DNA of 64,000 nt from Paenibacillus polymyxa (GTDB taxonomy: Bacteria; Bacillota; Bacilli; Paenibacillales; Paenibacillaceae): contig NZ_CP015423.1 in the NCBI RefSeq assembly GCF_001719045.1, positions 4,215,501-4,279,500 on the forward strand. The letters run 5' to 3'. Made by a program: the position numbers and the translations under genes. Positions 1 to 64,000 of this stretch are shown here, in pieces (the stretch's first letter is position 1; each line of letters begins with the position of its first letter). The notes under the pieces were generated by a model that was not told the DNA's origin, made no database searches, and was given only the letters and a program-made list of their open reading frames with translations.

Positions 1-93
1 ATCGTTGAAGATTGGGACCCGCACGCTTTCGTTGCGATCGGTAACATTCACGATGTGAAGGGCGGACGCTTTAAGAAAAAAGGAATACACTAG
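1..93 (+). CDS. C-terminal end of a YitT/DUF2179-like membrane protein (partial)
   Basis: An open frame enters from the left edge and stops at 91-93, giving 30 residues. The segment DPHAFVAIGNIHDVKGGRF resembles the end of the C-terminal DUF2179 domain of YitT/YpjC-type integral membrane proteins, where an Asp-x-x-Ala-Phe-Val strand precedes a Gly-rich end. The start and the membrane part lie outside the window. YitT proteins are of unknown function. The assignment rests only on this short tail. Confidence 0.55.
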   Translation: MVEDWDPHAFVAIGNIHDVKGGRFKKKGIH

Positions 94-96
94 CGC

Positions 97-146
97 AAGG
101 GGACAATTTCTCAGCCTAATGGCTGCGGAGTTCGTCCCCTTTTTTG
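97..146 (+). terminator. Rho-independent terminator
   Basis: AAGGGGAC (97-104) pairs with GTCCCCTT (134-141) and is followed by a T-run. It closes the transcript of the partial upstream gene and also lies just downstream of the minus-strand gene at 163-1065. Confidence 0.7.
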
Positions 147-162
147 TTCTTCCAAGCATGGA

Positions 163-1065
163 TCAGGTTCGGTGTGCCTTGGTGCGCATATGCTTGAGGA
201 CGTCTTCTACAGGCTGGGGAGGAACCTTGTCGATCAAGTCGCCTACCTGGTTTAGTCGTTCCTCAATATTCAGCAAATGGTAGTCAAGTGGTGATACATC
301 TTGCCGTACCTCTTCCCAGGTTAGTGGAGTGGAGACCGTAGCGCCAGGGCGTGCCCGCGGGGTATAAGGAGCGGCCAGAGTTTTCCCCTGATAATGCTGC
401 AAGTAATCAAAATAGATGGCTGTTCCACGATCCTTCTTTAACCGTTCGAGTGTGAACAGATGCGGGTGCTTTTCTGTCACAAACTGCCCGACTAATAGCC
501 CGATGCTGCGAAGTTCATCGAAGGTTATGCCTGTACGGATCGGAACGATAATTTGTACACCTGTAGCCCCGGATGTTTTGGGGACGGAATCCAAACCAAG
601 CGAAGCCAGTACTTCTCCGACAATAGAGGCGGCCTCCATAATACGTGGCTCCACCTCTCTGGATGGATCAAGGTCTATCATCCATTCACAGGGCAGCTTG
701 CTTCCCGCTTCATGTAGAGAGGGGTGGAATTCCAACGCAGCCTGATTACCAAGCCAGAGGAGTTGTGGCAATTTGCCGAGCACGATATATTCAATACCAT
801 CATGCAGAGCGGTTTCAATATAGTCTGGCCGAGGACGTGGGGCATTTTTTTGATAAAAAAAATCACCGTGAATCCCATGTGGCCAGCGGATGACGGTCAG
901 CAGACGATGATGGCAATATTTGAGCAGGAAGGGAGCCAATACCGCGAGCTTGCGAAGATATAGCGCCTTAGTCACGCCTGCTTCAGGCCACAGCGGTTTA
1001 TCTGGGTTTGTGATAGGAATTTCCTGACCTTCAATGGTAATTGTACCTTTAACAGCTTGTCCCAT
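163..1065 (-). CDS. LigD-type primase-polymerase domain protein (NHEJ)
   Basis: This 300-residue protein matches the stand-alone polymerase (archaeo-eukaryotic primase) domain of bacterial LigD. The family fills gaps and adds nucleotides at double-strand breaks held by Ku. Visible marks are the N-terminal ITNPDKPLWP segment, the FFYQKNAPRPRPDYI segment, and the metal-binding pair in WMIDLDPS (about residues 129-136). The ligase and phosphoesterase domains of full LigD are absent, so sealing must come from another ligase. The start is set by AAAGGAGG eight bases upstream. A ku gene on the same strand lies at 10,059-10,973, separated by the whole lasso peptide cluster. Confidence 0.88.
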   Translation of the reverse strand: MGQAVKGTITIEGQEIPITNPDKPLWPEAGVTKALYLRKLAVLAPFLLKYCHHRLLTVIRWPHGIHGDFFYQKNAPRPRPDYIETALHDGIEYIVLGKLPQLLWLGNQAALEFHPSLHEAGSKLPCEWMIDLDPSREVEPRIMEAASIVGEVLASLGLDSVPKTSGATGVQIIVPIRTGITFDELRSIGLLVGQFVTEKHPHLFTLERLKKDRGTAIYFDYLQHYQGKTLAAPYTPRARPGATVSTPLTWEEVRQDVSPLDYHLLNIEERLNQVGDLIDKVPPQPVEDVLKHMRTKAHRT

Positions 1066-1186
1066 AGTGCTATCCTCCTTTGGTTAATATACAGCAAAAT
1101 CTTTATTTACAGGCTGATTGTTGAGCTCATAGATCTACATATGGTTTAACATGAACGTGAAGTGCTGAATTTATCCATCAAAGGGA

Positions 1187-1239
1187 TTGACAAGATACAC
1201 TATGTATCATAAATTTATAATAAAAATACGATATGTATC
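1187..1239 (+). promoter_or_regulatory. Lasso cluster promoter with GATAC-type dyads
   Basis: TTGACA (1187-1192) with a 17-base spacer and TAAATT (1210-1215) is a possible sigma-A promoter. The perfect dyad GATACA-N3-TGTATC (1194-1208) fills the spacer, and a second GATA/TATC dyad lies at 1230-1239. TATAAT at 1216 is also present but is badly spaced from TTGACA. The dyads suggest a repressor site. The regulator is not identifiable from the window. Confidence 0.45.
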
Positions 1240-1278
1240 TATCAAAGTGTCTTGAGCAGAGGTAGAGGAGGAGTTTGC

Positions 1279-2547
1279 TTGATTGAAAAGCAAGGCGGAG
1301 GGCTGGTATTCCTGTTAAGTGTCCCTCGGAGTGGAAGCTCGCTGCTTACCGCCATTTTGCAAAACCATTCCCGCCTGTTTGCCACGCAGGAAATGTGGTT
1401 TCTGCTCAGTTTATATGATCTTCCTCAGTCACATGCACGGCCATATGGAGGAACAGGGATACTTCGGCAATTTTTTGAAGGTATGGTCCCCCCCGACGTA
1501 TTGGAGCAGGCCTCCCGTTCGTATGCACTTGAAATATATAATGGTCTGCTTCAAGGAACAACAGCAGATATGCTTATCGACAAATCCCCGCGTTACTATA
1601 CGGTTTTAGAATTTATAGACCGTTTATTCCCTGCTGCCCGCAGGCTGTGGCTTATCCGGAATCCTTTGGCCATTGTGGCCTCATTCAAAAAGGTTAATCA
1701 GCTACGGCATGGACGTTTTCAACTGCTGGAGGAACTGGGGGGGCCGCATTTTAATATGAAAATGACGGATATTACGGTTGGTTTATTCCGTTATGCTCAT
1801 TATTTTGCTACACCTCATCCACTTGCATACCCGCTTAGGTATGAACAACTCGTATCCAATCCAACGATGGAGATCGAGAAGCTGTGCGATTTTCTGGGAA
1901 TCAAGTATGAGCTGGGGATGGAAAAGTACGGGGACTTTGCGGATACGCCCAAATCCAGTCTTTTTTATAGTATGGGAGCGGGTGATCCCTTCGTAGGAGA
2001 GCATGAGCAGGCGCATCAAGATTCGGTACATAGCTGGCAACACTTGTTGAGTAAAACGGAAATTGAGCTGTATTGCAGAAGCATTGGGTCCCGCATGTTT
2101 AAGCAGCTTGGTTACGCGGAAGAGCTGGAGCAGGCTGAGCAGATGACTGGAGTCCGCTTTGAGGATGAGCCGGATATAGAGTTGCTGAGTCGACGTACAC
2201 AACAATTCCTCCAGCAAAGCGGCTTTGAATGGAAGGCAGCTTATCGGATGCTGGAAGAACAAGATGCAGATAACAGAGAACTCGTGATAAATGCAACCCG
2301 TCATGCTGCATCTCAAGATCCGGCAAGGATGCATGTGGACCAGATCGTGAACGATCGGCGGATTCAATCCCTGGAAAACAGGTTGGCACATAGCTATGAG
2401 GAGCGGAACCGTCTTATCGCTCAGCTCCAAAGCTATCAACGCCCAAATCAAGGTCTCCGATATCGCAGCCTCTTTGCCCGTAAGCTCGGGCGCTTGGCGT
2501 CTGTAGTGTTATCAAGTATAGGAAAAGAAAAAGGGGGAAGAACGTGA
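1279..2547 (+). CDS. Sulfotransferase-family protein of the lasso cluster
   Basis: The protein is 422 residues from TTG 1279, chosen because GAGGAGGAG lies 5-7 bases upstream. The N-terminal LLSVPRSGSSLLTAIL is the P-loop-like 5'-phosphosulfate-binding motif of PAPS-dependent sulfotransferases. LWLIRNPLAIVASF near residue 130 is the 3'-phosphate-binding segment. The C-terminal 130 residues are hydrophilic and helical. The stop overlaps the cyclase start by 4 bases, so the two genes are translationally coupled. It is the first gene of the cluster, and the expected role is tailoring the lasso peptide by sulfation. The substrate is not shown by the sequence; sugar or peptide acceptors are both possible. 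Confidence 0.75.
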   Translation: MIEKQGGGLVFLLSVPRSGSSLLTAILQNHSRLFATQEMWFLLSLYDLPQSHARPYGGTGILRQFFEGMVPPDVLEQASRSYALEIYNGLLQGTTADMLIDKSPRYYTVLEFIDRLFPAARRLWLIRNPLAIVASFKKVNQLRHGRFQLLEELGGPHFNMKMTDITVGLFRYAHYFATPHPLAYPLRYEQLVSNPTMEIEKLCDFLGIKYELGMEKYGDFADTPKSSLFYSMGAGDPFVGEHEQAHQDSVHSWQHLLSKTEIELYCRSIGSRMFKQLGYAEELEQAEQMTGVRFEDEPDIELLSRRTQQFLQQSGFEWKAAYRMLEEQDADNRELVINATRHAASQDPARMHVDQIVNDRRIQSLENRLAHSYEERNRLIAQLQSYQRPNQGLRYRSLFARKLGRLASVVLSSIGKEKGGRT

Positions 2548-4469
2548 GTGCGATTGCCGGAATCTATAGCTTTGGGCATGAGTCCGTATGCACCGAAGAA
2601 GGCGGGAAAATGATGCAAGCTCTGCGAAAATATCCCGCTGACCGCGTATGCGCTTGGTGTGAAGGCTCTATTTTTTTGGGTTGTCATGCCCAGCATGTGA
2701 CCCCGGAATCTGTTCATGAGCGTCTTCCCTTCTATGATGAGCTAAGAGATTTGGCAATCACAGCGGATGCAATTATTGACAATCGTTCCGAGTTGTTTGA
2801 ACGGCTGGGAGTTGAGCAGGAACGGCGACAAGATATCACGGACAGCGAGCTGATTTTGCTGGCATATGACAAATGGGGAGTGGATGCAGCCGGTTATCTG
2901 ATAGGTGATTTTGTCTTTGTTATTTGGGATGCCAAGGAACATCGATTATATGGTGCTCGAGATATGACAGGCAATCGTACGTTGTACATCTACCAGCATG
3001 ACCGAGGATTCGCGTTTAGCACGGTAGTCGCTCCGCTTTTGGCCCTGTCCTCTCTGCGAAAAGAATTGTATGAGCCATGGCTGGCCGAATTTTTGTCCAT
3101 CCGCACCATGCAGGAATCCGTCGATATCGGAACGACCGCATACAAGCATATCAACCAGCTTCCCCCTGCACATTGGTTCACTATGGAGGAGGGAAAGCGA
3201 ACCCTTCATAAATATGCATGTCTGGATGAGGTAGAGACACTGCGGCTCAAAACAGGGGGCGAGTACATAGAAGCTTTCCGCGAGGTGTTCACACAGGCGG
3301 TCACTGCCCGACTACGGACGCATCGCGCTGTAGGGGCTGCCTTAAGCGGAGGGCTGGATTCTGGAGCGGTTGCCAGCTTTGCCGCGCCATCACTGCACTT
3401 GCAACAAAAGCCGCTGCATGCCTACAGCTATGTTCCTGTTCAAGATTTTACAGACTGGACACCGCCTACATTGCTGGCGAACGAACGAAGCTATATTCAG
3501 TCTACGGCTCGCTATGTGGGCAACATTCACGAGAATTATATGGATTTTGAGGGGAAAAGTCCGTTTTCAGAAATTGATATTTGGCTGGAACTCATGGAAG
3601 CACCCTACAAATATTTTGAAAACTCCTTCTGGATCAGAGGTTTTTACGAAAAAGCACAGGAGCACAATGTCGGTGTACTGTTGACCGGGGCACGAGGCAA
3701 CTTTACCGTATCGTGGGGCCCTGCACTAGACTATTATGCCCGGCAGTTTCGTCGTTTGCACTGGTTGCAATCCTTTCAGGGATTGTGGCGGTACAGCAAG
3801 CTTACGGGCAGGCGCATGTCACATCTACTCCCCGTAATGTTGAGAAAAGCGACTTCACTTGAATCTCATTCATGGTTGCGGCGTAGCAATCGAAGTCCCG
3901 TTCCTCCCCTGATTCACCCGGAATTTGCCAAACGGATGCATGTAGAAGATATTCCTGCATTGAGCGGAACAGGTTGGATAAAAAATGCCGATCAGACGAG
4001 AAAAGAGAAGTTCTCAAATTTGGCGATTGCCAACAAAAATGGTGTGGTTGCGACCAAACTTTCACTACGTTATGGCCTATGGGAACGTGATCCGACCGGG
4101 GACAGCCGGGTAATTCGTTTTTGCTTATCGGTGCCTTTTGAGCAGTATGTGCAAAACGGTCGGGATCGTGCCCTCATTCGTAAAGCCATGCGTGATCATC
4201 TACCTGATGATGTTCGGTTGAACCAGCGGGTACGCGGCGTGCAGCCTGCCGATTGGCTACATCGTATGCTTCCTTGCTGGGATACGTTTATGGGGGAGCT
4301 TCAACTGATGTGTCATGATTTACGAGCGGCTGAATATCTCAATATTGAGTTAATAAAGACGGCTATGGCGAAACTTCGCCACCCCCGCCCTGAACAGGCG
4401 TCTGATCCAAATATACGACTACTAATGCATAGCCTGATCGTGTACCGTTTTCTCTGTGGATTGAACTGA
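2544..4469 (+). CDS. Lasso peptide cyclase (asparagine synthetase-like, C protein)
   Basis: This is a 641-residue asparagine synthetase B homologue. The family's lasso members adenylate the side-chain carboxyl at core position 7-9 and join it to the new N-terminus, forming the macrolactam. The N-terminal class II glutaminase-like domain starts MSAIAGIY, so the Cys2 nucleophile of true Asn synthetases is Ser here and glutaminase activity is not expected. The ATP-PPi motif ALSGGLDSGAVAS lies near residue 265. The start is GTG 2544, overlapping the sulfotransferase stop. The precursor gene follows at 4523. Confidence 0.92.
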   Translation: MSAIAGIYSFGHESVCTEEGGKMMQALRKYPADRVCAWCEGSIFLGCHAQHVTPESVHERLPFYDELRDLAITADAIIDNRSELFERLGVEQERRQDITDSELILLAYDKWGVDAAGYLIGDFVFVIWDAKEHRLYGARDMTGNRTLYIYQHDRGFAFSTVVAPLLALSSLRKELYEPWLAEFLSIRTMQESVDIGTTAYKHINQLPPAHWFTMEEGKRTLHKYACLDEVETLRLKTGGEYIEAFREVFTQAVTARLRTHRAVGAALSGGLDSGAVASFAAPSLHLQQKPLHAYSYVPVQDFTDWTPPTLLANERSYIQSTARYVGNIHENYMDFEGKSPFSEIDIWLELMEAPYKYFENSFWIRGFYEKAQEHNVGVLLTGARGNFTVSWGPALDYYARQFRRLHWLQSFQGLWRYSKLTGRRMSHLLPVMLRKATSLESHSWLRRSNRSPVPPLIHPEFAKRMHVEDIPALSGTGWIKNADQTRKEKFSNLAIANKNGVVATKLSLRYGLWERDPTGDSRVIRFCLSVPFEQYVQNGRDRALIRKAMRDHLPDDVRLNQRVRGVQPADWLHRMLPCWDTFMGELQLMCHDLRAAEYLNIELIKTAMAKLRHPRPEQASDPNIRLLMHSLIVYRFLCGLN

Positions 4470-4522
4470 TTCAGATTGATCTGGGCGGACAGTTCGTCAT
4501 TCGTTGGAGGGGAGGTGATGAA

Positions 4523-4651
4523 ATGAGTAAAAAAGAATGGCAGGAACCGACGATAGAGGTGTTGGATATTAGCCAGACCATGGCGGGGAAAGGCTGGAGA
4601 CAGATTGATTGGGTGTCCGACCACGATGCCGATATTTATAATCCAAGCTAA
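4523..4651 (+). CDS. Lasso peptide precursor, paeninodin type (42 aa)
   Basis: This small gene has a strong Shine-Dalgarno (GGAGGGGAGGTGAT just upstream of ATG 4523). The leader has the W-x-x-P-x-I-x-x-L-D-I pattern recognised by RRE proteins and ends ...ISQTM, with the Thr at -2 typical of lasso leaders. The predicted core starts AGKGWRQID, giving an Ala1-Asp9 macrolactam as in paeninodin. The 13-residue tail is acidic and aromatic (WVSDHDADIYNPS) and ends in Ser22, the expected target of the adjacent kinase. Cleavage and ring size are inferred from the family pattern. Confidence 0.92.
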   Translation: MSKKEWQEPTIEVLDISQTMAGKGWRQIDWVSDHDADIYNPS

Positions 4652-4761
4652 TAGATGGTTATACATGCAGCCGATGTTGGACTGGAAGCCAGACAGCTCG
4701 GCCGATAACGATTGAATGAACGAAAATAGCATAATCCATTGGACTCGTATTCAATACAGAG

Positions 4762-4817
4762 CCGTCTTTATTTCTTTCGGGTTAGAGGTTTTGCCCAAGA
4801 AATAAAGACGGGATTTT
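4762..4817 (+). terminator. Stem-loop between precursor and tailoring genes
   Basis: CCGTCTTTATTTCTT (4762-4776) and AAGAAATAAAGACGG (4797-4811) form a perfect 15-bp stem with a 20-base loop, followed by GATTTTTAAG. It lies between the precursor and the kinase gene. Such a partial terminator or processing site would keep precursor transcripts more abundant than the downstream enzyme transcripts. Confidence 0.7.
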
Positions 4818-4830
4818 TAAGGACAGAGGA

Positions 4831-5886
4831 GTGAGTCCTACCGTGCATGACAGGAGTGCAAATGTTAGTTGGACGAAATATACAGCCTTTGGACTCAGGA
4901 TTGCCAGTGAACTGAATCTGCCTGAGCTGCTCCTGGCAGCACCGGAAGCAGTAGAGGATGTAGTCATTCGACAGGCTGATTTGACTGCATGGAGTGGTCA
5001 GCTGGAACAGGCCAATTTTGTGATGCTGGATGAACGATTTATGTTCCAAATACCAGGTACGGCCATTTATGCCGTCAGGGAAGGCAAGGAAATCGAGGTA
5101 AGCATATTCTCCGGGGCCGATCCTGACACCGTGCGGCTATTTGTGCTGGGTACATGCATGGGTGTTCTGCTGATGCAAAGACGAATATTACCTATTCACG
5201 GAAGTGCGGTCGTCATTGGGGGGAGGGCATACGCATTTGTGGGTGAATCGGGTACGGGGAAATCGACACTGGCGGCTACTTTTAGGCAGGCAGGTTATCA
5301 GATGGTTAGTGATGACGTGATTGCTGTAGAAGCTACGGCTTCCTCAGCCATCGTGTATCCAGCTTATCCGCAGCAAAAGCTGGGGCTGGATAGCTTGCTC
5401 CAACTGGAGGCTTTACGGGAGAACAAGCATGCACGCACAATAAACCACATACGGTCCCTAACGGATGGCGATTCTGTAATGCCACAATACAGAGATTTTC
5501 GTATGCTTGCAGATGAGCTGAATAAATATGCCGTACCCGCCGTAGATGAATTTTTTAACGATCCGCTGCCCTTAGGGGGCGTATTTGAGCTAGTGGCAGA
5601 TTCTCCAATCCGTGCGTTGATGCGCGAAGGGGAGCTAGTGGCAGTTACGGAGCAGCCCTTGAACGTTCTGGAGTGCTTGCATACATTACTACAACATACA
5701 TATCGTAGGGTGATTATTCCGCGAATGGGTTTGAGTGAATGGTCGTTTGATACAGCGGCTAGGATGGCTCGTAAAGTAGAGGGCTGGCGGCTGCTGAGGG
5801 ATAGTTCCGTCTTTACTGCGTCCGAGGTTGTACAACGGGTACTTGATATCATTCGTAAGGAGGAAAAGAGTTATGGCAGCCACTAA
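4831..5886 (+). CDS. HPr kinase-like lasso peptide tail kinase
   Basis: The 351-residue protein resembles the HPr kinase/phosphorylase-like enzymes of lasso clusters, of which PadeK of paeninodin phosphorylates the C-terminal Ser. The family core is clear: PIHGSAVVIGG, then the Walker A GESGTGKST (about residues 147-155), then the acidic MVSDDVIAVE strand. The divergent N-terminal 120 residues replace the HprK N domain. The start is uncertain: GTG 4831 has AAGGA 7 bases upstream and GTG 4843 has AGAGGAG 10 bases upstream. The 3' end overlaps the RRE gene. It is expected to phosphorylate Ser22 of the precursor tail. Confidence 0.87.
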   Translation: MSPTVHDRSANVSWTKYTAFGLRIASELNLPELLLAAPEAVEDVVIRQADLTAWSGQLEQANFVMLDERFMFQIPGTAIYAVREGKEIEVSIFSGADPDTVRLFVLGTCMGVLLMQRRILPIHGSAVVIGGRAYAFVGESGTGKSTLAATFRQAGYQMVSDDVIAVEATASSAIVYPAYPQQKLGLDSLLQLEALRENKHARTINHIRSLTDGDSVMPQYRDFRMLADELNKYAVPAVDEFFNDPLPLGGVFELVADSPIRALMREGELVAVTEQPLNVLECLHTLLQHTYRRVIIPRMGLSEWSFDTAARMARKVEGWRLLRDSSVFTASEVVQRVLDIIRKEEKSYGSH

Positions 5887-6175
5887 TCCAGCTAAAGACC
5901 ATTATCGCGTCATTTACGGTGAAGAGGTCTACGTCAGTGATATGGACGGGGAAAAAGTGATGATGAGTATTAACACTGGTAAATATTACAACTTAGGCTT
6001 CACAGGAGGACGAATCTGGGAACTGGCAGAATCCGGTCCTTCACTTGGCGATATCGTAACTGTCCTGACGAACGAATATGAGGTGGACGAGGAACAGTGC
6101 AGACAGCAGGTACATACCTTTGTGGCTGAGTTGGAGCGGGAAGGACTGTTAAAGCTTCTACGGGAGTCGGTATAA
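5873..6175 (+). CDS. PqqD-like RiPP recognition element protein (B1)
   Basis: This 100-residue winged-helix protein is of the PqqD/RRE family. It binds the leader peptide and delivers it to the B2 peptidase and the cyclase. The conserved features are the EVYVSDMDGEKVMMSINTGKYYNLGFTGGRIWEL strands and helix, and the C-terminal helix ending in LEREGLLK. ATG 5873 is preferred over the upstream in-frame codon at 5828 because AAGGAGG lies just upstream and family alignment starts there. The gene overlaps the end of the kinase by 14 bases, and B2 starts one base after its stop. Confidence 0.9.
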   Translation: MAATNPAKDHYRVIYGEEVYVSDMDGEKVMMSINTGKYYNLGFTGGRIWELAESGPSLGDIVTVLTNEYEVDEEQCRQQVHTFVAELEREGLLKLLRESV

Positions 6176-6176
6176 C

Positions 6177-6662
6177 ATGCGGATACAACGGCTTTTTCTC
6201 CTGTCTCCAGAGGTCAGGAGATTGTTGCCGGAAGCTTGGCTGGAGCTGGGATGGGCGAGGCTGCGCCAGCGTCGTTCTTTTGGGGATTACTCAAGGGTTT
6301 GGGGTATATGTACGGAAGAAACTCCATGGCAGTGTGATGTCAGGCAGGAGAAGTCCATTCAGCAGATTTCGCACGCTGTGGAGCTGGCAAGCCGTTATAC
6401 TCCTTGGTGCAGTAGTTGTCTTGTACAAGCCGCTGCGGCGATGACGTTGCTGGGACGTAGAAAACTGGACTGCACGCTGTATCTGGGCACAGCCAAAAAT
6501 GCCGCTGGCCGCTTGGCCGCACATGCATGGGTACGTAGCGGACCGATTTATGTTACGGGGAAACGGGAGATGGAAGCATTTACGGTGGTGGGGATATTCG
6601 GGAGACGTGCTGTGACGGATACAAATACAAAGATGGCAGATAAAGGTAGTTCTTTACTTTAA
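6177..6662 (+). CDS. Lasso peptide leader peptidase (B2, transglutaminase-like)
   Basis: A 161-residue papain/transglutaminase-fold protease that removes the leader. The Cys of RYTPWCSSCLVQAAAA (about residues 75-90), the His of AAHAWV and a downstream acidic residue match the Cys-His-Asp triad of the B2 family. ATG 6177 follows the B1 stop after one base, consistent with translational coupling of the B1/B2 pair that is separated in Firmicutes clusters. The length is normal for the family. Confidence 0.9.
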   Translation: MRIQRLFLLSPEVRRLLPEAWLELGWARLRQRRSFGDYSRVWGICTEETPWQCDVRQEKSIQQISHAVELASRYTPWCSSCLVQAAAAMTLLGRRKLDCTLYLGTAKNAAGRLAAHAWVRSGPIYVTGKREMEAFTVVGIFGRRAVTDTNTKMADKGSSLL

Positions 6663-6707
6663 CGCGATGAGACAAAAGAAGTCCAAAGAATCGAAGGAGA
6701 AGAATGC

Positions 6708-8204
6708 ATGCCCACCAAGTCTGTTTTGGAACTTGCGAATTGGAATGAGGATCAGGAATTAACGTTGTTACTCTCTCTATTGGGGAAAGACTTTTCTCAT
6801 TGGCAGGATAAGACTGCTGCTACCCAGCTGCGTGAGATGGATTGGGTCCGCTTTTTACGTCTGACCGAGCACCATCGAGTGGTACCTACGGTGTATCTCC
6901 AACTGAAAACATTGAATCATCCGTTCATTCCCGCAGAATTGTTGCGAAACCTTCAAGCGCAATATCATCGAAACACGCTTCGCATGCTCCATCTTCAAGC
7001 AGAAGCTGGACGTCTGACCAGGCTGCTCATAACTCATGGAATCCGTGTGCTTATGCTGAAGGGTCCTGCTCTGGCGCAGCAATTGTACGGGGATGTTTCT
7101 CTGCGTACCTCCAAGGACATCGATTTACTCATTGCCCCTGACGATATGGATGAGGCTGAGCATTGGATGAAGGAAGCCGGATATGCGCCCAAGAGCGGAG
7201 AAGTGCGTGTCCTTGGCAGTTGGAAATGGAAGGACCATCATACATCCTACCTCCATCCGCAAAAACGGGTAGAGATAGAGTTGCATTGGCGTCTTCACCC
7301 GGATGGGGGTGGGGAACCCTCTTTTGACGAGCTGTGGAGCTGTCGGCAAATGGGTAAAGCTACAGGAGCCAGTCGGATGGTACCGTTGGCACCTGCCGAC
7401 AACAGGACTGCGATGACGTCCTGTATGTATACGCTTGGCAGCGAGCATCAATTTCTGTACTTGAGTGCGCATGGTGCGCGTCACGGATGGTTCAGGCTGC
7501 GCTGGCTGGTTGACATCGACAGGCTTGCGGTATGTGCTGTCGATTGGGAGGCGCTACTGCCGATGATGCGCCGCTACGGGGGCCTGCCTGCTGGCGGGCA
7601 GGCCTGGGCGCTCGCCACTGCGCTGTTGGGTACGCCGATACCAGAGCCGATGCGTCCGGTATCGGCTACCCGGCAGGCGCACAGGCTCGCGCTGAGCGCG
7701 CTGGCCTTCATGCAGGCCAGCGTTCCCGCACCATACCCGATTGCCCACGGGTCGGGTACAGGTAGGCTTGCTCCATCAGAGCTGCTGCACAGCAGAGCTT
7801 TGGCGGAGCAAGCGGAGGCCGCCCCTCCGGATGGCGGTCCTTCATTGTGTAGTACCTGTGGCGAAGCAGCCATGCTTGCCACCAGTGGCGTTCTCAGCAT
7901 CACAGAAGGTGCCAGTAACGACGACTATAGCCCGATGAGCACCGCTACCAGTTGTGCCCCCATTACTCCAGCTGTCGCCTCCAGCCAAGTCATGACCAGA
8001 AACACGGCGGCTGCCCATCAGCCGGTCAGCCGCACTTACTTGCTTTCCTTAAAAGAGCCAAGACACAGACTAAGTTACCTCATCAGCCGTTTATTTCCTT
8101 CTACGGGGGATTCGGCCGTTTTTCCACTGCCTCGCCAGCTGCATTTTTTGTATATCCCTTTACGTCCATTTCTTTGGCTGAAGCGGCGATTTTCAAAGCA
8201 CTGA
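6708..8204 (+). CDS. Nucleotidyltransferase-like lasso tailoring protein with a low-complexity insertion
   Basis: The N-terminal 300 residues match the uncharacterised nucleotidyltransferase family found in Firmicutes lasso clusters. They include the GLKGPALAQQLYGD-like helix followed by RTSKDIDLLI, the DxD metal site. The last 60 residues, with LSLKEPRHRLSYLISRLFPS and a Pro-Leu-rich C-terminus, are also typical of the family. Between them (about residues 350-440) is a Ser/Ala/Thr/Pro-rich stretch with no recognisable fold. A homologue in the pseudomycoidin cluster was, as I recall it, linked to sugar addition on the phosphorylated tail. The role here is inferred. Confidence 0.75.
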   Translation: MPTKSVLELANWNEDQELTLLLSLLGKDFSHWQDKTAATQLREMDWVRFLRLTEHHRVVPTVYLQLKTLNHPFIPAELLRNLQAQYHRNTLRMLHLQAEAGRLTRLLITHGIRVLMLKGPALAQQLYGDVSLRTSKDIDLLIAPDDMDEAEHWMKEAGYAPKSGEVRVLGSWKWKDHHTSYLHPQKRVEIELHWRLHPDGGGEPSFDELWSCRQMGKATGASRMVPLAPADNRTAMTSCMYTLGSEHQFLYLSAHGARHGWFRLRWLVDIDRLAVCAVDWEALLPMMRRYGGLPAGGQAWALATALLGTPIPEPMRPVSATRQAHRLALSALAFMQASVPAPYPIAHGSGTGRLAPSELLHSRALAEQAEAAPPDGGPSLCSTCGEAAMLATSGVLSITEGASNDDYSPMSTATSCAPITPAVASSQVMTRNTAAAHQPVSRTYLLSLKEPRHRLSYLISRLFPSTGDSAVFPLPRQLHFLYIPLRPFLWLKRRFSKH

Positions 8205-8224
8205 CTCGATAAGGAGTGTGCATT

Positions 8225-10036
8225 ATGGTTCACCTGCGATTATATATGACAAAGCTGTATAGCGTGAACGGCGGTGCGTTATTTCTCAATATTGGATGTA
8301 TGATCATTGTTAGCCTGCTGGAGGGTTTTGGCATTTATATGCTTGTTCCTATGCTGGCGGCCATCGGCGTATTTGTCGGTCATTCAGGGATGCCATTTCT
8401 GTCTGATGGATTGGATCATTTTTTGGCGTTCATTCCTAAAATCTGGCTGTTGCCGGGGATGTTGATGGTTTTTGTAGTGCTGCTTACAGGGCAGGCTTTG
8501 CTTCAGCGTTACCAAACTATCCTGAATTCGCGGATTCAGCAGCGTTTTATGCGTTCTCTGCGTATAGACGTGTACACTTCCTTTATGAAGGCGCAGTGGG
8601 CTTTTTATTTGCGTCAGCGTAAATCTGATTTTAGCCATGTGATGACGACTGAGCTGGCGCGTGTCAGTCAGGGAACGAATTTGCTTCTTCAACTGACTAC
8701 AGCCGTCATGTTTACGCTGATCCAGATTGCGCTGGCTTTTTGGTTATCCCCCTCTTTAACCGGACTGGTATTTCTGAGTGGATTGGGGCTGTTTGTCGTG
8801 TTCCGCCGCTCCATTCGAAATGCCAAACAATTAGGTGATCGTACGACTGAGCTGTCGCAGGTTTATTTTGCTGGAATTACGGATCACATGAACGGCATGA
8901 AAGATATTAAAAGCAATCTGTTGGAAGCGGCGAATATCCATTGGTTTCGCTCCCTGACACAACAAATGGAGGATAATACGACCCAATTTGTCCGGCAAAA
9001 TGCGTCCACACAGTTTTTTCATCGTACAGCGGCAGCTGTTTTTGTCGCTTGTGTCATATTTATATCGTTGCAGTGGTTGCATGTTACATCTGAAAAACTG
9101 ATTGTGTTGATTCTTATATTTTCCCGCTTATGGCCCCGATTTGCCCTTATTCAAGCGAGTCTGGAATACATCATGTCTATGATCTCCGCTTTTGAAAGTG
9201 TCACCAAGGTGCAACAGGAGTGCGAAGCTTTCTCCGATCCATCGGTATTCAATCTATCATCTGCAGCTGTACGGCAACCCCTGTCCCTTCGTCATGGAAT
9301 TGAATGCAGCCATCTGGGTTATCGCTACGATGGTGCAGCAGAGCCTGCGCTGCATCGTATCAATTTGTTCATACCCGCCCGGGGAATGACAGCCATTGTA
9401 GGGAAATCGGGAGCAGGTAAAAGTACAATGGTCGATGTCCTGATGGGTTTTTTACGTCCAACTGGGGGGCAGATTACAATAGACGGGCTTGTTCTGGACG
9501 ACGAATTGTTGCCCCAGTGGCGGCAGTCGTTTGGCTACGTGTCACAAGACCCATTTTTATTTCATGCGACTGTCCGCGAAAATTTGATGCTGGCAGATAA
9601 GGATGCTAGTGAGCAGCAACTATGGGAGGCGTTACATTTTGCAGCCGCAGACAGCTTTGTATCCAGACTGCCCGAAGGGCTGGACACGGTCATTGGAGAT
9701 CGCGGGATTCGTCTGTCTGGAGGAGAACGTCAACGGCTAGTATTAGCACGGGCTGTCTTGCATCATCCTCCAGTACTTATACTAGATGAAGCGACAAGTG
9801 CGCTGGATGGTGAGCATGAAGCCGCAATTCAGGCAGCACTGGAACGGATGAAAGGTCAAATGACGTTGATCGTCATCGCTCACCGCCTGTCAACCATCAG
9901 ACATGCAGATCAAATTGTCGTACTGGATCAAGGCGAGGTCATACAGCAGGGGAACTACCGCCAACTGGAACAAGAGGAGCGGGGGGCGTTCAGTCAGCTA
10001 CTATCGTATCAAAGCAGTCTCACCGCCACCCCTTAG
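8225..10036 (+). CDS. Lasso peptide ABC exporter (D protein)
   Basis: This half-size ABC exporter has 603 residues. The N-terminal 310 residues contain about six membrane segments. The ATPase domain shows Walker A GKSGAGKST (about residue 395), Q-loop VSQDPFLF, signature LSGGERQRLVLARA and Walker B VLILDEATSALD. ATG 8225 is preferred to GTG 8216 because AAGGAG (8211-8216) is then 8 bases away. It is the last gene of the plus-strand lasso operon and is expected to export the mature peptide and give self-immunity. Confidence 0.9.
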   Translation: MVHLRLYMTKLYSVNGGALFLNIGCMIIVSLLEGFGIYMLVPMLAAIGVFVGHSGMPFLSDGLDHFLAFIPKIWLLPGMLMVFVVLLTGQALLQRYQTILNSRIQQRFMRSLRIDVYTSFMKAQWAFYLRQRKSDFSHVMTTELARVSQGTNLLLQLTTAVMFTLIQIALAFWLSPSLTGLVFLSGLGLFVVFRRSIRNAKQLGDRTTELSQVYFAGITDHMNGMKDIKSNLLEAANIHWFRSLTQQMEDNTTQFVRQNASTQFFHRTAAAVFVACVIFISLQWLHVTSEKLIVLILIFSRLWPRFALIQASLEYIMSMISAFESVTKVQQECEAFSDPSVFNLSSAAVRQPLSLRHGIECSHLGYRYDGAAEPALHRINLFIPARGMTAIVGKSGAGKSTMVDVLMGFLRPTGGQITIDGLVLDDELLPQWRQSFGYVSQDPFLFHATVRENLMLADKDASEQQLWEALHFAAADSFVSRLPEGLDTVIGDRGIRLSGGERQRLVLARAVLHHPPVLILDEATSALDGEHEAAIQAALERMKGQMTLIVIAHRLSTIRHADQIVVLDQGEVIQQGNYRQLEQEERGAFSQLLSYQSSLTATP

Positions 10037-10058
10037 CAAGACTTTTCTGTAACTCAGC

Positions 10059-10973
10059 TTAAGTTTCTTTACGTTTGGCAGTGCTTCTTTTCTTTTTGAC
10101 TGGAGTCGGAGAGATGTTCTCGCCTGCAACAGCCTGTTGTGCTGTTGGGGCTGCTGGTTTACGCGCAGGGCGTTTTTTCGCAGCAGGGCCGGGATCGGTA
10201 ACGACAGGTTGCACTGCCTCGATGCTGGCCTGAAGGGCGGCCATTAAATCTACTACGTTGGTCTGAGGTTGTGTTGGGGCGATTCGCACCTCTTCACCAG
10301 CCACTTTATGCTGAATGAGATCCAGCAGACGCTCGCGGTACTGATCCGTATACTTCGCTGCATCAAAAGGTGTAGATAGCTGCTCGATCAGCATTTTTGC
10401 CATGGTCAGCTCCTTATCTTTAACCTCCTCCTGCCCCGGTAAGTTAGGAACTTGAGCAATGGGGCGAATTTCATCGGGGTAAAACATCGTCTCCACCGCC
10501 AAACATTCATCCAACACCCGAATAGCCGCCAGGCTGCTTTTAGAGCGGATGGAGATTTGGGCAATCCCGATTTTCCCGGTATCCTTCATCGCATTCATGA
10601 GCAGCTTATACGCATTGGAGCCAGCTTGATCCGGGGATAAATAATACGTTTTCTGAAAGTAAATCGGATCAATTTCCTGCAAATCCACAAAATCCAAAAT
10701 GACAATATTTTTATCCGCTTGTCCGCTAACTTGCTCCAGTTCCTCCTTGTCGAACATGACAAATTTTCCTTTTTCATATTCGTAGCCTTTTCCAATTTCC
10801 TCCCATTCGACCTCCTTGTCACAAACGGGACACTTTCGTACATAGCTAAGTGGGCTTCCACACTCCTTGTGAATATAACGCATGGAAATGTCCTTATCCT
10901 CCGTCGCTGAAAACATTTTAACGGGCACATGAACCAGCCCGAAGCTGATTGCGCCTTTCCAGACCGTATGCAT
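10059..10973 (-). CDS. ku: Ku homodimer DNA-end binding protein
   Basis: A 304-residue bacterial Ku. The start MHTVWKGAISFGLVHVPVKM and the Cys-rich segment GSPLSYVRKCPVCDKEVEW are diagnostic. The C-terminus is Lys/Arg/Pro/Ala-rich (AAKKRPARKPAAP...KKKRSTAKRKET), as in Ku proteins with basic DNA-binding tails. It bridges double-strand ends and recruits LigD. It is convergent with the lasso exporter (22-base gap) and has the same orientation as the LigD-Pol gene at 163-1065. Confidence 0.95.
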   Translation of the reverse strand: MHTVWKGAISFGLVHVPVKMFSATEDKDISMRYIHKECGSPLSYVRKCPVCDKEVEWEEIGKGYEYEKGKFVMFDKEELEQVSGQADKNIVILDFVDLQEIDPIYFQKTYYLSPDQAGSNAYKLLMNAMKDTGKIGIAQISIRSKSSLAAIRVLDECLAVETMFYPDEIRPIAQVPNLPGQEEVKDKELTMAKMLIEQLSTPFDAAKYTDQYRERLLDLIQHKVAGEEVRIAPTQPQTNVVDLMAALQASIEAVQPVVTDPGPAAKKRPARKPAAPTAQQAVAGENISPTPVKKKRSTAKRKET

Positions 10974-11183
10974 ACCGCCAGTCCCCCTTTTCTTAAATCC
11001 TCATTTTGTATCCTTCGATTCCAACGCTCGGCTGTGAGCATATCCATTTTTCACTTAGTATGCTTCGTACAAGTGATTGTATGAGGTACAAATGAAGGCT
11101 ACGAATTACTTCTGCTTGCGCATGGTTACAGCAATTTTGGTGCATAGTAAGGCATATCCGATTCAAAAGGAGGTACACAATTT

Positions 11184-11423
11184 ATGTCCAGAAAATCCTT
11201 TCCTCGGCAAATCAGGCATCGTGTGGGTCAAAACCATGTCGCCTTTCGGGGACCCGCGGGAGGCGAACAGGATGCATTGCCGCCAGAGTTTGCCCTTTCC
11301 CATGGAATCCAACCGCCTTTTCCCATAGCTGTGGCTCATGTGGATTTGGAGGCTGTAGTTTCAACTTCGCCTTCTCATAGCATCCCTTCATTAGACGTTG
11401 AACGGATTATAGATGAAGACTAG
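11184..11423 (+). CDS. Small protein of unknown function next to sspH
   Basis: The 79-residue product has a basic N-terminus (MSRKSFPRQIRHRVGQNH), a Pro/Ala-rich middle and an acidic end (DVERIIDED). AAAGGAGG lies 8-9 bases before ATG 11184, a strong reason to call it real. It has no recognised domain, no membrane segment and no signal peptide. The next gene encodes an SspH-like spore protein, so a sporulation role is possible but not shown. Confidence 0.6.
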   Translation: MSRKSFPRQIRHRVGQNHVAFRGPAGGEQDALPPEFALSHGIQPPFPIAVAHVDLEAVVSTSPSHSIPSLDVERIIDED

Positions 11424-11480
11424 GTAAACTATATTTCTGAATGAAATGCACACAACAACAATCAGGAGGGGAAAAATAGC

Positions 11481-11660
11481 ATGAACGTGGAACGAGCAAA
11501 AGCGATTTACGATTCGCCCGATACCATTGCCGTACAAATGGATGGAAAACCGATCTGGATTGAGCATGTAGACGAAGCGAACGGTATGGCCACTGTACAG
11601 ATAGGCAGCAGACCCACCAATACCCAAACCGTCCGTGTGGATCGTCTGGAAGAACAATAG
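11481..11660 (+). CDS. sspH: Small acid-soluble spore protein, SspH family
   Basis: The 59-residue product MNVERAKAIYDSPD...IWIEHVDEANGMATV matches the H-type SASP family in length and pattern (MNVxRAKxIxxSPD, then VxxxGxPVxIxHVDE). These proteins accumulate in the forespore. AGGAGGGG lies 8-10 bases upstream of ATG. The gene is too short to stand out by ORF length, and is assigned from the sequence pattern. Confidence 0.85.
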   Translation: MNVERAKAIYDSPDTIAVQMDGKPIWIEHVDEANGMATVQIGSRPTNTQTVRVDRLEEQ

Positions 11661-11778
11661 AAGAGGAGCACCAAAACAGATTTTTTTCCATAGTATGGGG
11701 TATAGCTGTAGAAAGATCTTGGACAGCTGTAGTCTTTCATCGCAGAATGCTACTTGAAAGGTCCCACTCCAACAAAAA

Positions 11779-11818
11779 AAGGCTCGCAATTGCTCAATGA
11801 GCAATTAGCGAACCTTAT
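11779..11818. terminator. Bidirectional terminator between sspH and ctfB
   Basis: AAGGCTCGCAATTGCTCA pairs with TGAGCAATTAGCGAACCTT (one bulge and one mismatch). The minus strand has a long T-run after the stem, so it terminates the acetone-type operon. The plus strand ends CCTTATTT and can serve sspH. Confidence 0.7.
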
Positions 11819-11905
11819 TTGTAATAATAAATGCAGTCGAGAGAGCATGTTAAACGCCAGATAAGTTAATTTGAAGGTGCAGCTGGTTCCTTTCTATGAT
11901 GACCT

Positions 11906-12562
11906 TTATACTGCTATGGCCCTCAAATGTGGTGAAACCATCAGTTTAGCCTCTGTTGCTAATTGAACATCTTCCACCGACAAACCCGGAGCAATTTCTT
12001 TTAGCATCAGCCCTTGACCCGGAATAACATCGATGACAGCCTTTTCGGTTACTATGGTCTTTACAACATTTACAGCGGTCAGGGGCAGTTTACATTGTTC
12101 CAGTATTTTCGGAGCTCCATTTTTGTTCACATGCTCCATGGCTACAATCACTCTCTTGGCTCCGACCACCAAATCCATGGCTCCCCCCATGCCTGGCACC
12201 TTTTTCCCTGGGATCATCCAGCTTGCAAGGTTGCCTTTCTCATCGACCTCCAGAGCACCCAGCACGGTGATATCCACATGCCCTCCGCGGATGATGGAAA
12301 ATGAAAGTGCACTGTCAAAAAAGCATGCTCCTTCCATAGTTGTAACGTAGTTTCCGCCTGAATCGATACAATCGAGCCTTTCTTTTCCCTGAGCCGCTTT
12401 GGGGCCTACACCGAGGATTCCGTTTTCAGCCTGCAGCATAATATGAATGTTTTCGGGGATATAGTCCACTACCATTGTAGGCAATCCGACACCAAGGTTG
12501 ACAACTTCACCATTTTTGAATTCCTGGGCTATTCTTCGAGCAATGAATTCTCTGTTATTCAT
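11906..12562 (-). CDS. ctfB: CoA-transferase subunit B
   Basis: This 218-residue beta subunit of a 3-oxoacid (acetoacetyl) CoA-transferase contains MLQAENGILGVGP, whose Glu forms the CoA thioester intermediate, and the GGHVDITVLGALEVDEKGNLASWMIPGK motif. Its start overlaps the end of subunit A by four bases (ATGA). With the neighbouring thiolase and decarboxylase it would move CoA from acetoacetyl-CoA to acetate or butyrate, releasing acetoacetate. The symbol reflects context; scoB/atoA-type degradation genes are the alternative. Confidence 0.85.
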   Translation of the reverse strand: MNNREFIARRIAQEFKNGEVVNLGVGLPTMVVDYIPENIHIMLQAENGILGVGPKAAQGKERLDCIDSGGNYVTTMEGACFFDSALSFSIIRGGHVDITVLGALEVDEKGNLASWMIPGKKVPGMGGAMDLVVGAKRVIVAMEHVNKNGAPKILEQCKLPLTAVNVVKTIVTEKAVIDVIPGQGLMLKEIAPGLSVEDVQLATEAKLMVSPHLRAIAV

Positions 12563-13224
12563 TCGTTTTCACCCACCTTTACTATTGCGTCGACAAATAT
12601 TCCGGGAACGTTGACATGATTGGGGTCAATTTCTCCCGTCTTTACGTATTCGTCTATCTGAGCAACTACATACTCTGCCGCTGTAGCCATAACCATATTG
12701 AAGTTACGTGAAGAGCCGTTGATGACAAGATTCCCCGCTTCATCAGCCTTATGGGCTCTGATTAGCGCCACATCCGCTTTGAGCGGCAGTTCGAGCAAGT
12801 ATTCCTTTTCATCAATTTTGATTTTCTGTTTTCCTTCCTCTACAACGGTGCCTACACCTACAGGTGTTAAAACACCGCCCAAACCGGCTCCTCCTGCGCG
12901 TATTTTTTCAGCGAGCGTGCCTTGCGGGAAGAGTTGAACCTCCGCTTCTTTCGTCATCAGGAGCCTTCCCGTTTCTGGATTGGAGCCGATATAGGATGCA
13001 AAAATCCGCTTTACTCTGCCGCTTTTAACAAGTCTATAGATAGATAATTCCGGTGTGCCTGTATCATTGGAAATAATCGTAAGATTGTCGGCGGAATTTG
13101 TGTCAACAAGCGCACGAACCAGGTCCTCCGGAAAGCCTCCTGCCAGAAAACCTCCGACCATCACCGTGTTTCCGTTTTTGACCTTCTTAACTGCTTCTTC
13201 AGCGGAGATTACTTTGTTATTCAT
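12559..13224 (-). CDS. ctfA: CoA-transferase subunit A
   Basis: The 221-residue alpha subunit has the Gly-rich CoA-binding motif VGGFLAGGFPEDLVRAL near residue 22 and the GGVLTPVGVGT segment. AAGGAGAAGG precedes the ATG. It lies 43 bases after the decarboxylase and overlaps subunit B by four bases, so the two subunits are made in equal amounts. The upstream gap contains a short TA repeat (about 13,238-13,250). Confidence 0.87.
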   Translation of the reverse strand: MNNKVISAEEAVKKVKNGNTVMVGGFLAGGFPEDLVRALVDTNSADNLTIISNDTGTPELSIYRLVKSGRVKRIFASYIGSNPETGRLLMTKEAEVQLFPQGTLAEKIRAGGAGLGGVLTPVGVGTVVEEGKQKIKIDEKEYLLELPLKADVALIRAHKADEAGNLVINGSSRNFNMVMATAAEYVVAQIDEYVKTGEIDPNHVNVPGIFVDAIVKVGENE

Positions 13225-13267
13225 GGTTCCTTCTCCTTATATATATATATTTTTAGGAAGGCAAACT

Positions 13268-14008
13268 TTATTGGAGATAATCGTAGAGGACTCTTCCATA
13301 TGGAAGCGTTAAATCAGCAATAAAATGTTTTCCGCCAATATAAGCTTTAACCGGCAAATCTGCTACAGGAGCGTTGACATGGGGGATCAGGCTTAACCTA
13401 GCAGGCCCTGACCAGGCGCCTTTTACCGTAATGTTCTCGAGATTATACGCTACTAACTGAGCGATTTTGGGGGTACCGTCAACATCAGGAATTAATTTCA
13501 AATTAACTTGCGTTTTTGCGATGGCTTTAGCCGTTTCTTTTTCATCAAGAATGTTATATTTGAAAGGCATAGTTCCCGTGGCCACCAGAACGTGATTATA
13601 ATGCAATGTACCCGTTAGCGTCTCCGTTTCCTCCACGCTCAGGCGAGGCTTTGCCCATTTTTTCGGAAATCCCCAGACTTCACGTCCCCCCAGAATAGCA
13701 GGCGCGTTATCCAAATACATTTGGGCAACAAAATTGCAGGGTTCTCCATGAAAAGTACACGGAATGACAATACCACTTTCCTCATAGCATCCTAAACCGG
13801 AAGAATCGGGCATCTTGATCCATTCATAGGAGACCGTATTGCTTCCATCCGGCTCAAGAGGCTCTGGGACCGCCTGTCTAATCGCAGAGGGATCGGTCTC
13901 ATAGGTAATGATAAAAAATTCCCGGTTGATGAAGCGGTATGGTGGGCGCCCGTAGCTGCCGCTAGCCGCAGGCATAGATTGGAGTGAAAGTACATCTTTT
14001 TGATTCAT
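13268..14008 (-). CDS. adc: Acetoacetate decarboxylase
   Basis: This 246-residue enzyme of the Adc family converts acetoacetate to acetone and CO2. The N-terminus (RPPYRFINREFFIITYETD) and the active-site segment EVWGFPKKWAKPRL are characteristic. The Lys pair of GFPKK supplies the Schiff-base lysine and the residue that lowers its pKa. It sits between the thiolase and the CoA-transferase on the same strand, which makes acetone formation the simplest pathway. Confidence 0.92.
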   Translation of the reverse strand: MNQKDVLSLQSMPAASGSYGRPPYRFINREFFIITYETDPSAIRQAVPEPLEPDGSNTVSYEWIKMPDSSGLGCYEESGIVIPCTFHGEPCNFVAQMYLDNAPAILGGREVWGFPKKWAKPRLSVEETETLTGTLHYNHVLVATGTMPFKYNILDEKETAKAIAKTQVNLKLIPDVDGTPKIAQLVAYNLENITVKGAWSGPARLSLIPHVNAPVADLPVKAYIGGKHFIADLTLPYGRVLYDYLQ

Positions 14009-14063
14009 AGCGATCTCCCTTCCTTTTAAGAGATAGTTCTAAAAGTCATCCTGAACACCCACT

Positions 14064-15248
14064 TTAAATGAGCGCATTTTCAACCAGCATCGCTATTCCC
14101 ATTCCTGTTCCGATGCATAACGAGGCGATGCCGTAGCGTGAAGATCTTCGCACCATTTCGTGAACCAACGTAGTCAATATCCTAGCACCGCTGGCACCGA
14201 CAGGATGCCCGATCGCGATTGCGCCGCCATTGACATTCACCTTCTCCGGACTGACCCCTAGCTCTTTCACTACCGCTAATGCTTGTGAGGCAAACGCTTC
14301 ATTAATTTCAAAAAGATCAATGGCATCGATGGATATACCTTGCTGCTTAAGAAGTGTCGAAATGGCTTTCACTGGCCCCATTCCCATATATGCAGGGTCA
14401 ACGCCAACAAGTGAATAACCCTTGATATATGCCAATGGCTTTAATGCATGTTCCTTGCATTTGTCTTCCGACACTACAAGCACGGCCGCCGCGCCATCAT
14501 TGATTCCTGAAGCATTTCCGGCGGTAACCGTCCCGTTCTCCTTAAACGCAGGTTTTAATTGAGAAAGTTTTTCTTGCGTTGTATTTCCTCTTATGTGTTC
14601 GTCCTCTGTGAAAGAAATAGTTTCTTTTTTGGTTTTGATCATGACCGGAACAATTTGCTCTTCAAAAAGCTTCTTGTTTTTTGCTTCTATGGCTTTTAGC
14701 TGGCTTTGATAGGCAAATTCGTCCTGTTCAAGTCTTGAAATTCCATATTTCTCGGCAACATTTTCTGCGGTAATTCCCATATGGTAATGGTTGATCGGGC
14801 ACGTAAGGCCGTCGGCCACTAGGGAGTCTACCAACTCACCGTTGCCAAGTTTGTAGCCGTTTCTTGCATTCCTTAGCAGGTAAGGGGCATTCGACATGCT
14901 CTCCATGCCTCCGGCCAAGACGATGTTGCCTTGTTCAGCCAATATTGAATTGTAAGCTAAAGCAACGGCATGAAGTCCTGAACCGCAAACCGTGTTTATC
15001 GTTGTTTCGGGTACATCAATAGGGATACCGGCTTTTAATGCCGCCTGTCTGGCAGGATTTTGTCCATTGCCCGCCTGAAGAACATTTCCCAAATAAATCT
15101 GATCAATCAAAGAAGGCTCTAATTTACTTTGCTGAAGGCATGCTGTCATCACAGTTGCCCCCAGTTCGGAAGCGCTTAGAGGCGCAAGGGTTTTGTTAAA
15201 AGAGCCGACCGCTGTTCTCAACGGGCTTACTAAAGCTACTTTTTTCAT
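14064..15248 (-). CDS. thlA: Acetyl-CoA acetyltransferase (thiolase)
   Basis: A 394-residue thiolase that joins two acetyl-CoA molecules (reversible). The acylated Cys is in INTVCGSGLHAV (about residue 88). The conserved EINEAFASQ, NGGAIAIGHPVGASGAR and C-terminal CIGTGMGIAM motifs carry the other catalytic residues. It is the first gene of the four-gene minus-strand operon. The symbol is chosen by analogy with clostridial solvent genes. Confidence 0.92.
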   Translation of the reverse strand: MKKVALVSPLRTAVGSFNKTLAPLSASELGATVMTACLQQSKLEPSLIDQIYLGNVLQAGNGQNPARQAALKAGIPIDVPETTINTVCGSGLHAVALAYNSILAEQGNIVLAGGMESMSNAPYLLRNARNGYKLGNGELVDSLVADGLTCPINHYHMGITAENVAEKYGISRLEQDEFAYQSQLKAIEAKNKKLFEEQIVPVMIKTKKETISFTEDEHIRGNTTQEKLSQLKPAFKENGTVTAGNASGINDGAAAVLVVSEDKCKEHALKPLAYIKGYSLVGVDPAYMGMGPVKAISTLLKQQGISIDAIDLFEINEAFASQALAVVKELGVSPEKVNVNGGAIAIGHPVGASGARILTTLVHEMVRRSSRYGIASLCIGTGMGIAMLVENALI

Positions 15249-15442
15249 TAAAAACTCACATTCCTTTCGCTGTGTTCAAAACACAATACATCCATGATTG
15301 CACTTCAATTCGTAATTTCCGCTCTTAACCTACGAGATGTAGCGACTGCAAGATACATTTGCATGCGGGCATATCATGGTGCCTAAGACAGTGAGTGTGA
15401 CGGTTCGATCGCCTTCTCTCATTGGAAATTAAAACCATTTTT

Positions 15443-15471
15443 ATCATAGTTCTAATGCAGATTTTGCTCAA
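15443..15471 (-). promoter_or_regulatory. Candidate sigma-A promoter of the thlA-adc-ctfAB operon
   Basis: On the minus strand TTGAGC (15,466-15,471) and TATGAT (15,443-15,448) are separated by 17 bases. This predicts a start near 15,436 and a 5' untranslated region of about 190 bases. The remaining upstream DNA (15,480-15,660) is AT-rich and shows no other clear signal. Confidence 0.5.
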
Positions 15472-15679
15472 TGTCCAAATATTTACACATATCTATGTAC
15501 GGATGTTTATAGGGCCATATAGTCCACAATAAATAGGCCATTCTAACGTTTTCTGTTAATTTCTTAATTTTTCTGAAAATTATGATCATAAATTGAATTT
15601 TCTGTTAAAAACGAAAGTTCCAATCCATAGGTGAAAAAGTTTTCTTCGACCAATATCTTCTAACTCATCGCTGGGTAAT

Positions 15680-15714
15680 AAAAAAAGCCTCCAGAATTTT
15701 CTGAAGACGGCTTT
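15680..15714. terminator. Hairpin with flanking A- and T-runs
   Basis: An A-run, then AGCC-x-x-CAGAA / TTCTG-x-x-x-x-GGCTTT with small internal mismatches. It lies between the divergent operon upstream DNA and the isochorismatase terminator. It may be a decayed second terminator. Confidence 0.45.
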
Positions 15715-15805
15715 GCCTTTCAATATTCATGATCTTCGTTATATTGTGCTAACTCGCTTCTTGTTAACAGTGTCACCCGAAAGTGCGCTTTTTTCGCATG
15801 AACAA

Positions 15806-15843
15806 AAAAAGAAGCCGACTTGCTTGAAAGCAATCGGCTTGGA
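15806..15843 (-). terminator. Terminator of the isochorismatase-family gene
   Basis: AGCCGACTTGCTT and AAAGCAATCGGCTT form a stem. On the minus strand it is followed by a run of T residues. It begins 20 bases past the stop at 15,861. Confidence 0.8.
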
Positions 15844-15860
15844 ACATAAAACTTCAACAA

Positions 15861-16391
15861 TTACGAAAAATGTACATCTTCCGTCGCAAGTAAACGCACA
15901 AAACGATTGCCAAGCATACCATTATGATGAGCTACGATTTGTTCACCGCTTAGCACCTTGCTATCAAATGTACTATGCGCATCCAATACGAGTACGTTGT
16001 TCTGATATCCCAGACTATAGGCGCTTCGGCAAGTCGTGTCGAGGCAAAACTCGGTCTGCATCCCCGCGATTACGAGTTGATCGGCCCCCAGTTCCTTCAG
16101 TACATGGCCCAATTCGGTTTGGTAGAAGCTGTCCCAGGATGATTTACGGACAATTCGTTCATGAGGAAGAGGACGCACTACGTCGGCGATGGCCCAGCCT
16201 ACACTGTTTTCTCGGAAATCCTCATCCGCTTCATCGGTATGCTGTACAAAAATCACCGGTGTACCTGTAGCTCTGGCTTTGTCCAAAAGCTGCTGCAAAT
16301 GCGTTACAACTTCCTGCTCACGATACAGCTTCTCATCATACATGAACATAGCCTGCTGAACATCAATCATGAGTAAAACGGTTTGCCCCAT
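15861..16391 (-). CDS. Isochorismatase-family cysteine hydrolase
   Basis: The 176-residue protein has the family triad: Asp of LLMIDVQQAMF (residues 5-15), Lys of RKSSWDSF (about residue 84) and Cys of GMQTEFCLDTTCRSAYSLGY (about residue 116). The family includes isochorismatase, nicotinamidase and other amidases. The sequence does not identify the substrate. It is monocistronic, with its own terminator, and is divergent from tsaE. Confidence 0.85.
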   Translation of the reverse strand: MGQTVLLMIDVQQAMFMYDEKLYREQEVVTHLQQLLDKARATGTPVIFVQHTDEADEDFRENSVGWAIADVVRPLPHERIVRKSSWDSFYQTELGHVLKELGADQLVIAGMQTEFCLDTTCRSAYSLGYQNNVLVLDAHSTFDSKVLSGEQIVAHHNGMLGNRFVRLLATEDVHFS

Positions 16392-16524
16392 CGTTTCAAT
16401 CCCTCCCTGTGTGTATCACTAACTTACAATAGCATGTCTTCATGCCTTGCGGCGACATAAGGTGAACTATATAATAAAGAACAAGTTGGAACGGTCCGAT
16501 TCGGACGAAAGGTGATTAAAATAT

Positions 16525-17004
16525 ATGACAATTTCGCAGGAGCAGTTTACGTTCCGTTCTGTCTCAGAGGCACAGACCGGGTCATTGGCTGGTTTTTTGG
16601 CAGCCAAAGCGGTTCCCGGAACGGTGATTGTGCTGGATGGAGATCTGGGAGCGGGCAAAACTGCTTTTTCCAAAGCTTTTGCCGGCCATTTAGGTGTGCC
16701 GGGTATCGTTACTAGTCCAACCTTTACCCTCATTAAGGAGTACGAGGGCCGATTGCCTTTGTATCATATGGATGTGTACCGGATTTCCCAGGACGAGGCG
16801 GAGGATCTCGGGCTGGACGAATATTTTTACGGGACAGGAGTATGTCTGGTGGAATGGGGTAGTATTATACCGGATATATTGCCGGAGCAGCGGCTTCACA
16901 TGTATATAGAAACAACGGATGTGGGGGAGCGCTTGATTCACCTGACCGGGTACGGCGAGCCTTATGAACAATGGTGCCGCAGTTTGCGGGAGAATGGAGT
17001 TTGA
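16525..17004 (+). CDS. tsaE: tRNA t6A biosynthesis ATPase TsaE
   Basis: The 159-residue P-loop protein has Walker A LDGDLGAGKTAFSKAF (residues 36-51) and the family segments PTFTLIKEY, LYHMDVYRI and CLVEWGSIIPD. TsaE works with TsaB and TsaD to make threonylcarbamoyl-adenosine at position 37 of ANN-decoding tRNAs. It is the first gene of a four-gene block (tsaE, tsaB, rimI, tsaD) ordered as in Bacillus ydiB-ydiC-ydiD-gcp. The start follows an AAAGGTGATT Shine-Dalgarno. Confidence 0.95.
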   Translation: MTISQEQFTFRSVSEAQTGSLAGFLAAKAVPGTVIVLDGDLGAGKTAFSKAFAGHLGVPGIVTSPTFTLIKEYEGRLPLYHMDVYRISQDEAEDLGLDEYFYGTGVCLVEWGSIIPDILPEQRLHMYIETTDVGERLIHLTGYGEPYEQWCRSLRENGV

Positions 17005-17007
17005 ACC

Positions 17008-17844
17008 ATGCAAAGAGAGCATACAGATGTGAATGTAAAGCCGCGTGAGCGGTTTTTGACGTTAGATACAGCGACGACCGTGATGGCGGCCGCTCTGATG
17101 AACGGAAGAGAATTGCTGGGAGAAAGCAACGTCTATGGCGAACGTAATCACTCCGTGCATGTGATTACCGAGCTGGAACGACTGCTGAATGAAGAAGGGC
17201 TGACACGAGATGATGTAGATGGTATTGCAGTTGGTGTTGGACCGGGGTCTTATACCGGTATCCGGATTGCGGTGACTGCAGCCAAAACACTCGCTTGGGC
17301 CTGGGGTATCCCGGTGACGTCCATATCCACTTTGCATGCTTTGGCGTGGGGGGGTTGGAATGGCGGCATCGAGACGAAGGGACAAGAAGATAAAAATGAG
17401 TCTGTGAATAACGGTTCGTCCGGAGCGCAGGCAGCAGACTGGATTGTGCCTGTGCTGGATGCGCGCCGTGGTCAGGTTTACACGGGGCTGTTCGGCGTGA
17501 ATACAGTTGACGACACCGAGAGCCCTCAACGGCTGGAGCCAGATGCAATTCGCTTGATGACTGCTTGGACCGATGATCTGCTGCAACGGCTGGAGGCTTT
17601 GCCTTCTGAAGAGCGTCCTCCGGTCATTTGGCTAGTCGGTGAAACGGCGGTTCACGCCGAAACAGCCGAGCGCCTGCGTGCTTGGAGCGAGCTGCGTATC
17701 GTACCTTATGAGCTGGAGGGAAGATGGGTTGGCCGCCTTGGGGCGGATAAGCTGCTTCGTCAAGAACATGACGAGCTACATACGCTGGTTCCTAATTATA
17801 CCCAGCTGGCGGAGGCGGAAGCCAATCTGCTTCGTCAGCGCTGA
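17008..17844 (+). CDS. tsaB: tRNA t6A biosynthesis protein TsaB
   Basis: The 278-residue inactive paralogue of TsaD serves as its partner. It has LTLDTATTVMAAAL at the start and VGVGPGSYTGIRIAVTAAK, the conserved glycine-rich segment. It is longer than the E. coli protein. The extra length includes a hydrophilic loop near residues 118-140 (KGQEDKNESVNNGSSG). It starts three bases after tsaE. Confidence 0.93.
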   Translation: MQREHTDVNVKPRERFLTLDTATTVMAAALMNGRELLGESNVYGERNHSVHVITELERLLNEEGLTRDDVDGIAVGVGPGSYTGIRIAVTAAKTLAWAWGIPVTSISTLHALAWGGWNGGIETKGQEDKNESVNNGSSGAQAADWIVPVLDARRGQVYTGLFGVNTVDDTESPQRLEPDAIRLMTAWTDDLLQRLEALPSEERPPVIWLVGETAVHAETAERLRAWSELRIVPYELEGRWVGRLGADKLLRQEHDELHTLVPNYTQLAEAEANLLRQR

Positions 17845-17861
17845 AGAGAGCGGTGAACAAC

Positions 17862-18377
17862 ATGGCAAAGAACATACAGCGGGAAGAGAAACTTGAGTTT
17901 CGCTTGATGCAACTGGATGATATTCCCGATGTGCTGGAGATTGAGCATGAAGCGTTCACGCTGCCGTGGACGGAGGAAGCATTCCGCAATGAGCTGACGA
18001 TGAATCATTTCGCTAAATATATGATTATGGAACTAGACGGACGAGCTATTGGTTACGCAGGCATGTGGACGATTATGGATGAGGCCCATATTACGAATAT
18101 TGCGATTCGTGAGGCTTATCGCGGACGCAAGCTTGGGGACAAGCTGTTGGATGAGCTGATGCAGACCGCCTCTTATTTAGGGATGGAACGTATGACGCTG
18201 GAGGTGCGGGTAACGAACCGGATCGCTCAGGGCTTGTATGAGAAAAAAGGCTTTAAGCCCGCAGGTGTGCGCAAAGGCTATTATTCGGATAATAACGAGG
18301 ATGCCGTGATCATGTGGGCGGATCTTCCCGCGCATGGGGCATCTGGTGAACAGGAAGGAAGCGTGCAGAAGCAATGA
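17862..18377 (+). CDS. rimI: Ribosomal protein alanine N-acetyltransferase RimI
   Basis: The GNAT-fold enzyme is about 171 residues. It shows [21 protein letters not shown], the acetyl-CoA binding segment [21 protein letters not shown], and the C-terminal [20 protein letters not shown]. RimI acetylates the N-terminal Ala of ribosomal protein S18 in E. coli. GTG 17,853 and ATG 17,862 are both possible starts. The 3' end overlaps tsaD by four bases. Confidence 0.9.
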
Positions 18378-19438
18378 CGCAAGAGGAAAAAGCAGGTACA
18401 GGCTCCGCCTCCGGCGAGCCTTGCTATATACTGGCAGTGGAAACGAGTTGTGATGAGACGGCTGTTTCTGTCGTGAAAAATGGTACAGAGGTGCTCTCAA
18501 ATTTGATTTCCAGTCAGATTGAAACACACAAAGCCTTTGGTGGTGTTGTGCCAGAGGTGGCTTCACGCAAACATGTGGAGAGCATCACCTACATGCTGGA
18601 CGAGGCCATGCAAACATCGGGAATTACCCCTCGTGAGATTTCGGCGGTTGCCGTGACACAAGGACCAGGACTGGTTGGCGCATTGTTGGTTGGAATTGTC
18701 GCTGCCAAGAGTGCTGCCTTGGCGTTCGGCAAGCCATTAATCGGGACGCATCATATCGCGGGACATATTTATGCCAATCAGCTGGAGCATGATATCGTAT
18801 ATCCGTGCATTGCTCTCGTTGTGTCAGGAGGACATACAGAGCTGGTGCTGATGGAGTCCGAAGGTTATTTTCAACTCATTGGTCGTACAAGAGATGATGC
18901 GGTTGGGGAAGCCTACGACAAAGTAGCGAGAGCGATTGGGTTTCCGTATCCGGGTGGCCCGCATGTGGATCGTGTGGCTCATGAATCGGAGGAAGTGGTT
19001 ACTTTGCCGCGTGCATGGCTGGAGCCGGATTCTTATGATTTTAGCTTTAGCGGTTTGAAATCTGCGGTGCTGAATGTAATTAACCAGACGAAAATGCGCG
19101 GAGAAACCGTTCATGTGGGAGCGATCGCAAGAGGCTTTCAAGAGTCGGTCGTCGAGGTGCTGGTGGAAAAGGCGATTCGTGCCATGCGTGAATACGGTGC
19201 GAAGCAGCTTCTGCTTTGTGGCGGTGTGGCTGCTAATCGCGGACTGCGTACAGCATTGCGGGAGCGCTGTGAGCGCGAAGGAATCGAGCTGCTTGTACCA
19301 TCGATGAAATATTGCACAGATAATGCAGCGATGATCGGCGCTGCGGCCTACGCCAAATGGAAGCGCGGGGAATTTACCTCATTGGATATGAAAGCTGATC
19401 CAGGGCTGTCTCTGGAAGAATGGTCTGTCCAAACTTAA
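18374..19438 (+). CDS. tsaD: tRNA N6-threonylcarbamoyladenosine transferase TsaD
   Basis: The 354-residue Kae1/Qri7/TsaD ATPase has [14 protein letters not shown] at the start, the metal-binding HxxxH in [12 protein letters not shown], and VSGGHTELV. It transfers the threonylcarbamoyl group from TC-AMP to A37 of tRNA. It is translationally coupled to rimI (ATGA overlap) and ends the operon at a strong terminator. Confidence 0.96.
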
Positions 19439-19456
19439 TTGAAGAAGAATAAGCAA

Positions 19457-19487
19457 GACACGGCACAGTTGAGTCGTGTCTTTTTTG
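19457..19487 (+). terminator. Terminator of the tsaE-tsaD operon
   Basis: GACACG (19,457-19,462) pairs with CGTGTC (19,475-19,480), followed by six T residues. Confidence 0.85.
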
Positions 19488-19532
19488 TCCGCTCCAAAAC
19501 TATCATAAAAATATAAATTCAAGAGGATAAAA

Positions 19533-19558
19533 TACAGGAGGATAAAATACAGGAGTTT
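19533..19558 (+). repeat. Short tandem repeat
   Basis: GGATAAAATACAGGA-type 15-base unit occurs twice in tandem between the tsaD terminator and the DnaA-box cluster. No function is evident. Confidence 0.5.
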
Positions 19559-19694
19559 GAGCAAATGAATGGCAGCATCTTATTCATTCGCATTATTCGT
19601 CACAATTGTTCACGATTTTTCATGATCCATCAAAAAAATCTGGAATTTTGATATTGCCCGAATAATGATGTGATTTGTCAAGTTGTGAACAAAG

Positions 19695-19931
19695 TTATCC
19701 ACATATACCGCTTTGAATGTGGATAACCGAGTCCGAAGCAAGCAGGCTAAGACTTTTTGGAGATAGCAAGTTGGGGGATATGTAACACCTTTAGTTCTTG
19801 TGAAATCTGTGGATAATGTGGATAAAAAGGTGGATAAATTTGGTTTTCATTTGAAAATGGCTTTTTATCAATAAAAAAATGGCCCAAAAGGCCATTTTTT
19901 AATCTCATTCATACACATAAGCTGTGGATAA
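19695..19931. promoter_or_regulatory. DnaA-box cluster between tsaD and the ABC-F gene
   Basis: Five perfect 9-mers fit the DnaA box: TTATCCACA at 19,695-19,703, and its complement TGTGGATAA at 19,718-19,726, 19,808-19,816, 19,817-19,825 and 19,923-19,931. A one-mismatch copy lies at 19,829-19,837. Two copies are directly abutted. A DnaA-box cluster in the gcp-ydiF interval of B. subtilis is, as I recall, one of the sites outside oriC that DnaA occupies, and the same interval is occupied here. No AT-rich unwinding element or dnaA gene is adjacent, so a DnaA-titrating or regulatory site is more likely than an origin. Confidence 0.85.
19874..19900. terminator. Symmetric terminator of the ABC-F gene
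   Basis: AAAAAATGGCC and GGCCATTTTTT with a short loop give a bidirectional terminator. It lies about 100 bases past the ABC-F stop and inside the DnaA-box cluster. Confidence 0.75.
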
Positions 19932-19999
19932 TCTTGTGTACAAAAATATAGAAGAGGAAAATGTGAAATTTTTAAGGCTAAGATTTTATGCAGTAGTTT

Positions 20000-21964
20000 T
20001 TATTCTTCTAACAGCTCTTCCCAAGAGGTATAGGTTTCAGTCAATTCCTGTTTATGGGTGTCGAGTTGTGCCTGAATATTCTGAAGCGCTGTGTAATCCT
20101 GATAAATCTCAGGCAGGGTCATTTGTTCCTCCAGCCCTAAAATTTGTTCTTCCAGCGTTTTGATCTGGTTTTCCAATGCCTCCAGCTTGCGTTGACGGCT
20201 ACGTTCCTCGCTTTTGGCTTGTTTGTCTGCCGCATAGGTGGCGGCGCGTGATTTGGATGTGGTCTCGTCTGTCACGGATGCAGAGGTGGCCGATGTTTTG
20301 CCGCGTGTGGCCTGATTTGCCTCCAGAGCTTCCTGTGCAATTTCCTCTAACTCCTGCTTTTTGGCTACATAGTCATCATAATTCCCCAGGAAATGTTCTA
20401 TCCCCCCAGGATGAAGCTCGATGACACGTTCCGCCATTTTGTTCAGGAAATAACGGTCATGGGAAATGAACAACAGCGTACCGTCATAGTCCATCAAAGC
20501 CGCTTCCAGCACTTCCTTGCTAAACAGATCCAGATGGTTGGTAGGCTCATCTAGAATTAACACGTTGGCTTCGCGCAGCATGAGCTTGGCCAGGGAAACG
20601 CGGGCTTTTTCCCCTCCGCTTAATGCAGCTACCTTTTTTAGTACATCGTCACCGCTAAACAGGAAATTACCCAGCACTGTACGAATACGTGCTTCTTCCA
20701 TATGAGGGTACTCGCTCCATAACTCCTCCAGTACGGTATTGGCGGGGTTCAGGTTCGTCTGCTCCTGGTCATACAGACCGATTTTGATTTTCGTGCCCCA
20801 GTGGATGGAGCCAGCAGCAGGTTTAAGTGATCCGGTCAGACATTTGAGCAACGTCGATTTTCCGATCCCGTTCGGACCAATCAGTGCCACGGTATCTCCA
20901 CGTTTTAAATCGAACGATGCATGCTGGAATAAAGGCTTTTTACCTTCATACCCCACAGAGAGGTCACGTACCTCCAGTACTTCCTTACCTGACATATGGG
21001 CTGTTTCAAAGGAAAAATGAGCCTTTTTCAAGTCTCCCATGGGCCGATCCATACGCTCCATTTTATCTAGCTGCTTGCGCCGACTTTGAGCGCGTTTGGT
21101 CGTGGAAGCCCGCACGATATTACGTTGTACGAATGCCTCTAAACGGGCAATTTCTCCTTGCTGCTTTTCGTAATGTTTAAGATTCGTTTCGTACTCGGCG
21201 GCCTTCAGCTCCATGTAGCGGCTGTAGTTGCCTGTATATCGAGTAGAACGATGGCGTTCAATTTCAATAATCGTCGTTACCAGTCGGTCCAGAAAATAAC
21301 GGTCATGTGATACAACCAGCAGAGAACCGGAGTAGCCGCGCAAATAGTCCTCCAACCAGGTCAGTGTTTGAATATCCAGATAGTTGGTAGGCTCATCGAG
21401 CATAAGGACATCTGGGGCGAGCAGTAGGATGCGCGCTAGCGCAAGCCGGGTTTTCTGTCCTCCGCTCAGAGTAGCTACAGGCGTCTCAGGTGCAAATGAT
21501 CCAAAGCCCATACCGTGCAGCACGCTGCGAATACGGGTCTCCATTTCATAACCTCCGTGATCCTTGAACCAGTCTGAACGACGTGCATAGCGTTCCAGCA
21601 GATCTGCGTAGCGTTTTTCGTTTTGAGCATTGGCCAGGTCAGCGATGTCCTGTTCCATTTGCCGCAGTTCCCGTTCCGCTTCAATCAGAGGAGTGAACAC
21701 CAGCATCATTTCTCCCCAGATAGACCGGTCAGAATTCAAACCGCTGTTTTGCGCCAGATAACCGATGCTGGTCTCCTTCGCCTTGAAAATTTGTCCACTG
21801 TCATAGGATATTTCACCAGCAATGATTTTGAGCAGGGTCGATTTGCCTGCACCGTTCACACCTACGAGTCCAATACGTTCACGTTCCAATATTTGAAGGT
21901 TAATCCCGTCCAGAACGGGCTCAATTCCATAAGATTTAGCAATTCCGGTTACTTGCAATAGCAT
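20000..21964 (-). CDS. ydiF: ABC-F family ATPase (YdiF-like)
   Basis: This 654-residue protein has two ABC domains and no membrane part. The first domain has Walker A GVNGAGKSTLLK and signature LSGGQKTRLALARILL. The second has GPNGIGKSTLLK and LSGGEKARVSLAKLML. An interdomain linker with basic helices (about residues 240-300) and a C-terminal coiled coil follow the ABC-F plan. Family members act on the ribosome as translation factors, and some protect it from antibiotics. ATG 21,964 is chosen because GGAGG precedes it. Position next to tsaD matches B. subtilis ydiF. Confidence 0.9.
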   Translation of the reverse strand: MLLQVTGIAKSYGIEPVLDGINLQILERERIGLVGVNGAGKSTLLKIIAGEISYDSGQIFKAKETSIGYLAQNSGLNSDRSIWGEMMLVFTPLIEAERELRQMEQDIADLANAQNEKRYADLLERYARRSDWFKDHGGYEMETRIRSVLHGMGFGSFAPETPVATLSGGQKTRLALARILLLAPDVLMLDEPTNYLDIQTLTWLEDYLRGYSGSLLVVSHDRYFLDRLVTTIIEIERHRSTRYTGNYSRYMELKAAEYETNLKHYEKQQGEIARLEAFVQRNIVRASTTKRAQSRRKQLDKMERMDRPMGDLKKAHFSFETAHMSGKEVLEVRDLSVGYEGKKPLFQHASFDLKRGDTVALIGPNGIGKSTLLKCLTGSLKPAAGSIHWGTKIKIGLYDQEQTNLNPANTVLEELWSEYPHMEEARIRTVLGNFLFSGDDVLKKVAALSGGEKARVSLAKLMLREANVLILDEPTNHLDLFSKEVLEAALMDYDGTLLFISHDRYFLNKMAERVIELHPGGIEHFLGNYDDYVAKKQELEEIAQEALEANQATRGKTSATSASVTDETTSKSRAATYAADKQAKSEERSRQRKLEALENQIKTLEEQILGLEEQMTLPEIYQDYTALQNIQAQLDTHKQELTETYTSWEELLEE

Positions 21965-22234
21965 AGCGTATCGTTCCTCCATTACATTTTGCACAGTTCT
22001 ACCTGCTTTCTTCACAGGTACCTTCCTTCCAGTTTACATGAAATTACCCACTATTGCACTGCTTTCACCCTGTAAACCCTTGAGCCGCGTGTAGTCAATT
22101 TGTATAAACAATGATAAACTTAAACGAGAAGTGAAAAAGAATGAAAAAAACTTGCAACGTACAGCACTTACTGACAAATGGGACAATAGTAACGTTTTAA
22201 AGATTATCGACGATTGTGCGGGAGGGCGGATGTG

Positions 22235-22867
22235 ATGGATGTCTGTAATGTGAAGAACGCGCTGCGTTTGCAGCAACGGGAAGCGCGTGACTCCATGGAC
22301 CCGCTGACAAGGCAGAAGGCATCGGCTGTGGCCTGTCGGCATGCAATCGAGGCATGGGAGCAGCTTAGAATAGACAGAAACGGAGATAAGCTAACCTTAT
22401 TTAGTTATCTCTCTTTTGGCAGCGAGATTTCGACGACTCCCCTCATTGAGCATTGCTGGTCACAGGGAGATCGTGTCCTAGCCCCAAGAGTGGATCCGGT
22501 AACTCGGACTATGGAGCTGAGGGAGATGGATCAGTACGGAGATATTGTACCCGGCATCTGGAACATCCCTGAGCCTGCTTTGACATGCAAGGAATGGTCG
22601 CCTGAAATGTGGACGGAAATTGACTGGGTTGTTGTGCCCGGCTTGGCCTTTGATCGTCGTGGGGGCAGGATCGGCTACGGCGGAGGCTATTATGACCGCT
22701 TTACCGTACAGGTAGAGGCAGAGAAGCGTAACAACAGCCATGTAGGTCCGCTTTATGTCTCGCTGCTGTTGCCGGGACAATTGCTGACACAGGTGCCCAT
22801 GGAGCCAAGGGATTTGCGAGTGGACGTGCTGTTTACTCTGGATGGACGCTTAGATTGTGATTATTGA
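22235..22867 (+). CDS. 5-formyltetrahydrofolate cyclo-ligase
   Basis: A 210-residue MTHFS-family enzyme that converts 5-formyl-THF to 5,10-methenyl-THF with ATP. It begins with a Lys/Arg-rich helix (KNALRLQQREARDSM), continues with LTLFSYLSFGSEISTTPLIEHCWSQGDRVLAPRV, and has the nucleotide loop VVVPGLAFDRRGGRIGYGGGYYDRF. ATG 22,235 is set by GGGAGG nine bases upstream; a TTG at 22,214 lies in the same frame. It has no counterpart at this point in the B. subtilis gene order. Confidence 0.9.
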   Translation: MDVCNVKNALRLQQREARDSMDPLTRQKASAVACRHAIEAWEQLRIDRNGDKLTLFSYLSFGSEISTTPLIEHCWSQGDRVLAPRVDPVTRTMELREMDQYGDIVPGIWNIPEPALTCKEWSPEMWTEIDWVVVPGLAFDRRGGRIGYGGGYYDRFTVQVEAEKRNNSHVGPLYVSLLLPGQLLTQVPMEPRDLRVDVLFTLDGRLDCDY

Positions 22868-22919
22868 CAAATGATGAATGAAGTAAAGTTGGGTATGTGA
22901 AAGGAGTTGTGAGGGAGTC

Positions 22920-23408
22920 GTGGATTCCTTTACTCATTTTAACGAACAGGGACGGGCTCGGATGGTAGATATTTCGGGTAAAACGTCTACGATTCGTACA
23001 GCAGTTGCCGTGACTCAGATTACAATGAATCCGGCTACATTGACGGCTGTAAAAGAAGGAAGAATCGGCAAGGGTGATGTTCTTGCTGTGGCCCAGGTCG
23101 CAGGGATTCAAGGCGCGAAAAAAACGTCAGACTGGATACCGATGTGTCATCCACTGGCCCTGACAGGCGTGAACATTACTTTTTCCGATAATGGACATGA
23201 TGTGCTTCATATTGAAGTTGAAGTGAAGACCGAGGGTAAGACAGGTGTAGAAATGGAAGCTTTGACAGCGGCTTCAGCCGCAGCGTTAACCGTGTATGAT
23301 ATGTGCAAGGCGCTGCAAAAAGATATGATCATCGGCCCTACCATGCTGCAATCCAAAACAGGGGGCAAGCATGGGGATTTTCAAAGGGAGGACCACCGGG
23401 AACCTTGA
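22920..23408 (+). CDS. moaC: Cyclic pyranopterin monophosphate synthase MoaC
   Basis: The 162-residue enzyme of molybdenum cofactor synthesis shows [16 protein letters not shown], the [23 protein letters not shown] active-site segment with Lys and His, and [22 protein letters not shown]. It acts with MoaA on GTP to give cyclic pyranopterin phosphate. The start is GTG 22,920. The C-terminus carries a hydrophilic extension. The next gene is also a Moco gene. Confidence 0.93.
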
Positions 23409-23521
23409 CATAGACAACATTGTCGCCGAGAGGGTACTGTGATGTGATGGAGGATGCAGCGTGGCTGTTTCTGATTTTCAGAAGAGAAAGTATTCTTTCA
23501 TGATAGGAGAAGGGTGATCTT

Positions 23522-24004
23522 ATGGTGTGGAAAACGGCGATCCTAACTGCCAGTGATAAAGGGGCAAGGGGAGAGCGCGAGGATACAAGCGCACAGGTCA
23601 TCCGGGAACTCATCGAAGAAGAACTGGGCGGAGAGATTGTGGAATACCGGATCGTTCCCGATGAACCGGATGAAATTATTGCAGCTTTAATCGAAATGAC
23701 CGATTATTTTCATGCAGACCTGGTACTAACTACGGGTGGAACCGAGCTGGCGATCCGTGATGTGACACCGGAGGCGACTAGGCGGGTTGTGGAACGGGAA
23801 GTGCCAGGCATGGCGGAAGCCATGAGAATGATCGTGATGCAGAAAAATCCAGCGGCTATGCTATTCCGTGGAATCGTAGGAATACGCGGACGTACACTGA
23901 TCGTCAATTTACCAGGAACGCCCAAAGGTGTGCATGAAAATTTGGCAGCGATAATGGACCAACTTCCAGAAGCGCTGCTTATGGTGACAGGCCAGTTCCG
24001 GTAG
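23522..24004 (+). CDS. moaB: MogA/MoaB-family molybdopterin protein
   Basis: A 160-residue protein with the family's TASDKGARGEREDTS start, VLTTGGTELAIRDVTPEATRRVVEREVPGMAEAMR and NLPGTPKGVHENL motifs. The family adenylates molybdopterin before metal insertion. It takes the place that rex holds between moaC and tatA in B. subtilis. Confidence 0.9.
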   Translation: MVWKTAILTASDKGARGEREDTSAQVIRELIEEELGGEIVEYRIVPDEPDEIIAALIEMTDYFHADLVLTTGGTELAIRDVTPEATRRVVEREVPGMAEAMRMIVMQKNPAAMLFRGIVGIRGRTLIVNLPGTPKGVHENLAAIMDQLPEALLMVTGQFR

Positions 24005-24107
24005 AAGGCAGCACATCGTGTGTGGTATGATACCTATAAGAATTTATAAGGCCGTATACGGACAAAGATTCTTATTTTGTCCGTCAACATAAGGAGGATT
24101 ACTACAC

Positions 24108-24359
24108 ATGCCCAATATTGGAGCACCGGGTTATATTTTGTTAATTATTCTGGCGCTGCTGCTATTTGGTCCGAACAAGCTGCCTGAGTTGGGTCGAGCT
24201 GTAGGGCGTACATTCCGTGAGTTTAAAAACGGGGCACGCGATATTTTATCAGAAAATGAACGGACTGAGCGTAAAGACAGCAAAGATAGTGTGGTCAAAG
24301 CATCACAAACGACGTCTTCAGAAGTTCAACCTCAGCCTGAGGATAAACGCTTGTCATAG
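24108..24359 (+). CDS. tatA: Sec-independent translocase subunit TatA
   Basis: The 83-residue protein has an N-terminal membrane helix (IGAPGYILLIILALLLFGPNKLPELGRAVG) followed by the amphipathic helix GRTFREFKNGARD and a charged tail. The FGPNKLPELGRAVG hinge is diagnostic. AAGGAGG precedes ATG. An ACGGACAA/TTGTCCGT hairpin lies in the 5' leader at 24,057-24,087. It forms a minimal Tat system with TatC. Confidence 0.95.
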   Translation: MPNIGAPGYILLIILALLLFGPNKLPELGRAVGRTFREFKNGARDILSENERTERKDSKDSVVKASQTTSSEVQPQPEDKRLS

Positions 24360-24394
24360 ATTTAGTGATCGATTCTTGATCTTGTACAATAAAC

Positions 24395-24431
24395 AAAAGC
24401 CTCTTCTTCAGTGAAGGGCTTTATTTTTTAG
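24395..24431 (+). terminator. Internal terminator between tatA and tatC
   Basis: AAAGCC-x-CTTC and GAAG-x-GGCTTT form a stem followed by ATTTTTT. It would reduce tatC transcription relative to tatA, in line with the excess of TatA over TatC needed in the translocase. Confidence 0.75.
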
Positions 24432-24470
24432 GAGGCGCTGCTGCGTTCCGTTCAGAAAGGAGGAGTGGAC

Positions 24471-25238
24471 TTGACCCCACCAGAGCATGAAATGCCGCTA
24501 ATGGAACATCTGGGAGAGCTTCGCCGCAGAATTATCTATGTGCTAATTGTATTTGTATTGGCACTGGCTGGTGGTCTGTTCGCGGCGGGTTCTGTCTATG
24601 ACTGGCTTATTCGCTCCGGTTCGGCGCAAGCTTTTCAGTTAAATGCGTTTTCCTTTTGGGACGGGATCGGTATCTACATGAAGATCGCCATGATCATCGG
24701 GATTGCGGTGGCGCTACCGTTTGCTTGCTACCAACTGTGGAAGTTTGTCAGCCCGGGCTTAAGACCACAAGAACGAAGTGCGACTTTGCGGTATGTGCCT
24801 TATGTGCTGCTTTTGTTCATCATTGGGACAGCTTTTGCTTATTTCATTATTTTCCCGATGGCGATTCAATTTACATCGTCGGTCACCAAAAGTATGGGAT
24901 TACAGGAAACGTACGGGATCGCACAATATTTCACCTTTATGTTTAATATTGTACTACCTGTAGCGCTGCTGTTTGAGCTCCCCCTGCTTATCATGTTTCT
25001 GACGGGGATTCATGTTTTAACACCAATGCGGCTTCGCAAGTGGCGGAAGATTTCTTATTTTCTGCTTGTGTTCGTTGCGGTTGTCATTACCCCGCCGGAC
25101 TTTATTTCCGATTTTTTGGTGGCGATTCCGTTGCTGGTGCTATATGAAGTGAGCGTGTATTTGTCTTCGGTCGTGTACCGCAGGCAGCTGCGTGCACAGG
25201 AGAAACGTGAGGCCCAATTGCGTGTAGCTTCAGAATAA
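24471..25238 (+). CDS. tatC: Sec-independent translocase subunit TatC
   Basis: The 255-residue membrane protein has six helices. The N-terminal MPLMEHLGELRRRIIYVL is the conserved receptor face that binds the twin-arginine signal. The motif FITPPD (here VVITPPDFISDF) is also present. AAAGGAGG (24,456-24,463) is one base from GTG 24,465 but seven bases from TTG 24,471, so TTG is the more likely start. Confidence 0.93.
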   Translation: MTPPEHEMPLMEHLGELRRRIIYVLIVFVLALAGGLFAAGSVYDWLIRSGSAQAFQLNAFSFWDGIGIYMKIAMIIGIAVALPFACYQLWKFVSPGLRPQERSATLRYVPYVLLLFIIGTAFAYFIIFPMAIQFTSSVTKSMGLQETYGIAQYFTFMFNIVLPVALLFELPLLIMFLTGIHVLTPMRLRKWRKISYFLLVFVAVVITPPDFISDFLVAIPLLVLYEVSVYLSSVVYRRQLRAQEKREAQLRVASE

Positions 25239-25367
25239 TAAGGCAGGACCTGAATGGCTCAGTAAACAATTTATTCGGGTCCGCGCTACATGGCAATTGC
25301 AGATAATGAATGGCATTTGTATATCATGGCTATTTATAGAGCATAACAGCAGCAGCTTAGCTGCCTT

Positions 25368-25404
25368 AAAAATAACCATTAGCCTTGAGTTAACGGTTAT
25401 TTTT
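25368..25404 (+). terminator. Terminator downstream of tatC
   Basis: AAAAATAACC and GGTTATTTTT bracket a 17-base loop, with T residues at the end. The rest of the 25,239-25,469 gap shows nothing else. Confidence 0.65.
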
Positions 25405-25469
25405 CAGATAGATGGATATAATCGGGAAGGGCTGTCCATAAAAATTCCCATAAAAAATACATTAGGGAC

Positions 25470-25536
25470 TTGAAATTCAATCCCAAGTTGAGTATCATAA
25501 AGTTGGTTGTTAGCACTGACGACTGTCGAGTGCTAA
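25470..25536 (+). promoter_or_regulatory. Sigma-A promoter and CIRCE operator of groESL
   Basis: TTGAAA (25,470-25,475), a 17-base spacer and TATCAT (25,493-25,498) form the promoter. TTAGCACTG-N9-GAGTGCTAA (25,510-25,536) is the CIRCE element bound by HrcA, with a single deviation in the left arm. Heat shock would relieve HrcA repression. Confidence 0.93.
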
Positions 25537-25596
25537 TACATACAACATAACAACCAAATTACAGGATAAAACACTTAATAAGGAGGCTATTTTTTC

Positions 25597-25878
25597 ATGA
25601 TCAAACCTTTGGGTGAACGCGTATTGGTGGAAGCAATTGAGCAAGAGACAACGACTTCCTTCGGGATCGTACTTCCTGACTCTGCCAAGGAAAAGCCGCA
25701 AGAAGGCAAAATTATCGCGGTTGGCGCAGGCGCATTGAAAGACGGTGCCCGTATTCCTCTGGAAGTAAAAGAAGGCGACCGTGTCATTTTCTCTAAATAC
25801 GCTGGAACGGAAATCAAATATGAAGGTAAAGAATATTTGATTATGAAAGAAAGCGATATCCACGCGATCATCGGTTAA
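25597..25878 (+). CDS. groES: Co-chaperonin GroES
   Basis: The 93-residue GroES has [11 protein letters not shown] at the start, the mobile loop [22 protein letters not shown] and the [17 protein letters not shown] strands. It caps the GroEL ring during folding. AAGGAGG precedes ATG. It is the first gene of the CIRCE-controlled operon. Confidence 0.97.
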
Positions 25879-25936
25879 CCGGAACCCGGACAAGACCTGA
25901 ATATAGGAATTGAAACAAATCATTCATAATCCATAG

Positions 25937-27580
<1,644 letters not shown>

Positions 27581-27615
27581 TAAAGGGTATCAAAACCCTG
27601 TAATACCGCTATTTA

Positions 27616-27641
27616 AAAGGCTCCCGAAAGGGAGCCTTTCT
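27616..27641 (+). terminator. Terminator of groESL
   Basis: AAAGGCTCCC and GGGAGCCTTT with a GAAA tetraloop, followed by TTC-rich DNA. Confidence 0.85.
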
Positions 27642-27660
27642 TCGTTAAATCACGAAAAAA

Positions 27661-28840
27661 TCACATTTCTTGCAAAGGGAGATGATCTTTCGTGAAATTG
27701 AAGTTCAATATATCTGTAAAGTGAATTCTTATTTTCTCATTAGTATCCTTTTTCATCTTTTCTGTGACGTGTGTGTAGATCTTTAGAGTTGTTTCTGGGT
27801 TCATCATGTCCAACGCGCTTCATAATCGTTTTTAGGTCTACTCCAGCCTCTGAGAGCATGCTTATGTGGGTGTGTCTAAAGATATGGGGAGTGGCTTCTT
27901 TTTTGATTGATGTTTTCTTTAAGATTCTATCCATTCTAATCAAGATATTTTTTTGGATGAATGGATATCCATTGTCACGACAGAATACGAAATCCTTGTC
28001 ATGATAGTCAGGGTACATTTTTCTGTTTTCCTGAACTATTTTTTGCTGCGTATTTCTATAATCGGCAAGCAAGTCCATAATGGTTTCGTCCAAGTCGAAA
28101 GTGCGGATAGACCCTTTAGTTTTAGGTGGGGTGAGTTTATATAGCTTCATATTGTTTTGCTCATTATAGAGAGTCTTGGTCACTCGAATTTCATTCGTTT
28201 CAAAATTAATATCCGTCCATTTTAAGGCACATAGTTCCCCTGAACGCATGCCTGAAAAGGCGAGAAGATAAAAACGCTCTAAATCCATTGGTAGGCCATG
28301 CAGGTATACTGCCTGAAGGAATTCCGTTATTTCAGGCTTTTCTAAAAATCCGTCTTCAATGGTCGTATTTTCAATTTCTTCTACAGTCAGCATTTTGGCT
28401 GGTATGACTGCACCGGTGCAAGGATTGTCCAATCGCATTTTATTTTTTATTGCATATTTCATAATCATATTCGCAGTGACATGTACCCCTTCAATTGTGG
28501 TTCGGGCATATTTTTTATCATCGAGATCATTGAGTTTGTTTTGATATTGCTTATGCGTTATCTTGTCAATATTTACTTTGGGAATGTATCTCACCAAAAT
28601 TTTAATTTCTTTGCTTCTGACTCTGACGGTGCTTTCTTTGACCTCCCCTTTAGAGTAGGTCTTAAGCCAATCCCATGCAACTTCCTCGAAAGGGAGCTTT
28701 TTTACTTTCTTGGCATCCACGCCATGTTTAACAAGATCATCTAGAACTCTTTGAGCACGAGCAAGAGTTTCCTTCTGCGTGTCTCCCCTACGAGGTATCT
28801 GCTTGCGCTTCCACGTCACAGGACTAGGTAGGCCGTCTAC
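27661..28840 (-). pseudogene. Broken tyrosine integrase of a phage-like element
   Basis: The reading frame encodes most of a phage-type tyrosine recombinase: the SAM-like core-binding domain, the first catalytic Arg in AFSGMRSGELCALKW, and HIFRHTHISMLSEAG with His and Arg. Two lesions are visible. At the 5' end the frame opens only at about 28,840 with a residual VDGLPSPVTWKRKQIP, so the usual 50-60 N-terminal residues are missing. One extra base near 27,796 shifts the frame after GHDEP. In the other frame the sequence continues ETTLKIYTHVTEKMKKDTNEKI and ends at 27,661, restoring the catalytic Tyr. As it stands the product stops at 27,740 without that Tyr. Confidence 0.85.
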
Positions 28841-28865
28841 TCAGGAAAGCGGAGCTGATCTGGCC

Positions 28866-29813
28866 ATGTCCGGCTTCGATTTGGAAGAGTTCGAGGATCT
28901 GGCGGCAGAGTTTGCTGTCCCACAGGATGAAACCTTGGACCTTCCGGTTACCGATGATGACTTTGACGTCCAGCGTGCTCTAGATGGAATCAAGGAACCG
29001 GAGACGAGGCGCGGGGATGTATGGCAGCTTGGTCGGCATCGATTAGTGTGTGGAGATGCGACCAATCCTGATGATGTAGCACTTTTAATGGACGGAGCCA
29101 AAGCAGCGTTGGTCGTTACTGATCCACCTTATAATGTGGCTGTTGAGAGTGTTTCAGAGCGTCTGGCCGCTGATGGCCGTAGCAGCATAATGAACGACAA
29201 CATGCCCGCTGAGGACTTCGGGGGCTTTTTGTATGCCGTTTTTTCCAACTATGCAGTGGTGATGCAGCCAACTGCAGCTATATATGTATTCCATCCTTCG
29301 ACCTATCAGCGGGAGTTCGAGGATGCGATGAACGCAGCTGGCATCGTCGTCCGGACACAGTGTGTCTGGGTTAAGAATGCGGCTACCTTCGGCTGGGCAC
29401 AGTACCGTTTCAAACATGAGCCTGTCTTTTATGCTCATATGAAGGGCAAATCTCCTGCTTGGTACGGCGATCGGACACAGACAACAGTATGGAAGGCTGG
29501 CCTGCCTGTTGAGGACCCGCTCCCCGAGACAGTATGGGAGGTTTCGAGGGGCGATGTGAACAAGTACGTTCATCCCACTCAGAAGCCTCTTGACTTGTTA
29601 GCCATCCCATTCAAAAATAGCAGCCAGCGCGGTGACGAGATCGTTGATTTCTTCGGCGGCAGTGGCTCCACGCTTATGACCTGTGAGCAGATGGACCGGA
29701 CATGCCGAACATTGGAACTAGATCCGATCTTCTGCGATGTGATCAAAAAACGATTCATGGAGAGCACTGGTATTGAGCCAGTCCTGTTGCATCGAGCTGA
29801 ACCCGAAGCATAG
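28866..29813 (+). CDS. Phage-type DNA methyltransferase lacking its N-terminal domain
   Basis: About 315 residues from ATG 28,866 (frame open from 28,779). RRGDVWQLGRHRLVCGDATNPDDV leads into the catalytic VVTDPPYNV, and FFGGSGSTLMTCEQ (the SAM motif) follows near the C-terminus, the order of beta-class enzymes. DPPY favours N6-adenine methylation. Phage relatives carry a ParB-like nuclease domain before this point; here only its last residues (MSGFDLEEFEDLAAEF) remain. The 5' end overlaps the truncated end of the integrase, so a deletion seems to have joined the two. Whether the remnant is translated is unknown. Confidence 0.75.
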   Translation: MSGFDLEEFEDLAAEFAVPQDETLDLPVTDDDFDVQRALDGIKEPETRRGDVWQLGRHRLVCGDATNPDDVALLMDGAKAALVVTDPPYNVAVESVSERLAADGRSSIMNDNMPAEDFGGFLYAVFSNYAVVMQPTAAIYVFHPSTYQREFEDAMNAAGIVVRTQCVWVKNAATFGWAQYRFKHEPVFYAHMKGKSPAWYGDRTQTTVWKAGLPVEDPLPETVWEVSRGDVNKYVHPTQKPLDLLAIPFKNSSQRGDEIVDFFGGSGSTLMTCEQMDRTCRTLELDPIFCDVIKKRFMESTGIEPVLLHRAEPEA

Positions 29814-29814
29814 T

Positions 29815-29925
29815 GAATTTCAATTAGATAGGCTTCAAAGTGAACTTACTAAGCGATTAACTGAACTGATTGACCTTACTGAAAAGTATGAAAAATATGC
29901 CGTCTCTGAGAAAGAAAATGAATAG
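29815..29925 (+). other. Open fragment without start, probable phage gene remnant
   Basis: An open run directly after the methyltransferase encodes a charged helical peptide (begins EFQLDRLQSELTKRL, ends SEKENE) but has no start codon or Shine-Dalgarno. The remaining 29,926-30,087 is AT-rich leader DNA of the next gene. It is unassigned. Confidence 0.35.
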
Positions 29926-30087
29926 TGAAGGACGAGCCGTGAACACGTTTAATAATACTGTTAGTCAATACATAAATATGTATTTATTAAACATCAATAT
30001 GATTTTATTGTAAAAGAAATTAGAAAGATGGAATCTTTTAGTAGTATGAAGAGGTAGTTTAATATACAAATATAGGAGGAAAAAGCT

Positions 30088-30594
30088 TTGAAGAAAAAAC
30101 ATTTTATTGTACCGGCCCTGGCTCTGGGTCTAATAGGGGGAGCTATTGCAGTACCCAATGCGATTTTTGCAGATTCAGATGTTGCTGTAACTGATTCTGC
30201 AACATCGACTGCGGTGACTCAAGATGCTGGTAAAACAACTACTGGTGACCATGTAGTAACGCCTCAAAGAGCAAGAGATGTTTTTGATGACACGTTCGAC
30301 AGAAAGGACCCAGTATCACGCTTTGTATTAGACCCTGGATACGGGCATCTTAAAATTTCTGCGAAAAACACAGGTGATTCAACCATTACTTTTAGTGTGG
30401 TGCATACAGACAGCAATAAATTATATGTTACTAAGACTATAGGCGCTCATAGCAGTTTGAACTGGGATAGTTTAAATTCTTTTTCGTCAGGTCTGCGTTC
30501 AGGAAATTATGAAATTCAATGGAGAGCTGGCGGCGATATTGTGCACGTCTCAGCATATGGTGTGTCAGGTCAATACCCAAGCGATATTCAATAA
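30088..30594 (+). CDS. Small secreted protein, paralogue of the one at 35,612
   Basis: The 168-residue product starts at TTG 30,088, supported by GGAGG eight bases upstream. A signal peptide (basic KKK, hydrophobic core, predicted cut after NAIFA) is followed by a Ser/Thr/Asp-rich linker. The mature domain is of about 100 residues and predicted beta-rich (GYGHLKISAKNTGDSTITFSV, then SNKLYVTKTIG, then GLRSGNYEIQW). The domain matches the protein at 35,612-36,031, including G(Y/W)GH(L/V)K, SNKLY and GLRSGNY. No family function is recognised. It sits inside the phage-remnant island. Confidence 0.75.
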   Translation: MKKKHFIVPALALGLIGGAIAVPNAIFADSDVAVTDSATSTAVTQDAGKTTTGDHVVTPQRARDVFDDTFDRKDPVSRFVLDPGYGHLKISAKNTGDSTITFSVVHTDSNKLYVTKTIGAHSSLNWDSLNSFSSGLRSGNYEIQWRAGGDIVHVSAYGVSGQYPSDIQ

Positions 30595-30611
30595 GAAAAA
30601 CGCGACAAGCG

Positions 30612-30658
30612 AAACAAAGAAAGCTCCAACCTTTTCCGGTTCGGGGCTTTCTTTGTTT
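30612..30658 (+). terminator. Long-stem terminator
   Basis: A stem of about 20 bp starts AAACAAAGAAAGC and ends GCTTTCTTTGTTT, with two mismatches and a short loop. It follows the secreted-protein gene. Confidence 0.85.
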
Positions 30659-30702
30659 TGTATCTCAAAAGAGCGTAGTTTAAATGAGTCCGGTATCTTT
30701 AT

Positions 30703-30830
30703 ATTTGTTGGGGTGGTGATTGTGTAGCATAGCCAGAGAACGAAGCGGTTCAGGACTTGGACCGTCTCATTGAATTGGATATTAAGCTTAAAAGGACGAA
30801 TTTAGGTAGCATTCTTTGTGAAAAAATCAC
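30703..30830 (+). other. Remnant related to the 5' end of the small terminase gene
   Basis: The DNA at about 30,703-30,745 repeats that at 32,661-32,702 (TTTGTTGGGG-GGTGAT-TGTAG followed by codons for ARERS). In this copy the frame stops after 14 residues. In another frame the next bases read PENEAVQDLDRLIELDIKLKRTN, also without a start. Both look like fragments of decayed phage genes. They lie directly upstream of the csoR promoter. Confidence 0.5.
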
Positions 30831-30859
30831 TTGAATTAACCCCCTGGGGGGGATACTAT
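30831..30859 (+). promoter_or_regulatory. csoR promoter with CsoR operator in the spacer
   Basis: TTGAAT (30,831-30,836) and TACTAT (30,854-30,859) are 17 bases apart. The spacer holds CCCCCTGGGGGG, the C-run/G-run dyad typical of CsoR-family operators. Binding there would block RNA polymerase, giving autoregulation of csoR and the MATE gene. Confidence 0.85.
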
Positions 30860-30888
30860 TATCCTAAACCAGTGTGGAGGTTAAAACT

Positions 30889-31188
30889 ATGAGTGATCTT
30901 AATCAAGAACATCATCATGACCACGAGCATAAGTATCGCAAACAAATCGTGAACCGATTGGCACGAATCGAAGGTCATCTCAGGTCTGTTAAGGAGATGA
31001 CAGAGAACGGGCGTGACTGTCCTGATGTTCTTCTGCAAATTGCAGCAGTTCAAAAGGCATTAGACAAAGCGGCGAAACTTTTACTCAAAGACCACTTGGA
31101 GAACTGTGTCGTGAAAGCAGTTCACCATGGGAATGAAGATAAAGTTATAGAGGATCTCAACAAGGCGCTCAACAATTATATTCGCTAA
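30889..31188 (+). CDS. CsoR/RcnR-family metal-sensing repressor
   Basis: A 99-residue all-helical repressor. ATG 30,889 is set by GGAGG eight bases upstream. The His-rich N-terminus (EHHHDHEH) may contribute to metal binding. RLARIEGHLRSVKEM is the family's first helix. The Cys of RDCPDVLLQIAAV and the His and Cys of KDHLENCVV form the C-H-C set used for Cu(I) in CsoR. It is followed after 19 bases by a MATE transporter, an unusual partner. Copper sensing is the first guess; nickel, cobalt, formaldehyde or persulfide sensing by relatives cannot be excluded. Confidence 0.88.
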   Translation: MSDLNQEHHHDHEHKYRKQIVNRLARIEGHLRSVKEMTENGRDCPDVLLQIAAVQKALDKAAKLLLKDHLENCVVKAVHHGNEDKVIEDLNKALNNYIR

Positions 31189-31207
31189 GGGCAAGGAGGA
31201 CGGCTCT

Positions 31208-32578
31208 GTGCCTAAAGGACTTGAAATTAAAGACACAAGCGGTAAACAAAAAATAAAAATTGTATTGGCCTTGGGAATACCAGCGATGATTGAAAATCTT
31301 CTGCAGACTGTCGTTGGCTTCGTGGATACTCTATTCGTTTCTAAAATAGGTCTTTTAGAGCTTACCGCTGTTGGCGTAACTAATGCCATAATGGCTGTAT
31401 ATTTGGCAGTATTTTTAGCTATGGGTATCGGTACCTCTTCATTGATTGCGAAAAGTGTAGGTGCTGGAGATATTAGTAAGGCTAAAGCAATTGCAAAGCA
31501 ATCGACGTTAATTGCTGCTATTTTAGGGATTATTTTTGGTCTGGTTACGTTTTTCTTTGCTAAACCAATATTGCAGATCATGGGGGCCGAGCCGGCTGTG
31601 CTAAGTAGCGGAATTGTTTACTTCCGCATTGTTGCTGTGCCCTCAATATTCATCTCTTTAATGACGATTTTTGGGAGTATATTAAGAGCAGCAGGTAATA
31701 CCAAAACACCGATGAAAGTTGGCCTATGGATCAATATTTTGCATATAGGCCTTGATTATATTTTGATTTTTGGACTTGCTGGTATTCCTGCTATGGGAAT
31801 TGCAGGGGCCGCCTGGGCAACTGTTATAGTTAGGATAGTTGGCGCAATCGCATTATTTATGTATATCCGAAAATCGGAATTATCTTTCTCTTTCAGGATG
31901 AAAGCTGGAGACTACACTCTTCCGTTGCTACAATTATCTATTCCTGCGGGTATTGAACGCCTGATCATGCGTTTTGGGCAGGTGTTGTATTTTGGTCTGA
32001 TTGTACGTATTGGAACAGAGGTATACGCAGCGCATACGATAGCTGGGAATATTGAGATATTTTCATACATGCCAGGTTATGGAATGGCGGTTGCTGCGAC
32101 CACATTGGTGGGACAGTGTTTAGGCGCTGGTCGTAATGACGATGCGTATAGGTACGGACTTTATACGACAGGTGTTGCAGTTGTATTCATGTCCTTTGTG
32201 GGTGTGCTGTTATTTGTTTACTCTCCTGTGGCGGCTACCTGGTTTACAGATGATCCAACCGTTATAAGCATGGTTACGACTGCACTAAGAATAGATGCCT
32301 TTGCACAACCATTCCTTGCTATAGGGCTAGTGTTGACTGGTGCTTTGCAAGGAGCCGGAGATACAAAAGGTCCCATGTACAGTACAGCTATAGGAATGTG
32401 GGCAATCCGAGTCATTGGTGTCTATATTTTATGCATTCATTTTAATTATGGGATTGCTGGAGTATGGCTATCCGTTGCTTTTGATATTTTTGTTCGATCT
32501 ATTTATCTTTTTGCTCGTTTCAAAAGTAGGTTAACCAAAAACCCGTTGCAAAAAGGTAAGCAAGCATCTTCATCTTGA
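31208..32578 (+). CDS. MATE-family efflux transporter
   Basis: The 456-residue protein has about twelve membrane segments in two homologous halves, as in MATE Na+/H+-drug antiporters. It begins near residue 15 with KIKIVLALGIPAMIENLLQTVVGFVDTLFVSKIG, and the second half contains IGLVLTGALQGAGDTKGPMYSTAIGMW. GTG 31,208 has AAGGAGG seven bases upstream. The operon with csoR implies induction by the CsoR ligand. The transported compound is unknown; it may be a metal-binding small molecule rather than the metal itself. Confidence 0.88.
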   Translation: MPKGLEIKDTSGKQKIKIVLALGIPAMIENLLQTVVGFVDTLFVSKIGLLELTAVGVTNAIMAVYLAVFLAMGIGTSSLIAKSVGAGDISKAKAIAKQSTLIAAILGIIFGLVTFFFAKPILQIMGAEPAVLSSGIVYFRIVAVPSIFISLMTIFGSILRAAGNTKTPMKVGLWINILHIGLDYILIFGLAGIPAMGIAGAAWATVIVRIVGAIALFMYIRKSELSFSFRMKAGDYTLPLLQLSIPAGIERLIMRFGQVLYFGLIVRIGTEVYAAHTIAGNIEIFSYMPGYGMAVAATTLVGQCLGAGRNDDAYRYGLYTTGVAVVFMSFVGVLLFVYSPVAATWFTDDPTVISMVTTALRIDAFAQPFLAIGLVLTGALQGAGDTKGPMYSTAIGMWAIRVIGVYILCIHFNYGIAGVWLSVAFDIFVRSIYLFARFKSRLTKNPLQKGKQASSS

Positions 32579-32686
32579 TGCATATAAAACAAAGCCTTAT
32601 GAACCATAAAAGCAATAGGAGTAAAGAATATACCATTAGACGAGCTGAGTTGGGCTCGTTTTTTTGTTGGGGGTGGTGATGATGTA

Positions 32687-33169
32687 GTGGCAAGAGAGAG
32701 AAGTCCTGACCGGGACAAGGCAAAAAAGATGTGGCTGGAGAGCGGCGGAGCGATGAAGCTAAAAGACATCGCCGCCGCTCTTTCTGTTGGCGAGACTCAG
32801 GTCCGAAAATGGAAGTCACAGGACAAATGGGCAGACGATCTGAATAGTAACGTTACCAATGAATCCAAAAGTAACGTTACTAAACGAGGAGCGACCAAAG
32901 GGAACAAAAACGCTGTCGGCAATCGCGGCGGTGCTCCCCCAGGTAACCAAAACGCCAAGGGGAATAGTGGCGGGCCGGGTGGGCCGTTTCGTAACAAGAA
33001 GGCACTAAAACATGGGCTGTACGAAACAATCTTTCTGGACACGCTGGATGAGCAAGAGCAGGCGCTTTTTGATTCTATTGAAGTTAAGCCCCTTGATCAG
33101 TTGGAAACTACTTTGAAGACACTGATTCTCCAAGAGCGAAAATTGGGAATGCAGTATCGGATGCGTTAG
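32687..33169 (+). CDS. Phage small terminase-like protein
   Basis: The 160-residue product resembles phage terminase small subunits (PBSX XtmA/YqaS type). VARERSPDRDKAKKMWLESGG leads into a helix-turn-helix (KDIAAALSVGETQVRKWKSQDKW). A Gly/Asn-rich linker (GAPPGNQNAKGN) and KHGLYE follow. The protein is short for the family, and no large terminase, portal or capsid gene follows, so it is a remnant. The start is GTG 32,687. A second copy of its upstream DNA lies at 30,703. Confidence 0.75.
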   Translation: MARERSPDRDKAKKMWLESGGAMKLKDIAAALSVGETQVRKWKSQDKWADDLNSNVTNESKSNVTKRGATKGNKNAVGNRGGAPPGNQNAKGNSGGPGGPFRNKKALKHGLYETIFLDTLDEQEQALFDSIEVKPLDQLETTLKTLILQERKLGMQYRMR

Positions 33170-33174
33170 ATTCA

Positions 33175-33429
33175 ATGATAAAATGGATAGAAAAAACTAA
33201 AGATAATAACTCGATTGCTGATGAGAATGAGTTGATTTGTAAATTTAATAAAATCTTGTCAATCCGAATCGGAGTACAGTATCATATGTTCATATGCTTT
33301 GTTTAGTGATGATAACTACTATGAAGTTAAGAAACATATGATTGACAAGAACATTTGGGATAGCGACTTAGAGGATTTAGAGAAGAGATGTTTAGAGCAT
33401 TGTTTAATTAAAGATATGGTATTGAATTG
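33175..33429 (+). pseudogene. Frameshifted small gene of unknown function
   Basis: ATG 33,175 opens a frame (MIKWIEKTKDNNSIADE...) that stops at 33,306 after IRIGVQ. In the +1 frame the sequence continues without stops as YSIICSYALFSDDNYYEVKKHMIDKNIWDSDLEDLEKRCLEHCLIKD and ends at 33,429. The joined product would have about 84 residues. The coherent amino acid composition on both sides suggests one broken gene. No family is recognised. Confidence 0.5.
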
Positions 33430-33565
33430 AATCAGTGTAGTGTTCAAATTTCTGTCCATATATCAAAAGGGTGCTCAGACGTTGTGTATTTGCAACTTAT
33501 TCAGCCAATGTATACCTATAACAACACATACGGAAGCGTTGTTGTGCATCCCGAAGCATCGTGGT

Positions 33566-33600
33566 ACCCTGCTGGCTTAATGCCGGTGGGGTGTTTTTTG
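33566..33600 (+). terminator. Terminator upstream of the RRNPP receptor gene
   Basis: ACCCTGCTGGC and GCCGGTGGGGT form an 11-bp stem with G-U pairs, followed by six T residues. The flanking 33,430-33,739 contains no convincing gene. TTGACA at 33,660-33,665 may be part of the receptor promoter but has no well-spaced -10. Confidence 0.75.
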
Positions 33601-33739
33601 TTTACAGGAGTGCTCTTATGACAAACGCAGTATTTCTACATAATTCGCAAAAAAAGATATTGACAACTGGTTAATTGCTGGTCAAAAATAGTAAATGATT
33701 ATAAAATTCTGGGATTTTTAAGCGAAGGGTGGCTATGGC

Positions 33740-35155
33740 ATGAAGCATACACCTACGATTCGAGCAGAATTAGATAGATACTTACAACAAAAGGGTTTGA
33801 GCATAGCGCAATTTGGACAACTTGCAGGCATGAATAGGGGAATAGTAAGTGCTATTGTGACAGGGAATAAGTCAATGTCTGTTAACCAGCTTGACCTAAT
33901 CACTGAGGCTATGGGTTTACCAGAAGGGGATTTTTACGATCTGTTTATAGAAAACTACATTATCGACCATCCCCCGAATATGAGGCGAATCGAGCCATTT
34001 TTGTTTCGCTGTGCGGAGTTGGACAAGCTGGATGCGATCCGTCGAGTGGTGGGAGCTATCATGGACAATCTACTATATTCACCCAAGCTATTTGAAATTG
34101 CAGAAGAATTGTTGGCGCAGGGACGACATGAGGCTGCGCTACTGCTCTATGAGGGTGTGGCTGAAGCGGAGAAATATCAACATTCTGAGCGTTTGGCAGT
34201 CTGTCAATATCGTATATTCACGATTCAAGTTGGAGACGATCAAAGTCGGAATCTCAAGGTAGCAACGCTATTTGAACCCTTCGTGGAACGTCTGGATGAA
34301 ATAGAACAGCTTGACGCGCTGAAGGATTTGGCTAACGTGTACAGGTCTTTGCGTAAATGGGACAAGGTAGAGGAAGTAGCAAAAATAATGAGGACTAAAG
34401 CGGAAATTCAATATAATTTGAAACATGAACACAAGAGTCGAGAATGTAATGAATCTACTAAGAAGCTGACTCGTCCTTTGTTTGTATACATTTCCTATGC
34501 TGACCTGCTGTGTGCAAGTGTCTATGAAGCCCAAGGCGATTATCAACAAGCTCTACAATATACATACGCCTATGCTAATTTAGATTGGGTTAAAGAAACA
34601 GATGAAGATACCCAACACTGGATTGGCTTGTTTAAGCACTGGGCAAAAGCTAATGTTATTGTGAATAAGCTTTTATCCGGAGATACTAAGGTGCTACAAG
34701 ATTATGTTGAATATATTGATACGGCCGAGGATACAACTCAGGAAGACAGGGTCATCCAACTGCTGAATATTATGATAGCGGCTAACCGATATGATATCGA
34801 TGTTAGTAATATAATTAAACGCTTTGAAGCGGACATGGTATTATTATTGCAACACTCATCAAGTGATATGTATACTCAACAAGTGGTACCAGACTATTTT
34901 GCGTGGTGTGGTTACGAGTTAGCTCATTATTATTTACATCGAAGCTTTTACGATGATGGTTTTAAACATTTGATGTATTCAATGGTAAGTTATCATACAC
35001 TAAGTAATGAGACTTACTTCATAAATTGTATGGGGCTGTTTTTACATTTTCGGGAGTATGCAGTTCCTGAAACCAAAGCAGCATTTTTAAATCTCATTGA
35101 AAAGGTGTGGATGAACAATGTTAAAAAAAATGGTACTGTTGATCATCGCGGCTAG
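33740..35155 (+). CDS. RRNPP-family quorum-sensing receptor (AloR-like)
   Basis: The 471-residue protein has an N-terminal helix-turn-helix (RAELDRYLQQKGLSIAQFGQLAGMNRGIVSAIVTGNKSMSV). About 380 residues of helical TPR-like repeats follow, among them LAVCQYRIFTIQV, VYRSLRKWDKVEEVAK, SVYEAQGDYQQALQYTYAYA and YELAHYYLHRSFYDDGFKHL. This matches peptide-binding regulators of the Rap/NprR/PlcR/AimR superfamily, which P. polymyxa carries in many copies (reported as Alo systems). A secreted propeptide gene overlaps its 3' end. The imported mature peptide is expected to bind the repeats and change DNA binding. Confidence 0.87.
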   Translation: MKHTPTIRAELDRYLQQKGLSIAQFGQLAGMNRGIVSAIVTGNKSMSVNQLDLITEAMGLPEGDFYDLFIENYIIDHPPNMRRIEPFLFRCAELDKLDAIRRVVGAIMDNLLYSPKLFEIAEELLAQGRHEAALLLYEGVAEAEKYQHSERLAVCQYRIFTIQVGDDQSRNLKVATLFEPFVERLDEIEQLDALKDLANVYRSLRKWDKVEEVAKIMRTKAEIQYNLKHEHKSRECNESTKKLTRPLFVYISYADLLCASVYEAQGDYQQALQYTYAYANLDWVKETDEDTQHWIGLFKHWAKANVIVNKLLSGDTKVLQDYVEYIDTAEDTTQEDRVIQLLNIMIAANRYDIDVSNIIKRFEADMVLLLQHSSSDMYTQQVVPDYFAWCGYELAHYYLHRSFYDDGFKHLMYSMVSYHTLSNETYFINCMGLFLHFREYAVPETKAAFLNLIEKVWMNNVKKNGTVDHRG

Positions 35156-35228
35156 CTTTTTATTTATCGTTACTGCACCCGTTCACTCGCATGATATACG
35201 GCCTCAAGTACAGCATGGGGGCGCTTAA
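35118..35228 (+). CDS. Secreted signalling propeptide (AloP/Phr-like, 36 aa)
   Basis: ATG 35,118 lies in another frame inside the end of the receptor gene (38-base overlap). The product starts MLKKMVLLIIAASFLF, a classical signal peptide. The probable cut is near PVHS, releasing HDIRPQVQHGGA, from which a shorter mature peptide would be trimmed. Size, position and overlap match Phr, AimP and AloP genes. A terminator follows directly. The exact mature peptide cannot be read from the sequence. Confidence 0.85.
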   Translation: MLKKMVLLIIAASFLFIVTAPVHSHDIRPQVQHGGA

Positions 35229-35241
35229 ACGTAAGCAGTGC

Positions 35242-35280
35242 AAATCCCCGCTAACCTTAACTGGTGGGTGGGGATTTTTT
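35242..35280 (+). terminator. Terminator of the receptor-propeptide operon
   Basis: AAATCCCCGCTAACC and GGTGGGTGGGGATTT form a stem around TTAACT, followed by T residues. Related copies lie at 36,112 and 36,533. Confidence 0.85.
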
Positions 35281-35331
35281 ATTGAAGGAATTACCACACC
35301 GTTCACCGAATGAATTATCGAGGTGATCAGC

Positions 35332-35535
35332 ATGAACCATACATATAAAGTGTTAAACTCAGATATCGAACTATTTGCAGCTGCATTAACCCAGGTAAGA
35401 GTATACGTTGTTCAGTCATTGGGAGAAGACGTGGTATCGGTTGTAGACTATGGAGGGACAGTAGGAAAGTTTTCGCCCGATACGATTAAGATTGCCGGAG
35501 CGTACTATATGCGGAATCAGTTTGAATTAGAGTAG
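35332..35535 (+). CDS. Small protein of unknown function
   Basis: The 67-residue product MNHTYKVLNSDIELFAAAL...YYMRNQFELE is predicted to be a small soluble alpha/beta protein. GAGGTGATC lies nine bases upstream of ATG 35,332. It is the first gene after the propeptide terminator. Its last 20 bases and the following bases recur at 36,148-36,175. No family is recognised. Confidence 0.6.
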   Translation: MNHTYKVLNSDIELFAAALTQVRVYVVQSLGEDVVSVVDYGGTVGKFSPDTIKIAGAYYMRNQFELE

Positions 35536-35611
35536 ATATGAAAGGACCTACCAGATTGTAGACGGTAGTCTCTTTAAGGTAGACCATATCAAAAAATAGA
35601 AGGGGAAAATG

Positions 35612-36031
35612 ATGAAGAAAAGAATATTTCTGTTCTCGGTTTTGTCTTTAAGCATGGCGATTACGGTAGGGGCTACTTCAGCTTCAACAAGTAAAACTAG
35701 CGAAAACATCATAATTAATCAAAGATCGAGCGGAGGTGCAACTGTAGGAGAGTCCTTTGATGTCCCTAAGGGATGGGGGCATGTTAAACTTTGTATGAAA
35801 AATCACTCTAATCATCCGGTAAAAGTAAGTTTAACTCATAACGGTTCAAACAAACTATATATTGAAGCATTAGTAATTGCTCCTCATGACACAGTTATTT
35901 GGAAAAGTACTGATGAAGGTATCACCAACGGTTTGCGTTCTGGAAACTACACACTTCAGTGGAGAGGCAGTGATTATAAAGTTAATGGGGAAACATGGGG
36001 AATAGCTGATTCACAGCCTGGAAACCTCTAA
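35612..36031 (+). CDS. Small secreted protein, paralogue of the one at 30,088
   Basis: The 139-residue product has a signal peptide (KKRIFLFSVLSLSMAITVGATSA) and a domain of about 100 residues: GWGHVKLCMKNHSNHPVKVSL, SNKLYIEALVIAPHDTVIWKS, GLRSGNYTLQW. It is clearly homologous to the 30,088-30,594 product but lacks the Ser/Thr-rich linker. ATG 35,612 is six bases from AGGGG; ATG 35,609 is only three away. It lies in the cassette downstream of the quorum-sensing pair. Confidence 0.75.
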   Translation: MKKRIFLFSVLSLSMAITVGATSASTSKTSENIIINQRSSGGATVGESFDVPKGWGHVKLCMKNHSNHPVKVSLTHNGSNKLYIEALVIAPHDTVIWKSTDEGITNGLRSGNYTLQWRGSDYKVNGETWGIADSQPGNL

Positions 36032-36111
36032 ATTACCCTGCTATACAACTTGTCCTTAGCCATTTGGTGAGGAAGGTTAATTATGTGTTTGTTCAAGCCA
36101 GCAAGTGAATT

Positions 36112-36175
36112 AATCCCCTTAATTGGTCGGGAGAGCTTTTTTCATTGATCAGTTTGAATTTAGAGTAGATATGAA
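36112..36175 (+). repeat. Degenerate copy of a terminator and gene end
   Basis: TTAATTGGTCGGGAGAGCTTTTTT (written here only as a position: 36,119-36,142) matches the 3' part of the terminator at 36,533-36,573, while AATCCCC before it resembles the one at 35,242. Bases 36,148-36,175 repeat 35,516-35,542 with one inserted T. The latter is the 3' end of the 35,332 gene, so this is the scar of a local duplication. Confidence 0.7.
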
Positions 36176-36274
36176 GAATTAGGTGTCGAGATGGTTAGCT
36201 GATATTATTGCTAGAGCTATCGAGCTATATTCCTTTAATAACTGTGATTAACAACGATTAATGACGGAGGAAGA

Positions 36275-36523
36275 ATGAAAAGAAAGTGGTATTTAAGACC
36301 AATGGTCATAATTTTAATGATCCTCATAACTCCACCGATAGGCTATTTGATTGTGTTCTTCAATAAAAAGAAATTTGAACCATCTGAACGCTTAGGCTAT
36401 TTGACAATAGCCACAGTATTCGCTGCCCTATGGTTAACAAAATTTCTACCGAATCCATGGCGAATTCCCGCTATAATAGTTGTTGCACTTATTGGGATGT
36501 TCATATTCAGAAAAAATAAATAG
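36275..36523 (+). CDS. Small membrane protein of unknown function
   Basis: The 82-residue product has a hydrophobic segment (MVIILMILITPPIGYLIVFF), a basic loop (NKKKFEPSERLG), two further hydrophobic segments and a basic end (FRKNK). GACGGAGGAAG precedes ATG. It has no recognised family. It is the last gene of the cassette that follows the quorum-sensing pair. Confidence 0.65.
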   Translation: MKRKWYLRPMVIILMILITPPIGYLIVFFNKKKFEPSERLGYLTIATVFAALWLTKFLPNPWRIPAIIVVALIGMFIFRKNK

Positions 36524-36532
36524 TCGAGTAAT

Positions 36533-36573
36533 AAAAAAGCTCTGCAAACCTTAATTGGTCGGCAGAGCTTTTT
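36533..36573 (+). terminator. Terminator of the small membrane protein gene
   Basis: AAAAAAGCTCTGC (36,533-36,545) pairs with GCAGAGCTTTTT (36,562-36,573). The loop CCTTAATTGGTCG resembles those of the hairpins at 35,242 and 36,112. Confidence 0.85.
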
Positions 36574-36718
36574 AATTAAAGAAATTGTTTACAGACGGAC
36601 ATTCAAGGTCCTATGAATCCACTTTTTAAATGTTCGATGAAAATAAAGTTTTGATAACTACAACAAAAGAAACAATGGTAGCCTAGGACGGGAAAATAGA
36701 GCCCTAGACTATCGCTAT

Positions 36719-36753
36719 TTCAATGAACTAACGTTTCCCGTTAGTTCATTGAA
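36719..36753. repeat. Perfect 15-bp inverted repeat
   Basis: TTCAATGAACTAACG and its exact complement CGTTAGTTCATTGAA are separated by five bases. No T-run follows on either strand. It lies 40 bases past the merR stop. It may be a dispersed intergenic palindrome or a transcript-stabilising hairpin. Confidence 0.8.
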
Positions 36754-36793
36754 TTCTGTTGACATCGTATATGCTGGTGGTGAACCAGCTCTT

Positions 36794-37201
36794 CTACATT
36801 ACTATATCGTCTTTCGTAAGTTTTTGGTACAGGGCTATCTTCTCGTTGGCAAGGGAAATCATGCACTCAAGTTCCTGCCGCTTGGATTCCAGTTCCACCA
36901 GATGCTTTTCCAGAATTTCTATCCGTATGTGTAAGGCAGGAGTAAAATTAGCAACTTCTTCCCCTTTTTGAATTTTATCCAGTACACATCCGTCACGAGT
37001 AAATTCCGTAATCTCCTCAAGCGACAATCCCAATTTTTTTAATCTAATTAAACATTGTATATATGAAACCTCACTTTCGGTATAAATGCGTGTCCTTCCA
37101 TTTCTTCGATTTGGTTCCTGTAGCACTCCAATTTTTTCATAATAGCGAATCGTATAAGGAGTTAGCCCCGTTCTTTCTGATACTTGACTTATAGTAAGCA
37201 T
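36794..37201 (-). CDS. MerR-family transcriptional regulator
   Basis: The 135-residue protein has the MerR winged helix-turn-helix (MLTISQVSERTGLTPYTIRYYEKIGVL) followed by RRNGRTRIYTESEVSYIQCLIRLKKLGLSLEEI, and a long dimerisation helix (about residues 75-125). The single Cys of TRDGCVLDK lies in the sensor-proximal region. It is divergent from the metallo-hydrolase gene, whose promoter it probably controls. Relatives respond to aldehydes, thiols or drugs; the inducer here is unknown. Confidence 0.9.
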   Translation of the reverse strand: MLTISQVSERTGLTPYTIRYYEKIGVLQEPNRRNGRTRIYTESEVSYIQCLIRLKKLGLSLEEITEFTRDGCVLDKIQKGEEVANFTPALHIRIEILEKHLVELESKRQELECMISLANEKIALYQKLTKDDIVM

Positions 37202-37322
37202 TGTTTTTTTGTCACTCCCTTTTTCTAAACCAAAATTTAAAACTATTATACATCTTTAAGTCAACTCGAAGTCGATATTTGCACCTCAAACTTCATTTCA
37301 AAAATTTGTGCTTGATTTCTAG

Positions 37323-37353
37323 TTGACTCTAACTTGTAAGCTAAAGTTGCTAA
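37323..37353 (+). promoter_or_regulatory. Candidate MerR-type promoter with long spacer
   Basis: TTGACT (37,323-37,328) is followed after 19 bases by TGCTAA. The spacer contains the dyad AACTT-N8-AAGTT. Overlong spacers with a central dyad are the hallmark of MerR-activated promoters. The -10 match is weak. Confidence 0.5.
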
Positions 37354-37429
37354 TTAATATACATGAAACATAAAAAAACTAAAGATAAAAGGAAATGGTG
37401 TCAAACTTATTTTGATGGAGGCATAAACA

Positions 37430-38374
37430 TTGAACAACAATTATTTCACGATTCAACAAGCAGCGGAAGGTATCTGGGGTGCTATTTCGGTACCTGGTAG
37501 TGGTTCGCTGGGGAATGCAGCAATTATTGACATTGGGGATTTGACCGTTGTTGTGGACACAACCAACCTACCGCATTCTGGTGCTTTGTTACGTCAAACC
37601 GCAGAACAATTAACGAATAAACCAATTAAATATGTGATCAATACTCATTTCCATGGAGATCATGTCAACGGCAATCAGGAATTCATGGAAAGTGATTTTA
37701 TATCTACCGTTTGGACAAGAGATTTGCTATCTGAAATGGGTGAAGTGAATATTGATCTAATGCAACAAAACATTCAGAAGTTAATAAATAGCCTACATCA
37801 AGTACGTTCACAAGAAAAAAATCCGCACATGTTAACCGAAATCGGCTATGATCTTTCCGTGCAGAGAGCCTTGTATGATGCTATCCCTTCCCTTCGTAGG
37901 GTGATACCCACGATAACTTTTGACGATAAACTAGTTATAAAAGGAGCAAAACGCACTGTCGAAGTTTTATCCTACGGAGGCGGCCATTCTTTAAGCGATG
38001 CCGTTATTTACGTGCCTGAAGAACGAACCTTGATTGCTGGTGATTTAATAACCAACAAGACGATTCCGGTCATGCCATACGGTAATCCCTACGCTTGGAT
38101 ACGCATCCTTAGACGCATTCAAAGAGATCTGAAGGTAGATACTGTCATTCCCGGGCATGGAGATGTGTCCACTCCAGATAGAATCCTAGATGTCATTCGC
38201 TTTTTAGAAAAAATGATCGCTTATGTGTCTGAAGCTGCGACGAGCGGAAAACCAGAGTCTTACTGGTTAAATGAAGGTGTATTAAATGGCTATGAAGATT
38301 GGCATCTAGCTCAGTATTTCAGATGGAATTTTCGCTGGCTCTTCAATACAATGCTTGTTCAAAATAATAGATGA
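37430..38374 (+). CDS. Metallo-beta-lactamase-fold hydrolase
   Basis: The 314-residue protein has the metal motif THFHGDHVNG (HxHxDH, about residues 72-81), later VLSYGGGHSLSDAVIYVPEERTLIAGDL and VIPGHGDVS, which supply the remaining ligands. It has no signal peptide, so it acts in the cytoplasm. The start is TTG 37,430 with GGAGG upstream. Control by the divergent MerR protein suggests a role in detoxification, for example of a thioester or lactone. The substrate is not known. Confidence 0.88.
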   Translation: MNNNYFTIQQAAEGIWGAISVPGSGSLGNAAIIDIGDLTVVVDTTNLPHSGALLRQTAEQLTNKPIKYVINTHFHGDHVNGNQEFMESDFISTVWTRDLLSEMGEVNIDLMQQNIQKLINSLHQVRSQEKNPHMLTEIGYDLSVQRALYDAIPSLRRVIPTITFDDKLVIKGAKRTVEVLSYGGGHSLSDAVIYVPEERTLIAGDLITNKTIPVMPYGNPYAWIRILRRIQRDLKVDTVIPGHGDVSTPDRILDVIRFLEKMIAYVSEAATSGKPESYWLNEGVLNGYEDWHLAQYFRWNFRWLFNTMLVQNNR

Positions 38375-38889
38375 GACACAACTAGCACTCCCTTTAACTC
38401 CACCAGATTCACAAGGCCAGTTCTGAATGTCAACCCGGCAGCACGTTTGGGTATTTTCAAACGTAATTGGCAGTCTGCTTGTTAGGTTAACCTGCCACGT
38501 TAGCTTAACATCGCCGTTCAGTCTACAACTTTTCAGCAGGTTGCCGTAATATGTTAGATCTGGAGATAAAGACGCGGAGGTGTACAGAAAGCTTAAAAGT
38601 TAGTTGCTTGCTTTAGAGCAAAATAACTATATTATGGGGCCGGATAAGTCTACACTACGAGATATCGTCATTCTGGAGAGTTGGAGCGGGATAGAGCATA
38701 CCTATGCCGCCAAGAGAAGGTGAGATATTTTAGAAAATTAAATTCTCAGAAATATCATTGCTACTTGTATACCCCATTATACAATTGTAAGGAAGTTGTT
38801 GATTAGAATGAATTATGTCGGGGGCAAAAAAACTTATGCATCAAGGGCTTCTATGATTAGACGCCCTGTTTGACCACATAGCGTAAAAC
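38375..38889. other. Intergenic region, possible decayed gene
   Basis: No intact gene is seen. Bases 38,553-38,723 read as two joined open pieces with a single TAG at 38,601, with products LRSGDKDAEVYRKLKS and then LLALEQNNYIMGPDKSTLRD...YAAKRR. They have no start signal or recognised family. A short hairpin AGGGC-x-TCTA/TAGA-x-GCCCT lies near 38,848-38,870. Confidence 0.35.
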
Positions 38890-38928
38890 AAAAGGCTGAT
38901 TATGAACACTCTCATAATCAGCCTTTTA
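38890..38928. terminator. Perfect 16-bp symmetric terminator
   Basis: AAAAGGCTGATTATGA and TCATAATCAGCCTTTT flank six bases. It can act on either strand. Confidence 0.85.
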
Positions 38929-39004
38929 TAATGATCCAAATTGCAGTGTTATATATAGATTTACGCATGATCTATAAGGTTTTTTCGTTTCATTACGTTT
39001 AAAA

Positions 39005-39041
39005 TGAAAGCGTTGACATGGATTTCAACCCACTATATACT
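39005..39041 (+). promoter_or_regulatory. Sigma-A promoter overlapped by a CcpA cre site
   Basis: TTGACA (39,013-39,018), a 17-base spacer and TATACT (39,036-39,041) form a near-consensus promoter. TGAAAGCGTTGACA (39,005-39,018) matches the cre consensus TGWAANCGNTNWCA at every position and covers the -35. CcpA bound there would block transcription when good carbon sources are present. Confidence 0.88.
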
Positions 39042-39047
39042 TAGCTT

Positions 39048-39156
39048 AATTAAATGAATAGCACTAGGATTGTTACTGTTACGCAGGCAAAACCTAAGGA
39101 ACAAAATGTTAAGATCTAAGGATCTTATGTATTTTGTTATACTTAGGTTTTTTTGT
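39048..39156 (+). ncRNA. Terminated leader or small RNA upstream of the araC-type gene
   Basis: Transcription from the promoter at 39,013-39,041 would start near 39,048. It would meet a long imperfect hairpin (AACCTAAG at 39,091 pairing with CTTAGGTT at 39,142, with inner stems ACAAAAT/ATTTTGT and AAGATC/GATCTT) ending in seven T residues. The product would be an RNA of about 108 bases. It is either an attenuator in front of the regulator gene or a free-standing CcpA-controlled small RNA. Confidence 0.55.
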
Positions 39157-39252
39157 TTATAGAGAGAGGAAGGTTAAATACAAGTGGTTTCGGCACTTTG
39201 CTGAAGCCATTTTCTTCTATTTATGAGTTCACATCTGAGAGGAGCGACAAAC

Positions 39253-40134
39253 TTGGAATACAAATATGAGCTGGTCCAGGCAGACAATCATTTTCCGTTA
39301 AAAATTATAGTTCATTCCTCCAATGAACCAGCGTACATACCTAGGCATTGGCACGATAGCATTGAAATATCCTATGTGCTTTCAGGAAAAATCGATAATA
39401 TCTATATTGATGGCGCGAGTTATAGCTCCAAAGAAGGAGATATTGTGCTCATTAATTCGAATGCTATTCATTCCTTCTCTGTGGCTAAGGGAAAAGGGAG
39501 AGAGGCTATAACCGTTCTGATTCCTTCTGAATTTATTAGAGCAAATGTTAACGGCAGTAATCCCATCTCATTTGACTGTATTTCCATTTTCGAAACTAAC
39601 GAGCAGAGATTACAGCATTTTGCGGAGTTGCGTGATTTGTTAAACACCTTATTTGTGGCTTATCTCAACCGGCATAATGACTCTTTAGCACATATCCATT
39701 TAACATCACTATCTTATAAACTGGTGTATCTGTTATTAATGCATTTTACAATGGATCATGAATCTATCCGCGGCTTTAAATCCGATAAATATTTGGAGCG
39801 GCTGACGTTGATAACCGATTATATCAAAAAGAATTACGATCAAAGTTTATCCTTGGATTCGATAGCTCAGGTTTTTGGGTTGTCTCCCGAATATTTGTCC
39901 CGTTTTTTTGTGAAGCATGTAGGGATGACCCTATTTCAATATATCAATGCCATCCGTCTGGAGAGATCTTTTCGAGTTCTCATGAATACGGATCATTCCA
40001 TCATACAAATTGCGCTGGAGCATGGATTTCCGAACGAGAAGTCTTTTGCTAGGGTATTTAAAAAGGTTTATCAGGCAACACCGCATCAATATCGAAAAGA
40101 GAACAAGAGGTATTCTGGAGCAAGGAGTCAGTAA
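39253..40134 (+). CDS. AraC-family regulator with cupin sensor domain
   Basis: About 293 residues from TTG 39,253, chosen because GAGAGGAG lies eight bases upstream; ATG 39,223 has no ribosome site. The N-terminal cupin (IPRHWHDSIEISYVLSGKIDNIYIDG...EGDIVLINSNAIHSF) is the type that binds sugars. The C-terminal 100 residues have the two AraC helix-turn-helix motifs (SLDSIAQVFGLSPEYLSRFFVKHVGMTLFQYI and IIQIALEHGFPNEKSFARVFKKVYQATPHQYR). It probably controls the secreted esterase that follows. Confidence 0.88.
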   Translation: MEYKYELVQADNHFPLKIIVHSSNEPAYIPRHWHDSIEISYVLSGKIDNIYIDGASYSSKEGDIVLINSNAIHSFSVAKGKGREAITVLIPSEFIRANVNGSNPISFDCISIFETNEQRLQHFAELRDLLNTLFVAYLNRHNDSLAHIHLTSLSYKLVYLLLMHFTMDHESIRGFKSDKYLERLTLITDYIKKNYDQSLSLDSIAQVFGLSPEYLSRFFVKHVGMTLFQYINAIRLERSFRVLMNTDHSIIQIALEHGFPNEKSFARVFKKVYQATPHQYRKENKRYSGARSQ

Positions 40135-40195
40135 TTGACCTGAAATAGGCTAATAAAAGACAGGATACAAATAAAAAAATCATTAAAATAAATAA

Positions 40196-40209
40196 TGTAA
40201 GCGTTTTAT
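40196..40209 (+). promoter_or_regulatory. cre-like site before the esterase gene
   Basis: TGTAAGCGTTTTAT matches the cre consensus except at the last two positions. It lies 26 bases before the esterase ATG, so CcpA repression of this gene is plausible. Confidence 0.4.
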
Positions 40210-40234
40210 TAATGGACCCGGGAGGTAAGACATC

Positions 40235-41563
40235 ATGCTTAAACGGTTTCAAAAGGCTGCTAAAACAACTATGTTATTCACTTTAGCTATCGGTACGACC
40301 CTTGCTTTCAATTCCGGTGCATGGGCCAAGGATGTAAAGATACAGTCCACCTCGTACCGGACGGTTGCGGAGGTTAAGGATTGGGGAGCAGCCATTACGA
40401 AGATCATTGTTAACCTGGGTAAGCCAGTACCTAAAGATGCGATAACAAAGGATACATTTAAGGTGCATGTGGGAAGAAGCGACAATAGACTGGTAAATCC
40501 CTTTATTGAGAGTGGCAACCGGAAAGTCACCAAGGCCTATGTATCGGACAAAAGTGGCAACCCTGTAAATAAAACCGGAAGCTACGTTGTATTAGAAATG
40601 GAAGTCGGCCCAGCCTTAACACTAAGCTCAGCTATTCATTATGATGCGGCAGGTTCCGGGTTTAACGCATGGAATGATAACAAATACACAATCACGCAGC
40701 AAAAAGCCATTAAAACCACATCCGGAACGATTTCCGACTTGAAAATTGATACTTCCGCAGGTCAGATACGGAAGCTAGTTGATCAATTTGCAACCGGCAA
40801 AGCTACTTTTGACGGGATTACTTTAACCTATGCGGACTATGCACCGCCAAAAGACAAAGTGAAAAACCCCTTGGTGATCTGGCTGCATGGTATGGGTGAG
40901 GGAGGTACAGATCCGACGATTCCGATTTCCGGAAATAATGCAGCGAATTTTGCATCTAAAGATATTCAATCCTATTTTGAAGGGGCTTATGTGCTGGCAC
41001 CTCAGACTCCAACCTACTGGATGGATGGTTTTACAGGCTTCGGAGACGGCACCTCCAAATACGAGCAAGCATTGATGTCCTTAATTAAGGAGTACGTGGC
41101 CAAGAACAAAGACATTGATACAAATCGAATTTACATTGGCGGAGACTCCAACGGCGGTTACATGACTATGCTGATGATCCGTGATTATAAAGACTATTTT
41201 GCAGCCGCTGTGGTGGCCTGTGAAGCCTTGAAGGACAGCCTTATAACCGATGAACAGATTAACGAAATGAAGGACCTGCCGATCTGGTTTGTGGCTGCCA
41301 AAACCGACACCGTGGTTCCGCCCAACGATTATACGGTTCCGACCTACAACCGTTTAGTGAATGCTGGAGCAAAGGATGTTCATATGTCGTTATTTGATAA
41401 CGTAGTAGATACCTCTGGTTTGTACAAAAAGAGCGACCAAACACCGTATGAATACAATGGCCACTGGTCTTGGATTTACATTTATAACAACGAAGTATCG
41501 AAGGTGATTAACGGAAAGAAAATAACGATGATGCAATGGCTAGCCTCCAAAACATTGGACTGA
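40235..41563 (+). CDS. Secreted alpha/beta-hydrolase (esterase or peptidase)
   Basis: The 442-residue protein has a signal peptide cut after SGAWA. An N-terminal beta domain of about 170 residues is followed by an alpha/beta-hydrolase: LVIWLHGMGEGGTDP (oxyanion region), IYIGGDSNGGYMTMLM with the nucleophile Ser, WFVAAKTDTVVPPND with the acid, and YNGHWSWIY with the His. The layout resembles secreted prolyl-oligopeptidase-like esterases that act on polysaccharide or polyester substrates. GGGAGG precedes ATG. The adjacent AraC regulator and cre sites suggest carbohydrate-linked use. Confidence 0.82.
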   Translation: MLKRFQKAAKTTMLFTLAIGTTLAFNSGAWAKDVKIQSTSYRTVAEVKDWGAAITKIIVNLGKPVPKDAITKDTFKVHVGRSDNRLVNPFIESGNRKVTKAYVSDKSGNPVNKTGSYVVLEMEVGPALTLSSAIHYDAAGSGFNAWNDNKYTITQQKAIKTTSGTISDLKIDTSAGQIRKLVDQFATGKATFDGITLTYADYAPPKDKVKNPLVIWLHGMGEGGTDPTIPISGNNAANFASKDIQSYFEGAYVLAPQTPTYWMDGFTGFGDGTSKYEQALMSLIKEYVAKNKDIDTNRIYIGGDSNGGYMTMLMIRDYKDYFAAAVVACEALKDSLITDEQINEMKDLPIWFVAAKTDTVVPPNDYTVPTYNRLVNAGAKDVHMSLFDNVVDTSGLYKKSDQTPYEYNGHWSWIYIYNNEVSKVINGKKITMMQWLASKTLD

Positions 41564-41720
41564 AAGGTACAGCTAGCAAATGAAAATAGCAATATGATGT
41601 AATAGGCTTCTTTAAAGTTCAAGCCAGCTATACCGTACATTCTCTGAGCCATTCGTTAATAACACATTATCGCTCGGAGAATTATCAGTTCCTTATTGGG
41701 TTTTCGCAAAACCCTTATGT

Positions 41721-41757
41721 ATAAAACTCCGTCAACAAATAATTGACGGAGTTTTAT
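41721..41757. terminator. Bidirectional terminator
   Basis: ATAAAACTCCGTCAA and its complement TTGACGGAGTTTTAT flank seven bases. It lies between the convergent esterase and deacetylase genes and serves both. Confidence 0.88.
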
Positions 41758-41766
41758 TGCTCTCTT

Positions 41767-42555
41767 TTACTTATTCACTTCAATGAGCCCATCCGGTTTT
41801 TCCCGATTAGAGAGCAATTCGGATACCGTAACGAAGGTAAACCCTTTCTTCTTGAGCTCTGGTAAAATGATTTTCAGGGCTTCGACGGTTTGCGTACTTT
41901 GATGTACATAATCGTGCATCAGGACAATGTCCCCATTACGGGCGTTGCGAAGCACCCTATTAGCGATACGGTGTACACCTGGTTTTCGCCAATCCAGGGT
42001 GTCCTGATGCCAGGACCATAAAATAATTTTCAACCCCTTTTCCTTGGAAAGCTTGACGAGCGAATCAGTGTAGGAGCCGCCGGGGGGTCTAAAAAGATGG
42101 GTTCCTGCACCAGTTGCTTGAACGATGCTCGCTTGGCCTTGATCCAATTCTGACAGAGCTTTGTTACGGGAAATATACTGAAAAGATGAATGATAAAAGG
42201 TATGATTGCCCACTTCATGCCCTTCTGCTCGTTCTCGTTTCACAATATCAGGAAGCTTTTCTACACGGCTGCCGACGACAAAAAAGGTTGCTTTAGCATT
42301 GTACTCTTTAAGCAAATCCAAAATGGCAGGCGTATTGCTTTCGTCCGGTCCGTCATCGAATGTGAGAGCGATAAGCTTACGATGGGTAGGAACTTCCCAC
42401 ACAATGTCGCCCCGTTCTTCGTAATAGGCCCTTCCCTTTGTAGGAGTGGGGGAGGCGTATGATGAGGCTTGTGCATTGGTAGATGGAGTGGGACAAGAGC
42501 TGATACACAGTAAAGAAACAGCAATTCCAGCGCACAGCAAACGGTTATATTTCAT
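41767..42555 (-). CDS. Polysaccharide deacetylase, probable lipoprotein
   Basis: The 262-residue NodB-domain protein has the motifs LIALTFDDGPDE (catalytic Asp and metal Asp), GNHTFYHSS (metal His pair), RPPGGSY and LMHDYVH. It is a family that de-N-acetylates peptidoglycan, chitin or cellular polysaccharides. The N-terminus has a hydrophobic core followed by ISSC, a plausible lipobox, so the protein is likely anchored outside the membrane. A Ser/Pro/Thr-rich linker follows. Confidence 0.88.
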   Translation of the reverse strand: MKYNRLLCAGIAVSLLCISSCPTPSTNAQASSYASPTPTKGRAYYEERGDIVWEVPTHRKLIALTFDDGPDESNTPAILDLLKEYNAKATFFVVGSRVEKLPDIVKRERAEGHEVGNHTFYHSSFQYISRNKALSELDQGQASIVQATGAGTHLFRPPGGSYTDSLVKLSKEKGLKIILWSWHQDTLDWRKPGVHRIANRVLRNARNGDIVLMHDYVHQSTQTVEALKIILPELKKKGFTFVTVSELLSNREKPDGLIEVNK

Positions 42556-42926
42556 AAGGCTTCTTCTCCGTTCTAACGTATTCTCACATTAGCTTGCCAA
42601 GAAGAAGCGTATACCATTCCTCGTTTCTGAAATTCATCCATTCCAATCACTTAAAATTAGATATAATTGCTTCTTCAGCAATGCGCAGATTGCGGAGTTA
42701 TACTGAAAAAGAGTGATAGCTTGCTTGTTGATAACATCCCGTACCCATGTTAAGTTGTACATATCCATCCTTGGTTTCAATGTGCAGTTGAGGTAGGTCA
42801 TTGTCCAGTTCGTGAGAGTCTTAATCTGACGAAAAATGAAGAGGTCGGCGGGACAAGCCGCAAAAGCTGGTCTGAAGTCAAGGAGCTGCGACTCGTTCCT
42901 GAACTTCGAACAGGAGATGAGACGGG

Positions 42927-43301
42927 ATGCAAACAAATGAAAAAGAGTTGCAAGCTATTAGTCTAACGTTAGAAGCGGGCGAACACATCCGATCATGTAT
43001 GGGGTGTACGTATGATTTGCAACAGAGCTCCCAGAAGATATCGCATCATGGAATGCTGGCAGTGACATCCCAACGAATCATCTTTTATTCCTGCACTATG
43101 GGTACTCCTTGGGTCAAGTTCATCAATTATCACCATATTTCACTGGCTAAGCTGGATAAGGGTTTGTCGGATTCTAGGGGGAACATCACGCTGATCAATC
43201 AGGGTGTGAACGAGGTGTTCACCCACCTGTCGAGTGGAGATTGTATAGAAAGGTTTATAGCTGTACTAGAGCAAGAAGCAGGTATCTCTTGTGAGAACTA
43301 A
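42927..43301 (+). CDS. Small PH-like domain protein
   Basis: The 124-residue product has the strand pattern of bacterial PH-like (YokE/YvbH) domains: ISHHGMLAVTSQRIIFYSCTMGTPWVKFINYHHISLAKLDKG, then NITLINQGVNEVFTHLSSGDCIERFIAVLEQ. In this family LxVTxxRIIF is the central hairpin. It has no membrane segment. AGGAGATGAGACGGG precedes ATG. The molecular role is not known. Confidence 0.65.
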   Translation: MQTNEKELQAISLTLEAGEHIRSCMGCTYDLQQSSQKISHHGMLAVTSQRIIFYSCTMGTPWVKFINYHHISLAKLDKGLSDSRGNITLINQGVNEVFTHLSSGDCIERFIAVLEQEAGISCEN

Positions 43302-43323
43302 TGATTATGAAAAACAAATAACT

Positions 43324-43381
43324 AAAACCTCCAACTTCGTAATGTGCCAAGAAGGCCCCTTACAGAATTTGGAGGTTTTTT
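43324..43381 (+). terminator. Terminator with long loop
   Basis: AAAACCTCCAA (43,324-43,334) pairs with TTGGAGGTTTTT (43,369-43,380). It follows the PH-like gene. Confidence 0.65.
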
Positions 43382-43412
43382 GTCTTTTAATTAGAGAGAT
43401 GTGGATCGAGCG

Positions 43413-43733
43413 TCAGCTCAACAGAGTTATAACCAATAAATTATATAACACCAACGGCAGAATGACATTGTTGTAGGCATAGGAGCGATCAGGCGTGGTG
43501 GTGCCCGGCAAGGGGGAGTGATATTGCTGAGGGACTCTTAAATACAAATGATCCGCATCGATGTGTATAATCGTTCCTTCATATACTTGATGATCCATCG
43601 TTTGCACCCTAACCGTGTGATTCATGTAGGGGCTTAATTGATAATGCAAATGATCGCGGATATTTTTGAGTTCCGCCTGTAATTCCGGTCTAGCTTGATA
43701 TAATGTTTGCGGACTGACGGTGTTGTATGGCAT
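43413..43733 (-). CDS. Protein of unknown function with a possible Sm-like strand region
   Basis: The 106-residue product starts MPYNTVSPQTLYQARPELQAEL, continues with NHTVRVQTMDHQVYEGTIIHIDADHLYLRVP, which has the strand spacing of an Sm-like barrel, and ends in a hydrophobic NNVILPLVLYNLLVITLL. On the minus strand AGGCGAATGCC lies before ATG, with no strong ribosome site. Similar short proteins are common in spore formers, but I do not recognise a named family. Confidence 0.6.
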   Translation of the reverse strand: MPYNTVSPQTLYQARPELQAELKNIRDHLHYQLSPYMNHTVRVQTMDHQVYEGTIIHIDADHLYLRVPQQYHSPLPGTTTPDRSYAYNNVILPLVLYNLLVITLLS

Positions 43734-43856
43734 TCGCCTCTAACCTCCATACCCTGTAATGATGCATTATATGCAGGAGTCTATGTCCTTGTGCTTATAC
43801 CTATAGAGAGTTGCTTTTACAAAATGAAAAAACATTAACATTTTACTCCAGTCCAC

Positions 43857-44891
43857 TTGACGTTCCCTTTACATCAAAACGATACACTTACTGAGGTTGG
43901 TTTGAAAAGAAAGGGGCGCTCCGTTTTGGGTGAGCTTAACAAATCTATGGGACTGGGGACGAGGAGTCAGCAACAGATTTCGTCTAAAGCCCGCATACGC
44001 ACGGGTTCGCTAAAAATTCAAAGATTGCGCGAAAACGCGCTGGCGTATACCTTTTTGGCTCCATCGCTTATTTTGTTTGCTGTATTTATGTTTTACCCGA
44101 TGATCAAGTCCGTATATCTCAGCTTGCATTCTACAGATCCCGCAGGAAACGTTGCAGCTTATGTGGGGTTAGATAATTTTACTACACTTTTCAGCTCGGG
44201 ACTGTTTCTACAAGGAATTAAGGTCACACTCCTGTTTGCACTGTTAACAGTACCAGTAGGTATTTTATTGGCGCTGGTACTGGCTGCACTTACACACAGT
44301 AAATTGCGGGGAATGCGTATCTTCCAGTTTGCCTTTTCGCTGCCGATGGTGTTGTCGGTCGGTTCATCTGCGGTCATTTGGAAATTTCTTTTTCATCCGA
44401 CACTGGGGATGTTCAACTATGTGCTTTCCCTCCTACATATTAATCCGGTTCCGTGGCTGACCAGCCCGGATTGGGCGCTGTTCTCAGTAGCCATGATGAC
44501 CATCTGGATGAATCTTGGCTTCAATTACATTATCTTATCGAGCGGACTTCAAGGGATTCCAGATGACATGTATGAAAGTGCCAAAATGGATGGAGCTGGC
44601 CCGCTCGTCACGTTCTGGCGTATCTCCCTGCCACTGTTATCACCGACGATCTTTTTTGTAACAGTAGTTTCCATCATTGGAGCCTTCCAGTCTTTTGCTC
44701 AAATTAACATTTTGACCAAAGGCGGTCCGGTGAACAGTACGAATGTATTCGTGTATTCCATCTATCAGGAAGCTTTCGTTAATTTCCGGTTTGGAACGGG
44801 GAGCGCGCAGGCCATTGTCTTGTTTGCCGTCATTCTGCTGCTCACGATGATTCAGTTCAAATGGGTGGAAAGAAAGGTGCATTACCAATGA
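43857..44891 (+). CDS. ugpA: Sugar(-phosphate) ABC permease, UgpA-like
   Basis: The protein has up to 344 residues with six membrane segments from ALAYTFLAPSLILFAVFMFYPMIKSVYLSL onward. The permease loop EAA motif is YESAKMDGAGPLVTFWRISLPLLSPTIFF. The 60 residues before the first helix are unusually long and basic. The true start is uncertain: TTG 43,857, TTG 43,902 and TTG 43,926 are possible, and no start has an ideal ribosome site. It overlaps the next permease by four bases. The partner binding protein resembles UgpB, hence the symbol. Confidence 0.85.
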   Translation: MTFPLHQNDTLTEVGLKRKGRSVLGELNKSMGLGTRSQQQISSKARIRTGSLKIQRLRENALAYTFLAPSLILFAVFMFYPMIKSVYLSLHSTDPAGNVAAYVGLDNFTTLFSSGLFLQGIKVTLLFALLTVPVGILLALVLAALTHSKLRGMRIFQFAFSLPMVLSVGSSAVIWKFLFHPTLGMFNYVLSLLHINPVPWLTSPDWALFSVAMMTIWMNLGFNYIILSSGLQGIPDDMYESAKMDGAGPLVTFWRISLPLLSPTIFFVTVVSIIGAFQSFAQINILTKGGPVNSTNVFVYSIYQEAFVNFRFGTGSAQAIVLFAVILLLTMIQFKWVERKVHYQ

Positions 44892-45709
44892 AACGACACC
44901 TGAATTCAACATTGCTGTATGTACTGCTTACGATTGCAGCTGCTCTCATTTTGTATCCGGTTATATATACGTTTTTTATGGCAGTCATGTCGCCGGAGGA
45001 AGCAAGCGCTTATCCACCAAGCTTTCTTCCGCATTCCTTTCATATGGAGAATTTCACTGAAGTGTTTGAAATTGTTCCGATTGCAGCCTTTATTGGAAAT
45101 ACATTTCTCATTTCGGGTCTGACGATGATTGGGCAGTTGATTACAGCGAGCTTGGCGGCCTACGCCTTTGCCAAAATGGACTTCAAGGGAAAAAACTTCA
45201 TTTTCAGCATGTTTGTAGCGACGATGATGATCCCTTGGGAAGTGACCATTATTCCAAACTACCTGACGGTACGAAGCTGGAACTGGCTTGATACGTATCA
45301 AGGGTTGACGGTTCCTTTTCTGGCGACGGCATTCGGAACATTCCTGTTAAGGCAATTTTTTCTCCAGCTTCCCAAGGAACTGTTTGAGGCGGCTCGTATG
45401 GATGGGTGCGGACATATCCGTTACTTTGTGTTCCATGTGCTTCCATTATCGCGCCCTGCGCTTGGAACATTGGCTGTGTATTCGTTCCTGAATATGTACA
45501 ATTCGTACCTCTGGCCTTTACTGATCACCAATAGTGAGAATATGCGTACGGTACAGATCGGAATATCCATGCTCGAATTTCAGGAATCGACTTCATGGAA
45601 TTTGGTATTTGCGGGTACGGCCCTTGTCATTTTACCGTCTCTGCTCCTGCTGATCTTTGGACTAAAGCAGTTGGTACGTGGAATGGCAGCGGGTGCGCTT
45701 AAAGGCTGA
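44888..45709 (+). CDS. ugpE: Sugar(-phosphate) ABC permease, UgpE-like
   Basis: The 273-residue permease has six membrane segments and the EAA loop FEAARMDGCGHIRYFVFHVLPLSRPALGT. ATG 44,888 overlaps the ugpA stop (ATGA), showing translational coupling. A motif MMIPWEVTIIPNYL is typical of the MalG/UgpE branch. Confidence 0.88.
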   Translation: MKRHLNSTLLYVLLTIAAALILYPVIYTFFMAVMSPEEASAYPPSFLPHSFHMENFTEVFEIVPIAAFIGNTFLISGLTMIGQLITASLAAYAFAKMDFKGKNFIFSMFVATMMIPWEVTIIPNYLTVRSWNWLDTYQGLTVPFLATAFGTFLLRQFFLQLPKELFEAARMDGCGHIRYFVFHVLPLSRPALGTLAVYSFLNMYNSYLWPLLITNSENMRTVQIGISMLEFQESTSWNLVFAGTALVILPSLLLLIFGLKQLVRGMAAGALKG

Positions 45710-45833
45710 TCACATATTTCAAATGAAAAGCAACACCTGCGCAAGCAGCCCATATACAGAGCTTCAACACACAAGAATATCGCAAGAGAATGCCAATTCA
45801 AGATCATTTAATCAAAGGGAGAGAAGAGAGATT

Positions 45834-47198
45834 ATGAGATTTTTTCGTCTGAAAAGTACATTGACCCTGCTTATTCTGACTGCCATGGTGGTTGCAGCAG
45901 GTTGTAGCAATAATACTGCTGCAGAGAAGCCGAGTAATGGTAGTGATGGGGCAGCAGCGACTTCTCCAGTGAAGCTGACTTGGTGGCATTCGATGTCCGG
46001 TAACGGTGAAAAAGCAATCAAGCAGATCGCTGCTGACTTTAACGCCAGTCATAAGGACATTCAGGTAGAGCCAGTATATCAAGGCAAATATGATGACAGC
46101 TTGAACAAGCTGAAGGCATCACTTGGTTCCAACAGCGGCCCGGACATCATTCAAGTATACGAAATCGGTAGTAAATTCATGATCGACTCCAAAATGATCA
46201 CACCTGTACAACAATTTATTGATGCAGACAAGTTCGATCTGTCGCAGTTAGAGCCAAATATTACACGTTACTACACGATTGATGGTAAATTAAACGCTAT
46301 GCCGTTCAATACGTCAAACCCGATACTATACTATAACAAGGATGCATTCAAAGCCGCAGGACTTGACCCAGCTAATCCTCCGAAAACGTATGATGAGTTC
46401 GAAAAGGCTGCAAAAGCCTTGAGCAAGGATGGTAAATCCGGTGCTTCCATTGCCATCTACGGCTGGTTTATGGAGCAACTGTTTGCCAATCAGAACGCGG
46501 ATTATGTGAATAATGGCAATGGTCGTGACCAAGCGGCAACGGAATCCATGCTGAATTCGGATGCCGGTGTAAAAACGCTGACGTGGTGGAAGAAAATGAT
46601 CGATGAAAAGGTTGTATCCAATCTGGGACGTAACTCAGACGATACGGCAAAGGCTTTTTCCGCAGGACAAATTGCGATGACGCTGGATTCCACCGCTTCG
46701 CTGCGTAATATTGTGGAGCAGGTTGGCGATAAATTTGAAGTAGGCACAGGATTCCTGCCAAGAGCCAATGAAGCTAAAGAAGGCGGCGTGGTTGTAGGCG
46801 GCGCGAGTTTGTACATTATGAACAACAAGCCTGAAGCCCAACAGAAGGCAGCATGGGAGTTCATTAAATTCGTCGCTTCCCCAGCTGTACAGGCACAATG
46901 GAGTGTAAATACCGGGTACTTCCCGATCACGAAAGCAGCCTATGACGAGAAGGTACTCAAAGACAATATGGTAAAATATCCGCAATTCCAGACGGCGGTT
47001 GACCAATTGCACGCATCGGCACAATCCACCGCTACACAGGGCGCAGTGATGGGCGTATTCCCAGAAGCGCGCCAAATCGTCGAGGGTGCAATCGAGGCCG
47101 TTCTGAGTAGCCAGCAACAGCCAAAACAGGCATTGGATCAAGCTGCACAAGAAATTACAGGTAAAATTGCGCAATACAATCAAACGGTGAAAAAATAG
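45834..47198 (+). CDS. ugpB: Extracellular solute-binding lipoprotein, UgpB-like
   Basis: The 454-residue protein begins with a lipoprotein signal (lipobox VAAGC, Cys near residue 24). It resembles E. coli UgpB along its length: WWHSMSGNGEKAI, GPDIIQVYEIGSKFMIDSKMI, NAMPFNTSNPILYYNKDAFKAAGLDPANPPKTYDEF, VVGGASLYIMNN and NTGYFPITKAAYD. The likely ligand is sn-glycerol-3-phosphate or a glycerophosphodiester. ATG 45,834 is set by AAAGGGAGAG. The gene is last rather than first in the operon. No ATPase is present, so a shared MsmX/UgpC-type ATPase must serve. Confidence 0.88.
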   Translation: MRFFRLKSTLTLLILTAMVVAAGCSNNTAAEKPSNGSDGAAATSPVKLTWWHSMSGNGEKAIKQIAADFNASHKDIQVEPVYQGKYDDSLNKLKASLGSNSGPDIIQVYEIGSKFMIDSKMITPVQQFIDADKFDLSQLEPNITRYYTIDGKLNAMPFNTSNPILYYNKDAFKAAGLDPANPPKTYDEFEKAAKALSKDGKSGASIAIYGWFMEQLFANQNADYVNNGNGRDQAATESMLNSDAGVKTLTWWKKMIDEKVVSNLGRNSDDTAKAFSAGQIAMTLDSTASLRNIVEQVGDKFEVGTGFLPRANEAKEGGVVVGGASLYIMNNKPEAQQKAAWEFIKFVASPAVQAQWSVNTGYFPITKAAYDEKVLKDNMVKYPQFQTAVDQLHASAQSTATQGAVMGVFPEARQIVEGAIEAVLSSQQQPKQALDQAAQEITGKIAQYNQTVKK

Positions 47199-47267
47199 TC
47201 GGCCTTCCCTTAAAATCGGTTGATAATCTGTAGAATGGCCCCCTTATCATCCGATTTTATGACATAG

Positions 47268-47307
47268 CGGATCGAATGAGTGACCCCCTCACTTATTCGA
47301 TCCGTTT
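47268..47307 (+). terminator. Terminator of the ugp operon
   Basis: GGATCGAATGAGTGA and TCACTTATTCGATCC pair (one mismatch) around CCCCC, followed by GTTTTTG. Confidence 0.85.
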
Positions 47308-47377
47308 TTGCATTTTTATTTTTTTAGAATAAGCGTTTAGACGAAATGTCTAAAATGAATTATTTTCATTTTTCCTA

Positions 47378-47438
47378 TTGCTGGGTAACTAAAGATGGGC
47401 TTATAATAAATACATAATTTTTGTACTGGACGGTCAGT
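47378..47438 (+). promoter_or_regulatory. tetR promoter and dyad operator
   Basis: TTGCTG (47,378-47,383), an 18-base spacer and TATAAT (47,402-47,407). ACTG-N6-CAGT (47,425-47,438) lies downstream of the start region and is a good candidate for autorepression by the TetR protein. Confidence 0.6.
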
Positions 47439-47455
47439 TCAAAAAAGGAGGAAGC

Positions 47456-48040
47456 ATGAAACAGCAAACGAAGGAAATTATTTTTAACGGCGCACTTAAA
47501 GCTTTTTCCGAACGAGGATTTAACGAAACAAACATGGAAGAAATTGCTAAGGTTTGTGGCATAGCCAAAGGAACCCTGTACTACAATTTTAAAAACAAGC
47601 AAGAATTGTACATTTACATTTTGAAGATGGGAATGGAGCGATTTGTGCAGGATATCCATGAAGCGATGGCTCAGGTTCCTATGGATCAGGTAGAATTGAG
47701 GGTTCGCAAGCTGATCCAAGTACATATTGAGTTCATTGGGAGAGAGCCGGATTTTTGTCGTTTACTGGTTAGCAAGGGATGGGTCTCACAGGAACAGCAT
47801 TTTAATATTAGGCAGGTGCTGGCAGACTATTTTGATTTTATGGAGGCGGAGATCGATTCCGGTAAGTTATATGGGAAAATTTCAAGTAAGCTGGATGCCA
47901 AAACAACAGCCAATTGCTTATTTGGGATTTACATTTTCGCTCCGATGCGGTCCATGGTTTGGGGCGAAACGATGAATCTGCAAGAGGTTCGAGAAAGTAT
48001 TGAAGTATTTGTGTGTAATGCATTGGGCATGCAACATTAA
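47456..48040 (+). CDS. TetR-family transcriptional regulator
   Basis: The 194-residue protein has the TetR helix-turn-helix (IIFNGALKAFSERGFNETNMEEIAKVCGIAKGTLYYNFKNKQELY). The helical C-terminal ligand domain ends NLQEVRESIEVFVCNALGMQ. It is the first gene of an operon with a HlyD-type adaptor and an ABC-2 permease, and probably represses it until an exported compound binds. Confidence 0.92.
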   Translation: MKQQTKEIIFNGALKAFSERGFNETNMEEIAKVCGIAKGTLYYNFKNKQELYIYILKMGMERFVQDIHEAMAQVPMDQVELRVRKLIQVHIEFIGREPDFCRLLVSKGWVSQEQHFNIRQVLADYFDFMEAEIDSGKLYGKISSKLDAKTTANCLFGIYIFAPMRSMVWGETMNLQEVRESIEVFVCNALGMQH

Positions 48041-48063
48041 TAGACAGATGGAGTGATGAAAAC

Positions 48064-49428
48064 ATGAAAGCTAAAAAATATACGATTTACGTCGTACTTA
48101 TTATTTTAATCGCGGTAGGAATTTATGCCTTGACTGCTTTCCCACGGAGTGGGAGCAGCTTGTCTGCGGATCAGTCTTCTTCCATACCTACGGCTTATGT
48201 GGAATCGGATACCCTCAATGCCAGCTTTAAAATGGCAGGACGGATTGATCAGATGCTCGTCAAAGAAGGCGATCAGGTTAAAAAGGGGCAGGTGTTAGCC
48301 CATCTGGAAAGTCGCGAGTTGGAAGATAAGGTGAAGCAGGCACAGGCGGCGTTGCTGGCAGCTAAGAGTAATGTATCCAAAGCAAAAGCCAGTGTGTTGC
48401 AGGCTCAAGCAGGCGTAGGTCAGGCACAGGCTACTGTAAGCGCCGCTCAGGCCAAGAAGAGCCAAGGTACGACATCGGTCAGTGTGACCGCTGAGGCATC
48501 CTCCAGCCAGATCGAACAGGCCAAAGCGGCTGCGAACGCCGCCAAGGCAAAACTGGATGCGCTCAAGAGCGGGGCAAGACCGCAGGAGCTTGAGCAATTG
48601 CAAGTATCTGTGAAGATAGCCAAGGAAACGCTGGATCTGACTGTTAAAAATCTGGAGCGTGCCAAAAAGCTTCAAGAAGCCGGAGCAGCAACCCAGGCAT
48701 CTTTGGATCAAGCGACATTGGAACATCAACAGGCAGTGGCCAAGTATAATGCAGAGTCGCAAAAATTGGATATGGCACGGGAGGGAAGCCGCAAGGAGGA
48801 AATTACGGCGGCTGAAGCTCAATACCGTCAAGCCTTGGCTGCGGTGAAGGAAGCACAGGCAGGAGCGGGCAAAGTTGCTGTGCAACAGGAAGATGTCAAA
48901 GCTGCTCAGGCTTCGGTAGAACAAGCGCAATCTGCTGTGAAGGCGGCGCAATCCACAGTTGAGCAGGCTCAATCTGCGGTTGCAGGTGCCAATGCTCAGG
49001 TAGCCCAAGCGGAAGCCGCGCTTCAAGAGGCTCAGACCTATTTGAGCTACACGACGCTATATGCGGCCGAAGATGGAATCGTAAAATCCAAGTCGCTTAG
49101 CTTAGGTGAAATGGCTAGCGCAGGATTCCCGGTCTATACCATTGAAACTTCGACACAACGTTGGGCTAAATTCTATGTACCTGAAACGTCTCTGAACGGT
49201 CTTCAAGCAGGGGATACTGTCCAAATTAAATTGCTGTCTGGCGGTAAGGAGCTGAAGGGTAAAGTCATTCTGTTAGAATCGGCTGCTGACTTTGCCATTC
49301 AAAAACCGAGCCAAAGCTCCGGTGACAAGGATGTCCGTTCCTTCGGTGTTAAAGTAGCATTGCCGGACCTTGCTGCTTCGGTTCCAACAGGCTCCACGGT
49401 CCTGTTTACAGGCAAAGGGGCGCAGTAA
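48064..49428 (+). CDS. HlyD/MFP-type efflux adaptor with a long coiled coil
   Basis: The 454-residue protein has an N-terminal membrane anchor (YTIYVVLIILIAVGIYALTAF), a biotinyl-lipoyl half (GRIDQMLVKEGDQVKKGQVLAHLESRELEDKVKQA), a coiled-coil hairpin of about 250 residues and the second lipoyl half (TTLYAAEDGIVKSKSLSLGEMASAGFPVYTIE). The hairpin is made of Ala/Gln-rich repeats such as QAQAGVGQAQATVSAAQ and VEQAQSAVKAAQSTVEQ. The adaptor is longer than most Gram-positive homologues because of these repeats. Confidence 0.88.
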   Translation: MKAKKYTIYVVLIILIAVGIYALTAFPRSGSSLSADQSSSIPTAYVESDTLNASFKMAGRIDQMLVKEGDQVKKGQVLAHLESRELEDKVKQAQAALLAAKSNVSKAKASVLQAQAGVGQAQATVSAAQAKKSQGTTSVSVTAEASSSQIEQAKAAANAAKAKLDALKSGARPQELEQLQVSVKIAKETLDLTVKNLERAKKLQEAGAATQASLDQATLEHQQAVAKYNAESQKLDMAREGSRKEEITAAEAQYRQALAAVKEAQAGAGKVAVQQEDVKAAQASVEQAQSAVKAAQSTVEQAQSAVAGANAQVAQAEAALQEAQTYLSYTTLYAAEDGIVKSKSLSLGEMASAGFPVYTIETSTQRWAKFYVPETSLNGLQAGDTVQIKLLSGGKELKGKVILLESAADFAIQKPSQSSGDKDVRSFGVKVALPDLAASVPTGSTVLFTGKGAQ

Positions 49429-49429
49429 T

Positions 49430-50653
49430 ATGCAGGATTCACAGGAAAGACTTCGTATCCGCGATGTGTTTCGCGAGGAATGGCTGAGCATCTTCCGGGA
49501 CCGCCGCTTTATGGCTATTCTGCTGATTACGCCGATTGTGTATACGATACTATTCGGCTTCCTATATTCACATCAGCGGATTACCGAAATGCCTGTCACA
49601 GTGTACGATGGAGATAATTCACAGCTCAGTCGCCAGATCATTCAGGCGTTCGATTCGACCGACTCATTTGCCGTTACACGGCAAGCGACCAATCAGGAAG
49701 ATGCTGTCCGTCAGGTAGAGACCGGGGAAGCTAAGGTCGGAATTGTCATTCCCGACAACTTTACGACTCGGCTTAAGCATGGGGAGAATCCACCCGTGCT
49801 CACGCTGATTGACGGCAGTAATATGATGTATTCCAATAGTGCCAGTCGGATTGCGAATCAGGTCATTAGCAGCGTGAGCGCTGGAGTATCGGTCAATTCC
49901 ATGAAACAAAAGGGAATGAACGCCGATCAGGCCGCGTCGACGCTGACTACCATCCCGTTCCGATCCAGAGTGCTATTTAACCCGGTATATGATTATAAGC
50001 TTTTCATGCCACTAGGGGTTATCTCTGCGGCTCTCCAGCAGTGTTTGCTGCTTGGTATCGCGTTGTCCTGCACGCGTGATAAGGAAGCAGGGACTTGGGG
50101 AAGATTTGGTGCATGGAGAAATACCCCTTGGCGTTTGGCTATTGCCAAACTGGCACCGTATTATGCAGCGGGAGCTTTCAATGTGCTGACTGTATTCAGT
50201 ATCAGTGCTTTATGCTTTGAAATTCCGTTCAGGGGACAGGTACTGCCGTTAATTTTGGTGTCGCTGGTCTTTAACTTTGCCTTGTGCGGATTAGGCTTCC
50301 TGTTCAGTCTCTTTTCCAAGACCAGAGTGGATGCGACCCAAACGCTGATGCTGATTGCTGTTCCTTCCTTTATGCTGTCAGGTTATACGTGGCCATTAGA
50401 GGCAATGCCCGGCTTCTTGCGGGGGCTTGCTGAAATATTGCCACTGACGTATTACCTGGATGCTGTACGGAACATCACGCTCAAAGGACTGGATATCACC
50501 TACATCTTTAAAGATATGATCGCTCTAGGCGTCATTGGTTGTGTGAGTCTGCTGGTGTCCTTTGTGATCTATCCGTTATTCTTTAGACAGCACCAGACGA
50601 CAGGGCAGCATGCCGATGTGCCCGTTCAAGAAGGATTCACGCTAAAAGGCTGA
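49430..50653 (+). CDS. ABC-2 type permease
   Basis: The 407-residue permease has one N-terminal membrane helix (RRFMAILLITPIVYTILFGFLYSH), a large extracytoplasmic domain (residues about 50-200) and five C-terminal helices (from YKLFMPLGVISAALQQCLL). This is the YhhJ/YbhR layout. It starts one base after the adaptor stop. No ATPase gene lies in the operon or next to it. Confidence 0.88.
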   Translation: MQDSQERLRIRDVFREEWLSIFRDRRFMAILLITPIVYTILFGFLYSHQRITEMPVTVYDGDNSQLSRQIIQAFDSTDSFAVTRQATNQEDAVRQVETGEAKVGIVIPDNFTTRLKHGENPPVLTLIDGSNMMYSNSASRIANQVISSVSAGVSVNSMKQKGMNADQAASTLTTIPFRSRVLFNPVYDYKLFMPLGVISAALQQCLLLGIALSCTRDKEAGTWGRFGAWRNTPWRLAIAKLAPYYAAGAFNVLTVFSISALCFEIPFRGQVLPLILVSLVFNFALCGLGFLFSLFSKTRVDATQTLMLIAVPSFMLSGYTWPLEAMPGFLRGLAEILPLTYYLDAVRNITLKGLDITYIFKDMIALGVIGCVSLLVSFVIYPLFFRQHQTTGQHADVPVQEGFTLKG

Positions 50654-50679
50654 GAGCAACTTTAAATCTGGATATCATA

Positions 50680-50717
50680 AAAAGGCAGATCAGGAGTAAA
50701 CCCTGATCTGCCTTTTG
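50680..50717. terminator. Bidirectional terminator
   Basis: AAAAGGCAGATCAGG and CCTGATCTGCCTTTT flank seven bases, between the convergent permease and opuA genes. Confidence 0.88.
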
Positions 50718-50749
50718 CTTATTCGTATGGTTTAAAAGCGGAAAAAATA

Positions 50750-53347
50750 TTATTGCGGCGCTTTAAGATCCTCGATAGAATCAATCGGTACATAGGATGG
50801 AACGACAAGCCCGGACATAACGCCAGTCATGCTGGTTCCGATGTCATCCACCTTATCCTTGTATTGAGCCCAATAATCAGCATGCGTCAATGGAAGCCAA
50901 GCGGCAGCAGTAGCATCTACACTTCCGCCGGCCACGCCAGTCCACATCGGGCCGATTTCCACTTGCAGGGCTGTTACTTTATAGCCCAATTTTTGTTCCA
51001 ATACATATTTCAATACGTTCGTACTGGCAATTTCAGAATCCCAAGCAGCGTAGCTCAGCTTCAAAGGATCACCGTTGACAGGCTGTAGGCCCTTGATCCA
51101 TGCCTGTACCTTGTCAGGATGTTTATCAGCCCAGTTCTTGGCAGCCTGCTGTGGGGCAATACCGTCCTGAATCGCGATCATCACTTCACCCATATCTTCA
51201 GCAGTCCACTTAAAGCGGCTTAGAAATTCATAAGCCACAGGAGCATCCTGCTTCAAACCTTTGCGGGCGATTGTATGAATTTCTTCCTTATCACCGTACG
51301 CTTTTTTAGGATCTTTCAAGTATTTCAAATCATATTTGTTAAACATCCAGTGAGGAGTCCAACCTGTTACGACGATAGGCTGCTTGGCTTTGATAGCTTT
51401 ATCCAGTGTAGCGGTCATAGCAGCTCCAGAGCTTTCAAGCAGCTTCCAGTCGGATAAGCCATAGTCATTAATAGCTTTAGCGGTCAGCTTCATTAGTCCG
51501 GCGCCAGGGTCGGTACCGACAATGCGGTAACCGACCTCTTTGCCAAAGTCCTCGGTTGTGGCGGAAGCCGGAGCCGCTTCGGCTCCGTTATCCTGCAAAT
51601 CAGTAATCGATTTAACATCCATGTAAGCTGGAACGACCAATCCGGTTTTAACACCGCTCATATTAGCCCCAAGATCGTCGAGCTTATCCTTGTATTTAGC
51701 CCAGTAATCCGCATGTGTTAACGGCAGCCATGCAGCCGGTGAAGCATCTACATCACCACTAGCGACACCCGTCCACATAGGACCTGCTTCCACTTGAAGT
51801 GCGGTTACTTTGTAACCCAGTTTGTTCTCCAAAATATAACTTAGCAAATTCGTACTGGCAATTTCGGAATCCCAAGCGACATAACTCAGCTTGAACGTGT
51901 CGCCATTGACAGGTTGCAGTCCTTTAGTCCATTCCTGAACCTTGTCGGCATGTTTCTCCGCCCAATCCTGGGCAGCTTGTTCAGGACTGGTTCCGGCTTG
52001 AATGGCAACCATCATTTCACCCATATCTTCCGGTGTCCATTTGAAACGTTTTAGAAACTCATAAGCGATAGGAGCATCCTGCTGCAAGCCTTTACGGGCA
52101 ATCGTATGAATCCCCTCGGCTTCACCATAAGACTTCTTAGGGTCTTCCAAATATTTGAGATCATACTTGTTGAACATCCAGTGTGGAGTCCAACCTGTAA
52201 TAATGATCGGTTTTTTCGCTTTAATGGCTTTGTCCAGTGTGGCAGTCATAGCTGCACCGGAACCTTCAACCAGCTTCCAATCAGACAAATTGTAGTCTTG
52301 AATTGCTTTGGCAGTCGATTTCATAATGCCTGCCCCGGCATCAATACCGATAATTTTGTAACCGACTTCTTCGCCAACCGGGTTGGCAGCAGCGTTACCT
52401 TTGCCAGATGCGGAATGATCTGTACCAACAAAATATTGGGAAGCACCAGCGATCAAAATGACAGCTGTAACTGCAGAAGTAATCCATACTTTTTGCTTGC
52501 TGGATACGCGGCTTTTGCCTTTTTGCGTAGGTTTAAACAGGTTTTGCGTAAAACGGTCAAGCACAATAGCCAGAACGACAACAGCTAAGCCGGCTTCAAA
52601 ACCTTTACCGATTTGCAGCTGTGTCACAGCACGGTACACAACAGCACCGATGCCTTCTGCACCGATCATGGAAGCAATAACAACCATGGACAGTGACAGC
52701 ATAATCGTCTGGTTAATACCAGCCATTAAGGTAGGCAATGCCAGTGGAAGCTGAACTTTGAACAGCTTTTGCGCAGAGGTTGAACCGAAAGCATCTGAGG
52801 CTTCGATCAGCTCACCTGATACTTGCATAATCCCCAAGTTAGTCATGCGAATGGTTGGGGGGATAGCAAAGATAACAGATGCGATAACACCAGGTACAAC
52901 ACCCAGGCTGAAAAAGGTAACCGCTGGGAGCAAGTACACGAACGCAGGCATCGTCTGCATAAAATCAAGTAAAGGCGTGATAATGCGGGATGCGGATTTA
53001 CTGTATGCACACCAGATCCCGATGGGAATCCCGATAACAATGGATACGAGCGCAGACGTGATGACCAGTCCGAGTGTATTCATTGTTTCACTCCAATAGC
53101 CGAGATTATCAATCAGCAGGAAGCCGATGACAGTAAACAGCGTAAGCTGAACCCGCCCGATCATAAAGGCGATAATCCCGATGATCACGATGAACACCAG
53201 AGGGTGCGGAAGCATGAACAGGCCTGAGAAAAAGCCTACTACAGCTTCTATAATAGAAGAAATAACATTAAACAATCCAGCCAGATGAATACCCATCCAG
53301 TCGACAATGGATTGAATCCACTCAGCGATTGGCAGTTTCGGTATCAT
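50750..53347 (-). CDS. opuAB: Glycine betaine ABC permease fused to two tandem binding domains
   Basis: The 865-residue protein has the OpuAB/ProW permease in residues 1-290 (EAA-like loop ASDAFGSTSAQKLFKVQLPLALPTLMAGINQTIMLSLSM), an anchor helix near 291-310, then two OpuAC-type binding domains of about 255 residues each (about 330-595 and 605-865). Both carry GWTPHWMFNKYDLKYL, KRFKW or SRFKW, GLQPVNGD and VDA-x-x-AAWLPLTHADYWA; aromatic residues in these segments form the betaine cage in known structures. The domains are very similar along their whole length. ATG 53,347 is spaced nine bases from AAGGAGG, ATG 53,353 only three. The gene overlaps the ATPase gene. Confidence 0.93.
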   Translation of the reverse strand: MIPKLPIAEWIQSIVDWMGIHLAGLFNVISSIIEAVVGFFSGLFMLPHPLVFIVIIGIIAFMIGRVQLTLFTVIGFLLIDNLGYWSETMNTLGLVITSALVSIVIGIPIGIWCAYSKSASRIITPLLDFMQTMPAFVYLLPAVTFFSLGVVPGVIASVIFAIPPTIRMTNLGIMQVSGELIEASDAFGSTSAQKLFKVQLPLALPTLMAGINQTIMLSLSMVVIASMIGAEGIGAVVYRAVTQLQIGKGFEAGLAVVVLAIVLDRFTQNLFKPTQKGKSRVSSKQKVWITSAVTAVILIAGASQYFVGTDHSASGKGNAAANPVGEEVGYKIIGIDAGAGIMKSTAKAIQDYNLSDWKLVEGSGAAMTATLDKAIKAKKPIIITGWTPHWMFNKYDLKYLEDPKKSYGEAEGIHTIARKGLQQDAPIAYEFLKRFKWTPEDMGEMMVAIQAGTSPEQAAQDWAEKHADKVQEWTKGLQPVNGDTFKLSYVAWDSEIASTNLLSYILENKLGYKVTALQVEAGPMWTGVASGDVDASPAAWLPLTHADYWAKYKDKLDDLGANMSGVKTGLVVPAYMDVKSITDLQDNGAEAAPASATTEDFGKEVGYRIVGTDPGAGLMKLTAKAINDYGLSDWKLLESSGAAMTATLDKAIKAKQPIVVTGWTPHWMFNKYDLKYLKDPKKAYGDKEEIHTIARKGLKQDAPVAYEFLSRFKWTAEDMGEVMIAIQDGIAPQQAAKNWADKHPDKVQAWIKGLQPVNGDPLKLSYAAWDSEIASTNVLKYVLEQKLGYKVTALQVEIGPMWTGVAGGSVDATAAAWLPLTHADYWAQYKDKVDDIGTSMTGVMSGLVVPSYVPIDSIEDLKAPQ

Positions 53348-54545
53348 GGGCATTCACCTCCTTTGTAGTGGTAACATCTCCACCAAGTGCGCCGAGCAAT
53401 GCTCCACGGACGATAACGCCCAGCAGCTTTTGCTTGTCATCGACCACAGCCAGCGGCACCTTGGACGAGCTTGTAATTTCAAACAAATCATTAATGACAG
53501 TCTCGGCAGCAACCTGCGGTCCGTCAGTAATCAAAATATCTTCAATCTTCAAATTATTGCGCAGTGCATGAACAGCATCCTCAGCGTTAATAACACCTAG
53601 TAGCTTTTTAGTACGGTCAATGACGAACAAATTGGAAATCCCACGCTCCCGCATCAATTCCAGAGCCACACGCGGACCACGATCCATGGTGATGGTTTCT
53701 GGACGAAGCATGACATGAGCAGCCGTCAATACCTTGGACAGATCCACATCCTCGACGAAGCGGGCTACATAAGAGTTAGCCGGTTGGATCATAATTTCTT
53801 CCGGTGTACCGATTTGTACGACCGCACCGTCTCTCATCAATGCAATCCGGTCACCAATCCGCAACGCTTCATCCAGATCATGGGTGATAAACACAATTGT
53901 TTTCTTCATTTTATCTTGAAGCTCCAACAGCTCATCCTGCATGTCACGGCGAATGAGCGGGTCCAATGCACTGAACGCTTCATCCATCAGGAGCACTTCA
54001 GGGTCATTAGCCAGCGCCCGTGCCAGGCCGACACGCTGCTGCATACCGCCACTCAATTCATCGGGCATTTTATCGCCCCAGTTTTTAAGACCAACCAGTT
54101 CCAGCGCTTGTTGCGCCTTTTCCTGACGCTGTGCTTTTTCTACCTTTTGAATTTCAAGACCATATTCTACATTTTCTAATACAGTCCGATGTGGGAACAG
54201 GGCGAATTTTTGAAAAACCATGCTGATGGTTTTACGACGAACCTCGCGAAGTTGTTCTTTGTTCATCTTACGGAGATCTTTGCCGTGGACCAGAATTTCA
54301 CCGGAGGTAGGCTCAATCAAGCGATTTAGCATTCGCACCAAAGTGGACTTGCCACTGCCCGATAGCCCCATAATTACGAAAATTTCACCTTGCTTAATTT
54401 CCATGTTGGCCTTATTGACGCCAACAGTAATCTGTTTTTCTTTGGCCAACTTTTCCTTGCCCCAGCCTTGCTCCAGGAGCGGAACACCTTGCTCTGCGTG
54501 AGGACCAAAGAGTTTGCTGACATTTTTGACTTCCAAAATCGTCAT
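53322..54545 (-). CDS. opuAA: Glycine betaine ABC transporter ATPase with CBS domains
   Basis: The 407-residue ATPase has Walker A GLSGSGKSTLVRM, signature LSGGMQQRVGLARALA and Walker B VLLMDEAFSALDP. The C-terminal 130 residues are two CBS domains (GISNLFVIDRTKKLLGVINAEDA and SKVPLAVVDDKQKLLGVIVRGAL), the ionic strength/c-di-AMP sensors of OpuA. ATG 54,545 is supported by GAGGTG upstream and by family alignment. The transporter accumulates betaine under osmotic stress. Confidence 0.93.
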   Translation of the reverse strand: MTILEVKNVSKLFGPHAEQGVPLLEQGWGKEKLAKEKQITVGVNKANMEIKQGEIFVIMGLSGSGKSTLVRMLNRLIEPTSGEILVHGKDLRKMNKEQLREVRRKTISMVFQKFALFPHRTVLENVEYGLEIQKVEKAQRQEKAQQALELVGLKNWGDKMPDELSGGMQQRVGLARALANDPEVLLMDEAFSALDPLIRRDMQDELLELQDKMKKTIVFITHDLDEALRIGDRIALMRDGAVVQIGTPEEIMIQPANSYVARFVEDVDLSKVLTAAHVMLRPETITMDRGPRVALELMRERGISNLFVIDRTKKLLGVINAEDAVHALRNNLKIEDILITDGPQVAAETVINDLFEITSSSKVPLAVVDDKQKLLGVIVRGALLGALGGDVTTTKEVNAHDTETANR

Positions 54546-55061
54546 ACATACACCTCTTCTTTCTATACTTTGCTTGGTATTAACCCCTTGTTGCATTAAG
54601 GATTGAGTATAAAAATCATAATTCTGAACATCCTGAACGGTTAATGACAAAATTAATTGTAACAGAAGCATAGCTTACATTTCAAACAAAAAAACTGTTC
54701 ATAAAGTACGTACAGAAAAAACTGTACAAAGTTTCCTCTGATATGCTCCTTCGTTCTTTAGAATGCTCAAACATTCGGAACTTTACAACCGATAGTGCTT
54801 TTTTTAAAATAGACAATGAAATATAACCATAAGAAAAAGATTTATGTATATCCATAATTTTAAAAGTTTACTATCATTAGCAATTTTGCGAATTATGATT
54901 TTGAACGATCCATGCTGTTGTAATATAGACAGAAGCTTTGTTTTTGAAACATTTCATTTATTAATTGAAAGATTTCATACATTGCGTCAAAGCTAATCTT
55001 TTACGGGTAAATCGTTCATACTAGGTTGTGCAAAATGCTCTAAAATTAGGAGGTTGCAAGC
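54546..55061. promoter_or_regulatory. Divergent regulatory region of opuA and gbsR
   Basis: The 516-base AT-rich region separates the divergent operons. On the minus strand TTAACC-N18-TATGAT (about 54,616-54,645) is a weak promoter candidate for opuA. AAAAAACTGT occurs twice (near 54,689 and 54,717) around GTACGTAC, a possible operator for GbsR. The remaining DNA has no clear gene. Confidence 0.4.
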
Positions 55062-55625
55062 ATGAGCTTGTACCAGTTAGGTGATGAGCAGCAGGCTTCG
55101 CTGCAAAAAATTCGCAAACGTGTTATAGAAGCTATAGGTAAAAACATGGACCTGTATGGGATCACTTTGTCTGCGGGGCATTTATACGGTTTGCTTTTCT
55201 TTGCGGATAAACCGATGACGCTGGACGAGATGGGCCGTGAAATGGAAATGAGCAAAACGAGCATGAGTACAGGAGTTCGAACATTATTGGATCTGAAAAT
55301 GGTAAATAAGGTTTGGAGCAAGGGCTCACGCAAAGACTTGTATGAAGTCGAATATGACTGGCATCAAACCTTCACTGATTTCTTCGCTATTAAATGGAGA
55401 AAAGCGGTAGAAACAAATTTACTGGTGTTGCGCAAAGCCATTGATGAGCTGGACAGATTGATGAATCAGGGTGAAGAGTACGAGGAATTTAAGGCGATTC
55501 TTCAGCAAGATCGTATGAAAATGAAGCAGGCCGTCGCTTATTACAAGTGGCTAGACCGACTAATTGACTCTATGGAAAGCGAAGAAATTTATAAGCTGAT
55601 TCCCAAAGAAGAAGTTCGGGATTAA
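55062..55625 (+). CDS. gbsR: GbsR/OpcR-type regulator of betaine uptake
   Basis: The 187-residue protein is of the MarR-like GbsR/OpcR family, with a winged helix (AGHLYGLLFFADKPMTLDEMGREMEMSKTSMSTGVRTLLDLKMVNKVWSKGSRKDLYEVE) and a helical C-terminus (ETNLLVLRKAIDELDRL). In Bacillus these repress betaine synthesis or uptake genes in response to choline or betaine. It is divergent from opuA, which it most likely controls. Confidence 0.88.
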   Translation: MSLYQLGDEQQASLQKIRKRVIEAIGKNMDLYGITLSAGHLYGLLFFADKPMTLDEMGREMEMSKTSMSTGVRTLLDLKMVNKVWSKGSRKDLYEVEYDWHQTFTDFFAIKWRKAVETNLLVLRKAIDELDRLMNQGEEYEEFKAILQQDRMKMKQAVAYYKWLDRLIDSMESEEIYKLIPKEEVRD

Positions 55626-55653
55626 TCGCTATTTCTCTATCTTGTTTATAAAA

Positions 55654-55688
55654 ATGCCGGAGCGCAAAAGTGCTTCCGGTATTTTTTG
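55654..55688 (+). terminator. Terminator of gbsR
   Basis: CCGGAGCGC and GTGCTTCCGG pair with one bulge around AAAA, followed by ATTTTTT. Confidence 0.8.
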
Positions 55689-55778
55689 GTTTGGCCGTGT
55701 GCAAAGGGTATAATAGAGATATGTAAAGATTGATATTATACCGTTGTGTTGAAGATACGAAATAAAGGAGGCTTCATG

Positions 55779-57260
55779 ATGGAGAGTATTACAGTACATA
55801 CTCGTTTAGGTCAATTACGTGGGGAAACGGGGAATGGATATCATGTATGGAAAGGTATCCCATATGCACAGCCTCCTGTTGGAAAACTACGTTTTCACGC
55901 GCCCCAGCCTTTGGAGTCTTGGGAGGGTGTACGGGCTGCGACGAGTTTTGGGCCAATCTGTCCGCAACCTATGCCATCCGCTGAAAGTATGACTGGAAAT
56001 CTGGTGGAACCGCCTGAGCAGTCAGAGGATTGCTTATACCTGAACATTTGGACACCTGCTTCGAAGGCTCCTGAGAAGGGACGTCCGGTGATGGTGTGGA
56101 TTCATGGCGGTGCCTTTGTCACGGGGTCCGGGATTATACCTTTATATGACGGGGCACGGATGGCGAAGAATGGCGATGTTGTGGTTGTTACGATCAATTA
56201 TCGATTGGGGCCGTTAGGATTTTTGCATCTGACTCCAAAGGGAGATGGCCTGACCTCTAATGCGGGACTGCTGGATCAGATCGCTGCGCTGGAATGGGTT
56301 AGGGATCACATCTCTGCCTTTGGCGGTAACCCGGACGAAGTAACGGTGTTCGGTGAATCGGCAGGCGCGATGAGTATTGCCGCTTTATTGGCGATGCCAG
56401 CCGCTGAGGGACTGTTCCAGCGTGCGATTTTGCAGAGCGGTGCGTCGCAGGTATTGCCAACTTCACAGGCCGAACAAGTGACGGCTGTGTATCTGCAGCA
56501 GCTGGGTGTGGACACTCAGCATCCAGAACGGTTGTTTACGCTGCCGACAGATGCGCTGATGCTAGCTATGGCGAAGACGCATGAAGTCATCGGACCAGGG
56601 ATGGCGATGATCTATCAACCCGTCGTGGACGGTGTGACCTTGCCAGATGAACCGCTGTCTGCAATCGCGCAAGGTTCAGCAAAGCAGGTATCCGTTTTGA
56701 TTGGAACGAACTTGCATGAGGGGGCCTATTTCATCCGAAAAGAATCCCATCTAATGAACAAGTCAACAGCGAGTCAGGCATTGGAAATGATGACGGGCAT
56801 GTCAGACATCGGCGACCTGATAGAACCATTTCCTGTTACGATTGAGGGACAGGCACAAATGTTGACTGATCTATTTTTTTGGCGTCCTGCATTGGCTCTT
56901 GCTGTTGCGCAGTCGGCGCATGCGCCTGTATGGATGTATCGTTTTGATTGGACATTGCCGGGGCATCCTACCTTTGGACAAGCGGTTCACGGTGCCGAAA
57001 TTGCGTTTGTTTTCGATAATCTGGAGCTGCTAGGTAAGCTTGGATTAGAGATTCAACCGTCGATGCAGAAGCTCGCTCAAGCTATGCAGCAGGCATGGGT
57101 TGCTTTTGCACGTGATGGGAAGCCTGTGCTGTCCGAGGAGGCTTGGCCGATGTACGACAGGGAAGAGCGGACTACAGCTATTTTCCATCAGGATATTAAA
57201 ATGGAGCATGACCCCGAAGGAGATAGACGCCGTCAGTTAACCGGTCAGATGACCCTATAA
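55779..57260 (+). CDS. Type B carboxylesterase
   Basis: The 493-residue enzyme of the PnbA/cholinesterase family has GIPYAQPPVGKLRFHAPQP, SEDCLYLNIWTP, the oxyanion hole WIHGGAFVTGSG, the nucleophile elbow TVFGESAGAMS and the His segment QAVHGAEIAFVFDN. There is no signal peptide, so it is cytoplasmic. ATG 55,779 is seven bases from AAAGGAGG; ATG 55,776 is also possible. It hydrolyses carboxylic esters; the natural substrate is unknown. Confidence 0.92.
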   Translation: MESITVHTRLGQLRGETGNGYHVWKGIPYAQPPVGKLRFHAPQPLESWEGVRAATSFGPICPQPMPSAESMTGNLVEPPEQSEDCLYLNIWTPASKAPEKGRPVMVWIHGGAFVTGSGIIPLYDGARMAKNGDVVVVTINYRLGPLGFLHLTPKGDGLTSNAGLLDQIAALEWVRDHISAFGGNPDEVTVFGESAGAMSIAALLAMPAAEGLFQRAILQSGASQVLPTSQAEQVTAVYLQQLGVDTQHPERLFTLPTDALMLAMAKTHEVIGPGMAMIYQPVVDGVTLPDEPLSAIAQGSAKQVSVLIGTNLHEGAYFIRKESHLMNKSTASQALEMMTGMSDIGDLIEPFPVTIEGQAQMLTDLFFWRPALALAVAQSAHAPVWMYRFDWTLPGHPTFGQAVHGAEIAFVFDNLELLGKLGLEIQPSMQKLAQAMQQAWVAFARDGKPVLSEEAWPMYDREERTTAIFHQDIKMEHDPEGDRRRQLTGQMTL

Positions 57261-57297
57261 GTAAGCAAGAGAGAAATCACCCCAAGTACTTACATGG

Positions 57298-57342
57298 AAA
57301 AAGCCTTCGCCCGTAATTTGTATACGGACGAAGGCTTTTGTT
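57298..57342. terminator. Bidirectional terminator
   Basis: AAAAAGCCTTCG and CGAAGGCTTTTG bracket a 19-base loop, between the convergent esterase and chemoreceptor genes. Confidence 0.78.
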
Positions 57343-57405
57343 AGTCATTAGATGTACTGCCGCTCATTCTTACTTGCATGAAATTGCAACGATACGATGT
57401 GTAAC

Positions 57406-59436
57406 TTAAATCTTAAATCGCTTAACCAGCTGTTGCAAATCCTGCGCCATGTTGGACAACTCCTGAGACGAAGATGCGATTTCCTCCATGGCCGCCATTT
57501 GCTCCTGAGCGGCAGCAGAGGTTGTCTGCGAACTGTCCGCCGAATTGCGAGACAGACTTGCCAAATGGGTGACAGTAGCCGAAACTTCCTCTGTACTGGC
57601 TGAGATTTGTTCAGCCGCAGCCGACACACTTTGAATTTGTTCCACAATATGAGAGGTAGAGCGTTCAATATTCGTAAATGCACCTTCTGCATCTTGGCTA
57701 ATACGTAATCCTTCACCTACCTGGTTACGAACATTACCGTTCATGGTAGCGGTGGAGCGTTGAATCAAATCGAGCATCTGAGTAATGATCTGACTGATGG
57801 AATCTGCACTTTCCTTGGATTGCTCAGACAGCTTGCGTACCTCTATAGCGACTACGGCAAATCCACGTCCGGCTTCGCCAGCTCTGGAAGCTTCAATAGA
57901 CGCGTTCAGAGACAACAAATTGGTTTGCTTGGCAATGGCGGCAATAGCTGTATTCATCTGCTTCGCATCGTCTGAGAGCTGGGATAGCTCATCCATCAGG
58001 CTAGCCGTTTGGCTTACAGCTTCCAGAATACGGTCCATTTGTGTCCGCACATGGCTGATCATTTGACTGCCTTGAGCTACATCATGCTCGGTTTGTCCTG
58101 CTGAATCTACGATGGAGCTTGCTGATTCGGCAATGGTGCTGACACCCTTGGCCATTTCTTCAACGGCATTAGCGGTTTGCTCGGATGCCTCGGCGCTGGT
58201 GGCTGCATTTTCTGCGGATTCCATAACCGTTTCCGCTACGTGTTGTACGGACTCCGTCGTTTGTTCTGTGCTTTCCTTGATCATCAGAGAAGAGGAAGCA
58301 AGTCGGGAGGACGTTTGATTGACCTCGGAAACCATCGTATGCAAGGAATGCGTCATCTGGTCAAAATTCTGTGCCAGTTCGCCGAACTCATCCTTGCTGG
58401 ATAGGTTAACACGTTCGGTCAGATTTCCGTCACGGACGATGCGTGTTCCTGCTTGCAGCTTGCGCAGCGGAATTAAGAACGAGCGGACCATAAGCACAAT
58501 GATGATCGCAGCGGCAAGTATGGAAATGACAATCACAATCAGGCTTTGCTTCAGAATCGGTTGGGCTGCATCACTGTAATCCTCCAGATCCGACAGTGCG
58601 ACAATGCTCCATCCGGTGAGAGGGTCCTTAAGTGTAAAGGCCAGCATATCTCGATTCATAAATTGAATTTGCGACATGGAAGGAGTATCATTTTCGACGG
58701 TTGTCGCCACTTCGGGAAGTCCCTCTATGGCGTCAGCCGGTTTTTTGCCTGTCTTGTTAAAGGCTGTTCCAGTCCCAGATACAACTTTATATTCAGAATC
58801 AACAATAATGAGTCCTCCGCGTTCACCAATCTTAACAGACTGCAGACTTTCACCCATCTTGTCCAGATTCAAAGCCAATGCAACAGCTCCTTCACCGTCC
58901 TCCAGCGTTCCCGATATATTAACGACTAAATTCCCTGTCGTGACGCTGGCAACTGGAACACCGACGAATACTTTGCCCTTTTCCAGCATCGCATTTTTGT
59001 ACCATTTTCTCTCCCGGGGGTCATAATCGGCCTCCTGTTTTTTCGGCGAACGTATGTATTGCCCTTTCGCATTACCGAGAAGCGCGGCATCTAGCTCGGG
59101 ATGAGCCTTGACGATGACATCCAACTTCTTCTGAAGGGCCTCTTGGTTGGTACCAATGGAATCAGAATTGATTTCAGTGGTAAGCACGTCCAGGTCTTTC
59201 ATAATAGGTGCTACATACTGATTGACATTGCTCCGGATCAAATACAGATTCGTGTATACGGAACCGCCCATTTGCTGACTGAGTTGTGTTGTAGCCCCCT
59301 GATAGGAAAAGTACCCGATAAGTGCGCTCGGAATCAATAACACAGCCAAAAAAGATATTATTAATCTTGTCCTCATTAAATAAAACTGTTTGAGAAACCT
59401 GTTCCACCACGGAACTGTTTGTTTTGTTTTAGTCAT
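57406..59436 (-). CDS. Methyl-accepting chemotaxis protein with Cache sensor
   Basis: The 676-residue receptor has a first membrane helix ([21 protein letters not shown]), an extracellular double-Cache domain of about 250 residues (including [14 protein letters not shown] and [23 protein letters not shown]), and a second helix ([20 protein letters not shown]). A HAMP domain and the signalling helices with the conserved hairpin tip [26 protein letters not shown] follow. ATG 59,436 is set by GAGGAG eight bases upstream. The YDPRERKWY motif is common in amino acid-binding Cache domains. Confidence 0.93.
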
Positions 59437-59604
59437 AGCTCTTGCTCCTCTGTGTCTGATGATCACTACATTGTTTTATTCGACAGAAACCGACTAATTT
59501 TATAGATGTAATCTTTGAGAAACGAAGAATAATTACATGTTTTAGACACTTTTTCTGAAAGATAGGTCTAAAGAACTGTATTTTATATAAATACGAATAT
59601 ATAA

Positions 59605-59650
59605 AAAAGCCAAATCGGAGATGCAAAAGCATCTTCACGATTTGGCTTGG
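59605..59650 (-). terminator. Terminator of the EamA transporter gene
   Basis: AAGCCAAATCG and CGATTTGGCTT, with an inner AGATG/CATCT stem. On the minus strand it ends in TTTTTT. Confidence 0.85.
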
Positions 59651-59677
59651 GTGAGTCATGAAAGGGACGTTGAACTG

Positions 59678-60625
59678 TTAATTTTTTTGCTGACGTGAAA
59701 TCATAAAGAGCGTAATCCAGATGAGCATAAAACCAGTCAATTGCGCTACAGTGACAATTTGCTGAAATGCGATCCAGTTAATCACGACACCAACCATGGG
59801 AAAGCTCAGTTCTGCCATCGTAGCATAAGACGCTTTGGTCGTACTTAAGCCTTTGTAATACAGCAGCAAGCTGAGAAGGCCCGGAAGCAATGCCTGCAAT
59901 AGCAGATTGATAATCACAGCTGCGCCCGCCCATGTACCGGCAGGCATATTCCATGGCGCATGCTCTACAGAGGTGAGGACAATCAGCAGAGGGAGCGCCA
60001 CCATGAAGCGGAGGGAGGTTACTGTTTCATATTTCATTGAACGAAGCAAGTAACTTCCCATGACTGTCGAACCGCCCCACAGCACTGCTGCACCGAGTGC
60101 AAGCAGACTACCAACCTGAACAAAATCACGAACATGTCCGAAGGGGAGCGACCAACCGAAGGTCAGAAGATACGTCCCGAACAGAGCGACTACAATTAAT
60201 ACTCCAAAATGACGCGGCAACATTTCCTTTAAAATAATACGGGCTAGAACAATAGCGACCAAGGGTTGAAGCTTCTGGAGTAAGAGTACAGCATTCAAAT
60301 CACCATTGCTGAGTGCCATAGTGAAAATCACGCTGGCCAGAGCCGAGCCGCCCCACGAGACGAATAAAATAGCGAAAACTTGACGAAGCCGTACCGCTTT
60401 GAGTTCCTCACGATGCTTCCACAGCATCGGTGTCAGAGCGAGGAAGAGCAGCACATGCTCCATAAGTACAATTTGTGTTGAAGTAAATGACTTTAGCAAA
60501 ATAATACGAAAAAGCGGGTCTGCGCCCCACAAGGCTGCTCCAATTGCGACCAGCCAAAAACCGCTTTTCATGTGGGAGCTACGATCAAAACCTTTGGATG
60601 TTAGTACAGTAGAAGATTGACTCAT
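59678..60625 (-). CDS. EamA/DMT-family transporter under FMN riboswitch control
   Basis: The 315-residue membrane protein has ten helices in two EamA repeats (FWLVAIGAALWGADPLFRIIL at the start of the first, VGSLLALGAAVLWGGSTVMGSYLL at the start of the second). It lies directly downstream of an FMN riboswitch and its terminator, with no other gene between. This suggests riboflavin or another flavin as its substrate; DMT transporters linked to flavin (RibN, ImpX) are known elsewhere. ATG 60,625 is ten bases from AAGGAG; TTG 60,631 is only four. Confidence 0.85.
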   Translation of the reverse strand: MSQSSTVLTSKGFDRSSHMKSGFWLVAIGAALWGADPLFRIILLKSFTSTQIVLMEHVLLFLALTPMLWKHREELKAVRLRQVFAILFVSWGGSALASVIFTMALSNGDLNAVLLLQKLQPLVAIVLARIILKEMLPRHFGVLIVVALFGTYLLTFGWSLPFGHVRDFVQVGSLLALGAAVLWGGSTVMGSYLLRSMKYETVTSLRFMVALPLLIVLTSVEHAPWNMPAGTWAGAAVIINLLLQALLPGLLSLLLYYKGLSTTKASYATMAELSFPMVGVVINWIAFQQIVTVAQLTGFMLIWITLFMISRQQKN

Positions 60626-60663
60626 ACTCAATTAGCTCCTTGCGAATACAGGACCGGTGGCAC

Positions 60664-60704
60664 AAAAACCCCCGTCCATGGCGAGCCATGCAAGACGGGG
60701 GTTG
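60664..60704 (-). terminator. Riboswitch expression-platform terminator
   Basis: AACCCCCGTC and GACGGGGGTT form a GC-rich stem with an inner CATGGC/GCCATG pairing. On the minus strand it ends in TTTTTG. It lies between the FMN aptamer and the transporter start, so FMN binding is expected to favour termination. Confidence 0.85.
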
Positions 60705-60798
60705 ATCAAATAAACTTGCCGCTTTATGCAAGTTAAATGAAGTTGCTGCAAAACTAATAACGCAGTATTCATCCACTTCGCGGCATGTTGATATTTCG

Positions 60799-60941
60799 AT
60801 CTTCTTCCATCCGGACTTTACCGTCGGCTTTGGCATCTCACCAAATCAGTCCGTATCCTGTTGCCAGATACAGAGTCGCGGGCTTAGCTCCATGAGCCAT
60901 ACCGCCGGTTGGGAATCTCACCCTACCCCGAAGATCCTTAT
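60799..60941 (-). ncRNA. FMN riboswitch (RFN element)
   Basis: On the minus strand, reading from 60,941: GGATCTTCGGGGTAGGGTGA, then GATTCCCAACCGGCGGTA, then a variable arm with GCCCGCGA, then TTGGTGAGATGCCAA, AGCCGACGGTAAAGTCCGG and ATGGAAGAAGAT. These are the conserved blocks of the RFN element in their usual order. It controls the EamA transporter. Confidence 0.95.
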
Positions 60942-61060
60942 TCCGTTTTTAATTTCTCCTATAGGATATACCTGTTTTAGAATGAAGTCCAGTGAAAAAT
61001 GTGTGTATATCTAACAATGATTTTCATCTTTTTTTTGAAGGCGCTCTAGGAGATTACATA

Positions 61061-61756
61061 TTACGAGGTAATATCCTTATACTCAATACGTCGAATCGCC
61101 GCATAAGCCACAAGCATTCCTAGTAGAGAGAAGCCAATTTGCACGGGGGCTATGGAACTAAGTGGAGCGCCGTTATTATTGGAGAAAAGCAATGCTACAA
61201 TCAGGATTGAGGTCACAATGGTGGTGGGTACAGAGTATCTTCGCATCCCCATATACAGCGGAACCAATCCCATAAAGCTGGCAGCAACGGCATTGATCAG
61301 CGTTCGTGCTGATTGTTGGCCCAGTATGGATAGAGTAAGGTTATCCGGTACAATCAAGACAAACTGGTTGAGCAGATGAATAGCAGCCGTAATGATTATT
61401 TCCGAAATAATAATAGACAAGAACGTAAACAGCAGCACAACCAAGAGCTTGGCGATCATCAGCTTTTGACGGTGAATCGGGTACATGAACAAGATCGTAA
61501 TCGATTTGGATTTAAATTCTCCGACGATAAAGCGGCATAGCAAAACGGAGGAAAATACAATAAATGTTGCTCTCACAAAATTGTCTATTAGATCCAAGAG
61601 TTGAGTGTACTGTGTGAATTCGGGTATTCCTTCACTTTGACTGTCCAGCGCGATAATACAGAGCAGCCCAAGAATGCATGCATTGGCAATCAGTGCTGAT
61701 CGGATATAACCCGCGAGATGAAATTTTTTCAGCTCCAACTGCATCAATTTAAGCAT
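61061..61756 (-). CDS. ABC-2 permease of a BcrAB/LanFEG-type exporter
   Basis: The 231-residue protein has six membrane segments. It starts MLKLMQLELKKFHLAGYIRSALIANACILGLLCI and contains CRFIVGEFKSKSITILFMYPIHRQKLMIAKLL, the cytoplasmic loop typical of lantibiotic-immunity and bacitracin-export permeases. ATG 61,756 is eight bases from GGAGGTGATC. It overlaps the ATPase gene by eight bases. Confidence 0.85.
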   Translation of the reverse strand: MLKLMQLELKKFHLAGYIRSALIANACILGLLCIIALDSQSEGIPEFTQYTQLLDLIDNFVRATFIVFSSVLLCRFIVGEFKSKSITILFMYPIHRQKLMIAKLLVVLLFTFLSIIISEIIITAAIHLLNQFVLIVPDNLTLSILGQQSARTLINAVAASFMGLVPLYMGMRRYSVPTTIVTSILIVALLFSNNNGAPLSSIAPVQIGFSLLGMLVAYAAIRRIEYKDITS

Positions 61757-62672
61757 GGAGATCACCTCCGTTTAACAGGCGCAAAAAGTAGTCTTCCAGC
61801 GTGCTGCTTTTCTGATGAATGGAATCCACCTCTATATCATTTAAAATGAGCGTTTTCGTAATTTGTTTCTGCGGTACATTTGAATCGTAAATACGTATAC
61901 TCTGTTCATTTAGTACCCTTATATTATTCAGATTCAGATGATGGGAGAGGACGTAGGTCGCTTTTTTACAATCGTTGGTCGTAAATTCGATATATTCCGT
62001 ATTGGTTTCCCGCACCTGCTCCATCGATACTTCCTCAATCAGTCGTCCGTGATTAATCACGCCTACCGTATCCGCAATCTGCTCTATTTCCGCTAAAATA
62101 TGACTGGACACGAGCAGAGTCATCCCATATTCCTTGCATAGCATGTGGAATAGTTGGCGGATTTCCTTGATACCCACGGGGTCCAGACCATTAATGGGTT
62201 CATCCAAAATGAGTAGCTCTGGCTTAGTTGCAATAGCGCGGGCAATCCCAAGACGTTGCTTCATTCCCAGCGAAAAATCCTTTACTGGCTTGTCATCCGC
62301 ATTTCGCAAATTCACTAATTCTAGGGCATCCCGAACCGCCTGCTTATTATAGTAGCCCATGTATTCACAATGAAGTTCGAGATTTTGCTGTGCCGTCAGC
62401 CTGTCATAAAAAATCGGGTATTCAATAATCGAACCCATCCGTCCGAGCAGATGATACGATTTTGGCGTTAATTTCTCACCGAATAATTCAATTTCACCCG
62501 AAGTCGGCTTGAGTAAATTCGTAATCATTTTCATCATCGTTGTCTTGCCTGCCCCGTTAGGGCCGAGAAAGCCATAGGTTTCTCCCTTGCGCACATTCAT
62601 ACTGACTCCCGCTACAATTTCATTGCCCTTCAGGGCCTTGGTCAACTGATGTGTACGTATTACGTAAGTCAT
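61749..62672 (-). CDS. ABC ATPase of a BcrA-type exporter
   Basis: The 307-residue ATPase has Walker A GFLGPNGAGKTTMMKM, the signature FSLGMKQRLGIARAIA (with the LGM variant usual in BcrA proteins) and Walker B LLILDEPINGLDP. The C-terminal 80 residues are the family's extension. ATG 62,672 is set by AAGGGAG. With the permease and the two-component pair upstream it fits an antimicrobial peptide resistance module. Confidence 0.9.
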   Translation of the reverse strand: MTYVIRTHQLTKALKGNEIVAGVSMNVRKGETYGFLGPNGAGKTTMMKMITNLLKPTSGEIELFGEKLTPKSYHLLGRMGSIIEYPIFYDRLTAQQNLELHCEYMGYYNKQAVRDALELVNLRNADDKPVKDFSLGMKQRLGIARAIATKPELLILDEPINGLDPVGIKEIRQLFHMLCKEYGMTLLVSSHILAEIEQIADTVGVINHGRLIEEVSMEQVRETNTEYIEFTTNDCKKATYVLSHHLNLNNIRVLNEQSIRIYDSNVPQKQITKTLILNDIEVDSIHQKSSTLEDYFLRLLNGGDLHA

Positions 62673-62799
62673 GGGTGTTCTCCCTTCGTATACTGCTGAT
62701 AATTCAAGGATAAAGGGCGAAATGTTCATTTTTCTTTCGAGATTCTTACAAATTTATTAAGTTGAGCACAAATCGAATTATGCAAAATGCTGAGTTCGA

Positions 62800-63744
62800 T
62801 TAATAGTTGATTTTCTTCAATGTAAAAGAGAAGACTGTCCGCTCATAAGGTCTACTAGTCAATTGAATTTCTCCGTTCATCGTTTCAACCAGGCGTTTGG
62901 CAATCGTAAGGCCCAGTCCGCTGCCTTGTACCGCCTTATTACGGGAGTCCTCCAGTGTGTACATGCGTTCAAAAACTTTATCTTGCTCAGATTCCTGTAT
63001 GCCTTTGCCACGATCCCATACCTCTATACGCACTGTATCCTGCTGTTCCAATAGAGCCAGACCCAGCGTCCGTCCATCTGCCCCATAACGAATGGCATTC
63101 GAGATCAGATTGTTCAGCACCCGCCCAATCGCTCCTTCGTTCCCCAAGGCATGAATGGGGTGCTCCGGGATCTCAATATGCACGGTAAATCCCTGTGCGG
63201 TCAGCAGGTCATAAAACTCCAAAATGCTGCGTCTGCACAGTTCTCCCACTTCCAGTCGAGTCAACGGAATATCCGTATCATTAGCCTCCAGCTTCGCCAA
63301 GCTAAAAAAGCTGCCGATCAGCTCAATCGCTTCACTTGTCTTTTGATGAATTTTGGATAGCAGTTTTATACGTTCTTCTGGCAAAATAGTTGGATCGCCA
63401 TCCAGCATCTCGGCATATCCAAGCACAACCGTAAGCGGGGTCTTGAGATCGTGGGAAATGTTCGAAATCATTTTGCGCATGGCGATTTGGCTACGGTTGT
63501 AATCTGCAGACACTCTGAGATTCAAGTCCAGCAGTCGGTTAATTTCCGTCATGAGTCGTTGCAGTTCAACGTCACCTGTGACATATAGCAGCTTTTCCGC
63601 ATGATTCACCGTCACAATCCGTTCTAGTAGGGTTCGGATATCCTTTATTTTGCGCTTATAGGCCATACGCTCCCGCCAAAGCCATACTATAACGACTGAC
63701 AGGATGAGGCCGACAATCCATTCAGAAATGTTCTCGATGTTCAT
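62800..63744 (-). CDS. Sensor histidine kinase
   Basis: The 314-residue kinase has a single membrane helix (ISEWIVGLILSVVIVWLWRERM), almost no extracellular part, a dimerisation domain with the phosphorylated His in ISNISHDLKTPLTVVLGYAEML, and an ATPase domain (VLNNLISNAIRYGADG, DRGKGI, GSGLGLTIAKRLVETMNG). ATG 63,744 is ten bases from GGGAG; ATG 63,753 overlaps the regulator stop. The missing sensor domain is typical of intramembrane-sensing kinases that take their signal from the associated ABC transporter. Confidence 0.92.
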   Translation of the reverse strand: MNIENISEWIVGLILSVVIVWLWRERMAYKRKIKDIRTLLERIVTVNHAEKLLYVTGDVELQRLMTEINRLLDLNLRVSADYNRSQIAMRKMISNISHDLKTPLTVVLGYAEMLDGDPTILPEERIKLLSKIHQKTSEAIELIGSFFSLAKLEANDTDIPLTRLEVGELCRRSILEFYDLLTAQGFTVHIEIPEHPIHALGNEGAIGRVLNNLISNAIRYGADGRTLGLALLEQQDTVRIEVWDRGKGIQESEQDKVFERMYTLEDSRNKAVQGSGLGLTIAKRLVETMNGEIQLTSRPYERTVFSFTLKKINY

Positions 63745-63745
63745 A

Positions 63746-64000
63746 TCAGCCATTCTCCCATTTGTAGCCAATGCCCCATAGCGTTTTAATGTGGACAGGA
63801 TGAGAGGGATCTTCTTCGATTTTCTCACGCAGACGGCGAATATGGACGTTAATCACGTTCTCGTCGCCCATATAATCGTCTTTCCAAATAAATCCGTATA
63901 ATTGTGCTTTTGTAAATACCCGGTTCGGATTGGCTACAAATAGCTTCAAAATATCGGACTCTTTGGCTGTTAGCTGAATTTCATTTTCATTGCGTATGAC
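63746..64000 (-). CDS. OmpR-family response regulator (C-terminal part)
   Basis: The frame is open to the right edge. The visible 84 residues are the winged-helix domain: ENEIQLTAKESDILKLFVANPNRVFTKAQLYGFIWKDDYMGDENVINVHIRRLREKIEEDPSHPVHIKTLWGIGYKW. It is cut by the window end; the receiver domain lies outside. It is co-transcribed with the kinase and the ABC exporter. Confidence 0.93.
   Translation of the reverse strand, partial: VIRNENEIQLTAKESDILKLFVANPNRVFTKAQLYGFIWKDDYMGDENVINVHIRRLREKIEEDPSHPVHIKTLWGIGYKWENG

Follow-up and report, generated by a model that had tools for sequence, protein, structure and literature searches.

A complete paeninodin-family lasso cluster in Paenibacillus polymyxa with a putative sulfation step

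The stretch of Paenibacillus polymyxa DNA analyzed here (64,000 nucleotides, hereafter the window) carries a complete lasso peptide cluster whose product is probably sulfated: we propose that this paeninodin-family pathway includes a sulfation step, with the lasso conjugate as the likely acceptor of the sulfate. The support computed here consists of gene content, the association of the sulfotransferase gene (S) with lasso clusters and, in relatives, with an adenylylsulfate (APS) kinase gene, the selection acting on S, the fold of its product and a conserved motif in the core peptides. The cluster itself is real, complete, conserved and of a published type. A preliminary description of the same DNA had put forward a novel sulfated lasso peptide; the sulfated product has since gained support from the APS kinase, the S-lasso linkage and the fold, but the gene combination proves to be already in print, so that only a sulfated product would be new.

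Cluster layout and the front sulfotransferase

The cluster spans window positions 1279-10036 on the plus strand in the order S-C-A-K-B1-B2-N-D, with all genes running in one direction, and both gene calls and profile matches place them where the preliminary description had them:

163-1065, minus strand: ligD polymerase gene, cluster flank
1185..1240, plus strand: likely promoter/operator; TTGACA overlaps a dyad, GATACA-n-TATGTATC, and a related ATATGTATC follows
1279..2547, plus strand: S, sulfotransferase with TPST/CurM-like fold, TTG start (PF13469, 91.6 bits, cut-off 27)
2544..4469, plus strand: C, lasso cyclase, asparagine synthetase-like (PF00733, GATase_7)
4523..4651, plus strand: A, precursor with leader MSKKEWQEPTIEVLDISQTM and core AGKGWRQIDWVSDHDADIYNPS (NF033524, 61 bits, cut-off 27)
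4831..5886, plus strand: K, HPr-kinase-like tail kinase, possible GTG start at 4843 (PF07475, 26.9 bits, below cut-off)
5873..6175, plus strand: B1, PqqD-like leader-binding protein (RRE) (NF033536, 110.9 bits, cut-off 80)
6177..6662, plus strand: B2, transglutaminase-like leader peptidase (NF033537, 104.3 bits, cut-off 33)
6708..8204, plus strand: N, nucleotidyltransferase-like protein of the PsmN type (PF14907, 225.6 bits, cut-off 31.2)
8216..10036, plus strand: D, ABC exporter (PF00005, PF00664)
10059-10973, minus strand: ku, cluster flank

By profile score the cluster holds lasso-type B1 and B2 proteins, an asparagine-synthetase-like cyclase and an NF033524 precursor, and these scores, together with the content of 77 S-bearing loci, bear out the reading of a paeninodin-like lasso peptide accompanied by a tail kinase, a nucleotidyltransferase and a sulfotransferase. 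Two matches fall below threshold, namely K against the HPr kinase model PF07475 (26.9 bits, cut-off 33.3) and C against the NCBIfam lasso cyclase model NF033535 (350.5 bits, cut-off 525); against PF00733, C scores 94.1 bits (cut-off 21). The precursor encodes a 22-residue core with an A1-D9 ring, and the Thr at leader position -2, the acceptor Asp9 and the C-terminal Ser are all in place. N contains a low-complexity stretch (window 7640-8040, about residues 310-440), and in most relatives beyond the window's near clade only some 300-350 of its 498 residues align.

Two NHEJ genes, ligD (polymerase part) and ku, flank the whole cluster, a location shared by the window's clade and genome G092 (locus L077); no plasmid match was found. 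By protein matches the window belongs in or close to Paenibacillus peoriae/polymyxa, the best match (P0001, 95%) carrying the name P. peoriae. The promoter-like stretch at 1185-1240 is present in all 15 window-clade loci (the window and L061-L074), including three that have lost S, and was looked for in L077 and not found there; its dyads likely form a regulator site. Position 1187, where the preliminary description had begun the cluster, falls inside this promoter-like stretch, upstream of the S start. For that start, TTG 1279 is better placed than 1252, with AGGAGG upstream and relatives that begin MIEKQG or MIDKQG; it yields a putative PAPS-dependent sulfotransferase of 422 amino acids whose gene overlaps that of C by four bases.

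S is under purifying selection, and residues P16-R17-S18-G19, R127 and S135, which we take to be those of the PAPS-binding motif, are invariant across 34 sequences. Its fold is tyrosylprotein-sulfotransferase-like: it lies close to TPST1/TPST2 and to the CurM and OLS sulfotransferase domains, from which it differs by an identity of only about 20% and by one more helix at the C-terminus; where TPST has Arg101, S has Trp40. The sole NCBIfam match is NoeE, an enzyme that puts sulfate on a Nod factor sugar, at 130.5 bits and short of the equivalog cut-off of 500.

In the proposed pathway B1 would bind the leader, K would phosphorylate the last Ser (Ser22), and B2 and C would cleave the precursor and close the Ala1-Asp9 ring; N would link a hexose onto that phosphate, a reaction reported in the case of pseudomycoidin, S would transfer one sulfate from PAPS, and D would export the finished peptide.

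Linkage of S and of an APS kinase to lasso clusters

Among 394 genomes of the family, 239 carry the precursor family and 104 carry S (68 of the 75 in the genus), the latter count including a weak match in G284 and a broken S in G097. We fetched 120 stretches, 80 selected chiefly for S plus 40 that lack it; the 77 S-bearing loci, that is, the window plus 76 fetched, represent 76 of the 108 places at which S occurs and the degraded G097, with 32 S places outside the sample. C and K are present in all 77, B2 in 76, B1 and N in 74 each, and D in 72. Among 56 named genome loci found via S alone, a set overlapping the first, C and K again accompany S in every case and an APS kinase lies inside the fetched stretch in 37; neither set contains an S outside a lasso cluster. 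Gene content and the joint presence of S, K and N in the 77-locus set rule out a chance or misread cluster.

Inheritance of S tracks that of the cyclase (r 0.92), whose tree of 116 rows, excluding L086 (cyclase too short) and L175, requires five changes of S. The 40 loci without S that encode AGPG-type cores form one group on this tree, and joining its base is L129, an S-bearing locus with an AGPG ring, yet with T12, D15 and D17. Of the 44 S-less loci, 13 carry N. Three S-bearing loci are short of N: two of the genomes have it farther off, about 3 kb from S in G319 and 19 kb in G308, and the third locus, L119, sits on a short contig. L110 and L111 had looked like cases of S functioning where a cluster lacks N, a claim dropped once N was found at those distances in the same genomes.

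APS kinase produces PAPS. In a survey of 108 S places in 102 genomes, excluding G097, G284 and one fragment, its gene lies within 25 kb of S at 84 places (median 7.6 kb), and a further search of nine of the genomes left over added G012, giving at least 85 of 108; broken or truncated remnants lie beside the clusters of G309 and G322. In most fetched loci the gene comes directly after D, on either strand, as close as 111 bases in G082. Within the fetched stretches it is found in 44 of 77 S-bearing loci versus none of 44 S-less ones, to be read with the S-less locus of G381, where it sits about 3.5 kb past D, beyond the stretch.

Against a sulfation step stand the remaining 21 S places, 12 of them in the window's own clade, where no APS kinase was found within the cluster, and nine others with none nearby; among the 21, the G096 contig ends within the cluster and that of G031 is too short to tell. 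In G092, where S is 48% identical, the cluster occupies the window's chromosomal site in the order ligD, S to D, APS kinase, ku; this points to an APS kinase that the window's clade formerly had there and has since lost. PAPS supply is nevertheless possible in the window's genome, as it encodes one APS kinase (C1:73437) and an ATP sulfurylase.

A rival to the proposed sulfation step is that S may be an operon passenger with an unrelated substrate, a reading we consider improbable. It draws on the loss of S while the rest of the cluster stays: within the clade of the window, G086 and G091 have lost S and G097 has a degraded copy, with three different scars. The ligD-C spacer measures 231 bases in G086 versus 1478, a near-precise deletion of S, and 326 bases in G091, of which about 110 are S remnant, while the promoter stretch and other cluster genes are intact in all three. 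S is therefore dispensable to the rest of the pathway and is an accessory step, as a tailoring enzyme would be. Weighing against a passenger are the tie of S to lasso clusters, its co-inheritance with them and the linked APS kinase.

Also counting against a sulfation step, the genomes G376, G378, G381 and G390 (L170, L243, L244), with four precursors each, yielded no PF13469 or PF00685 match, yet an APS kinase lies at 8-9 kb from their precursors; cores in the three of them that were read (G376, G381, G390) show T12, D15, D17 and Y19. Neither the motif nor the APS kinase is thus kept by S alone.

Core motif and candidate acceptors

The S-linked set comprises 54 unique cores, from 79 cores in 74 loci. 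It includes L072, with a degraded S but a core that recurs where S is full-length; L073 has lost S, and its core, matching S-linked ones exactly, enters both sides of the count. L124 yielded no core, and 15 cores in S-bearing loci were set aside as lying more than 4.5 kb from S or not following it: ten GGPNG cores with G12, four EGKG cores (L103, L104, L105, L108) with S/T12, and a second core of L111 with Y12. Asp9 and a C-terminal Ser are found in 54 of 54, as is Ser or Thr at position 12; D15 and D17 occur together in 53, and position 19 is Tyr in 44, Thr in seven and neither in the rest. The 45 unique cores without S (44 loci) have S/T12 in five, D15 with D17 in five, Tyr19 in four and Thr19 in one, with Q12 in 38; counted among them is L175, despite its P12 and the lack of a nearby cyclase, and the set is otherwise 44. 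All five S/T12 cores belong to S-less genomes placed among groups that bear S (G086, G091, G381). Fisher values for these residue associations overstate the evidence, because the changes on the tree, and hence the independent events, are few, and retention of the motif in S-less genomes weakens it as proof of the site.

A hydroxyl of the peptide, Ser12 or Tyr19, has about an even chance of being the acceptor. Tyr19, the first site named in the preliminary description, would give a sulfotyrosine in an acidic D-x-D-x-Y tail, much as TPST substrates present their Tyr in acidic surroundings; it fits the TPST-like fold of S, the frequency of Tyr19 and of the flanking Asp residues, and the Phe19 of G086, where S was deleted. 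It is not universal, however: G096 has Val19 alongside a full-length S, among unique cores behind S seven carry Thr19 and a further two neither Tyr nor Thr, two database precursors, taken regardless of S status, have Arg or Val, and Tyr is retained in the S-less G091, G376, G381 and G390 (as it is in G097). A Tyr anywhere after the ring is found in 45 of the 54 cores, fewer than a strict tyrosylprotein sulfotransferase would call for. Tyr19 as the sole site is unsupported given the Val19 and Thr19 cores behind S, and as the acceptor we hold it to be rather unlikely. We give the same modest weight to residue 12 (Ser/Thr), which sits on the loop over the ring and is invariant as S/T behind S, even in the AGPG-ring core of L129, and replaced by Gln in most cores without S; an aliphatic hydroxyl is the target of the CurM and OLS sulfotransferases, which are near in fold. 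The residue is nonetheless retained in the S-less G086, G091, G376, G381 and G390 and may be structural.

Within the same sulfation pathway, S may instead modify the hexose placed by N on the phosphorylated C-terminal Ser, a variant somewhat more probable than either residue singly, though still doubtful. Every S-bearing genome examined has N, the short-contig L119 aside (74 of 77 loci carry it in the cluster), the only NCBIfam match of S, well under its cut-off, is a sugar sulfotransferase, and the terminal Ser makes a tail hexose compatible with all 54 cores. Another acceptor, or none, is unlikely.

Taking the preferred reading of a sulfated lasso product more broadly, we tentatively outline a Paenibacillaceae family with its own donor supply (a TPST-like S in front, an APS kinase by the transporter), a conserved [ST]12-x-x-D-x-D-x-[YT]19 loop and tail as target, and phosphate, hexose and sulfate on one peptide. 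If the product is sulfated, the three groups would be together on one tail, and we know of no other lasso peptide that bears them all; S would then be a sulfotransferase by which bacteria tailor a peptide, its substrate being small and genetically encoded. For genome mining of sulfated RiPPs, the APS kinase gene near the cluster offers a handle.

Several cores depart from the common pattern. A second type, GGPNG[VI]xPDKNGKG..., with many Asn, Gly and His residues, shares the locus with the first in L106, L107, L109, L114, L115, L120, L121, L125, L137 and L140 and apparently belongs to a neighboring lasso cluster. L175 (6412) joins a paeninodin-type leader to a core rich in His and Pro (KGPGHNWPPHHPHPHP...), and 14 kb of sequence yielded no cyclase there; the S-linked core at L111 (3937) has an extended tail rich in Gly (AGLGSKYVDYVTADDY...GGGSGGGPSAS).

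Published relatives of the cluster

Excerpts from the literature already describe this gene combination. Some lasso clusters with an HPr kinase and a sulfotransferase were noted in 2014 (PMC4289311); Firmicute clusters with a putative sulfotransferase gene first and a nucleotidyltransferase between B2 and D are described in a passage citing Zhu et al. 2016 (PMC8498205); and sulfotransferase and nucleotidyltransferase genes are reported in part of a 2024 paper for APC 4171 and, citing Zhu, for P. polymyxa CR1 (PMC11381294). By description (PMC11381294, PMC8498205), the CR1 cluster resembles that of the window in its lasso genes, nucleotidyltransferase and sulfotransferase. Neither the nearby APS kinase nor the S/T12-DxDx-Y/T19 motif was found in print. 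The open-access literature searched, with subscription papers mostly outside it, contained no sulfated lasso peptide, no test of S and nothing joining a lasso peptide with adenylylsulfate kinase; sulfation is absent from the lasso modifications named in review excerpts, including those of PMC8498205 and the available portion of a 2026 paper (PMC13352647), and the accessible text of PMC9266682 has no word beginning "sulf".

Pseudomycoidin of B. pseudomycoides shares K and N with the window and has a phosphorylated and hexosylated tail (PMC8498205, PMC9266682), to which, in the part of PMC8498205 concerned, N attaches one or two hexoses once the peptide is phosphorylated; unlike the window cluster, it comes with no mention of a sulfotransferase in those excerpts. 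RaxST, likened here by description, is a bacterial RiPP tyrosine-sulfation enzyme acting on RaxX and not on a lasso peptide (PMC9484694, in part). Paeninodin of P. dendritiformis has the precursor family, C-terminal Ser and tail kinase in common with the window and a different core, and a section of PMC11381294 puts the precursor identity between paeninodin and a CR1-type strain at 45.2%. A precursor search of the protein database returned 10 near relatives, and the P. polymyxa database precursor P0122 differs from the window core at two residues (K6, L18). The paeninodin ring has nine residues, as in the window.
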